IMG/VR virus record: IMGVR_UViG_3300027861_000121
Coordinates: 1 to 32,796 of that record
Length of the DNA: 32,796 nt
Strand: one strand, 5' to 3'
Source: a virus
Shown here: positions 1-32,796 of the stretch, in pieces
Numbering within the stretch: the stretch's first letter is position 1
How the letters are laid out: every line of letters starts with the position of its first letter
Position numbers and translations under genes: made by a program
The notes under the pieces: generated by a model
Told to the model about the DNA's origin: nothing
The model's database searches: none
Seen by the model: the letters and a program-made list of their open reading frames with translations, nothing else

Positions 1-8
1 CTCATCAT
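1..8 (-). CDS. Probable first codons of the next phage gene (partial)
   Basis: Directly after the stop codon of the giant tail protein the minus strand reads ATGATGAG and then leaves the window. The genes just before it overlap or abut in the same way (TAATG and ATGA junctions), so I infer that the next gene of the tail operon starts at position 8 or 5. Only two codons are visible and nothing can be said about the product. Confidence 0.3.
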
Positions 9-3000
9 TTAGGGGCATACAAATCTCTCTATCACCATACCATTATCATCAATCAATAAAGCAGCTCCGTTTGCTCCTATACCTGGGCACAACCAATATG
101 AATAACCCCCATTAAATGGTCCAAGTCCTTTGTAAGGCCCAGTCGTTTCGGGTATGCTAGCGTACTTAAACACTCTGTCTCCAACTACCGGGAAGTTTCC
201 TGATCCATTAAAGTAAACATTAGAAACGCTAGAAGTAAATGCACACGCATCTGCACTTACATTTGCCGCTTGACTAATGTCTAATTCTACTGTTTTATAC
301 TGTCTGTTTAATGGATCAAAACTTACGTTAAATAAACTGGCCCCAAAACAATTAGTGGCTCTAAATGCTACATTTTGCGAAACGCCTTGGTAGCTATCAA
401 TCTTACCTTGTATAAGCCCCTTTTGAGTGTCAAGGGTTAATCCAGGAGGTAATAAACTAGGAGCCTGTGGTGTTACTGTAGATAGGGCAGAAGTTACAGT
501 TCCTGTAGCCCCAAACAACGGTAAAGCACTTATTATCTCTACAGTTTCTAAAATGTTGACGTTCATAGTAAATAAAAGAGCTGTGTTAGGGTCTTGACCT
601 TGAATAGTACCACCTTTTTCACCACCGCTAGCTACATAAACAGCAACTGTTGAAGCTGTTTCTATTTGAAATGCATTTCCACTTATATCTAGCTGTATAT
701 TGATAGCTTCACCATACTGGTATCCTATGTTTGCAGGACCATTATAAACGGGGCCAGCTATCTCGGCACAAGGTGCACATGGTCCAACGTCTAAAACAAC
801 TCCATCGTTTCCACCAAAAATCCAATTCATATTAGGAGGTAAGGAAGTCCCCATTCTGTGAGGCGCATTATTTATTGGGTTTAAAACTAAACCATTTGGG
901 TCTTCGTAAGTAGTGTCTCCTACGTCTGGAAGAAGTGCAGCTCCATCATGGTATCGAGTATCAGTAGGAAGGAGGGCCGCAGGTCTACATACGTAATCAA
1001 CTGCCGTTGGGTCTAGTGACTCTGCTGTAGTTTCGTAATCAAAAGCAGTAAGGGTAGGAGCGTTATAAATCATATCAAAAGGTAAATTATCTCCAAAATA
1101 ATCTATTTCTATTCTATACTCTCCGTCTGTTTGTTTTTTTATAAAATTCAAGCTTCCTGCCCCTATAACAGGAGTAGCTCCACTTTCTACAATCACATCA
1201 TCTCCTTTATATACTCTAAATCTATTTCCTACCGCTCCACCACCAGATGTAGCTGTGTAATCAAATCTTACTCTACCTTTGTTTGCGCCAAGGTTTACAT
1301 CTGCATTTAAGGTTCCTGAGTGATTATTTACAGTTGCAGGGCAAGTTAAAGTGTCTCCAGAAACAAACTTACTTCTAAAATCATATACTAAGTAGAAATA
1401 CTCATTATTAGCCGCATTATTAAACAAAAATGTGTCACTATATACACCAGCTGCTAATGTGGGAGCTAAGGTTACAGTACCTGGATCCGCTATAATTTGG
1501 TCTAGTTGAGTTTGATTATACTGATTATTGGTTAAACAGTAATACATCTTATTACCTAAAGTGAGCTCAAAAGACTTTCTACCTAAGGCTCCTGTTTGAG
1601 TAGCTCTCATGGTTAAATTAGCTCCTGTTTCAGGAATACCATTCTTTGTCTCAATTGCTCTTACTTGATCAAATGCAAAGGTTGTTTTTGAGTCAGGTGT
1701 TATTTTAGTATTATTGAATGGAACTAGGCCTGTAGATAAACTATCATATTCAAAATCAGCTTCTAAATCTGCTACACCATCTGCATTTAAGCCTCCTCCG
1801 ATTACATCTCTAGTTACTAACGTGCCGCTAGACTGTCTTACGCTTATATCAGGTAAAACTCCTGCGCAACCTGTACCTCTAATGATAATATCTCTATAAG
1901 TAATTCCAATGTTTGCTCCTAGGGATAGAGTAACTATAGCATCCCCAAATCCACTAGTGGTTGGGTTAGACCCGTTAAGGGAGGCCCATCCTATCCCGTA
2001 TCCTGCGTCTATTAATTCTAATGTCCAAGATGCAGTAGAGGTTACTTCAATAGTCCAATCGTATGCTTTATTGCCAACACCTCCGTCTGTAGATGGTATG
2101 TTTACATAAAAAGAAAAATCACAGGGAGGAGCAGATGTATCTGTGTCTGATATTACATATTGTTCCTTAAATGGGTCAATAGCTCCAAGTTTTTGCGTTC
2201 TAAAATTATCCCTAAATAAGTCTTTAAAATAGTCAGACATTCCCTGCTGAGATATTTCAAATATTCCATTAACACCCAACTTACATACAGCTCCACGTTT
2301 AGCATCTGCAAAGTACATATCATTACCCCAATACGCAAAACTTTCAGGGTTTTCAGAAATACCATATTCACCAGCATAAGTTATTTGTGTTCCTAATACC
2401 TCAGGTATCGAAGTTACATTACCACCACCAGCAGAATCTGATAGTAAGTTTTTCCCATACAACACCTTAGATACTTTATCTTCCTGAAAAACAACAACAT
2501 CTGTATCTCTTGCATGTATCTTTCTGAGAGGTCCGTATTCTAGTTGTAAATCTTTAAAGTTAGCTAAGGATAAATTAAACTCATTCAAGTTATTTACTGT
2601 AGTGTTTTCTCTAAACACACCGCTATAAGTTAAACTAGCTTGTAATCTTTCTTGACCATAGTCGTCAATAGGAGTGCTTACCCTAGGGCTATATTTTAAT
2701 TTAGTTCCATTCCAATCTCCCCTTATAGTCATTGCTTCTACCCCATTTCCAAAGGTATAAGCGTTGTATTCTGCATTCTCTTCATTATTTTTAGCTGCAC
2801 CTGTGGTAAGACTAGTGGTATTTAAACTTATTACCGCAGGACTTCCACCTATAGCTATCGATTGGTCTTGACCTACAATATTACTAAGATGTCTGTTGTT
2901 AACCTTATCAATATCTAAAGTTTTAGTTTCGTAAAATATATCTATATCTTGTGAAGTGGATTTAGTTTCAAAAACAGGTCTTCCTCTAGATGCTTGATTG

Positions 3001-5798
3001 ATATTAAATACTACTCTTATGTTAACTAAATCTGGATTATTAATAATATTATCTTGAGTGTCAGCGTCTGCGTTAAAGCTAGATACCACTATCATTCTCA
3101 TGGGAAGTTCTGCAGCAATATAAGTGGCCCAAGAAGGGTATCCTAAAGGGGGGTTTGCAAGCGTTCCTCCGTTTTTCTGAAACATTTGATTAGTCCATCC
3201 TGTATTCTGTAGAGATAGGTTAAAATCTTGATTAAATGAACCGGCTAATGGGTTGGTGACTGTTGACCAGTTACCCCTTGTAAACGCTACTCTACATTTT
3301 CCTGATCTTTGAATTGCTCCATTAAATATGTCTGGGTGCCCATCCCAGTCTAAAAATACTCTATCTTCATACCACCATTCTTCAATATTTTTATACTTTT
3401 TAGAAGCTACAAAAGTCATTGTATTGCTAGGAGGCGTGGCTTGAAGAAACGCAAAAGGATCTTGAACCCCTTGTAAATTAACAGTACTCCCTTGTCCGAG
3501 TGAATTACCGTTGCTAAGAGCTCCTTGTGTGTAAACATCTTCTGTAATCTGTATTTCTATAACCGCTCCAGCTTCAATAGGTCTATCTCTAAAATTAGGA
3601 GAAGTTAATGGGGTATCTAACCTCCAATTGTCATCTATAGAGCCTGGCACTATTGCACATCTACTATATGTTTTAAGTGCGGAAGTTCCACCACCTGTTG
3701 CGGACTGATTATAAGGACCACCAGCATTTTGCCACTCATTGACATCCATGCCTGAGTTAATAACAGCAAAGCCGTCCCCTGGCTTTTTGGAAGAGTGCAA
3801 ATTTATAATAAAATAATCGTTTACTAGATATCCTGGGCCATTAGAAAACGTAACTCTACATATGGTGTTGTTTGGATTTGCAGGATCGGGAATAATATTA
3901 GGAGCACCGGGATTAAAGGACATAGGTGTTATAGAGCTATAAGACACATACCCTCCTAAAGAAGACATGTAATACAGCCTGTACTCGTTATTGGGTTGAA
4001 CTAATACTTTTATTCTCTTGGATTCCAATCCAAATGTAATAGGTATGTTGCTAGATATGGTGAGCTCATTATTAGTTGTTGATGCGCCATAAAATATTGG
4101 AAATTCCACTACCGAGACTTGGTTTCGTATAGGGTCTGCATCAGCAATTTCATTTCCTCCAAAAGCATATGCCTCACTATAATTATTCCACAAACCTCTT
4201 GTGTCATAGCTCTCTGAAAAAGTTCCAGTTATTTGAAAAAAACCAGAAGGATCACTAATTTGCATATACAATCCTGCTATCTCGTTATTTCCTAAGAAGT
4301 TTTTTTCTTTTACCTCTACATTTACAACTTTAAATTCTCTATTGGAAAGAGTGGCTATTCCATCTGTTCTTTTACATATTATATAGTCACCATCTTTAAC
4401 CTTGTTTACGTCAGCTCTTTCTATTCTAAAATAAGCTTGGTCATCTATTAAGTAATAAAAGTTTGGAAAGATTAAGTCAAAATTGTATTCATTTTGTTTT
4501 ATAAATATTCTATACTTGTCTGCAAACGCAGGAGGTCTATTGTTTATAACTACTCGTAAATCATTTGCTGTAACTGATGCTGTAGGAGGAATATAAATAG
4601 TGTTTGACGTGGTGATAGAGGTAGCTTGAGTAGGTATTAAAGGCGTAGTCATTCTTCCTTCTGCATCCAAATAAGATATAGCTATCTCATAATCTCTATC
4701 GCTCCTAAATGTAGGTTTTGGAGTAATCTCCGTAGCTCCAGTACTGTCGTTTAATTCTACACTAAAATCAATAGGTATTTTTTGACCGTCCTCGTTAACT
4801 AAGTTTCGCCCTATAATATAATTTCCAAACATTAGCCTGCTTCCTATAATATCTTGGGCTTGAGCCTTTAATGGAACATTGTCAAATAACCTAGTAACTT
4901 CATCTGCGGCTAATAAGCTATATAACTTACTGTTGTTAAAATAAACTACTTTAGTCGTGTTGTTCGCCCAATTACTTTCTTGCTTGTTAAATGTTTGAAC
5001 TATAAATACCTGAGACGTTAACTCATTGGTTACTACTAACTGAACATCTGTTACCCTTTCATCACCTGTTCCTATAGTTATATCCACTTGATTAAACTCA
5101 TTTAACATAGATACAAACTCACCATCAGAATAGTTGTAATTATAGGAGGTTGGTGAAAATGCTGTTGAAGAAAAAGGTGAAAGAGAGCTGTATTCATTGT
5201 TTTCGTACTTCCATCTATAAGCAAATCTAAAAAACTTATCTTTTATAAAATTTTCTTCATTAGTTGTTCCTGTGTCACTTAGCTCTATGACTGGACCATT
5301 TAATGGGGGCTTAACTATAACGGATATGTCATCTTCAATAAAGCCATTTAATGGGTAATATTTTTTTATGTTTAATTTTCTAGGTGCATTTAAGTTGTCG
5401 GTCCAAAACAACAAATCCCCTATTAAACTAATACCTGTTACAATAAACTCACTATTAAATTTTAAAACTCTGTTTTTAGTATCTTTTAATAAAACTGTAG
5501 AAATACCTGTGTTTGAGTTATATTTCATTACGTAATCATAATCAGTATCAGCTACTAACCAGTATATAGTTTCTCTAGCGTCATCTGCATAAGCGCCAAT
5601 AGTTACTGCATTTACTGTGAAAGTGTATCCTGAGCCTACCTCGGTGTTTCCTAATATGTTTTCTATTGATCCTACGCTAGATTCTTCAGATGTAGATACC
5701 CCAATGTTTTGACCATCACGATATTGACCATTTGGTACTAACCTCTCATCGAGGTCTTTATTCATTATACCTTTAGTAAAAGTATTTGTTAATTTCAT
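9..5798 (-). CDS. Giant tail protein (stabilisation/muzzle-like) with BACON-like domain
   Basis: 1929 residues. The N-terminus (KGIMNKDLDERLVPNGQYRD) is of the type I know from the stabilisation or muzzle proteins that close the short tail of crAss-like and related podoviruses; this is recall, not a search. Residues about 1225-1322 look like a BACON domain: beta-rich, with W and GWASL motifs, a GANIG turn, an R-x-III strand and a closing ISVRQSSG strand. BACON domains are thought to bind mucin or glycans and are common in Bacteroidota and their phages. Residues about 1690-1845 contain a PPGLTLD...GLIQGKI pattern typical of Ig-like He_PIG folds. The gene overlaps the 307-residue ring protein by four bases (ATGA), which suggests translational coupling. 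Assignment as a virion tail protein is firm; the exact position in the tail is inferred. Confidence 0.8.
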   Translation of the reverse strand: MKLTNTFTKGIMNKDLDERLVPNGQYRDGQNIGVSTSEESSVGSIENILGNTEVGSGYTFTVNAVTIGAYADDARETIYWLVADTDYDYVMKYNSNTGISTVLLKDTKNRVLKFNSEFIVTGISLIGDLLFWTDNLNAPRKLNIKKYYPLNGFIEDDISVIVKPPLNGPVIELSDTGTTNEENFIKDKFFRFAYRWKYENNEYSSLSPFSSTAFSPTSYNYNYSDGEFVSMLNEFNQVDITIGTGDERVTDVQLVVTNELTSQVFIVQTFNKQESNWANNTTKVVYFNNSKLYSLLAADEVTRLFDNVPLKAQAQDIIGSRLMFGNYIIGRNLVNEDGQKIPIDFSVELNDSTGATEITPKPTFRSDRDYEIAISYLDAEGRMTTPLIPTQATSITTSNTIYIPPTASVTANDLRVVINNRPPAFADKYRIFIKQNEYNFDLIFPNFYYLIDDQAYFRIERADVNKVKDGDYIICKRTDGIATLSNREFKVVNVEVKEKNFLGNNEIAGLYMQISDPSGFFQITGTFSESYDTRGLWNNYSEAYAFGGNEIADADPIRNQVSVVEFPIFYGASTTNNELTISSNIPITFGLESKRIKVLVQPNNEYRLYYMSSLGGYVSYSSITPMSFNPGAPNIIPDPANPNNTICRVTFSNGPGYLVNDYFIINLHSSKKPGDGFAVINSGMDVNEWQNAGGPYNQSATGGGTSALKTYSRCAIVPGSIDDNWRLDTPLTSPNFRDRPIEAGAVIEIQITEDVYTQGALSNGNSLGQGSTVNLQGVQDPFAFLQATPPSNTMTFVASKKYKNIEEWWYEDRVFLDWDGHPDIFNGAIQRSGKCRVAFTRGNWSTVTNPLAGSFNQDFNLSLQNTGWTNQMFQKNGGTLANPPLGYPSWATYIAAELPMRMIVVSSFNADADTQDNIINNPDLVNIRVVFNINQASRGRPVFETKSTSQDIDIFYETKTLDIDKVNNRHLSNIVGQDQSIAIGGSPAVISLNTTSLTTGAAKNNEENAEYNAYTFGNGVEAMTIRGDWNGTKLKYSPRVSTPIDDYGQERLQASLTYSGVFRENTTVNNLNEFNLSLANFKDLQLEYGPLRKIHARDTDVVVFQEDKVSKVLYGKNLLSDSAGGGNVTSIPEVLGTQITYAGEYGISENPESFAYWGNDMYFADAKRGAVCKLGVNGIFEISQQGMSDYFKDLFRDNFRTQKLGAIDPFKEQYVISDTDTSAPPCDFSFYVNIPSTDGGVGNKAYDWTIEVTSTASWTLELIDAGYGIGWASLNGSNPTTSGFGDAIVTLSLGANIGITYRDIIIRGTGCAGVLPDISVRQSSGTLVTRDVIGGGLNADGVADLEADFEYDSLSTGLVPFNNTKITPDSKTTFAFDQVRAIETKNGIPETGANLTMRATQTGALGRKSFELTLGNKMYYCLTNNQYNQTQLDQIIADPGTVTLAPTLAAGVYSDTFLFNNAANNEYFYLVYDFRSKFVSGDTLTCPATVNNHSGTLNADVNLGANKGRVRFDYTATSGGGAVGNRFRVYKGDDVIVESGATPVIGAGSLNFIKKQTDGEYRIEIDYFGDNLPFDMIYNAPTLTAFDYETTAESLDPTAVDYVCRPAALLPTDTRYHDGAALLPDVGDTTYEDPNGLVLNPINNAPHRMGTSLPPNMNWIFGGNDGVVLDVGPCAPCAEIAGPVYNGPANIGYQYGEAINIQLDISGNAFQIETASTVAVYVASGGEKGGTIQGQDPNTALLFTMNVNILETVEIISALPLFGATGTVTSALSTVTPQAPSLLPPGLTLDTQKGLIQGKIDSYQGVSQNVAFRATNCFGASLFNVSFDPLNRQYKTVELDISQAANVSADACAFTSSVSNVYFNGSGNFPVVGDRVFKYASIPETTGPYKGLGPFNGGYSYWLCPGIGANGAALLIDDNGMVIERFVCP

Positions 5799-6718
5799 TT
5801 AATCCATTTATCTTGTCCACGTAGAGTCATAAGTAGTCTGCCTGGGTGAAGGTTGCTTAATCTTATTTTGGCGTTTCTAAGTTTGTTTGCTTTTTCTCTT
5901 TGAGCTCTATTAACCACGTATTCTTGTACGTTTATTTTATTACTTAGCATAGCCCATCTAATGTAGGCATATAAATATTCTTCTGCTAATTTATTAATAA
6001 CAACTTCATCGTCATTCCCTTTTTCTAAACCATCTGAAACGTATTCTAATATAACAATAGTATTAGCCATTTCTGAACTAAAGTTTATAACCCCACCAGC
6101 TTTGTCTATTCTAAAGTTAGGGTTTTGGTTAGCTAAAGATGTGTTCATTCCAAATTTAGCTCCTATTGAAAATCCAAAATACCAGTCTCCATCACAGCAA
6201 TACCCCATTTTATTGTGATAAGGATGTCCGTAATTTAAGTAAAGAGAAGGTTTAGTTCCTTTTATTCTCTGTAAATCTATTAATGAATTTTGAGGACTCA
6301 ATGCAGCTCCGTTTACATCAAACAAAACTTCACAATTATTGTCTTGTAAGTAGGCTGATGAGTAATTAGTCTGAAAGTTTTCTATTAAAGGTAAAAGAAC
6401 TCCGTCTTTATAAAGAGATATTCTAACATAGTTAACGTAGTCTGGGGGCAAAACATACCTTAAGTCATCACAAATTTCTAGCTCTAGTATTTTAATGCTT
6501 TTTAAAGCGTCATAGTTTATTTCTTGTATACCTCTTTTTGCATGAAACAACAGTTGATATCTATTAGCGTTACTAACTAATTTATCATCTCCAGCGTACA
6601 TTAACTGAAAATTATTCACAATATCTTTCAAACTAATATATTGATAACTTCCCCAGTTCTTGTTAGTGGGGGCAACCCCCATGTTAGTGTAGTAATTTTG
6701 ATCAGTTATATATGCCAT
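5795..6718 (-). CDS. Head-tail connector / tail tubular (ring) protein
   Basis: 307 residues without signal peptide or membrane segment. The central part (LRYVLPPDYVNYVRISLYKD, residues about 87-106) is typical of tail tubular A or ring proteins of crAss-like and T7-like podoviruses, where the protein forms a ring between the portal and the tail nozzle. The C-terminus is helical and basic. Its start overlaps the stop of the 254-residue gene by one base (TAATG) and its stop overlaps the start of the giant tail protein by four bases, so the three are translated as one unit. The family call rests on motif recognition and on position; which ring of the connector it forms is unknown. Confidence 0.7.
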   Translation of the reverse strand: MAYITDQNYYTNMGVAPTNKNWGSYQYISLKDIVNNFQLMYAGDDKLVSNANRYQLLFHAKRGIQEINYDALKSIKILELEICDDLRYVLPPDYVNYVRISLYKDGVLLPLIENFQTNYSSAYLQDNNCEVLFDVNGAALSPQNSLIDLQRIKGTKPSLYLNYGHPYHNKMGYCCDGDWYFGFSIGAKFGMNTSLANQNPNFRIDKAGGVINFSSEMANTIVILEYVSDGLEKGNDDEVVINKLAEEYLYAYIRWAMLSNKINVQEYVVNRAQREKANKLRNAKIRLSNLHPGRLLMTLRGQDKWIK

Positions 6719-7482
6719 TATGATTCGTTTTGTTGTTCAGTTGCTTCCTCTTGCAACTCAAATTGTACTACTTCACTTTCTCTAATACTTATACCTGCGT
6801 ACTGGCAAATTCTTATAACCAAATCAATACTATCTGATAAGGGTAATTCAAAATCAGCATATGAAGCGCTGGTTGGGTCGTAAACGGGATCACCATCTGG
6901 GCCAATAGAATTGTAAGTCCATACTGGGTCTACTGGGTATCTTACATAGTCAGTTATAATATCTGTAGCTGGACCTTTAATTGTGTCTGGGTATATCGTT
7001 ATGGTATTAGCTACTGCTGCTGGAGGAACTGGAGGAGCTGGGGCTGTTGCTGGCCCTAGAACATAGGCAGGATAAGTAGTGTTAGGTGCTGTAATATTAG
7101 AGTTTATTAAATGATTAATTCTGTATTGTGCAACTCTTTCAACTTCAATAAAAACGCCTGCTGGGTTTTGATAATTAACCTTAAGTAAGGTGTACCAGTT
7201 TTCTGGTAAAGTGTAAACATTTGTTGCTCCAACTGGAGGTAATGTCATGCTAACTAAAAAGGTGTCTAAAACTTCTTGGTATTCTCTAACTATGTCAGCG
7301 TATGCTTCACCAGACATTCTTGCGTGCTCCTTAGCTTTCCATTGGGCTAATTGATAAAAGTACTGTTCAAATATTTCTAATTGGGCTTGTCTCGCAAATA
7401 AGTTAAACTCCTCTGGAGTCATGTATCCGTTATTGTTTTTGTTGAGTATAGATAAGACTGTATTTCTTACTTCGTTAATCAT
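6718..7482 (-). CDS. Head-tail adaptor / connector-like protein
   Basis: 254 residues. The N-terminal 80 residues are helical (GYMTPEEFNLFARQAQLEIF, residues about 19-38) and are followed by a beta-rich part, which is the usual build of adaptor proteins that sit below the portal in short-tailed phages. The region 145-160 is rich in proline and alanine and looks like a flexible linker; the C-terminal 20 residues are acidic and Gln/Glu-rich. It is the first gene after an intrinsic terminator (7510-7539) and has a TATCTTTG promoter-like element 17 bases before its start, so it probably opens the connector/tail transcription unit. The role is inferred from position and overall architecture. Confidence 0.6.
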   Translation of the reverse strand: MINEVRNTVLSILNKNNNGYMTPEEFNLFARQAQLEIFEQYFYQLAQWKAKEHARMSGEAYADIVREYQEVLDTFLVSMTLPPVGATNVYTLPENWYTLLKVNYQNPAGVFIEVERVAQYRINHLINSNITAPNTTYPAYVLGPATAPAPPVPPAAVANTITIYPDTIKGPATDIITDYVRYPVDPVWTYNSIGPDGDPVYDPTSASYADFELPLSDSIDLVIRICQYAGISIRESEVVQFELQEEATEQQNES

Positions 7483-7498
7483 CTGGGAGTATTTCCTA

Positions 7499-7506
7499 CA
7501 AAGATA
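7499..7506 (-). promoter_or_regulatory. Bacteroidota-type -7 element TATCTTTG before the connector genes
   Basis: The minus strand carries TATCTTTG, an exact match to the Bacteroidota consensus TAnnTTTG, ending 17 bases before the ATG at 7482. No TTG is found at the -33 distance; that position falls in the T-rich part of the terminator just upstream. It is one of five identical TATCTTTG copies noticed close to start codons. Confidence 0.5.
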
Positions 7507-7509
7507 AGC

Positions 7510-7539
7510 AAAAAAAAGAGCACCTAAAAAAGTGCTCTT
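7510..7539 (-). terminator. Intrinsic terminator after the paralogous small virion proteins
   Basis: On the minus strand a perfect 8-bp stem AAGAGCAC/GTGCTCTT with an 8-base loop (7516-7539) is followed at once by a run of eight T (7510-7517). It lies 22 bases after the stop of the 173-residue gene and before the next promoter element, which is the right place to end that transcript. Confidence 0.85.
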
Positions 7540-7561
7540 ATGATTGTGGGTTGTGGTAAAA

Positions 7562-8083
7562 TTAAGCTATGCTTATTCCAATAACTTTATATGGTCTAGC
7601 GTCAAATTCTGAAGCTACATTTTCCCAGTTAGTGATATAAGCAGCGTCCATTGCATCTTGAACCTTATCTCTCATAGCTTCACTTCCAGACGGAACTGGT
7701 AAATGAGTTAGAGTTATGATATCCACAGAAGATGGGGCATCAAAGGTAATGGTTGTTGTGCTTGTGCTTGCCTGCTCGATTAACTTTACATTTTCAATAG
7801 AAACTATTTGCTTGTTAGAGGCGGTTGCAGAATGAATATAAAAAACTTCACCAGCAGTTAATGGAATAGTACCTCCATCTAAAGCTGTTAATGTTAAGTT
7901 GTTGTTGTCAATCTTGCTAGCTACTAGAAAATACTTATTAGAGGACGCTGCGTGAACAATGTCTCCTACTGCAACTGGAGCAAAAATATTTCCAGTGTCG
8001 GTTAAGTCAGCTGACCCCACCGGGGTAACTGCTGTTCCTGATACAACATTGTCGTACACAGGTACATCTAGGAACTTTTCCAT
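7562..8083 (-). CDS. Small virion-type protein, longer paralogue with inserted beta domain
   Basis: 173 residues. The first 9 residues (MEKFLDVPV) and the part from about residue 94 to the end align with the 93-residue neighbour: both have VK or IKLIEQ-S-T-T, a THLP/THAA strand, GSE-MRD, QDAM/QNAV and a final ISIA/IAVA. Between them lies an insertion of roughly 80 residues with the pattern DTGNIF...VGDIV...NNNLTLT...GEVFYIH, which also resembles part of the 162-residue protein at 26447-26935. The gene sits two bases after its paralogue, between the capsid and connector genes, and ends at a strong terminator. A head decoration, head fibre or capsid-associated role is plausible but not shown. 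Function unknown. Confidence 0.65.
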   Translation of the reverse strand: MEKFLDVPVYDNVVSGTAVTPVGSADLTDTGNIFAPVAVGDIVHAASSNKYFLVASKIDNNNLTLTALDGGTIPLTAGEVFYIHSATASNKQIVSIENVKLIEQASTSTTTITFDAPSSVDIITLTHLPVPSGSEAMRDKVQDAMDAAYITNWENVASEFDARPYKVIGISIA

Positions 8084-8085
8084 AA

Positions 8086-8367
8086 TTAAGCTACTGCTAT
8101 TCCGCTAACTGCTTGTGGTAAACCTTCTACTTGAAGAGATACGTTAACCCATGATTGTTGTAGGTTAGAAATTACTGCGTTTTGGATTGCGTCTCTCATT
8201 TCCTCACTACCTGCTGATGAAGCCGCATGAGTTATGGTTGTTACTTTTCCTCCACCGTAAGTAATTACTACAGTAGTTGTAGAGCCTTGCTCTATTAGTT
8301 TGATGTCGTTGCAAGAAACGAGTTGATTTCCTTCGCTTGTTACAGGGATACTTAAAAACTTTGTCAT
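8086..8367 (-). CDS. Small virion-type protein, short paralogue
   Basis: 93 residues, beginning MTKFLSIPV. It is the short version of the 173-residue neighbour, sharing the start, the IKLIEQGSTTT strand, the GSEEMRDAIQNAV helix and the C-terminal SGIAVA. No cysteine-rich, membrane or signal region is present apart from a single Cys at residue 19. Proteins of this size and place, between capsid and connector genes, are often abundant head-associated proteins; that is inference. A promoter-like TATCTTTG with a TTG 23 bases upstream lies 32 bases before its start, so this pair may be expressed at a high level as its own unit, ending at the terminator at 7510-7539. Confidence 0.65.
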   Translation of the reverse strand: MTKFLSIPVTSEGNQLVSCNDIKLIEQGSTTTVVITYGGGKVTTITHAASSAGSEEMRDAIQNAVISNLQQSWVNVSLQVEGLPQAVSGIAVA

Positions 8368-8398
8368 TGTTTAAAAAATTAAGTGGTTAATAATATCG

Positions 8399-8432
8399 CA
8401 AAGATACCTCTTTTATTTAACTTTCTTCTCAA
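8399..8432 (-). promoter_or_regulatory. Promoter: TTG-N23-TATCTTTG before the paralogue pair
   Basis: The minus strand shows TTG at 8432-8430 and TATCTTTG at 8406-8399, separated by 23 bases, which is at the long end of the range reported for Flavobacterium promoters. The expected start of transcription is near 8392, giving a leader of about 25 bases before the ATG at 8367. The -33 part lies inside the end of the upstream gene. Confidence 0.6.
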
Positions 8433-9156
8433 GTACATCGAGTAGCTCTAAGCCTTCGTCTGTTTGGAAAAAAGAAATAAGAACTCTGGTTTTATCTTCA
8501 CCAAACGGCACAGTTAAAATTCTTTTTTTGTTCTTAGGTAAGTTCCAGTGAACATCTCTTTTATCCTTTTTGTAAAGTAATATATTTTGCTCGAAAGATT
8601 TAAGAACTAAGGATTCTAGTTGTAGGTTTTCATCATCTAATAAGTCTAGGAATTCTTCTGGATTTTCCCTAGCAAATAATAGCACATCTCTTTTTAATTC
8701 AGCGGTCTTCATAGATTCTACTCTAGCTCCCATAAAAACTCTACCTATCATTTCTAAGTGATTAATATCTAACTCAGCGGCTGCTTGAAGAGCTTGTATT
8801 TCTACGTTTAAATATTCTAAATCTTTTTCAGCGTCTTTTTCTAAATCTACCTCTTCGTAAATATGCCCATTACCAGGGTGGACATCTAAGAATTGCTGTA
8901 ATACTACGTCTGTACGTTTAGTTTGTAGGAATCCATCTTCAAATATAATAGGCTCCATAAGAGCTTTGTCATCTTGTTCATCTTCAAATATGGATTTTTG
9001 ATTTTTAGCAAACCTTAACGCCCTGTTTGTTTGGGTTTCTTCATCGAAATATAGTAAAGGATTTGACGTTGAGTGAGTTGCGTTTAGCATCATCGAAATG
9101 GGTGTTTTTTCCGACTTTAATTTATACACCCTTGGTTTTGGTTGAGATTTTTTCAT
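8413..9156 (-). CDS. Conserved phage protein of unknown function following the capsid gene
   Basis: 247 residues, charged, with no membrane segment. The first 20 residues are basic, the middle (residues about 100-190) is strongly helical and acidic, and the C-terminus contains ILTVPFGEDKTRVLISFFQT, a strand-helix region. I recall similar proteins with a FEDEQ...EPIIFEDG segment in phages of this type, but I know no assigned role. It lies just after the capsid gene and its terminator, and its ATG follows the A-rich leader TAAAATAAAATCAA, the same leader that precedes the scaffold gene. A structural or assembly role is likely from context only. Confidence 0.6.
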   Translation of the reverse strand: MKKSQPKPRVYKLKSEKTPISMMLNATHSTSNPLLYFDEETQTNRALRFAKNQKSIFEDEQDDKALMEPIIFEDGFLQTKRTDVVLQQFLDVHPGNGHIYEEVDLEKDAEKDLEYLNVEIQALQAAAELDINHLEMIGRVFMGARVESMKTAELKRDVLLFARENPEEFLDLLDDENLQLESLVLKSFEQNILLYKKDKRDVHWNLPKNKKRILTVPFGEDKTRVLISFFQTDEGLELLDVLEKKVK

Positions 9157-9182
9157 TTGATTTTATTTTATTTAGTTTAAGT

Positions 9183-9210
9183 AAAAAAGGGAGTGGCAAA
9201 CCCACCCCCT
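9183..9210 (-). terminator. Intrinsic terminator after the major capsid gene
   Basis: On the minus strand the stem AGGGGGTGG/CCACTCCCT (9 bp with one G-T pair, loop GTTTG, 9188-9210) is followed by six T (9183-9188). It begins 16 bases after the stop of the capsid gene. Between stop and stem lies a perfect 14-bp palindrome AATTGTATACAATT (9214-9227) that overlaps the stop codon. A terminator directly behind the capsid gene is common in phages and would keep capsid messages separate from later genes. Confidence 0.85.
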
Positions 9211-9225
9211 CTTAATTGTATACAA

Positions 9226-10665
9226 TTATCCTTTGAACAATACAAAGTTGTTTGCACCCATTGTACAAAGTGCTCTTTCAGATAAGAAGTGAACTTCCAT
9301 TTGGTCAGTACCGTTTGTGGATGCTCCACCTGCGCCACCTGTAATCCAAGTTTTGAATCTTCTGTCTTCTGTTTCTGAAGCTCTGTATCTTACGTGTAAG
9401 AATGGTCTTTTAGCGTTTTTACCTAAGATTTGGTCATATACACTAGTAGAACCAGCAGGTACAAGTACACCACTAACTTTACCACCGTCAATTCCACCTC
9501 TTAAGGTAGCTTGGTTTAGATATTTCCAGTCAGACTTGTAAAAGTCATAACCTCTTCTAAATCCTTTAAACCCTAGGTTAAGTGCCATTTCTTCGTCATT
9601 GTCAAACAATCCGTAAGAAGTACCACCAGCACCGTAAGAGTTTTGTTTAGCTAACATATCATCAATTGCGAAAGAGAAATTTCTATCACAGAAGATAACA
9701 TTTTCTTGGATTGCTCCTTGCTTATCTAACCTTTTGATGATGCTGTCAAAGTTTGCTAAAGTAGTTGGGAAACCACCAGACCAAACATTACCTCTATCTT
9801 CAATAGCTTCGAATAAACCATCTGTACCTACGTTGTTTGCTAGACCTGTTCCAGCTGGGTATGCAGAACCTCCTAAGTGAGCTAATGCTCCAGAAGCGGT
9901 TTCTGCGATTACACCTTCAATCATAGCCATTTCTAAGTAATCATCAAAACGTAGTCTTGTTTCATGCTCAGATTTAATGTACCATAAGTATCCAGCTGCA
10001 CCGTTTTCAGACGTTACTTCAACCCAACCAATTTGAGCCATGTCAGAACCTGATACATTGTATCTGTCTTTAATGATAACTGGTTTGTTTGATAAGTAGA
10101 TGTCTTCTGATTCTAGAGATCCTTCCATTGGGCCTGCGCCTTTGTTGAATTCTGAACCATAAACGAAAGCTGTAGTAGCTGTCGCTGCTGCCATACCTTG
10201 AGATGCCTCGTAGTAAGCTACTTCAAAAGCGTCAACTGTACCAGCTACTGTATCAGCTCCTACTGCTGTTACGATTGCTTTGTTAGAGTTTGCTCCACCT
10301 TCTTCTGAAAGAAAAATAGTTTGACCTACTCTAAAGTTACACGCTGCACCACCTGCTGTGAGCCATGGAATAGCTGTTCCTGGTGATAATCCAGCTGCGT
10401 TAGTTGTTGTACACCCTTGAAATTTAGTGTGTAATCTTCCTTGCTCTGCCCATTTAATTAAATCTGAGTTAGTTGGAAGTTCAGCTCCTACCATACGTAA
10501 GAATGCTGATATTGTTCTATTACCATATCTTTCGAATTCTTTTTCGTAAGTATCAGGTAGATACTGACTAAGGAAATCAAAAGAAGTAATATAGTTGCTC
10601 GGTAAAGTTGCCTTTACTGAACTGGGAGTTAAAGCAACTCCACCGGCTAATAATGCTCCTGCCAT
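9226..10665 (-). CDS. Major capsid protein (HK97 fold inferred)
   Basis: 479 residues. It follows portal and scaffold in the standard head-gene order and is followed by a strong terminator. The C-terminal part (RRFKTWITGGAGG... then SERALCTMGANNFVLFKG) is of the type I know from capsid proteins of crAss-like and other Bacteroidota podoviruses. The N-terminal 30 residues, MAGALLAGGVALTPSSVKAT, look hydrophobic but there is no clear signal peptide site and a virion protein needs none. Residues about 100-175 form a Gly/Ala/Thr-rich beta region with the pattern VGQTIFLSEEGG...KAIVTAVGA that may be an inserted domain. It is a plausible client of the phage chaperonin, as T4 gp23 is for GroEL-gp31; that link is inference. 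Confidence 0.85.
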   Translation of the reverse strand: MAGALLAGGVALTPSSVKATLPSNYITSFDFLSQYLPDTYEKEFERYGNRTISAFLRMVGAELPTNSDLIKWAEQGRLHTKFQGCTTTNAAGLSPGTAIPWLTAGGAACNFRVGQTIFLSEEGGANSNKAIVTAVGADTVAGTVDAFEVAYYEASQGMAAATATTAFVYGSEFNKGAGPMEGSLESEDIYLSNKPVIIKDRYNVSGSDMAQIGWVEVTSENGAAGYLWYIKSEHETRLRFDDYLEMAMIEGVIAETASGALAHLGGSAYPAGTGLANNVGTDGLFEAIEDRGNVWSGGFPTTLANFDSIIKRLDKQGAIQENVIFCDRNFSFAIDDMLAKQNSYGAGGTSYGLFDNDEEMALNLGFKGFRRGYDFYKSDWKYLNQATLRGGIDGGKVSGVLVPAGSTSVYDQILGKNAKRPFLHVRYRASETEDRRFKTWITGGAGGASTNGTDQMEVHFLSERALCTMGANNFVLFKG

Positions 10666-10684
10666 TTTTTCTAATTTTTAGTTG

Positions 10685-11812
10685 TTATTTTTTATTACTT
10701 TTTATTCTTAAACCTGAAGAACTAGGTTGACTAACTGAAGTAACTTTAAAACCACCACTTGATATACTTTGGGTTGCATTTCTAATGCCTGACATATCCA
10801 CGTTTTTACTTTCTTTAGTTATGTCGCCAACCGCATCCGCTTTGCCTTGCTCGTAAAAATACTTAGCAACTGCATCTGGATTCATAGCTAACGATAAAGA
10901 CTTATGGTATGCACTAGCATCTTTAATATATCCTTTTTCATCTAAGTGTTTAGTTATAAAGTTGTTTAAGTTAGATTGAGACTCTTTCAGTTTAGATGTT
11001 TCCGTTGGCTTATACTTAAAAACCTTGTCGCTAACCTTAAATTCGAAACCTTCGAAATTTTTATTAAACAACTCATTGGTTTTTTTAGCAAAGTAATCCG
11101 ACTTTTCCATCTGAGACTTCTGGGCCGTATCCTGCTCTTCTTTATATTTCTTGTAAGCACTAAAGTCCTCTAACTGATCGGCAGGTATAAAATCTGTTGA
11201 CTCAACTTTTGTTTTATAGGTTTCCTTTAAACTGTTAAAGTAATCTTTTGCTTTCGCAAGCTCTTCTTTCTTAGCTATTTTTTGTTTTCTTATTGAAGAC
11301 TCTTCATCATCCTCATCGTAAGCAAACTTTTCGCTAAGTTCAAAATCAATATCATCAGAATCTAAATGAGGTTTTTCATTTTTCCAGTACTCAAAAAGCA
11401 ACTGGTCCTCATCCATAGAATCTACATCTCTATTTAATTTTACAAAATCTTCAAATCCCCTTCCAGTTTCCTTTTTATATGCCATGTATTTAGCGATATC
11501 TTCAGGTAGTGGTTCGGATTCTTTTCTTCGGTTAACAAGGTCATCTAAAGACGCAACCTCTTCACCGTATCTATTTCCAATAAATGAAAGAACTTCTTCT
11601 TCACTTAATTTAATAGGCTCAGGATCATTTAAGGGAGCTTCAACTTGTTCTTCAGTTGTACTTGTGGTTACTTCCACATTTCCCTCAGCTGATACTACAG
11701 CCTCTTCTTTTACACTTTCTTGAGGCTCTTCTGTTTTAGCTAACAGAGTAGACTCTATTTCTGCGGTGGACTTTTCTTCAACCCCACTCACTTCTCTTAC
11801 TTTAATTTCCAT
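10685..11812 (-). CDS. Scaffold-like assembly protein
   Basis: 375 residues between portal and capsid genes, the normal place of the scaffolding protein. The first 90 residues are Glu/Ser/Thr/Val-rich and low in complexity, the middle (about 95-300) is highly charged and helical with likely coiled coils, and the last 40 residues are Ser/Gly/Lys-rich with a basic end (RIKSNKK). Such charged helical proteins guide capsid assembly and are often removed from the finished head; scaffolds bind the capsid protein through a basic C-terminus, which fits here. No protease domain was seen. The gene has its own promoter-like site at 11833-11865 and shares the leader TAAAATAAAATCAA with the 247-residue gene. 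The call is by architecture and position, since scaffold sequences diverge fast. Confidence 0.7.
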   Translation of the reverse strand: MEIKVREVSGVEEKSTAEIESTLLAKTEEPQESVKEEAVVSAEGNVEVTTSTTEEQVEAPLNDPEPIKLSEEEVLSFIGNRYGEEVASLDDLVNRRKESEPLPEDIAKYMAYKKETGRGFEDFVKLNRDVDSMDEDQLLFEYWKNEKPHLDSDDIDFELSEKFAYDEDDEESSIRKQKIAKKEELAKAKDYFNSLKETYKTKVESTDFIPADQLEDFSAYKKYKEEQDTAQKSQMEKSDYFAKKTNELFNKNFEGFEFKVSDKVFKYKPTETSKLKESQSNLNNFITKHLDEKGYIKDASAYHKSLSLAMNPDAVAKYFYEQGKADAVGDITKESKNVDMSGIRNATQSISSGGFKVTSVSQPSSSGLRIKSNKK

Positions 11813-11832
11813 TTGATTTTATTTTAGTTTTA

Positions 11833-11865
11833 CAAAGTTACAAAAAGTTTTTATCTTGGCTCAAA
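11833..11865 (-). promoter_or_regulatory. Promoter: TTTG-N21-TAACTTTG before scaffold and capsid genes
   Basis: The minus strand has TTTG at 11865-11862 and TAACTTTG at 11840-11833 with 21 bases between them, an exact fit to the Bacteroidota promoter consensus. Transcription would start near 11827, about 15 bases before the ATG of the scaffold gene at 11812. The -33 part lies in the last codons of the portal gene. This would give scaffold and capsid a separate, strong transcript that ends at the terminator 9183-9210. Confidence 0.7.
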
Positions 11866-14280
11866 CTCAGCTAAATCAAAACCATCTAAACTATCCTCGT
11901 TAGATTCAAAGTTTATTGGAGGTAGTTTTTCTTGTCTTTGTTGTATTAATTTAGATTGCTCTGTGTTTTGTCTAGATATTCTATCTGACTTAGCACTTTC
12001 CCTAGCTGTCTCCCTTTCTCTTAGTTCATTTAACTCAACACCTTTAAGTTGCATCTGATACATAAACTCTTCTTTCATTAGGACTTTCTTAAGTTCGGCT
12101 TGCCTTTCCATCTTCTGTATCGCAAATTGACTTTCCGCTTGTTCTATTTGAAGTTTAGCTTGGGTTTCTGCTTGTACTTTTTGCATTGCTGACTGAGCCG
12201 CTGCTTGTTGAGATTGCATGTTTACTTGAGATTGTTGTTGCATTTTTTGATTTTCTCTAGCTACATCTTGCTCTTGCTTTTTCTTGCGTTTCAACTTAAG
12301 CATCTCATTGGCCATCTTTAGGTTTCTAACTTCCCTTATGTCTATAGCGTCTTCTAAACCTATTTGATCTCTTTGGAGTGCCATTTGAATGTTTTGCTCT
12401 AGCATTGCTTTTTGCTCCTCATCTGGGGCTACTTGTAAAAATATGCCAAAATCATGTAGGTATAAATCTTTAATTTTATCTAATATAGATACGTTGTATT
12501 TACCTATTTGATTAGCAAACTCTTCTTTAAAATCGGCATACTCTAAAACATCAGCTATCCTTGTTGATAATGCTTCAGCCAGCTTTTGAGTAATTTGAAT
12601 ATTTGCGTCTAATATATGTCTGGTGGCTACATTGGAATTTAAAGCTGCTAGTTTCTGAACACCAACTAAAGCGTCTGGGTTGGGTGTAGATCCATCTCTA
12701 GCTTCATTTAGCCCAGTGACATCTCTAATCATATTTAAGTAGTGATTGTAAGTGTTTATTAAACTTGACATTTTACCTTGCCCACTATTAGTTCCTAACT
12801 CTTTAATAGGAATTTTTCCTTGATTGTATTCACCTTCTTGGGTATAACTTCTACCTATTACACTACCAGTTTGAAAGTATAGCTTTAAAGCATCTTCAGG
12901 ATTGTAAGCTGCTCCAGTTCCTAAATCTACCTCATTCAATCCATCTGCATCAATAAAAACACCATCAGGAACTACTCTCGACATTACTTGCTGTAACTTT
13001 AGGTGGGTGATTTGAATAAGGTCAGCAAATGGAATCATTCTCCTAACTAAAGACTCTACCACACCTTTATACATTCTAGGAGCTGCTCCTATATATGATG
13101 GTAATGCGTATTGTGAAGAAGACTTAGGTCTAACCATGTTTTTTGCTAATTCCCATTTTAAGACTTTAGGAGTTCCCATAACCATAATTCCTTCATACCA
13201 AACGTCTATTCTTTTTTCTAACTTCTCAAATCTTTCTTCTTCTTCAGGTGGATTAAACGTGTCGTCTTTTTTAATTACTTTTTCACCTCCATTGTCCATT
13301 ATTTTTTTCTTATAAACCATCTTTTTAGTGGTCTTATAATTGTAATACAACAGGGTTACTACATCTTTTTGAAATAAACTATCTTGATAAGGTCTTATTA
13401 TTCCATAATAATTATACCATAAAGAAGACATTTGAGCTATCTCCTCCATTTCCTCTAAAGAAATATCTGGGTTTATTTTTACTAGTTCGGTTATAGGTAT
13501 TTGCTTAACTTCACCAAAATAAAAGCAGTCGTCAAAGGTTGGGCTTTCTGTATAGCTGTAAACCAAAGCTGCTGGATCTACGTATTCTATACTTACTCCA
13601 GAGCCTAATTTAAACTCGTGTTTACAAAATGCAGTTCCAAGAACCATCATATCGTAATTAAGTTGTTTTTGTATTCTAGATTTATAATGGTTTTGCTCCA
13701 TCAAAGTATCTAAAGCTTCTTCTTCAGCTATTTCTATAGCTGGTTTGTAATTCATTTGCATATATAACGACAACTCTTCATCTGAATCTGGTAATTCGTC
13801 AGCTGGTACATTATACATGTCTAGGTTATATGTTTCTTTAGTATACTCCAATAGAGGCTTGGAAAGCATATCGGCTTGAATTACCTCTTGAAAAGCATGT
13901 TTTTTCTCAGCTGACAAAGCGTCTTGAGCTACGGCTTTAACATCGAAAATTCTATCTGCCATTCCGTTAACTACAATGTCTACGAATTTGGGAATGATAG
14001 GAACAGGAGTCCAGTCTAAATTTAAGTATGACAAATCTCCATCTACGGATATTTCATTTTTATATTTACCTATAGGTTGCTCTCCTCTTGCGTATAATCT
14101 TAATCTGTGGAACTGAACCCATTGGTCATAAAACCTACAGCTGTTTCCGTCTCTACGAAACCACTCGTACTGAATAGCCTCACCTATTCTTCTTCCATAC
14201 TCAATTGTTTCTTTTTCAGAGTCAGACGCTTCTTGGTTCGGGAAAGTTGTAGGGTTTATTAAAATAATCGGTTCTTTCAT
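11851..14280 (-). CDS. Portal protein
   Basis: 809 residues, located right after TerL (two-base gap) and before the scaffold gene. The N-terminal third contains the LRLYARGEQPIGKYKNE segment followed by a long helical region, and the middle contains GLNEARDGSTPNPDALVGVQ (residues about 523-542), which matches the crown-proximal TG-x-N-x-ARDG type motif of portal proteins. From about residue 640 to 790 it is a long Gln/Glu/Lys-rich helix (repeats such as QQQSQVNMQSQQAAAQSAMQ), as in the barrel and C-terminal extension of long podovirus portals such as that of P22. The protein forms the dodecameric DNA channel of the head, docks the terminase and later the adaptor ring. The assignment rests on gene order, length and motif. 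Confidence 0.8.
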   Translation of the reverse strand: MKEPIILINPTTFPNQEASDSEKETIEYGRRIGEAIQYEWFRRDGNSCRFYDQWVQFHRLRLYARGEQPIGKYKNEISVDGDLSYLNLDWTPVPIIPKFVDIVVNGMADRIFDVKAVAQDALSAEKKHAFQEVIQADMLSKPLLEYTKETYNLDMYNVPADELPDSDEELSLYMQMNYKPAIEIAEEEALDTLMEQNHYKSRIQKQLNYDMMVLGTAFCKHEFKLGSGVSIEYVDPAALVYSYTESPTFDDCFYFGEVKQIPITELVKINPDISLEEMEEIAQMSSLWYNYYGIIRPYQDSLFQKDVVTLLYYNYKTTKKMVYKKKIMDNGGEKVIKKDDTFNPPEEEERFEKLEKRIDVWYEGIMVMGTPKVLKWELAKNMVRPKSSSQYALPSYIGAAPRMYKGVVESLVRRMIPFADLIQITHLKLQQVMSRVVPDGVFIDADGLNEVDLGTGAAYNPEDALKLYFQTGSVIGRSYTQEGEYNQGKIPIKELGTNSGQGKMSSLINTYNHYLNMIRDVTGLNEARDGSTPNPDALVGVQKLAALNSNVATRHILDANIQITQKLAEALSTRIADVLEYADFKEEFANQIGKYNVSILDKIKDLYLHDFGIFLQVAPDEEQKAMLEQNIQMALQRDQIGLEDAIDIREVRNLKMANEMLKLKRKKKQEQDVARENQKMQQQSQVNMQSQQAAAQSAMQKVQAETQAKLQIEQAESQFAIQKMERQAELKKVLMKEEFMYQMQLKGVELNELRERETARESAKSDRISRQNTEQSKLIQQRQEKLPPINFESNEDSLDGFDLAEFEPR

Positions 14281-14282
14281 TT

Positions 14283-16514
14283 TTACTTTATAATTGTGCT
14301 TAATGTTCCTTCATTATTATATCTTGCAAAGTTAAGGCTTATTTTTGATTCTTTTACTTGAGGTTGATATAAGTGTTTTTGATTAGCCATAACCGCTAAC
14401 CCTGAGCTGATTGTGGCATCAAACTTAGTCCTATTGTTTATATTAAATTTAGCCCAATCTTCCAGTGTTCTAGTGAAGTACATAGACCCCATTTCATCAC
14501 TATCTCTATGTGTTCCTTCGGTGTCTAATCCTACGTATTTTTCTATATATGACTCTATAGCTGATGCGTGAGCTTGTTTAACCGCCTCAGATGAGTTGGG
14601 TATTCCTCCTAGTTCTTTTTCTGTTTTAGATAGGTTTATTTTCTTTTTATCTGGCCTATTTAAGCAGTACCCTCTATATCCTCTATTTTTAAAATGATAT
14701 AATAATCTAGGCTTGTTATTCTCACATAGTATAGGCATTCCGTAAAATACACAAGCCATTAGTACTTCTTCAAAAAATATTTCAGCTGTTTGTGGTCTAG
14801 CTACGTATTCTAAAAAAAACTCATTACTTGGAGCTTCATCCATGTTAAATTTAGTTAAGCCATGTAGAGCTCCGTTTGACCCCACGCCACCTACTGTTCC
14901 TGATATATCATAACTATCACACCCGAAGGATCCTAAATGTTCATTCCCTGGATGGAATTTACCGTTTCTTTCTAGCTTTCTGTTTTGAAGATGTTTATTA
15001 GGTGTCCAGCAAACTCTAAACCTTCCCTTTTTGTCTGGATACCAAACTACCTGAGTGTCTTTGACTCCATCTTTCCAAACAAAACTACCTCTGGTTATGT
15101 AATTACTTTTACTTAAGGAATCATTGTAGTCTATTTGCTGGTATATTTTAGTTAAATTAAATAAAGATTGCTTACTCTCGTCTCTAAAGGCGTGTGATTC
15201 TGTCCTTGGAAATTGTCTATAAAATTCGTTTAACGCATCTGCATCTCCTCTTAGTGACTCTACCTCATTAGTCCAGTAGTCAATAACACCTAAGTCTATC
15301 ATCTCCCCGTCAATACCTTCAATAGGTTTTTCTGGAGTGTCTAGGACGGATTCCCCATACATGTCTATATACCCTTCAAAATTATGCTCCATAGGGATAA
15401 ATAAAGAGTATAGGCCGGATTTAGTTTGTCCATTAGCATTCCTCTTGCCTACGTCTGAGTCGTTATATAGTTTTTTGAAGTTATTACCTCCTTTATCTAA
15501 AGCGTTTGAAGTACTCCCCATCATACATTTTCCAACCACCTTACTACCTAATCTTAGACATGTCTTCGTGACTCTCCAGTTGTTTAATATATTTTCTGGT
15601 TTCTCCCATTTACCGCTTTCATCATGTATTAATAGTAGTAGCTTTTCTCCGTCATATGAGTTGTCTGAAGTGTTTTTCCAATCTATAACCGTATCTAGAC
15701 CATCCATTGATATCTCATCGGTTTTGTCCATGTTGTTTTTGGTTATCTTGCTGGCTGGAACTCTATACCCTAGTTCTGTTTTTGGCTTATCCATACCATC
15801 TTGAATGGGTTTAAAAAAGAAAGGGTAATTGTTTGATATGGGAACAACTTTATCCGTAAACATTTTCTTAGCATCAGAACCTGTTTTAGATAATATACCG
15901 ACTCTAGCATCTCTTGTTATTGTGGCTTGATTAACTCCCTCGCAAGAGCTCATAAATGAGAAACCAGAACGTCTATTTTTTAAATAGCACATGCCAAAAC
16001 TTCTTTTATCTGCCTTACAAGCCTCCCAGAATATATAAAAAATCCTATTAGACTCCCTAAAATCTGGCTTACCCACATCTATTTTTGTCCAGTTTAAGTA
16101 CATGTAATGAGTGCCAGTAATGTAAGTGGGCTTGTCGTTGTTTGTAAACCAGTGACCTTGCTCTCTATTGTCAAACTCATCGCTTATGTATTCTACCCAC
16201 TGAGACTTAAAATTATTATCTCTCTTTTGCCAATCAAAAATTGACTTTATATTCTTAAGTTCTTTAGGTATATCCTTAGAGGACCATTTATTAAATTTAG
16301 TGTTTATTTTTTTAGGCTTACTAGGCAGGGCTACCTTAAGGTTTTGTATGTCGTATATCTCACCTATGGTTCCATCCTTAGATATTACAACTATATCGTA
16401 TTTTTCATTATAGCCATAAGCCCAAGACTTAGCCTTATTCTTTGTGGTAATAACGCTTTTAGATATAGTATCTTCTAAGACACTATGTAATTTATTTTGA
16501 CCGTTTCTCTGCAA
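14283..16514 (-). CDS. terL: Terminase large subunit
   Basis: 743 residues. The ATPase half has a deviant Walker A, NRRSGFSF (residues 180-187), lacking the usual Lys-Thr pair but keeping the Arg-x-x-Gly-x-Ser form seen in many TerL proteins, a Walker B LLLLIHDES (292-300, Asp298 and Glu299) and a coupling motif MMGSTS (331-336). The nuclease half shows an acidic residue in GCDSYD (Asp533) and a second in ILCENN (Glu598), with a further acidic stretch near 660-672. It cuts and pumps DNA into the prohead through the portal encoded next door. The length is at the upper end of the family, with about 100 extra N-terminal residues before the first recognisable motif. The start overlaps the end of the 93-residue gene by 23 bases. 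Confidence 0.9.
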   Translation of the reverse strand: MQRNGQNKLHSVLEDTISKSVITTKNKAKSWAYGYNEKYDIVVISKDGTIGEIYDIQNLKVALPSKPKKINTKFNKWSSKDIPKELKNIKSIFDWQKRDNNFKSQWVEYISDEFDNREQGHWFTNNDKPTYITGTHYMYLNWTKIDVGKPDFRESNRIFYIFWEACKADKRSFGMCYLKNRRSGFSFMSSCEGVNQATITRDARVGILSKTGSDAKKMFTDKVVPISNNYPFFFKPIQDGMDKPKTELGYRVPASKITKNNMDKTDEISMDGLDTVIDWKNTSDNSYDGEKLLLLIHDESGKWEKPENILNNWRVTKTCLRLGSKVVGKCMMGSTSNALDKGGNNFKKLYNDSDVGKRNANGQTKSGLYSLFIPMEHNFEGYIDMYGESVLDTPEKPIEGIDGEMIDLGVIDYWTNEVESLRGDADALNEFYRQFPRTESHAFRDESKQSLFNLTKIYQQIDYNDSLSKSNYITRGSFVWKDGVKDTQVVWYPDKKGRFRVCWTPNKHLQNRKLERNGKFHPGNEHLGSFGCDSYDISGTVGGVGSNGALHGLTKFNMDEAPSNEFFLEYVARPQTAEIFFEEVLMACVFYGMPILCENNKPRLLYHFKNRGYRGYCLNRPDKKKINLSKTEKELGGIPNSSEAVKQAHASAIESYIEKYVGLDTEGTHRDSDEMGSMYFTRTLEDWAKFNINNRTKFDATISSGLAVMANQKHLYQPQVKESKISLNFARYNNEGTLSTIIK

Positions 16515-16773
16515 ATCCTTGGTAAGTTTGTTTTTCTATAACCTTATCCTCCAACATTGCTTGTTCCTCTTGTATTCTTCTTAGTATTTCAAAAGCGTCA
16601 AATATTGCTAGTTTTTTAGTGGCTGCAGCGTTCTTTAATCTATCAGCTGCTAAATCATCTTCCGATTCATACTTTATGATGTCTTCTTTAGCTACCTTAA
16701 TCAGTTCTCTTACCGCTATCTCACCGGCTTTTATTATTTCTTCTTTTAATTTTTTTACTATATCAATACGCAT
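16492..16773 (-). CDS. Small helical protein before TerL, candidate terminase small subunit
   Basis: 93 residues, almost entirely helical and highly charged: KKLKEEIIKAGEIAVRELIK at the start, then DLAADRLKNAAATKKLAIFD and a heptad-like LRRIQEEQAMLEDKV region. The small terminase subunit normally lies directly upstream of TerL and is a small helical DNA-binding oligomer, so this is the best candidate in the window. I see no convincing helix-turn-helix and the basic C-terminus (FAEKRSK) is the only obvious DNA-contacting feature. It overlaps TerL by 23 bases and the upstream GroES-like gene by 16 bases, so all three are likely translated together. The functional call is position-based. Confidence 0.55.
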   Translation of the reverse strand: MRIDIVKKLKEEIIKAGEIAVRELIKVAKEDIIKYESEDDLAADRLKNAAATKKLAIFDAFEILRRIQEEQAMLEDKVIEKQTYQGFAEKRSK

Positions 16774-17324
16774 ATGTCTTTTGTTTTCATTCGATACAAT
16801 ACTTCTCCGTCTATTTCAAATTCATATTCTGATTCTGGCGTGAAAACTACAGTGTCCCCTTCAAACACGTCTAAACTATTTAGCCCTTCGTTGCCGTACA
16901 CTACTATTCCTTGTAGTTCTTCGTGCTTATCTAGAGACATTAGTATGTCTTTTTTCTTTTCTATCGGTTTTATAAAACAATAGTCTCCAACGGACTCCCA
17001 TTTTTCTTTATGCTTAAATAGGTAAACTTGTTCTAAGTCAACAATATACGTATTATCCTTAAAGTGGCAAGGTCCAGATTGCTCATTACCTTTCATGTCG
17101 TAGAATTTTCTAAATATATTGTGATGAAGAACCACAATGTCTCCTTTTTTTATAGAAGGAAAGAAGTTTACAACGGGAGTTTCTTGTATTACACCAAACC
17201 TATTTGTTGTAGTATGGTCTTCTTGAGAAGTACTTTTGATTAAAGTTTTGTCTCCATACTTACTTATGTTGTCGTACCTGGTGTTATTTAAAGGGGTTAT
17301 TAAAAACGAGTAGGGTGATTTCAT
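16758..17324 (-). CDS. Tandem GroES-like (Cpn10-like) protein next to the terminase genes
   Basis: 188 residues that read as two Cpn10-like domains. Second domain (about 112-188): DYCFIKPI matches the first GroES strand, KKKDILMSLDKHEELQGIVV the mobile loop with a hydrophobic tripeptide (ILM, 127-129) ten residues before a Gly as in E. coli, then FEGDTVVFTPESEYEFEIDG and YRMKTKDICVLI match the closing strands (kvGDivif...deevlimsesDilaiv). First domain (about 1-104): YSFLITPL, a long loop with TLI (27-29), IKKGDIVVLHHN (58-69) and DNTYIVDLEQVYLFK repeat the same order. Chloroplast Cpn20 is the known tandem precedent; T4 gp31 is the known phage single-domain case. It lies between a conserved small gene and the candidate TerS, so it is probably a late protein. 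Inferred role: alternative lid for the phage or host GroEL. The fold needs a structure prediction; domain 1 is less certain than domain 2. Confidence 0.6.
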   Translation of the reverse strand: MKSPYSFLITPLNNTRYDNISKYGDKTLIKSTSQEDHTTTNRFGVIQETPVVNFFPSIKKGDIVVLHHNIFRKFYDMKGNEQSGPCHFKDNTYIVDLEQVYLFKHKEKWESVGDYCFIKPIEKKKDILMSLDKHEELQGIVVYGNEGLNSLDVFEGDTVVFTPESEYEFEIDGEVLYRMKTKDICVLI

Positions 17325-17325
17325 G

Positions 17326-17547
17326 TTAGTAACTTACGTTATATTCTATAGATGAAGGCATAGAAACATTAAAACTTTTCCATAGAAATATTTCATCATT
17401 GTCATTCTCAACATAGACTCTTATTTCCCCGTTAGCTTCTCTTCTTATGACATGTACTGTATATGTTCTTAAAACCTTTTGCCCTACTACATAGTTCATA
17501 GAGGATTTATAGTCCGATCCAATCGAGACTTTCCTAATATATTCCAT
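17326..17547 (-). CDS. Small conserved phage protein of unknown function
   Basis: 73 residues, beta-rich, with DYKSSMNYVVGQKVLR (13-28), a VHVIRRE strand and an ending EIFLWKSFNVSMPSSIEYNV. No membrane segment or known catalytic motif. I recall similar small proteins in the packaging region of Bacteroidota and marine phages but know no function. It ends one base before the tandem GroES-like gene, which suggests that the two are translated together and may act together. The ATG follows an A-rich leader (AAATAAAATAAA). Confidence 0.6.
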   Translation of the reverse strand: MEYIRKVSIGSDYKSSMNYVVGQKVLRTYTVHVIRREANGEIRVYVENDNDEIFLWKSFNVSMPSSIEYNVSY

Positions 17548-17563
17548 TTTATTTTATTTAATA

Positions 17564-20278
17564 CTAAGACATTACCATAGCAATCGCAGCAGGATCGCTA
17601 ATAGGTGCCCCAGTTGTTCCAATTATATATAAAGCGCCAACAGGTAAACCTCCTGCTAAAGCCGCTCCATTATTTGGGAATTGCAGTAAAGCTGTATTAT
17701 TTCTATATCCGTTAGCTAATGCTTCACTAAACTGAACGTAAGGGGCTACAGGGCCTCCTACAGTACTAGCATTAGCTCCAATAGCTACTTGTGACGTTGC
17801 GGATGCTGAATTACTATTAGCACCTATAGCTGTACCTTCTGGACCAGCTTGTGATCCATAACCCAATGCGACTGAATCATCTTGAGCTAAAGAGTTTTGA
17901 CCTATTGCAGTTCCTTGAGGAGCCCCTGTTTGAGCTAAAACTCCTATAGCAATACTACTAGGATGATTCCCTTGGGCTGAATCTCCAATAACCACACTTG
18001 AATTTCCCGAAGCTCCACTTGCTCCACCGATACAAACTGTACTGTTTCCACTAGCTGCAACAGCTGCGTTAAACCCTATTGCGATACTCACATCACCTGC
18101 TGAATTAGCTCCTTTTCCTATTACAATATTTCCACCTACACCTGCTGGGGTACTAGATCCATCTATAGAAGATGCATTTGCTCCTATTACAATGGCTCCC
18201 CTACCTTTAGCAGCGGCTGTTTGAGTTGATTGAGCATTGTAACCAAGAAGAACAGAGTCTGTTTCAATAGCACTTGGTCCATTACCTGCTGTACCTCCTC
18301 CGATTACCACACTACTGGTTTGAGTATTAGCTTGAGGTCCGATAGCTACACCGTCTGTCAATGTAGCACTCTGAGATAAGTTTCCTACTACGATATTAGC
18401 AAGACCTGTGGTTATTCCTGCACCAGCATTAGCCCCAACTAAGGTATTGAAATCAGAACCAAGTAGGTTACTTCCGGCTGAATATCCTACAGCTGTGTTT
18501 CCTTCTCCTGTTGTTGCAAATAGAGACCTGTATCCAAATGCTGAGTTTTCTGGTCCTGCCGCAGATAATAAAGCTGATGACCCCATTGCTGTATTCCCAC
18601 TATTCGTGGTTCCTCCGCTACCTGCATTAGCTCCTACATAAGTATTGTCAGTACCTGTGCTATTATTAAAACCGGCTGATACTCCTACAGCAGTATTTAA
18701 GTTACCACCTGTTTGAATGCTTTGTAATGACGAGGCTCCAATAGCTACACAGTTTTGTGGTGCTTGCGTAGCTCCACTTCCTTGTAAAGCTTGTTTACCT
18801 ATCCCTGTATTATCTGAAGCGTTTATATATCTCCCTGAGTTATGTCCTAAATAACTAGAACCTGATGTGTTAGTTACGCCACTACCTGCATTTAACCCTA
18901 TTGTTGTATTGTTTATTCCAGAAGTTATATTTCCTAAAGCGGTAATACCTATAGCTGTATTTGAAGACCCTGTAAAAGTAGCTCCATTTCCGTTCATTGA
19001 TTCATTACCGATAGCTAAATTAAAATTAGCATCTAGAGCCATATCAAAATATCCAAAACCTCTAAACAAGCTAGAAGTTAACCCACTTGGGTCAACTGGA
19101 TATCCACCCAGCTGTATGTCATATACCTTTGCCGCAGGTGTTACACTGTCGTCTATTGTTATTTTATTTGTATCTACTGCTTTTCCTATATTTGGAGCGG
19201 TGTTTGATCCAATAAAAATGCTTTTCCCTGGTAAGTTTGGTATGTCATTTGACCTTTGAGTAGACGATACATGCATAGAACCACCAGCTCCTATCTTGGT
19301 AATTACACCTACGTTTTGAACTAAGTCGGTTGATGCACTTGGTCTATCGTAAGTTAATCCTAATTGAGCTGTTACACCGTTATATGCTATTCCGTATACA
19401 ACACTACCTACTCCACCTGTACCAGCAATAAGAGTCTCATTCAATTCCAACTCCCCATTAACAACAACTTGAGTATCACTACCTATGGCGCTTGCTGTTT
19501 TTATTAAACCAATAGCAGGCATTTCACCTGCAACTGCATTGTTTATTAAGTCCACAGTTATATAACTATTAGGCCCTGATGGTGTTCCAGCAACATAAAC
19601 AGGTAGCCCCACTGGGAAAGTGGCTGGCCCTGTGCTTGCTGCTTTAATGTGTACATCTTCAACAATGTTTTTTGAACCTAACGTCCCTGGTGAAACCCAC
19701 TCAGGAGTTCCAGCTGATCCATTACTTATTATAATATCTCCAATATTCCCATATCCCACTCCTCCAGTGTTTCCAAATTGTATTGGGCCTTGAAACACCC
19801 TTAAAGCTGCAGCGCCTGTAAAGTTACCTACAACTTGTGCGGCTGAATTAGTTCCATTTGTTGAAAACTTAGCATAACTAGCTGTACTATTTCCTATTAC
19901 TGTGTTGTCTATGTTACCTCCGTTTATATCTACTGTGGCTAATGTAGAAAGTCCAACAACGTCTAAGCTGGCGCTAATGTCGGCATTCCCTGTGAGTGTA
20001 ATGTTACCAGTTCTTGTAATGTCTCCTACACCTATTAGGTTACCTGTTAAGTCAATATTACCTGTTAAAATAATGTTTTGAGTAGCAGTATTTCCTGCGT
20101 CCAACACTTCTTGAAGGGTTACTTGTCCTTGAGATATTACATCTGCTAAAGCTTGAACTGTAAAAGTTTTTGTTTGCAAGCTAGGACCAGTCCCGACCGC
20201 ATCAGTTCCTATTAAATAATCGGTTAAGTTTACTGGTGATTGATTGGGATATGCGGTAGTGTTAGATATTTTAGCCAT
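17564..20278 (-). CDS. Long tail fibre with YadA-like beta-roll repeats
   Basis: 904 residues. The first 60 residues (ending LTDYLIGTDAVGTGPSLQTK and an adjoining helix) look like the N-terminal anchor of phage fibres. Residues about 65-130 hold short repeats around GNIDLTGNL, GNITLTGNA. Residues about 418-835 are a long array of roughly twenty units of the form N-(T/S)-AIG-x-x-A, for example NTAIGITAL, NTAVGYSAG, GTAIGANSN, the left-handed beta-roll repeat of YadA-type trimeric adhesin heads. It is therefore probably a trimeric shaft or adhesive fibre. No S74 intramolecular chaperone or other self-cleaving end was seen; the C-terminus is ALAGGLPVGALYIIGTTGAP plus a short tail. It overlaps the upstream 89-residue gene by eight bases. 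Calling it virion-attached is inference from repeats and context. Confidence 0.8.
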   Translation of the reverse strand: MAKISNTTAYPNQSPVNLTDYLIGTDAVGTGPSLQTKTFTVQALADVISQGQVTLQEVLDAGNTATQNIILTGNIDLTGNLIGVGDITRTGNITLTGNADISASLDVVGLSTLATVDINGGNIDNTVIGNSTASYAKFSTNGTNSAAQVVGNFTGAAALRVFQGPIQFGNTGGVGYGNIGDIIISNGSAGTPEWVSPGTLGSKNIVEDVHIKAASTGPATFPVGLPVYVAGTPSGPNSYITVDLINNAVAGEMPAIGLIKTASAIGSDTQVVVNGELELNETLIAGTGGVGSVVYGIAYNGVTAQLGLTYDRPSASTDLVQNVGVITKIGAGGSMHVSSTQRSNDIPNLPGKSIFIGSNTAPNIGKAVDTNKITIDDSVTPAAKVYDIQLGGYPVDPSGLTSSLFRGFGYFDMALDANFNLAIGNESMNGNGATFTGSSNTAIGITALGNITSGINNTTIGLNAGSGVTNTSGSSYLGHNSGRYINASDNTGIGKQALQGSGATQAPQNCVAIGASSLQSIQTGGNLNTAVGVSAGFNNSTGTDNTYVGANAGSGGTTNSGNTAMGSSALLSAAGPENSAFGYRSLFATTGEGNTAVGYSAGSNLLGSDFNTLVGANAGAGITTGLANIVVGNLSQSATLTDGVAIGPQANTQTSSVVIGGGTAGNGPSAIETDSVLLGYNAQSTQTAAAKGRGAIVIGANASSIDGSSTPAGVGGNIVIGKGANSAGDVSIAIGFNAAVAASGNSTVCIGGASGASGNSSVVIGDSAQGNHPSSIAIGVLAQTGAPQGTAIGQNSLAQDDSVALGYGSQAGPEGTAIGANSNSASATSQVAIGANASTVGGPVAPYVQFSEALANGYRNNTALLQFPNNGAALAGGLPVGALYIIGTTGAPISDPAAIAMVMS

Positions 20279-20540
20279 TTTCTTTTTCTTTTATTTCACC
20301 AGTTTCTATGTTTATAACACAGTCTTTGCCATATTTTTCCATTAAACTAGCTTCTAGAGTTGTAAAATCTGACCTAAGTTTATTTACTTCGGTAATTATC
20401 AATGATTTTTTAACTTCTAAGTCTCCTAGTTGAGTTTTGTACGTTTGAAAAAGTTGATTTAACTCTCGAAGTTGTTTTAATTCTTCTGTTGTTACTTTGT
20501 CCGCTTCTTCTTTAATTAGTTGTTCTTTTACTGCTTCCAT
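20271..20540 (-). CDS. Small coiled-coil protein
   Basis: 89 residues, predicted as one long helical coiled coil (leucine heptads through LKQLRELNQLFQTYKTQLGD and VNKLRSDFTTLEASLMEKYG) with a short C-terminal hairpin CVINIETGEIKEKENG. It sits between the lysis cassette and the long fibre gene and overlaps the fibre start by eight bases. Its ATG is preceded by the A-rich leader AAATAAAATCAA also seen at the scaffold and 247-residue genes, and by a TATCTTTG element at 20576-20583. A fibre-assembly or structural role is possible. Function unknown. Confidence 0.6.
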   Translation of the reverse strand: MEAVKEQLIKEEADKVTTEELKQLRELNQLFQTYKTQLGDLEVKKSLIITEVNKLRSDFTTLEASLMEKYGKDCVINIETGEIKEKENG

Positions 20541-20575
20541 TTTAATTGATTTTATTTAATTGATTGTTACTATTG

Positions 20576-20583
20576 CAAAGATA
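20576..20583 (-). promoter_or_regulatory. -7 element TATCTTTG before the coiled-coil and fibre genes
   Basis: TATCTTTG on the minus strand, ending 35 bases before the ATG at 20540 and two bases after the stop of the holin-like gene. No TTG is visible at the -33 distance. A transcript starting near 20570 would cover the coiled-coil gene, the long fibre and possibly the packaging genes behind it. Confidence 0.5.
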
Positions 20584-20584
20584 G

Positions 20585-21052
20585 TTATTTTTTATCTTTC
20601 ATTGAGCTTCCATAGAAATATCCAAAAATACTGACAATTATTCCTTCCGATATTCCAATTAAGTGAATCCAAATGTGTTTATTGACTTCAGGCACTTCTA
20701 TATAAATAATAGCGTACACTAAAAAAACAAAGACTCCTAAACCTATAAACCCAGTTAGGTTAAACATGAAATCAAACTTTCTTATTTTAGCTAAAGCTAC
20801 TTCTCTTTGGCGAGCTGAATCTCTATCTTCTACTTCTGCTTTATAAGCTTCTACTAATTGATTATGAATTAATTCCCTTGTTTCTGGATCAATGTCATCA
20901 TCTAAGTCGATGAGATTTTTAACAATTCCATACACTCCTTGAGAAGGCAATACATCTCCAACTACATCTAAAATTTGAGGAGCTTTCTCTTTTAGAAACA
21001 TCCCTACTTTGGTGTTTTTAAATTTTTTTCTATTTTTATTTTTATCACTCAT
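20585..21052 (-). CDS. Holin-like membrane protein
   Basis: 155 residues. The N-terminal 90 are basic and helical (EVEDRDSARQREVALAKI is the conserved-looking part). Two membrane segments follow, at about 97-118 (FNLTGFIGLGVFVFLVYAII) and 126-147 (HIWIHLIGISEGIIVSIFGY), and a short basic tail ends the protein. This resembles the 'holin of 3TMs' type (GTA_holin_3TM), which has the same soluble helix ending in a DR-x-SAR-x-RE-like motif and paired membrane helices near the C-terminus. It overlaps the YkuD-like gene by eight bases, as expected in a lysis cassette. The holin role is inferred from topology and context. Confidence 0.65.
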   Translation of the reverse strand: MSDKNKNRKKFKNTKVGMFLKEKAPQILDVVGDVLPSQGVYGIVKNLIDLDDDIDPETRELIHNQLVEAYKAEVEDRDSARQREVALAKIRKFDFMFNLTGFIGLGVFVFLVYAIIYIEVPEVNKHIWIHLIGISEGIIVSIFGYFYGSSMKDKK

Positions 21053-21623
21053 CTAGTAATGTATATGTAAAACTATTTCCCCAGTATTTTTTTGCTTTTT
21101 TACATAGGTTTATGAATATGTCAAATTCATCTGAGTTTTGAAATACCTGACATCCAGCTGAATATCCATCTACCGTTTCTCTCTCTCCTTCACTCGCCTT
21201 GTGTATGTTAATTCCAAAGTAGCCTGAAATTATTGAATCAGAAATCATATCATAATCCTTGTCTTCGTTTTCGTCTCTGTAGACTTCTACTTCTCCACCC
21301 CTCTGTGTTAATGCGGTATATGTGTGGTGTGTTCCCAGCTTCCATACTCCTTTATATTGATTAGGAACTAGTATAGCGCAACCCTTAGGGTTCATAGGTT
21401 TCTCTAGATATTTTAGTCCTGGTAATGTAGTGGCTTGAAACTCTAAGTAATTCCAGCGTCCTTCATACTTCCAAAATATGCATATATAATCATTAAAAAG
21501 ATTAGTAGTGGGCTTACTGCTTCTTACTCCTACAATATTTAAGTTGAATGGTTTAGAGTCAGACTCAAACACTGAGTATCCATTCTTAATCATTAAATCT
21601 TTAATGTAGGATATTTTACTCAT
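21045..21623 (-). CDS. YkuD-like cysteine peptidoglycan enzyme, putative endolysin
   Basis: 192 residues. The C-terminal third has FGINIHKAS (His141) and VDGYSAGCQVF (Cys158), the His and Ser-x-Gly-Cys arrangement of L,D-transpeptidase (YkuD) catalytic sites. The N-terminal part (about 1-30) may be a small substrate-binding segment, and LGTHHTYTALTQRGGEVEVY (97-116) is a likely core strand region. Enzymes of this fold act on the peptide stem of peptidoglycan; in phages close relatives are found next to holins and are thought to act as lysins. There is no signal peptide, so export would rely on the holin. It lies between the coiled-coil membrane gene and the holin-like gene and overlaps both by eight bases. 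Whether it cleaves or cross-links cannot be read from sequence. Confidence 0.65.
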   Translation of the reverse strand: MSKISYIKDLMIKNGYSVFESDSKPFNLNIVGVRSSKPTTNLFNDYICIFWKYEGRWNYLEFQATTLPGLKYLEKPMNPKGCAILVPNQYKGVWKLGTHHTYTALTQRGGEVEVYRDENEDKDYDMISDSIISGYFGINIHKASEGERETVDGYSAGCQVFQNSDEFDIFINLCKKAKKYWGNSFTYTLLDE

Positions 21624-21936
21624 TAGTTCTTTTCCTGCTTGCGTTTTTCTTAGCGCTTAGAAGTATTCTCTCTGCCATTCTGGCTAACTTTTCTCTTAAA
21701 GCTGTGTTTTCGGTAATTAAACTATCTATTTTTAACTCTAAAGCGCCAATCTTATCTTTTAGCTCTTCTATAACCGTTAATGATAAGTTGTCAATCCTTT
21801 CTTCTTTAGCAGCTTTAATGTCTAATTTTTTCTTTATGATGTCCCATACTGATTTGAATCCTAGGGCCCCTACAAGACTAGTGATAACCATTAGGAGAGA
21901 GTGATCTTCCATTTGTATATTTGTGTTAGTTTTCAT
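21616..21936 (-). CDS. Membrane-anchored coiled-coil protein of the lysis cassette
   Basis: 106 residues. A single hydrophobic segment near the N-terminus (LLMVITSLVGALGFKSVW, about 14-31) is followed by a charged coiled coil (ELKDKIGALELKIDSLITEN, 54-73) and a basic tail (SAKKNASRKRTNE). This one-helix plus coiled-coil build is typical of small lysis proteins such as inner-membrane spanins or accessory holins, and the gene overlaps the lysin gene by eight bases. No lipoprotein partner (outer spanin) was found. An alternative start at the ninth codon is possible, but the four-base ATGA overlap with the upstream gene supports the longer form. Role inferred from context. Confidence 0.55.
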   Translation of the reverse strand: MKTNTNIQMEDHSLLMVITSLVGALGFKSVWDIIKKKLDIKAAKEERIDNLSLTVIEELKDKIGALELKIDSLITENTALREKLARMAERILLSAKKNASRKRTNE

Positions 21937-22178
21937 TCATTTATTTCAGGCTCACACCAAGCTGGACTTTTCATTAGGTCCTTAACATCAGAGTGGTTTA
22001 AAATTGAATTAGGGACTACTTGTCCATTATTAATAAATGTAGGTTCTACTCTATAAGATATAACAAATTCCATATTATCAACCGATTGCCTAACTGTAGT
22101 GTTAGTAGTTTGAGCTACTTGTGAAAAATCAATTAAGTTTAGATCCTCTATGTTGCATATTGCGTATGTTTTTTCCAT
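21933..22178 (-). CDS. Small protein of unknown function before the lysis cassette
   Basis: 81 residues, MEKTYAICNIEDLNLIDFSQ then a beta-rich part (MEFVISYRVEPTFINNGQ) and an acidic end (AWCEPEINE). I chose the ATG at 22178 because it lies one base after the stop of the upstream gene (TAA-A-ATG); a longer frame opens at 22199 but would overlap that gene. It overlaps the next gene by four bases. No motif recognised. It may be an accessory of the fibre cluster or of lysis. Confidence 0.55.
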   Translation of the reverse strand: MEKTYAICNIEDLNLIDFSQVAQTTNTTVRQSVDNMEFVISYRVEPTFINNGQVVPNSILNHSDVKDLMKSPAWCEPEINE

Positions 22179-22179
22179 T

Positions 22180-22785
22180 TTAATAACTTTCCACCCCACT
22201 GATTAACATGTCTACATATCCACCAGTTCCTAGGTTGGTTGTGTCTAAGATTACTCCCCAGTCTCCATCGAAAGCGCTACCTCCGCTATCGGCTCCTAAT
22301 CCTATGTTAGCTGCGGTAGATCCTTTTCCAGTAATAAAGTTTGCTCGTGTTCCACTAGTTCCTACGCCAAATTGTTGGCTACAAATGCTACCTATTTGAA
22401 CTGCTACAAAATCATTTGAGTTTAAAGCGTCATTCCATGTTGTTCCTAAATACTTTTGAGTTCCACTACTTGATGTGCTTCCTTCTTCTACGTGAAAATC
22501 TAGAGATGACCCTACTAGATAAACCCATCTATATTTAAAGATTAACCCACTATCTGAGTATAGTTGTATCATGTTTGCGTCCATAAATGTACCTAAATCT
22601 CCACTAACTTGTGTAGGGTTCTGGCAATAAGCCATTGGTTGTTCAAAGGTGGTGTTGAATACAGTTTGTCCTTCGCTTAGAGATAAGTCTTGAATAAAGC
22701 CCGAACCATAAGTTGTGCCATTCATTATAGCCCATATTTTCTCTCTATTTAATTTACCGTATGTGTAGAAACCTTGAAATGCCAT
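22180..22785 (-). CDS. Tail or fibre-associated protein
   Basis: 201 residues, beta-rich and rich in Gly, Ser and Thr, with a start MAFQGFYTYGKLNREKIWAI and a middle GLIFKYRWVYLVGSSLDFHV. The composition and the place within five consecutive genes of similar style suggest a virion surface, fibre or baseplate-type protein. No catalytic motif was seen. It starts two bases before the end of the intergenic gap to the 169-residue gene, so the cluster is read as one operon. Function not recognised. Confidence 0.55.
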   Translation of the reverse strand: MAFQGFYTYGKLNREKIWAIMNGTTYGSGFIQDLSLSEGQTVFNTTFEQPMAYCQNPTQVSGDLGTFMDANMIQLYSDSGLIFKYRWVYLVGSSLDFHVEEGSTSSSGTQKYLGTTWNDALNSNDFVAVQIGSICSQQFGVGTSGTRANFITGKGSTAANIGLGADSGGSAFDGDWGVILDTTNLGTGGYVDMLISGVESY

Positions 22786-22786
22786 A

Positions 22787-23296
22787 TTAATTACCTTCTA
22801 TTGTTTGTAATGCTATTGTTCTTACTCCACTACCTGCGCTTTCTAAAGTTTGACCCATAGTGTATGCAGCTCCTGCACCTGTGTATGCTACAAAACCTCC
22901 AGAAGTAGATAGTTCTAAAGCTTGACCTCTAGTGACAGCACCGTTTAGTTTAGCATCCACCTTGCCCATAAACGCCACTACTATTGGGTCGTCCGTAGAG
23001 GACCCTCCTCTTAAGCATATTCCCCAAAAATAATCAGCATCTGAAGATGTAGATAGTCTACATTGAATGTTTCCGGTGCCTGGTGTTATAGACACTCCGT
23101 CTCCTGGGACCATAGTTACAGACGCAGCTAAAGGTAGTACTACAGATATATCATTAGTCCACACCGAGCCATTGTATATTTCCATTATGTCCCAATCCTT
23201 ATTGTACACAGTATCTCCTTCTTGCATTCCTGTTAAGTTGTTTATCTCGGTAAGTTCTAATACTCCGTATGTATATGGTAATGCTTGATAACTCAT
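22787..23296 (-). CDS. Fibre-type protein, paralogue of the upstream 205-residue protein
   Basis: 169 residues. The N-terminal half has EGDTVYNKDWDIMEIYNGSV, a pattern common in small tail fibre proteins (a GDT-x-YN turn followed by a Y-NG-x-W strand). The C-terminal half, from MVPGDGVSIT through TSSDADYFWGICLRGG to RGQALELSTSGG, aligns by eye with the 205-residue neighbour (EPGDYVIVS, TSSTALDHCFGVVLQGG, SRPMRLDNSPPG). Both are probably small beta-structured virion proteins, perhaps trimeric tips or accessory fibres. The start codon overlaps the stop of the neighbour by one base. Confidence 0.6.
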   Translation of the reverse strand: MSYQALPYTYGVLELTEINNLTGMQEGDTVYNKDWDIMEIYNGSVWTNDISVVLPLAASVTMVPGDGVSITPGTGNIQCRLSTSSDADYFWGICLRGGSSTDDPIVVAFMGKVDAKLNGAVTRGQALELSTSGGFVAYTGAGAAYTMGQTLESAGSGVRTIALQTIEGN

Positions 23297-23913
23297 TATG
23301 CGTATATTTGATTAGCTGTTCCGTAAAATGCTACTAAATGACCTTGAGCTGTTGTTGGCGTGGCAGTTGTACTTGTTATTATAGGGAAAACTACATTAAT
23401 ATATTTACCTACGAAACCATCTCCAGATATAGTGGAAACATCATACAGTACGCCTGGTGGAGAATTATCTAACCTCATTGGCCTGCTATTTACTATTGTG
23501 CCATCGGTTTTGCAAGGCCAAGAACCTTGAGTACCTAATGTACATAGTGTTCCATCTGCTCCGCCTTGTAATACTACTCCAAAACAATGATCTAGAGCAG
23601 TGGATGAGGTTGTTATTTCACAAGATGGTCTAGTGCTTCCTGAGGCTGTAGATGAAACTATAACGTAATCACCAGGCTCTAGGTCACTTCCATTTTTATT
23701 AACAGCTCCTATTATACCATTTCCCCACCACCTACCATTTAAGTAGGTAAGCATTCTGTGGTTGGTAGAGCATATTACTGTATCTAAATCATTAACGTAA
23801 GATTGATCCCAATATTCCGCAGCTCCTACGGTTTGACTGTTTAGTGCAAATATTTGATTATAGGTTTTTAATCCCCACGCTGTTCCTCCGGTATTTCCAA
23901 AAGTATAACTCAT
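23296..23913 (-). CDS. Fibre-type protein, paralogue of the 169-residue protein
   Basis: 205 residues. N-terminal MSYTFGNTGGTAWGLKTYNQ is followed by a YLNGRWWGNG strand and a domain with the same order of motifs as the 169-residue neighbour. It contains five cysteines, including CFGVVLQGG and GTLCTLGTQGSWPCK, more than its neighbours, which could allow disulphides outside the cell or a metal site. Read together with the next genes it belongs to a fibre/adhesion operon. Ligand and position in the virion are unknown. Confidence 0.6.
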   Translation of the reverse strand: MSYTFGNTGGTAWGLKTYNQIFALNSQTVGAAEYWDQSYVNDLDTVICSTNHRMLTYLNGRWWGNGIIGAVNKNGSDLEPGDYVIVSSTASGSTRPSCEITTSSTALDHCFGVVLQGGADGTLCTLGTQGSWPCKTDGTIVNSRPMRLDNSPPGVLYDVSTISGDGFVGKYINVVFPIITSTTATPTTAQGHLVAFYGTANQIYA

Positions 23914-23916
23914 ATA

Positions 23917-24603
23917 TTATTTTATAAACCAGTTACCTCCGTCTGCTATAAATTCATAATACGTTTGTAAAGCTGGTATTGCTAAAGGTGTTGAACTTCT
24001 ATCTACTCCATCTATAGTGACCCCAACCGCATCAGTATATACTAACAAAGTGTCTGTAGGGGCTGATTGAGTACTGTATTTAACTCCAACCATATCTCCA
24101 TCTGATGCGCCAGCTGGTAAATTAATTCTTAAAGTAGTAGTTACAGTTGCAATTATAAAATCTCCAGCCGCTGCGGTGTATGGTGTGAACGCCTGGATTC
24201 TAGGGGTCCAGTATGAACCTCCTCCACCAGCTGCCGGTTGCCATGAAGGTAATACACCTGGCCCATTAGCGGTTAATACTTGTGTTGCTACACCTGCGGG
24301 CAATTCCCCTAATGAAGACGCACTATCAGCCGCTAGAAGAGAGCCTATGCTGTAAGAGCTTCTTCCTGTTCCTCCAGAACCAGCTACTAGTGTTCCTCCT
24401 ACAGAAATAGCTCCAGATGTAGGCACTGTTGGCGTTAAACCGGTAGTACCCATGTCAAATGTCGATACTGCTGGTATACCTGAGATTAAATCAGCTGGTG
24501 ATATTTTCACATTACTACCTGGACTACCGCTTATATAACCCACTAATCCAGTGATGCTGGATAAGGTTGTTTCTGTGTTAAAAGCTGAAAATTTAGTTGC
24601 CAT
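23917..24603 (-). CDS. Short tail fibre-like protein
   Basis: 228 residues. The N-terminus (MATKFSAFNTETTLSSITGL, then SNVKISPADLISGI) resembles the N-terminal anchor of the 904-residue fibre, and the middle (VAGSGGTGRSSYSIGSLLAA) is the Gly-Gly-Thr-Gly repeat found at the junctions of many phage fibres. The C-terminal domain is beta-rich and ends DGGNWFIK. It probably forms a short trimeric fibre or an adaptor that joins a longer one to the tail. A TAACTTTG element lies 13 bases before the start. There is a four-base space to the next gene. Confidence 0.65.
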   Translation of the reverse strand: MATKFSAFNTETTLSSITGLVGYISGSPGSNVKISPADLISGIPAVSTFDMGTTGLTPTVPTSGAISVGGTLVAGSGGTGRSSYSIGSLLAADSASSLGELPAGVATQVLTANGPGVLPSWQPAAGGGGSYWTPRIQAFTPYTAAAGDFIIATVTTTLRINLPAGASDGDMVGVKYSTQSAPTDTLLVYTDAVGVTIDGVDRSSTPLAIPALQTYYEFIADGGNWFIK

Positions 24604-24616
24604 TATATTTTTTTTA

Positions 24617-24624
24617 CAAAGTTA
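24617..24624 (-). promoter_or_regulatory. -7 element TAACTTTG before the short fibre genes
   Basis: The minus strand has TAACTTTG, the same element as at the scaffold promoter, in the gap between the LamG-like gene and the 228-residue fibre gene, 13 bases before its ATG. No TTG is present at the expected -33 distance, so promoter strength is uncertain. Confidence 0.4.
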
Positions 24625-24631
24625 AGTATTT

Positions 24632-26446
24632 TTAAGGTATGGTTGTCGGAGCTAAGTCTCCTTCTTCCATATTTATTGAAAATGCATTACCAGAGGATTC
24701 GGACGCTGCGTTTATTCCTGTTGAAGTAACTGTTAGTGCTGTAGATTGATCTTTATTAATCGCATCATAATAATTAGTGTTACTTCCTACCATATCTGCT
24801 AATATAGACGCTGAAGCTCCAGCTTCAAGTACTACATCGTCACCACCTTCGGTAGTTACCTGATCACTAGCTTGAGTAACTATATTTCCTAAATTGGAAG
24901 AAATAGCACTCTCTAGTTTCCAGTTGTTGCTGTATGTTGAGTCTGGATAATCATTTCCATCTCCAAATCTCCACCAAGCGGTACAGCCATTAGCTATAGT
25001 TGATGGGGTTTTTGTCCTGTTAAACAATTCTAGAGTTGAAGCGCTATCCATAACTTCGTTGTATATGGCAATTTCATCTATAATTCCAACATACTGCTCT
25101 GGTGCTCCAGACTCTCTAGTTTGCCCAATCAGAACTGGAAATGGGCCATTGTCTCTGTCCATTGCTGCTGTAGGGGCGGTAACAGCTGTAGGGGATAGTG
25201 ACCCACCATAAACTCCTGTTTGAATTTGTAGAAACATATCCGAAAGTGTAGGCCCTATTTTATATGAAACCCTAAAGAAGTTCCATTCGTTAAAAACTAC
25301 GGCTTGAGTTACTGAATTGGTTAATGTTCCGTTGTAGTATACTCTAAATATTATTTGAGTGTTGTTGATTTGATATATTTCCCACCCTCCAGCTTGAGTT
25401 GAGCCAGCGCCTCTTACATCATTAGCGTTTATTATGTTTTTAATAAGTAGTCCTGGTGTTGGTTTTATCCATCCGGTTACTGTAAAGTCATTAAAATATA
25501 TCCCTATATTGTCTTCATTTCCAGCACCGTTTCCTAGTTTATATACGGTTCCGCCAGGTGTTCCTAAAGGGGGTGCGGTAAATCCTAAAGCATAGTTGCT
25601 TTCTAAGTTTACATCACTATGTTCTGGCCAAGCATACCAGTTTTCTTTCCATATTGGATTATCTCTTGTGCTCCAATATCCTTGAATTGCAGAACTTAAT
25701 GTATAATTTCCCTTATCTGTAGTAGGGTCTATTGGGGTTCCTAAATTATAGAATTCTAAAGCCATTGCATCGGTGAAAGCTCCCTCCCATGTTACTATTT
25801 CTGCCATTTCCCCAGCATAGTATACGCTTCCTGTTATATTTACACCTATACCTCCAGCCCTAGGAACTTTAGTTGCTCCATAAGCAGTATCTCTATATGT
25901 TATATTTCCTGATCCGGTACCGGGGTTAAAAACTGTTCCCCAAGCGTTAGTTGTAAAGTCTACAATAGATGGTAATCCATTAATCCAGCATAACGCAGTA
26001 GGGGTGTCTAAACTTCCGTTAAATGTAACTATTATTTGGTTCCATTGGTTGTCTGTTAATTGCCCTTCTGATAATCCAGTTTTTCTACCCGAAGCTGTTG
26101 ATGAAGCTGAATTACCCATTGTAACCTCAACTCTTCCTGTAGAGTGTGTGGAAATTCTCATCCCTGCAGACACATCACCGTTAGGTCCTATACAATTGTT
26201 ACCCCATAGTGGTTGGGTAGCAAAGCTTGAGGATTTAACCCACATAGAAACAGTATAATTATTAGAGGAAACTGCTGTCTGATTTGGTATTAAGTTTTTT
26301 GTAGATGTGCTAGAAGTTTGAAAAGCTATATACTCATCTACTCCGTCAAATACGAACGCCTTATCAACAATAAAGCTACTTCCAGCTGCTCCGCCTGGCC
26401 TCTGGTTAAATACAAAGGATGCTCCTATGCCGACTCCACTAGACAT
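24632..26446 (-). CDS. Large adhesin with two LamG/concanavalin-like domains
   Basis: 604 residues with two jelly-roll lectin-like domains. The first (about 25-236) has FVFDGVDEYIAF, YTVSMWVKSS, WNQIIVTFNG and ALCWINGLPS, the standard strands of LamG_3-type domains. The second (about 285-490) has FTVTGWIKPT, WNFFRVSYKI and GIIDEIAIYNEVMD. Such domains bind glycans, so this is a strong candidate for a receptor-binding or surface-adhesion protein. The C-terminal 100 residues are Ser/Thr/Asn-rich and acidic with no recognised fold. There is no signal peptide, in line with a virion protein. It follows the 162-residue gene without a gap. Whether it forms fibres, spikes or decorates the head is not decided by the sequence. 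Confidence 0.75.
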   Translation of the reverse strand: MSSGVGIGASFVFNQRPGGAAGSSFIVDKAFVFDGVDEYIAFQTSSTSTKNLIPNQTAVSSNNYTVSMWVKSSSFATQPLWGNNCIGPNGDVSAGMRISTHSTGRVEVTMGNSASSTASGRKTGLSEGQLTDNQWNQIIVTFNGSLDTPTALCWINGLPSIVDFTTNAWGTVFNPGTGSGNITYRDTAYGATKVPRAGGIGVNITGSVYYAGEMAEIVTWEGAFTDAMALEFYNLGTPIDPTTDKGNYTLSSAIQGYWSTRDNPIWKENWYAWPEHSDVNLESNYALGFTAPPLGTPGGTVYKLGNGAGNEDNIGIYFNDFTVTGWIKPTPGLLIKNIINANDVRGAGSTQAGGWEIYQINNTQIIFRVYYNGTLTNSVTQAVVFNEWNFFRVSYKIGPTLSDMFLQIQTGVYGGSLSPTAVTAPTAAMDRDNGPFPVLIGQTRESGAPEQYVGIIDEIAIYNEVMDSASTLELFNRTKTPSTIANGCTAWWRFGDGNDYPDSTYSNNWKLESAISSNLGNIVTQASDQVTTEGGDDVVLEAGASASILADMVGSNTNYYDAINKDQSTALTVTSTGINAASESSGNAFSINMEEGDLAPTTIP

Positions 26447-26935
26447 TTACCAGTTAGCTATTAACTTGGTTGCGGTTGTTCCAGTTGAAAATACTTTGTA
26501 TACTTGAATTGGTACAAAAGTTCCTGCTGGTATAGCTTCGTATGTTACTACACTTCCTCCTACTGTTTCAACCTTTAGATTACCTGGTGTTGCTGGTCCT
26601 CCTACGTATATTATACAACCTTCAGATCTGTTAAATTCTGGGTTTAAATATAAAGTAAATGAGTTTCCTGCAGACATAATATTAGCTGAAAGCGAAAGTA
26701 ATGTGTTGCTGTCTACTGCTGTAACTGTTGCGATAGTTTGTGTTGAGTCATTTACCACTATAGCTCCTGCTTTTAATTGGGCTACATTAAATAAATCTGT
26801 AGCTACTTGAAGTTTGCTAGCTACTGTTGCACTTGCTGCACCGGTTATAGTTCCTGAACTAGGTACTGGAATGGGAATAGTGTCGCTAGGTATAACCTCC
26901 GCTGCTAATCCTGGTTGTAATTTCTGGTATGCCAT
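26447..26935 (-). CDS. Virion-type protein with a beta module shared with the head paralogue
   Basis: 162 residues, beta-rich, low in charge. The middle (DLFNVAQLKAGAIVVNDSTQ, VTAVDSNTLLSLSANIM, GNSFTLYLN) has the same order of turns as the insertion in the 173-residue protein at 7562-8083 (NIFAPVAVGDIV, NNNLTLT, GEVFYIH). The C-terminus (YVGGPATPGNLKVETVGGSV then YEAIPAGTFVPIQVYKVFST) resembles small phage head or tail decoration proteins. It heads the fibre operon and its stop abuts the LamG gene. Exact role unknown. Confidence 0.6.
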   Translation of the reverse strand: MAYQKLQPGLAAEVIPSDTIPIPVPSSGTITGAASATVASKLQVATDLFNVAQLKAGAIVVNDSTQTIATVTAVDSNTLLSLSANIMSAGNSFTLYLNPEFNRSEGCIIYVGGPATPGNLKVETVGGSVVTYEAIPAGTFVPIQVYKVFSTGTTATKLIANW

Positions 26936-26941
26936 AATGTT

Positions 26942-27091
26942 TTATTTGTTTTTGTAAGGGAAGATGTCATTCAAGGTTCTTCTACGCCTATCGCACCCAC
27001 AGTCTTTGTTTTCAAACATTTTAGAAATACCTGTCACATCAGTAAATTGCTTTATTGTGTCACCAAATCCTTCTGCTTGTTTTTTTTTCAT
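26942..27091 (-). CDS. 49-residue conserved phage protein with DCGC motif
   Basis: A short frame that reads MKKKQAEGFGDTIKQFTDVT, then GISKMFENKDCGCDRRRRTL and NDIFPYKNK. The order FGDTI, TGI, DCGCxxRRxxLN, FPY is a pattern I know from many small genes of Bacteroidota and marine phages, which is why I call it despite its size. The two cysteines and the Arg-rich stretch suggest metal or nucleic-acid contact; no function is known to me. A TATCTTTG element lies 22 bases upstream. Its ATG overlaps the ATG of the plus-strand gene within the same CATG. Confidence 0.75.
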   Translation of the reverse strand: MKKKQAEGFGDTIKQFTDVTGISKMFENKDCGCDRRRRTLNDIFPYKNK

Positions 27092-27542
27092 GAGTTTAAT
27101 TCGTTATCATTGCAAAGATAAGAATAAAATACAATTTAAAGTGGCTCACGAATTTTTAAAACATTGGAGAGTTGTTAGATACCTCATAAAAAAGCAATAC
27201 GACCTAAGTCAGCAAGATTTAGAGATGCTTTTATTCCTATATAGTGAAGGAAGGTTTACTAAGGATGATTTTTCTTTTTATGAAGGTATAATGTCTTGGG
27301 ACTCTCAAAGATTTGCTAGATTAAAGAACGATGGATGGATAAATCAATGGAGAAAAAACTACGGAAACAAAAGAGCCATCTATTGCTTATCCCATAGGGG
27401 TAAAACAGTGATGGCTCGTGTGTATCGTTTATTATTGGGAGAGGAAAAGTTTCCTGAAAGCGCCAGAAATCCTCTTCATGATAAAACTACCGGCTTTGAA
27501 GCTAGATATTTACAAACAATGAAGAAAATTAACAGAAACTAG
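27090..27542 (+). CDS. Winged-helix (MarR-like) DNA-binding protein, putative regulator
   Basis: 150 residues from the ATG at 27090 (MSLIRYHCKDKNK); an open frame extends back to 26964, but that part lies antisense to the DCGC gene and has unlikely sequence. The order of elements fits a winged helix-turn-helix: helix LSQQDLEMLLFLYSEGRFTK (about 37-56), recognition-helix region MSWDSQRFARLKNDGWINQW (67-86), a wing around NYGNKRAIYCLSHRG, then helix KTVMARVYRLLLG. It is the only clear plus-strand gene. I recall similar proteins in marine Bacteroidota phages. It is a candidate repressor or switch for the repeat-rich region or for the divergent genes; target sites are unknown. Confidence 0.75.
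   Translation: MSLIRYHCKDKNKIQFKVAHEFLKHWRVVRYLIKKQYDLSQQDLEMLLFLYSEGRFTKDDFSFYEGIMSWDSQRFARLKNDGWINQWRKNYGNKRAIYCLSHRGKTVMARVYRLLLGEEKFPESARNPLHDKTTGFEARYLQTMKKINRN
27113..27120 (-). promoter_or_regulatory. -7 element TATCTTTG before the DCGC gene
   Basis: TATCTTTG on the minus strand, ending 21 bases before the ATG at 27091. The element lies inside codons 8-11 of the plus-strand winged-helix gene. There is no TTG at a suitable distance. If active, the promoter is inside the coding sequence of the divergent gene. Confidence 0.45.
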
Positions 27543-27697
27543 TCTTGTTTAAAGGCTAATAACGCTTCTCTTAGTCCTAATCCAAAGAAAACACCGCTAT
27601 ATAATGGGTGAGCCTCTAATAAAAGGATTGCTCCAGCTGCACCAGCAGTAACTGCTTTAGATAACGGGTGATTTACTATCTCTTTTACTGTTTTCAT
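27539..27697 (-). CDS. Small membrane protein
   Basis: 52 residues: MKTVKEIVNHPLSKAVTAGA, then a hydrophobic segment AGAILLLEAHPLYSGVFFGL and GLREALLAFKQD. It should span the membrane once or form a helical hairpin with one conserved Pro. Related short proteins with HPL...AG...GLREALLAFK occur in phages as far as I recall. It overlaps the upstream gene (ATGA) and converges with the winged-helix gene with a four-base overlap. Function unknown; a holin accessory or superinfection role cannot be told apart. Confidence 0.6.
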   Translation of the reverse strand: MKTVKEIVNHPLSKAVTAGAAGAILLLEAHPLYSGVFFGLGLREALLAFKQD

Positions 27698-27834
27698 GGT
27701 TTTTTAGTTTTAGAAGTTAGTGTTTTTCGAAATATTCCCTTCATATCCAAGCCTCTTAGGTAATCAGTTTTACCTGGTTCGGTTGAAGTGTTCTCCAACT
27801 TTCTCCATCCTGAATGTTTCTTGGGAAAAGCCAT
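27694..27834 (-). CDS. 46-residue basic protein
   Basis: MAFPKKHSGWRKLENTSTEP followed by GKTDYLRGLDMKGIFRKTLT and a Lys-rich end. It begins with a one-base overlap with the upstream gene (TAATG) and ends with an ATGA overlap with the membrane-protein gene, so it is well embedded in the operon. The coupling at both ends is the main evidence that it is expressed. No motif recognised. Confidence 0.5.
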   Translation of the reverse strand: MAFPKKHSGWRKLENTSTEPGKTDYLRGLDMKGIFRKTLTSKTKKP

Positions 27835-28031
27835 TATTTCTTAACCATTGATGAGATATGTTTTCCTACACTCTCATACTTCATTCCATGGTCTCCGCCA
27901 TAAGCGTGTCCGTACATTTTTTTAGACATAGCTTTAGACTCATCTCTACGAGATTTCATAGATTGAGATTTCTTACCATGTTTTGCTCCTAAAGACTCAT
28001 CTAGTCTTGAATTATAACCTTGTTTTTTCAT
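27834..28031 (-). CDS. Small, strongly basic phage protein
   Basis: 65 residues from the ATG at 28031 (MKKQGYNSRLDESLGAKHGK); an upstream frame adds ten residues but starts inside the previous gene's stop region. The centre is KSQSMKSRRDESKAMSKKMY, and the end is HISSMVKK. The SRRDESKAM segment is a pattern I recall from many small phage proteins of unknown function. It carries a large positive charge with few acidic residues, as its neighbours do, which suggests DNA or RNA contact. Start of a tight run with the two next genes. Confidence 0.6.
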   Translation of the reverse strand: MKKQGYNSRLDESLGAKHGKKSQSMKSRRDESKAMSKKMYGHAYGGDHGMKYESVGKHISSMVKK

Positions 28032-28038
28032 GATTTTG

Positions 28039-28233
28039 TTATTTTTTTGATTTACACGCAAAGTTTTTTGCGAAGTTTGCTTTTTTTACAATTTTTTCTG
28101 AGTATTTTTTTGGATTACCCATAACCATCTTGGCAGCTTCACAAGGAGTCTTACCTTTTCCTTTAGCCCACTTAGAAAAGGATCCCTTTTCACTGGGTTT
28201 AATTTTAATATCTAACTCTTTCTTCTTTGCCAT
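28039..28233 (-). CDS. Small, strongly basic phage protein (IKPSEKGSF type)
   Basis: 64 residues from the ATG at 28233 (MAKKKELDIKIKPSEKGSFS). The order IKPS-x-KGSF, then TPCEAAKMVMGNPKKYSEKI and VKKANFAKNFACKSKK is known to me from short proteins in many phages, with variable central loop. A longer frame starting at 28305 would run through the end of the upstream gene and is unlikely. A TATATTTG element ends three bases before this ATG. The protein is basic and might bind nucleic acid; function unknown. Confidence 0.7.
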   Translation of the reverse strand: MAKKKELDIKIKPSEKGSFSKWAKGKGKTPCEAAKMVMGNPKKYSEKIVKKANFAKNFACKSKK

Positions 28234-28236
28234 ATG

Positions 28237-28244
28237 CAAATATA
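28237..28244 (-). promoter_or_regulatory. -7 element TATATTTG three bases before an ATG
   Basis: The minus strand reads TATATTTG-CAT-ATG. A transcript from this element would begin at or next to the start codon, so the message would be leaderless. No TTG is present at -33. See the finding on leaderless starts. Confidence 0.4.
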
Positions 28245-28517
28245 CTAATATTTTCCTCTTCTTGAGGAAGGGGAGCTCTTCTTGGACCCACCCTTGCCAG
28301 CCCAAAGGTTCTTACACGCCCAATACCTAGCTGTCAACTTAGACTTAGCGGAAGAACACTTATGGCGAGCTTTAAAACTTTTTCTAGCTGCTGCTGAGTA
28401 ATTGTGACCATATCCTTTAGCTCCGAAGTGTATTACTTTCTCTTTACCCCCTTCACATCCTTTGACCATTTTTTTCTTTCCTGGCCTTGAGGATGATCTA
28501 GGCTTATTACAAGCCAT
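28245..28517 (-). CDS. Basic DUF5872-like small protein
   Basis: 90 residues from the ATG at 28517 (MACNKPRSSSRPGKKKMVKG); a start at 28541 would add eight residues. The centre reads HFGAKGYGHNYSAAARKSFK, then ARHKCSSAKSKLTARYWACK and a Gly/Ser/Lys-rich end. The motif R-x-SFKARHxC...TARYWxC, with two spaced cysteines, is one I know from DUF5872-type proteins in phages and in large eukaryotic DNA viruses. The cysteines could hold a metal. Function unknown; a nucleic-acid or virion-core role fits the charge. Confidence 0.7.
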   Translation of the reverse strand: MACNKPRSSSRPGKKKMVKGCEGGKEKVIHFGAKGYGHNYSAAARKSFKARHKCSSAKSKLTARYWACKNLWAGKGGSKKSSPSSRRGKY

Positions 28518-28557
28518 TTTTGATTTGTCTACCCTAGTCATTAGTTAGTACTTCTTT

Positions 28558-28785
28558 TTATCTTCTTTCCATTTTGTTAGCCCATCTTTTTTGCCTAACC
28601 TTAGCTAAGGGACCGTCTGCGTTAAATATATCTTCACTCTTCGCTTCTTCTTTTCCATCTTTTTCTTCAGATTTAGCTCTTTCTTTATGAAAAGTTTCCC
28701 ACTCCTTAACTTTAGACTGATCGTACCTTTCTGTGTTTTCTTTAGACTTTTTCCTGTTGCTTTTATGCATTTTAGTATGTGCCAT
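28558..28785 (-). CDS. Small charged protein of the basic-gene cluster
   Basis: 75 residues from the ATG at 28785, one base after the stop of the upstream gene; the open frame continues upstream to 28854 but this would overlap that gene by 68 bases. N-terminal MAHTKMHKSNRKKSKENTER is very basic; the middle mixes Lys and Glu (HKERAKSEEKDGKEEAKSED), and the end LAKVRQKRWANKMERR is basic again. Helical and possibly disordered. No recognised motif. Confidence 0.55.
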   Translation of the reverse strand: MAHTKMHKSNRKKSKENTERYDQSKVKEWETFHKERAKSEEKDGKEEAKSEDIFNADGPLAKVRQKRWANKMERR

Positions 28786-28786
28786 A

Positions 28787-29101
28787 TTATGTTCCTCCTG
28801 TGTTACCTTTATTTTTTCTGCCCTTACCTTTTTTTCCACGAGCTCTCCTATCACCAGCTGTAGCAGACTTGCTGGCTCTATTCTTACTAGCTCTTTCTAG
28901 AACTATTCTTCCGTTTCTATGGGATACATCTCTACCGTCATAGTTTCCGTAAGTTCCAAACTCTCGATTCTTTTTATTATCGAAAACTCTTCTCTTAACT
29001 TGAGACGGTTTTTTATTGTACTCTTTTTGGTACTCGTTTCTTTTTTCACGAGCCTTTTTGTTCTTACGGTAATATCTAGCAGTTCTACTTAGTTTAGACA
29101 T
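28787..29101 (-). CDS. Conserved basic phage protein (TARYYRKN...GTYGN type)
   Basis: 104 residues. MSKLSRTARYYRKNKKAREK, then YNKKPSQVKRRVFDNKKNRE, FGTYGNYDGRDVSHRNG and SKSATAGDRRARGKKGKG. I recall this pattern (YY-x-KN, R-x-x-N-x-x-NR-x-GTYGNxDG-D-SH) from small proteins in many phages and some eukaryotic viruses; its place is often near head genes. It is strongly basic with no Cys. The D-x-SH/NG centre is reminiscent of HNH-type sites but lacks the full motif, so I do not call an endonuclease. A TATCTTTG element ends four bases before the ATG. Confidence 0.7.
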   Translation of the reverse strand: MSKLSRTARYYRKNKKAREKRNEYQKEYNKKPSQVKRRVFDNKKNREFGTYGNYDGRDVSHRNGRIVLERASKNRASKSATAGDRRARGKKGKGRKNKGNTGGT

Positions 29102-29105
29102 GCTA

Positions 29106-29134
29106 CAAAGATAAGCATAATTACAGAACTACAA
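29106..29134 (-). promoter_or_regulatory. Promoter: TTG-N18-TATCTTTG four bases before an ATG
   Basis: The minus strand shows TTG at 29134-29132, then 18 bases, then TATCTTTG at 29113-29106, then TAGC and the ATG at 29101. Spacing fits flavobacterial promoters, and the transcript would start at or beside the start codon. It would drive the run of small basic genes separately from the groEL-groES unit upstream, but it sits inside the end of groES. Confidence 0.55.
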
Positions 29135-29378
29135 CGACATCCTTTTCCTCGACAACAGTGTATAGATTTCCTTTCAATCTAATCTCGTGAGTTGTTAGTG
29201 TATTGTAGTATATTTCGTCATCTTTTTTAAGGTATTCAATTAATTTACCCGATGATATTATTTTTCCTTTACGATACCTCATTCCGATAGTATCTTCAGA
29301 CGTTAGTAAGAGTCCCCCTTGGCTTTTGTGAGACTCTTTAACTTCATCAACGATAATGTATCTTCCTAATGCTTTCAT
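29121..29378 (-). CDS. groES: GroES-like co-chaperonin, compact form
   Basis: 85 residues against about 97 in E. coli. First strand GRYIIVDEV (5-13); mobile loop 14-37 with the hydrophobic tripeptide LLL (23-25) in the context KSQGGLLLT, which matches KSAGGIVLT of E. coli; then RKGKIISSG, a short stretch KLIEYLKKDDEIYY and a closing EIRLKGNLYTVVEEKDVVVV. The roof hairpin found in bacterial GroES is missing between SSG and KKDDE, as in T4 gp31. The protein would cap the GroEL cage as a heptamer. It overlaps the 116-residue gene by four bases (ATGA) and is in the same operon as groEL, two genes downstream. A second, tandem GroES-like protein is encoded at 16758-17324. Confidence 0.85.
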   Translation of the reverse strand: MKALGRYIIVDEVKESHKSQGGLLLTSEDTIGMRYRKGKIISSGKLIEYLKKDDEIYYNTLTTHEIRLKGNLYTVVEEKDVVVVL

Positions 29379-29725
29379 TTAAATTTAACTTTATTTTCTG
29401 GAAAATTAGCTGCATCTTGTAACTCATTGTGCGTTTCAACTAGTTTTTGGAATTCATCTGCATTATTAAAGCACCAATCCCAAACAACTCCCTTCATTGT
29501 TGTCCTATCTACTCTTATGTGTTTTACCATATCTAAGAATAAATCAGCCATTTTCATCAACCCTTCCATTGTTGATGATTTAAACTGAGCCTCATAACCT
29601 GCCATTTCCATAATGTTTTTAAATGTTCCTACATACATATCATCATAACCGGGATAGTAATACACATCAAACGAATAACGAATATCTCCGTAATATTTTT
29701 CTCCTAAATCTTTTAGTGTTTTCAT
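29375..29725 (-). CDS. Unknown protein between groEL and groES
   Basis: 116 residues, MKTLKDLGEKYYGDIRYSFD, then a Tyr-rich stretch (VYYYPGYDDMYVGTFKNIME) and a helical second half with MKMADLFLDMVKHIRVDR and WDWCFNNADEFQKLVETHNE. No membrane segment or catalytic motif recognised. It lies one base after the 56-residue gene and overlaps groES by four bases, so it is translated with the chaperonin operon. It could be a client, an adaptor or unrelated. Confidence 0.6.
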   Translation of the reverse strand: MKTLKDLGEKYYGDIRYSFDVYYYPGYDDMYVGTFKNIMEMAGYEAQFKSSTMEGLMKMADLFLDMVKHIRVDRTTMKGVVWDWCFNNADEFQKLVETHNELQDAANFPENKVKFK

Positions 29726-29726
29726 T

Positions 29727-29897
29727 TTATTTGTTTTTAAATTTAACTGGATACTTAGATAAGTACGGAATCACATCTTTTAGTTTTGCAAACTTTATGT
29801 AATCCCCTTTCTCATCTAATACTTTTATCATTTTAATCACAATGTCTTGGCCGTCATAATCATATCTTACTATTTCAAGACTATGTGGTTTTTTCAT
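29727..29897 (-). CDS. 56-residue protein after groEL
   Basis: A short frame from the ATG at 29897: MKKPHSLEIVRYDYDGQDIV, then IKMIKVLDEKGDYIKFAKLK and DVIPYLSKYPVKFKNK. The ATG overlaps the groEL stop (ATGA), and the stop lies one base before the next ATG, so both ends are coupled to recognised genes. This is the main evidence that it is real. Charged and probably a small alpha/beta fold. No motif recognised. Confidence 0.6.
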   Translation of the reverse strand: MKKPHSLEIVRYDYDGQDIVIKMIKVLDEKGDYIKFAKLKDVIPYLSKYPVKFKNK

Positions 29898-31465
29898 TTT
29901 AAATCTCTTACGTTGGTTATAATTGCATTGGTGCTAAGTATGGTCGATGCTATAGAGATAGCGTTTGTAACGGCACTCTTAGTTACTTTTGAGGGGTCTA
30001 TGATTCCTAGTTTAATCATGTTTCCGTATTTATCATTCTTCACATCATAGCCAACCCCAGGATCGAGACAATTTTCAATTTGATTCTTATCTAGTCCGGC
30101 ATTACTCAGTATTTGATAGAACGGTGACTTAAGTGCGTCCTCTAAAATTTTCATCGCTACTCTTTGGTTTTGGCCATCACCGAGCTTTGCGAGGTCGTCC
30201 GCAATTTCTTTTAAAGCCACGCCGCCTCCAGGTAGGATTCCATCTTCGAGAGCTGCTCTTGTAGCGCAAACTGCATCGTCTACTCTGTCTCTTTTTTCCT
30301 TTTGCTCAATATCTGAGTTCGCCCCGACATGGATAACTCCAATTTTGCCAGAAATCAACGCTATACGCTCCTTTATAAAATCTGCGTCCTTAGATGTTTC
30401 GTGTAAATCCCATAACGACTTAACGTGAGATTCTATTTCGACATCTATGTAAGGGTCTTCATGTCTAACAATAATTGTGTTGGCTGCGTCTACGATAACC
30501 TTTCGGGCGGAACCTAGGTCTTCTTGACGTACTAGCTGAAAATTATCACCAGTATCCTCACTGAAGTAAGTAGCTCCGGTGGCTGTAGCTAGGTCTTGCA
30601 TTAATTCATCTTTCTTCCATCCGAACTGTGGTGGTTGTACTACACAAATCTTTAATCCGTTTCTGACTTTGTTTAAATTTAAAGTATTCATGACTTTAGC
30701 ATCCACATCTCCTATGATAAGTATAGACTTTCCGTTCTGCATTACATCGGCTAGTACAGCTTCAATAGAGCCTATGCTTTCTACAGTTGAGTTTAGTATT
30801 AAAATGTAAGGGTTGTCTAAAACGCACTCTTCAGATTTATTGTCTGTTATAAAGTACCTGGACATGTATCCTCTTTGTAGTCTCATACCCTCACTTGTGG
30901 AGAACCACGTTTCGTGGCCATTAGAATTTTCTACTGTAACAACCCCAGAGGTTCCTACCTTAGCATATGCATCAGCTATAATCTTACCGATCTCTTTGTC
31001 GTTGTTAGCGGAAACGCTCGCCACATCTAAAATCTTTTTAGCGGAAACTTTTTTCTTTTTCTTATCTAGCATTGAGATTATCAAATTGGTAGATTCCTGT
31101 AGATTACGCATAATCTCTGTTAAATTCATGTGAGGTTGAATTCTTTCTTGAGCCGCATCTATAATGGCTTGAGTTAAAACGATAGCTGTTGTAGTTCCGT
31201 CTCCAGCTTCATTCGCTGTTCTCTCAGCTGCCTCTCTAATTATACGTACCGCTAAATCTTCTGTGGGGTCTAAAAGGTTTATACTCTTAGCTACTGTGAC
31301 ACCATCCTTAGTGATGGTTACTCCTCCTGCATGGTTTTCTGATTCTATCAAAACTGTTTTTCCTCTAGCTCCTAAAGTACTCTTTACAGCATCAGCTATT
31401 TTATTAACGCCACTGATCAAGCGTTCTCTCGCTTCCTTATCGAAGCTTATGTCTTTTACTATCAT
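29894..31465 (-). CDS. groEL: Phage-encoded GroEL chaperonin
   Basis: 523 residues; aligned by eye to E. coli GroEL from start to near the end. Nucleotide-binding motifs are intact: ITKDGVTVA (Asp54), AGDGTTTA (Asp89) and DDAVCATRAALEDG with Asp397, the equivalents of E. coli D52, D87 and D398. The apical domain keeps GYMSRYF (Y200, Y204, F205) but carries a Glu at the L234 position and Asn at V263. The protein stops at NVRDLK, so the flexible GGM-repeat tail is absent. It would form a double ring that folds proteins with GroES-type lids. It is the first gene of its operon with an exact TTTG-N19-TATATTTG promoter and a leader of about 20 bases. Phage GroEL proteins are known from several giant and marine phages; a host gene caught by contamination is unlikely because all neighbours are phage genes. 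Confidence 0.95.
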   Translation of the reverse strand: MIVKDISFDKEARERLISGVNKIADAVKSTLGARGKTVLIESENHAGGVTITKDGVTVAKSINLLDPTEDLAVRIIREAAERTANEAGDGTTTAIVLTQAIIDAAQERIQPHMNLTEIMRNLQESTNLIISMLDKKKKKVSAKKILDVASVSANNDKEIGKIIADAYAKVGTSGVVTVENSNGHETWFSTSEGMRLQRGYMSRYFITDNKSEECVLDNPYILILNSTVESIGSIEAVLADVMQNGKSILIIGDVDAKVMNTLNLNKVRNGLKICVVQPPQFGWKKDELMQDLATATGATYFSEDTGDNFQLVRQEDLGSARKVIVDAANTIIVRHEDPYIDVEIESHVKSLWDLHETSKDADFIKERIALISGKIGVIHVGANSDIEQKEKRDRVDDAVCATRAALEDGILPGGGVALKEIADDLAKLGDGQNQRVAMKILEDALKSPFYQILSNAGLDKNQIENCLDPGVGYDVKNDKYGNMIKLGIIDPSKVTKSAVTNAISIASTILSTNAIITNVRDLK

Positions 31466-31491
31466 GAATTAAATTTTATTAAAGTCTTAGA

Positions 31492-31522
31492 CAAATATAT
31501 ACAAAAACCACACCTAACCAAA
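31492..31522 (-). promoter_or_regulatory. Promoter of the groEL operon: TTTG-N19-TATATTTG
   Basis: The minus strand has TTTG at 31522-31519, exactly 19 bases, then TATATTTG at 31499-31492. This is a perfect match to the Bacteroidota housekeeping consensus. Transcription should start near 31486, about 20 bases before the ATG at 31465. It suggests use of the unmodified host RNA polymerase. Confidence 0.75.
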
Positions 31523-31727
31523 ATACATGTCAAATAGTCCATAATGTTGGAATGTTACTTTTTAAGCCCCTATACTTCTTTTTTATTTTTACTACTTTCT
31601 TTTTATATTTTTTTTTTCCTCACGTAGAGAAAAACCAACATATAACATAGTCAAAAGTATATATTACTGATTTACAGTAAGTTAGAGTAGGTTACCTACT
31701 ATGTTAGTTTAAGTAAAAACCAACATG

Positions 31728-31757
31728 AAACCAACATAGAATGTTAAAACCAACATA
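31728..31757. repeat. Direct repeat, copy 1 (30 bp)
   Basis: A 30-bp unit starting AAACCAACATAGAATGTT and ending AAAACCAACATA, identical to the copy at 31844-31873. Each unit contains two CCAACAT iterons around an AATGTT half-site. The two copies are 116 bases apart, about eleven helical turns. Confidence 0.85.
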
Positions 31758-31843
31758 CTTTTAGCACAATTATCCGTTTTAAAACGTTTAATACCGTTTA
31801 AGTCAACTGCAAAAAAGTGGTCAGAAAGTGGTCGGATTTACAA

Positions 31844-31873
31844 AAACCAACATAGAATGTTAAAACCAACATA
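31844..31873. repeat. Direct repeat, copy 2 (30 bp)
   Basis: Identical to the 30-bp unit at 31728-31757. It ends 22 bases before the stop codon of the 52-residue gene. The identity over 30 bases in a fast-changing non-coding stretch suggests selection or a recent duplication. Confidence 0.85.
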
Positions 31874-31895
31874 GTTTTATGTTACAAAAATGTTA

Positions 31896-32054
31896 CTATG
31901 AACCACACCCAATGCAGTCAAAGTGGGAGTCTTCAGGCTTTACTCCTTTATCTTTCATTTCTAGATTATGTATCTGATCACGTATACTCATGTCATTCAT
32001 CATGTCACCAGTGAGTTTACTTTTTAGAATTTCTATTTCTTCTTTTATATTCAT
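31896..32054 (-). CDS. 52-residue conserved phage protein with CIGCGS end
   Basis: The frame reads MNIKEEIEILKSKLTGDMMN, DMSIRDQIHNLEMKDKGVKP and EDSHFDCIGCGS. The helical first part and the end with a Cys-x-x-Cys pair match a pattern I know from short proteins in many marine phages. One CxxC is half a zinc site, so metal binding would need a dimer or a partner. It is the last gene before the repeat region. Function unknown. Confidence 0.75.
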   Translation of the reverse strand: MNIKEEIEILKSKLTGDMMNDMSIRDQIHNLEMKDKGVKPEDSHFDCIGCGS

Positions 32055-32074
32055 TGTGTATTATTTATTAGCGC

Positions 32075-32104
32075 AAAAAAAAGGTGCTACGATTAAGCAA
32101 CACC
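32075..32104 (-). terminator. Intrinsic terminator after the 59-residue gene
   Basis: On the minus strand GGTGTTGC-TTAATC-GTAGCACC (32104-32083; 8-bp stem with two G-T pairs) is followed by eight T (32082-32075). It lies 48 bases after the stop of the 59-residue gene and 20 bases before the CIGCGS gene, so that gene must have its own promoter or be read through. Confidence 0.75.
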
Positions 32105-32151
32105 TCCTTTTTTCCATCAAGAGAACGAGAACTATATGGAGAAAGAAATCG

Positions 32152-32331
32152 TTATAATTTTTTAAATAAGTCTATGTTCATGTTAGCTAGCTCATTTCCT
32201 TCAGCTATCATTCTAACCTTTTCTGCTCTTTTCATTTCCTTACGAAAGCGAGCTGCCTTTGAAAGCCCCATCTCCAATTCTGGAGCGTTGTTTATGAGTC
32301 TTCCTTTTTTGATTGTGTAATCTCTATCCAT
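32152..32331 (-). CDS. Small basic protein of unknown function
   Basis: 59 residues from the second of two adjacent ATG codons (MDRDYTIKKGRLINNAPELE, then MGLSKAARFRKEMKRAEKVR and an Asn/Leu-rich end). Starting at the first ATG (32334) adds one Met. Helical and basic. A TATATTTG element lies eight bases upstream, and the gene ends in front of a terminator, so it looks like a complete small unit. No motif recognised. Confidence 0.55.
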   Translation of the reverse strand: MDRDYTIKKGRLINNAPELEMGLSKAARFRKEMKRAEKVRMIAEGNELANMNIDLFKKL

Positions 32332-32339
32332 CATAGATA

Positions 32340-32347
32340 CAAATATA
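32340..32347 (-). promoter_or_regulatory. -7 element TATATTTG next to the 59-residue gene
   Basis: The minus strand reads TATATTTG-TATCT-ATGATG. The element is identical to the groEL -7 element but has no TTG at -33. The transcript would begin at or beside the start codon. Confidence 0.4.
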
Positions 32348-32352
32348 CTAAA

Positions 32353-32490
32353 TTATTTCCATATAAATACTAAGCGCACTACCAGTAATGACATTATAAA
32401 TTCCTTGTAATCGTGATTGGTGTCTGGGCTGTAATACTCTACACCTACTAACACTCCAACTTTAAGTAAACTCTCTAAGTAAATCTCCAT
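32353..32490 (-). CDS. 45-residue membrane-type protein
   Basis: MEIYLESLLKVGVLVGVEYY, then SPDTNHDYKEFIMSLLVVRL and VFIWK. A hydrophobic first third and a second hydrophobic segment near the end suggest two short membrane helices around a polar loop (SPDTNHDYKE). A TACCTTTG element lies five bases upstream. It is the first gene after the GT-rich end. Evidence beyond an intact frame and the promoter element is limited. Confidence 0.45.
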   Translation of the reverse strand: MEIYLESLLKVGVLVGVEYYSPDTNHDYKEFIMSLLVVRLVFIWK

Positions 32491-32495
32491 TAATA

Positions 32496-32503
32496 CAAAG
32501 GTA
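32496..32503 (-). promoter_or_regulatory. -7 element TACCTTTG before the first small gene
   Basis: The minus strand reads TACCTTTG-TATTA-ATG. A match to TAnnTTTG without a TTG at -33. A transcript from it would be leaderless or nearly so. Confidence 0.35.
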
Positions 32504-32796
32504 AAAATTAATATGGCATAAATAGAAGTAATGGGTTATATGTACGTGTCACGCCAGGTGTGGCAAAAAAAAAACCGGTTGGTTCTTCATGGGGGGGTGT
32601 TAAAAAATCCTTTTTACTTTCCGTTTTTTTGGCTTTTGGTTTATGTATACATGTATACTATTATTTGTGTGGTGTTGGTTGGTTGGTGTTGGTGTTGTTG
32701 TTCCGTTTGTTGGTGTTGTTCCTTGTGTCCTTTGTTCCTTCCTCCCTTCCTCCCTTGTTACCTTCTTAAAGTGTACTATTAACAGAGGTAAAGGAA
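32504..32796. other. GT- and pyrimidine-rich non-coding end
   Basis: About 290 bases without a credible gene. The plus strand is rich in T, G and C runs and poor in A. It holds a perfect 14-bp palindrome GTATACATGTATAC (32645-32658), five GG pairs in a row at 32671-32692 (GGTGTTGGTTGGTTGGTG and one more), and a pyrimidine tract with TTCCTCCC twice (about 32738-32754). Translated frames across it are low in complexity (strings of Cys, Trp and Val), which argues against coding. Whether the end of the window is a natural genome end cannot be told. Confidence 0.5.

Follow-up and report, generated by a model that had tools for sequence, protein, structure and literature searches.

Upstream of a phage groEL gene, in the 32,796-base window analysed here (the whole stretch, a linear fragment from an IMG/VR virus record), lies a compact array of short repeats (Table 1) that we interpret with moderate confidence as a replication-origin-type nucleoprotein site of a Bacteroidota podovirus, either an origin or a replication-control module. 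The joint presence of iterated repeats, a putative bend site, a candidate unwinding tract and, in relatives, a further copy beside the ssb and primase genes points to replication initiation or its control. The parts themselves are ordinary; what is new is their combination and distribution, namely an iteron/IHF-type module with lineage-private boxes.

The region had been described from the sequence alone as intergenic and rich in repeats, and both descriptions hold. It lies between the groEL start and the end of a 52-aa reading frame, and every named repeat is present. Besides six direct copies of CCAACAT and one inverse copy, ATGTTGG, there is an exact 30-bp duplication (31728-31757 and 31844-31873), CGTTTAA occurs twice (31785 and 31795), and ATGTTAC is found at 31552, at 31879 and at 31890-31896, the third copy crossing the end originally assigned to the region. 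In 2000 dinucleotide shuffles of the 373 bases, neither the seven CCAACAT/ATGTTGG copies (shuffle mean 0.06, maximum 2) nor the duplication (longest exact repeat 30, shuffle maximum 16) was ever reached, while the commonest 7-mer occurs seven times against a shuffle maximum of six. ATGTTG is present in 7 copies within 450 bp, compared to 0.19 expected from the remainder of the window. The unit is better delimited as approximately 31492-31900, with the groEL promoter side included. An A/T-rich region beside the repeats, present in the window and in the inspected relatives, is a candidate unwinding region. Searching viral contigs with the 26-bp exact repeat pattern returned no match, no known RNA was matched, and no host DnaA box was recognised by eye in the window module. 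A perfect inverted repeat, AGTAGGTTACCTACT, adjoins the palindrome described below at 31686-31700, and its part GTAACCTACT also occurs in two relatives (L002 and L027).

Table 1. Coordinates of the module, its elements and neighbouring genes in the window.
Feature	Position	Strand	Remarks
Winged-helix-like regulator, conserved	26964-27542	+	phrog_17028/12817; start probably 27090
Phage groEL (Cpn60)	29894-31465	-	Pfam PF00118, E 3e-64; phrog_5725
groEL promoter -7 element TATATATTTG	31492-31501	-	Bacteroidota TAnnTTTG type; read from the sequence; same element before groEL in relatives
Iteron/bend-site module, groEL sense	31523-31898	-	Intergenic
Inverted iteron ATGTTGG (31544) with adjacent ATGTTAC	31544-31558	+	Between A/T tract and groEL promoter
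A/T-rich tract, A-rich in groEL sense	31573-31632	-	Preceded by TCTACGT; candidate DNA-unwinding element
Iteron ATGTTGG	31635-31641	-	Between dyad and A/T tract; +35 from dyad centre
Near-palindrome (dyad), window copy CTAACTTACTGTAAATCAGTAATAT	31661-31685	-	PWM score 21.0, shuffle maximum 14.6; 196-220 bp before groEL ATG
Three direct iterons (31720-31726, 31731-31737, 31750-31756)	31720-31756	-	About -50, -61 and -80 from dyad centre
TTAAACGGTATTAAACGTTTTAAAACGGATAA block	31770-31801	-	Invariant alignment columns; nearest clade only (L002, L003, L004, L026, L027)
Two GACCACTT (AAGTGGTC) copies, AAGTGGTC at 31815 and 31826	31815-31833	-	Common to L002 and L026
Two distal direct iterons (31847-31853, 31866-31872)	31847-31872	-	In second copy of the 30-bp duplication
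52-aa reading frame bordering module	31896-32054	-	Without family match

GroEL searches of viral contigs yielded 11 and then 80 loci, to which the circular podovirus record MW202828 was added, and 84 groEL-upstream regions from this phage family formed the comparison set. Conservation in related phages had been proposed as a check on the region, and the repeats are indeed not lost in close relatives: short repeats occupy the same place in most relatives, whether complete or partial, with a different repeat sequence. A common plan is recognisable in about 50 of the 84 regions. Toward groEL, direct iterons come first, then a 25-bp near-palindrome and a pair of iterons spaced about 9 bp, followed by an A/T tract, the inverted iterons and the promoter. 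The iteron sequence varies by lineage (TGTTGG, TGTCGA, TATTCCA, TGTGACA and others), and the positions are kept to within a few bases or moved by about one helical turn. More specifically, ATGTTGG is the box of the window phage and L002, [AG]TGTT[GA] forms occur in L003 and L026, ATGACAA/TTGTCAT in L004, TATTCCA in L027, L034 and L038, GTGACA in L028, L075 and L098, and TGTCGA in MW202828 and many other relatives.

The geometry of the boxes is best described relative to the dyad centre of the palindrome. In relatives, direct boxes are located at approximately -25, -36, -50 and -61, and those past the centre lie at +16/+25 in some phages and at +26/+35 in others, a 10-bp alternative corresponding to one turn. 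Inverted boxes follow at +104 to +130, beyond the A/T tract, in many of them. Comparison of the window with the L027 phage illustrates how the iteron set changes together while its positions persist: ATGTTGG occurs 79, 170, 255, 266, 285, 382 and 401 bp before groEL in the window, and ATTCCA occurs 80, 176, 243, 254, 265, 284, 400 and 409 bp before groEL in L027. The alignment of the nearest clade likewise has the same positions filled and the box letters changed. Such a concerted change at kept positions is what sites of a co-evolving protein would give, and it spans phages with approximately 50-60% GroEL identity. The local box is strongly enriched at this place, relative to the rest of its own genome, in most of the near-complete relatives tested. 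The 7-mer shuffle test was significant (p 0.05) in 19 of 49 regions with the palindrome and in 3 of 30 without it, indicating that repeat excess is associated with the palindrome, yet is not strong in every phage.

The 25-bp element itself, YTAACTWAYTGATWATYARTACTTW, occurs in about 50 of the 84 regions, where it mostly precedes groEL by 180-420 bp and keeps one orientation. Its top position weight matrix matches score about 32 bits, compared to a shuffle maximum of 14.6, and the window copy is among the more diverged ones. The palindrome is composed of two IHF consensus half-sites back to back, YAANNNNYTGATW and WATCARNNNNTTR, flanking a central W (consensus WATCARNNNNTTR from PMC8421141). 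The left half has no mismatch to WATCARNNNNTTR in 38 of 49 copies and the right half at most one in 25 of 49, whereas only about 0.2% of random sites come within one mismatch. The consensus element fits the sequence of an IHF/DNABII site, and the window copy, compared by eye, departs from it by two mismatches in the left half and one in the right. We infer that a homodimeric DNABII protein would recognise the palindrome as a symmetric site. A phage-encoded HU/IHF protein was rejected as the bending factor, since no DNABII (HU/IHF) gene was found in 28 phage contigs; a host DNABII protein is therefore assumed. Literature searches for the palindrome sequence or for Bacteroidota iteron phages retrieved nothing relevant.

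In several near-complete relatives, a second module is present some 10 kb toward the early genes, in the interval that separates the 3' end of ssb from the primase gene. The latter encodes an 800-aa protein of the primase-helicase type with BT4734-like_N, PriCT_1 and DUF5906 domains; ssb, a small protein without a Pfam match, was called from its acidic DLPF/ELPF-type tail and its position. The boxes of the second copy match the groEL-side boxes of the same phage. Its palindrome is recognisable in G016, G020 and MW202828 and weaker in G024 and G026, and in these five genomes both dyads share one genomic orientation, with groEL and primase transcribed oppositely. Boxes without a clear palindrome are found at this place in G003, G018, G031 and G004. 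In G012, the nearest relative whose contig includes the primase gene, that gene is not preceded by a second copy. As the window contig ends before the early genes, the second copy is known from relatives only, and so are the DnaA domain IV proteins discussed below. The cumulative skew turns within approximately 0.3-3.5 kb of the region in most near-complete relatives, a signal confounded with divergent transcription, and its minimum moves when contigs are rotated or treated as circular. With genes diverging at the region and a shifting minimum, the skew does not decide the origin question. The earlier suggestion of a replication origin or control region is nevertheless supported by the conserved plan, by the second copy at ssb and primase and, within that confounding, by the nearby skew turn.

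Protein binding, bending, unwinding and origin activity at the module are what we infer from this arrangement. A quickly evolving, sequence-specific phage protein would bind the direct iterons on both sides of the palindrome, and a host IHF/HU-type (DNABII) protein would bend the DNA at the palindrome, uniting the two iteron groups. The loaded complex may then melt or mark the adjacent A/T tract, at which a primase-helicase could enter, and the iteron-binding protein could also tune the adjacent groEL promoter.

The winged-helix protein at 27090-27542 had been put forward as a possible binder, which the comparison does not bear out. This regulator is conserved together with groEL in the relatives, and its predicted DNA-binding helix-turn-helix segment is nearly unchanged where the iterons differ completely, for example between L038 (TATTCCA) and L042 (TGTCGC); without covariation across iteron types, it was rejected as the iteron reader. 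For the L003 phage, the winged-helix regulator is matched as two pieces (L017 and L025; G002:C1:18193-18763), each of them containing a stop codon.

Stand-alone DnaA domain IV proteins (PF08299) were found in 20 of 28 contigs, often two per genome, as proteins of about 100-200 aa matched to the DNA-binding domain only. L013 encodes two different ones, at 13034-13333 and 22108-22674. Across 12 phages, and with the remainder of the alignment taken into account, the residue windows that best track the iteron differences fall in the DnaA recognition motif; the chosen window has a partial r of 0.26 (Mantel p 0.03). The test was small, and this protein family was one of three considered. The strand and register of odd boxes were set by hand, so this covariation is a lead only, and we treat these proteins as a weakly supported leading candidate for the iteron reader. 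In the G013 phage, whose contig is without most early genes, no protein of the late arm follows the iteron type over the phylogeny.

Compared with well-characterized systems, the module would work like an iteron origin, and we regard it as a candidate origin only. As in such origins, direct repeats are clustered at one or a few places of the replicon. The closest working model is the origin of pSC101, which has three iterons and requires IHF binding (PMC4980987). The iteron plasmid origins of pSC101 and R6K resemble the module in joining direct iterons, an IHF-type site and an A/T-rich tract. They differ from it in that the plasmid iterons measure 17-22 bp and the phage boxes about 7-9 bp, the phage boxes lie on both sides of the bend site, the window has no adjacent Rep protein gene, and several relatives carry two module copies per genome. 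Bacterial oriC likewise combines an IHF-type site with an unwinding tract (DUE) and with short boxes spaced about 9 bp from one another. Our own comparison finds a likeness between TGTCGAT, the box most often seen in the phages, and TGTGGAT, the complement of the DnaA box; the DnaA domain IV proteins described above are also encoded by many of these phages. The phage boxes vary from lineage to lineage, however, and unlike those of oriC they are not DnaA boxes.

A more specific and more speculative proposal, which we think rather unlikely, can also be made. In this Bacteroidota phage family, a detached DnaA domain IV protein would read lineage-specific DnaA-like boxes, a symmetric site for the homodimeric host DNABII protein would arrange the boxes, and two direct module copies per genome would start replication. 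Box and reader would co-evolve into a private origin code for each lineage, and the bend site would be common to unrelated Bacteroidota mobile elements. If the replication interpretation is right, the origin or replication switch of a widespread, apparently unstudied Bacteroidota phage family is located. Furthermore, the family would provide proteins and boxes of matched specificity in a natural series, and a common host bending site with the consensus given here would be expected in phages, plasmids and integrative elements of Bacteroidota.

The main rival to replication is transcriptional control; the module borders a promoter, and its role could be purely regulatory. The two modules would then form an operator pair, with a phage repressor or activator on the iterons at groEL and primase and host IHF-type looping acting as an early/late switch and no replication start, an account that is possible but to our mind doubtful. 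In its favour, the module lies directly upstream of groEL and, as the second copy, of the primase gene. Inverted iterons are located about 60 bp before the predicted groEL transcription start. A terminator also precedes the module in many relatives. However, the two copies point the same way in the genome but opposite ways with respect to the genes they adjoin, the distance to the groEL promoter is 80-350 bp for most iterons, and the conserved regulator nearby shows no covariation with them.

The replication interpretation was also weighed against a cos/pac site of the lambda cosB kind, at which packaging would start and sites for the small terminase subunit would flank an IHF site. In phage lambda, cosB also joins repeats with an IHF site, and both lambda cosB and attP share with the module the joining of protein-specific repeats to IHF sites. 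Contig ends accumulate upstream of groEL (31466-32796 in the window): of 67 contigs with a length of 15 kb or more, 29 end within 4.5 kb of the gene on that side, about three times the roughly 10 expected. Either a physical genome end or a break of the assembly in a low-complexity tract that varies could account for this. The ends do not fall at a single position, however, and MW202828 is recorded as circular. Moreover, the terminase genes are far from the module, unlike in lambda: the large frames of the window matching the MW202828 terminase/portal order are approximately 14-17 kb away. With two module copies per genome as well, we consider a packaging site improbable. A GGTT/CCTT-rich low-complexity non-coding tract occupies window positions 32540-32760; it is different in L002, and MW202828 has a GTCGCG/GTGTGT-rich tract at the corresponding place.

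An attachment site (attP), with arm-type repeats around a recombination core, is less credible still. The same palindrome does adjoin a tyrosine integrase gene in three integrative loci (L115, L134 and L151), but the tyrosine-integrase family PF00589, the one searched for, was found in none of 28 contigs of the phage family, with 14 of 14 controls positive. This difference from lambda makes attP unlikely and largely refutes it, and the window contains no tRNA gene. Neutral sequence, that is, chance repeats and simple-sequence drift, is the least credible explanation. An A/T-rich spacer and the absence of the 30-bp duplication from L002 speak for it, but the shuffle tests and the positional conservation across divergent GroEL proteins refute it.

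Beyond the phage family, plasmids, phages and integrative elements of Bacteroidota also carry the palindrome, accompanied there by other iterons. Its core was found in 50 stretches among the genomes of 84,980 species, mostly Bacteroidota. In cyanobacteria, the palindrome is present in 2 of 194 genomes, and the core matches represent one conserved coding sequence. A common chromosomal element was rejected: among 296 Bacteroidota genomes only 4 had the palindrome, the chosen centre included, with a backwards control of 0. It lies near replication (Rep) genes in two Bacteroidota plasmids and after the ssb gene in Cellulophaga phage phi19:3. Several Bacteroidota and viral loci surround the core with local repeats of their own. 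In L174, twelve copies of TGTAGCA surround it after a DnaG-type primase gene, in L167 TGTGACAC forms the local repeats around the palindrome, and in L137 and L161 CCGG-type boxes take this place.

The latter two loci contain direct repeat units of about 250 bp (L137 3980-4310, L161 400-760). Every unit holds the palindrome together with CCGG-type boxes, and the array might serve attachment or replication. In one Saprospiraceae MAG (L125, L135, L140, L145, L149, L155 and L160), the core lies inside a dispersed, MITE-like element with inverted ends GACTTTATTCGAAA...TTTCGAATAAAGTC. Four dispersed palindrome copies whose flanks resemble one another occur in a MAG labelled Roseburia (L121, L127, L146 and L154); this may be Bacteroidota DNA that was mis-binned or mislabelled.
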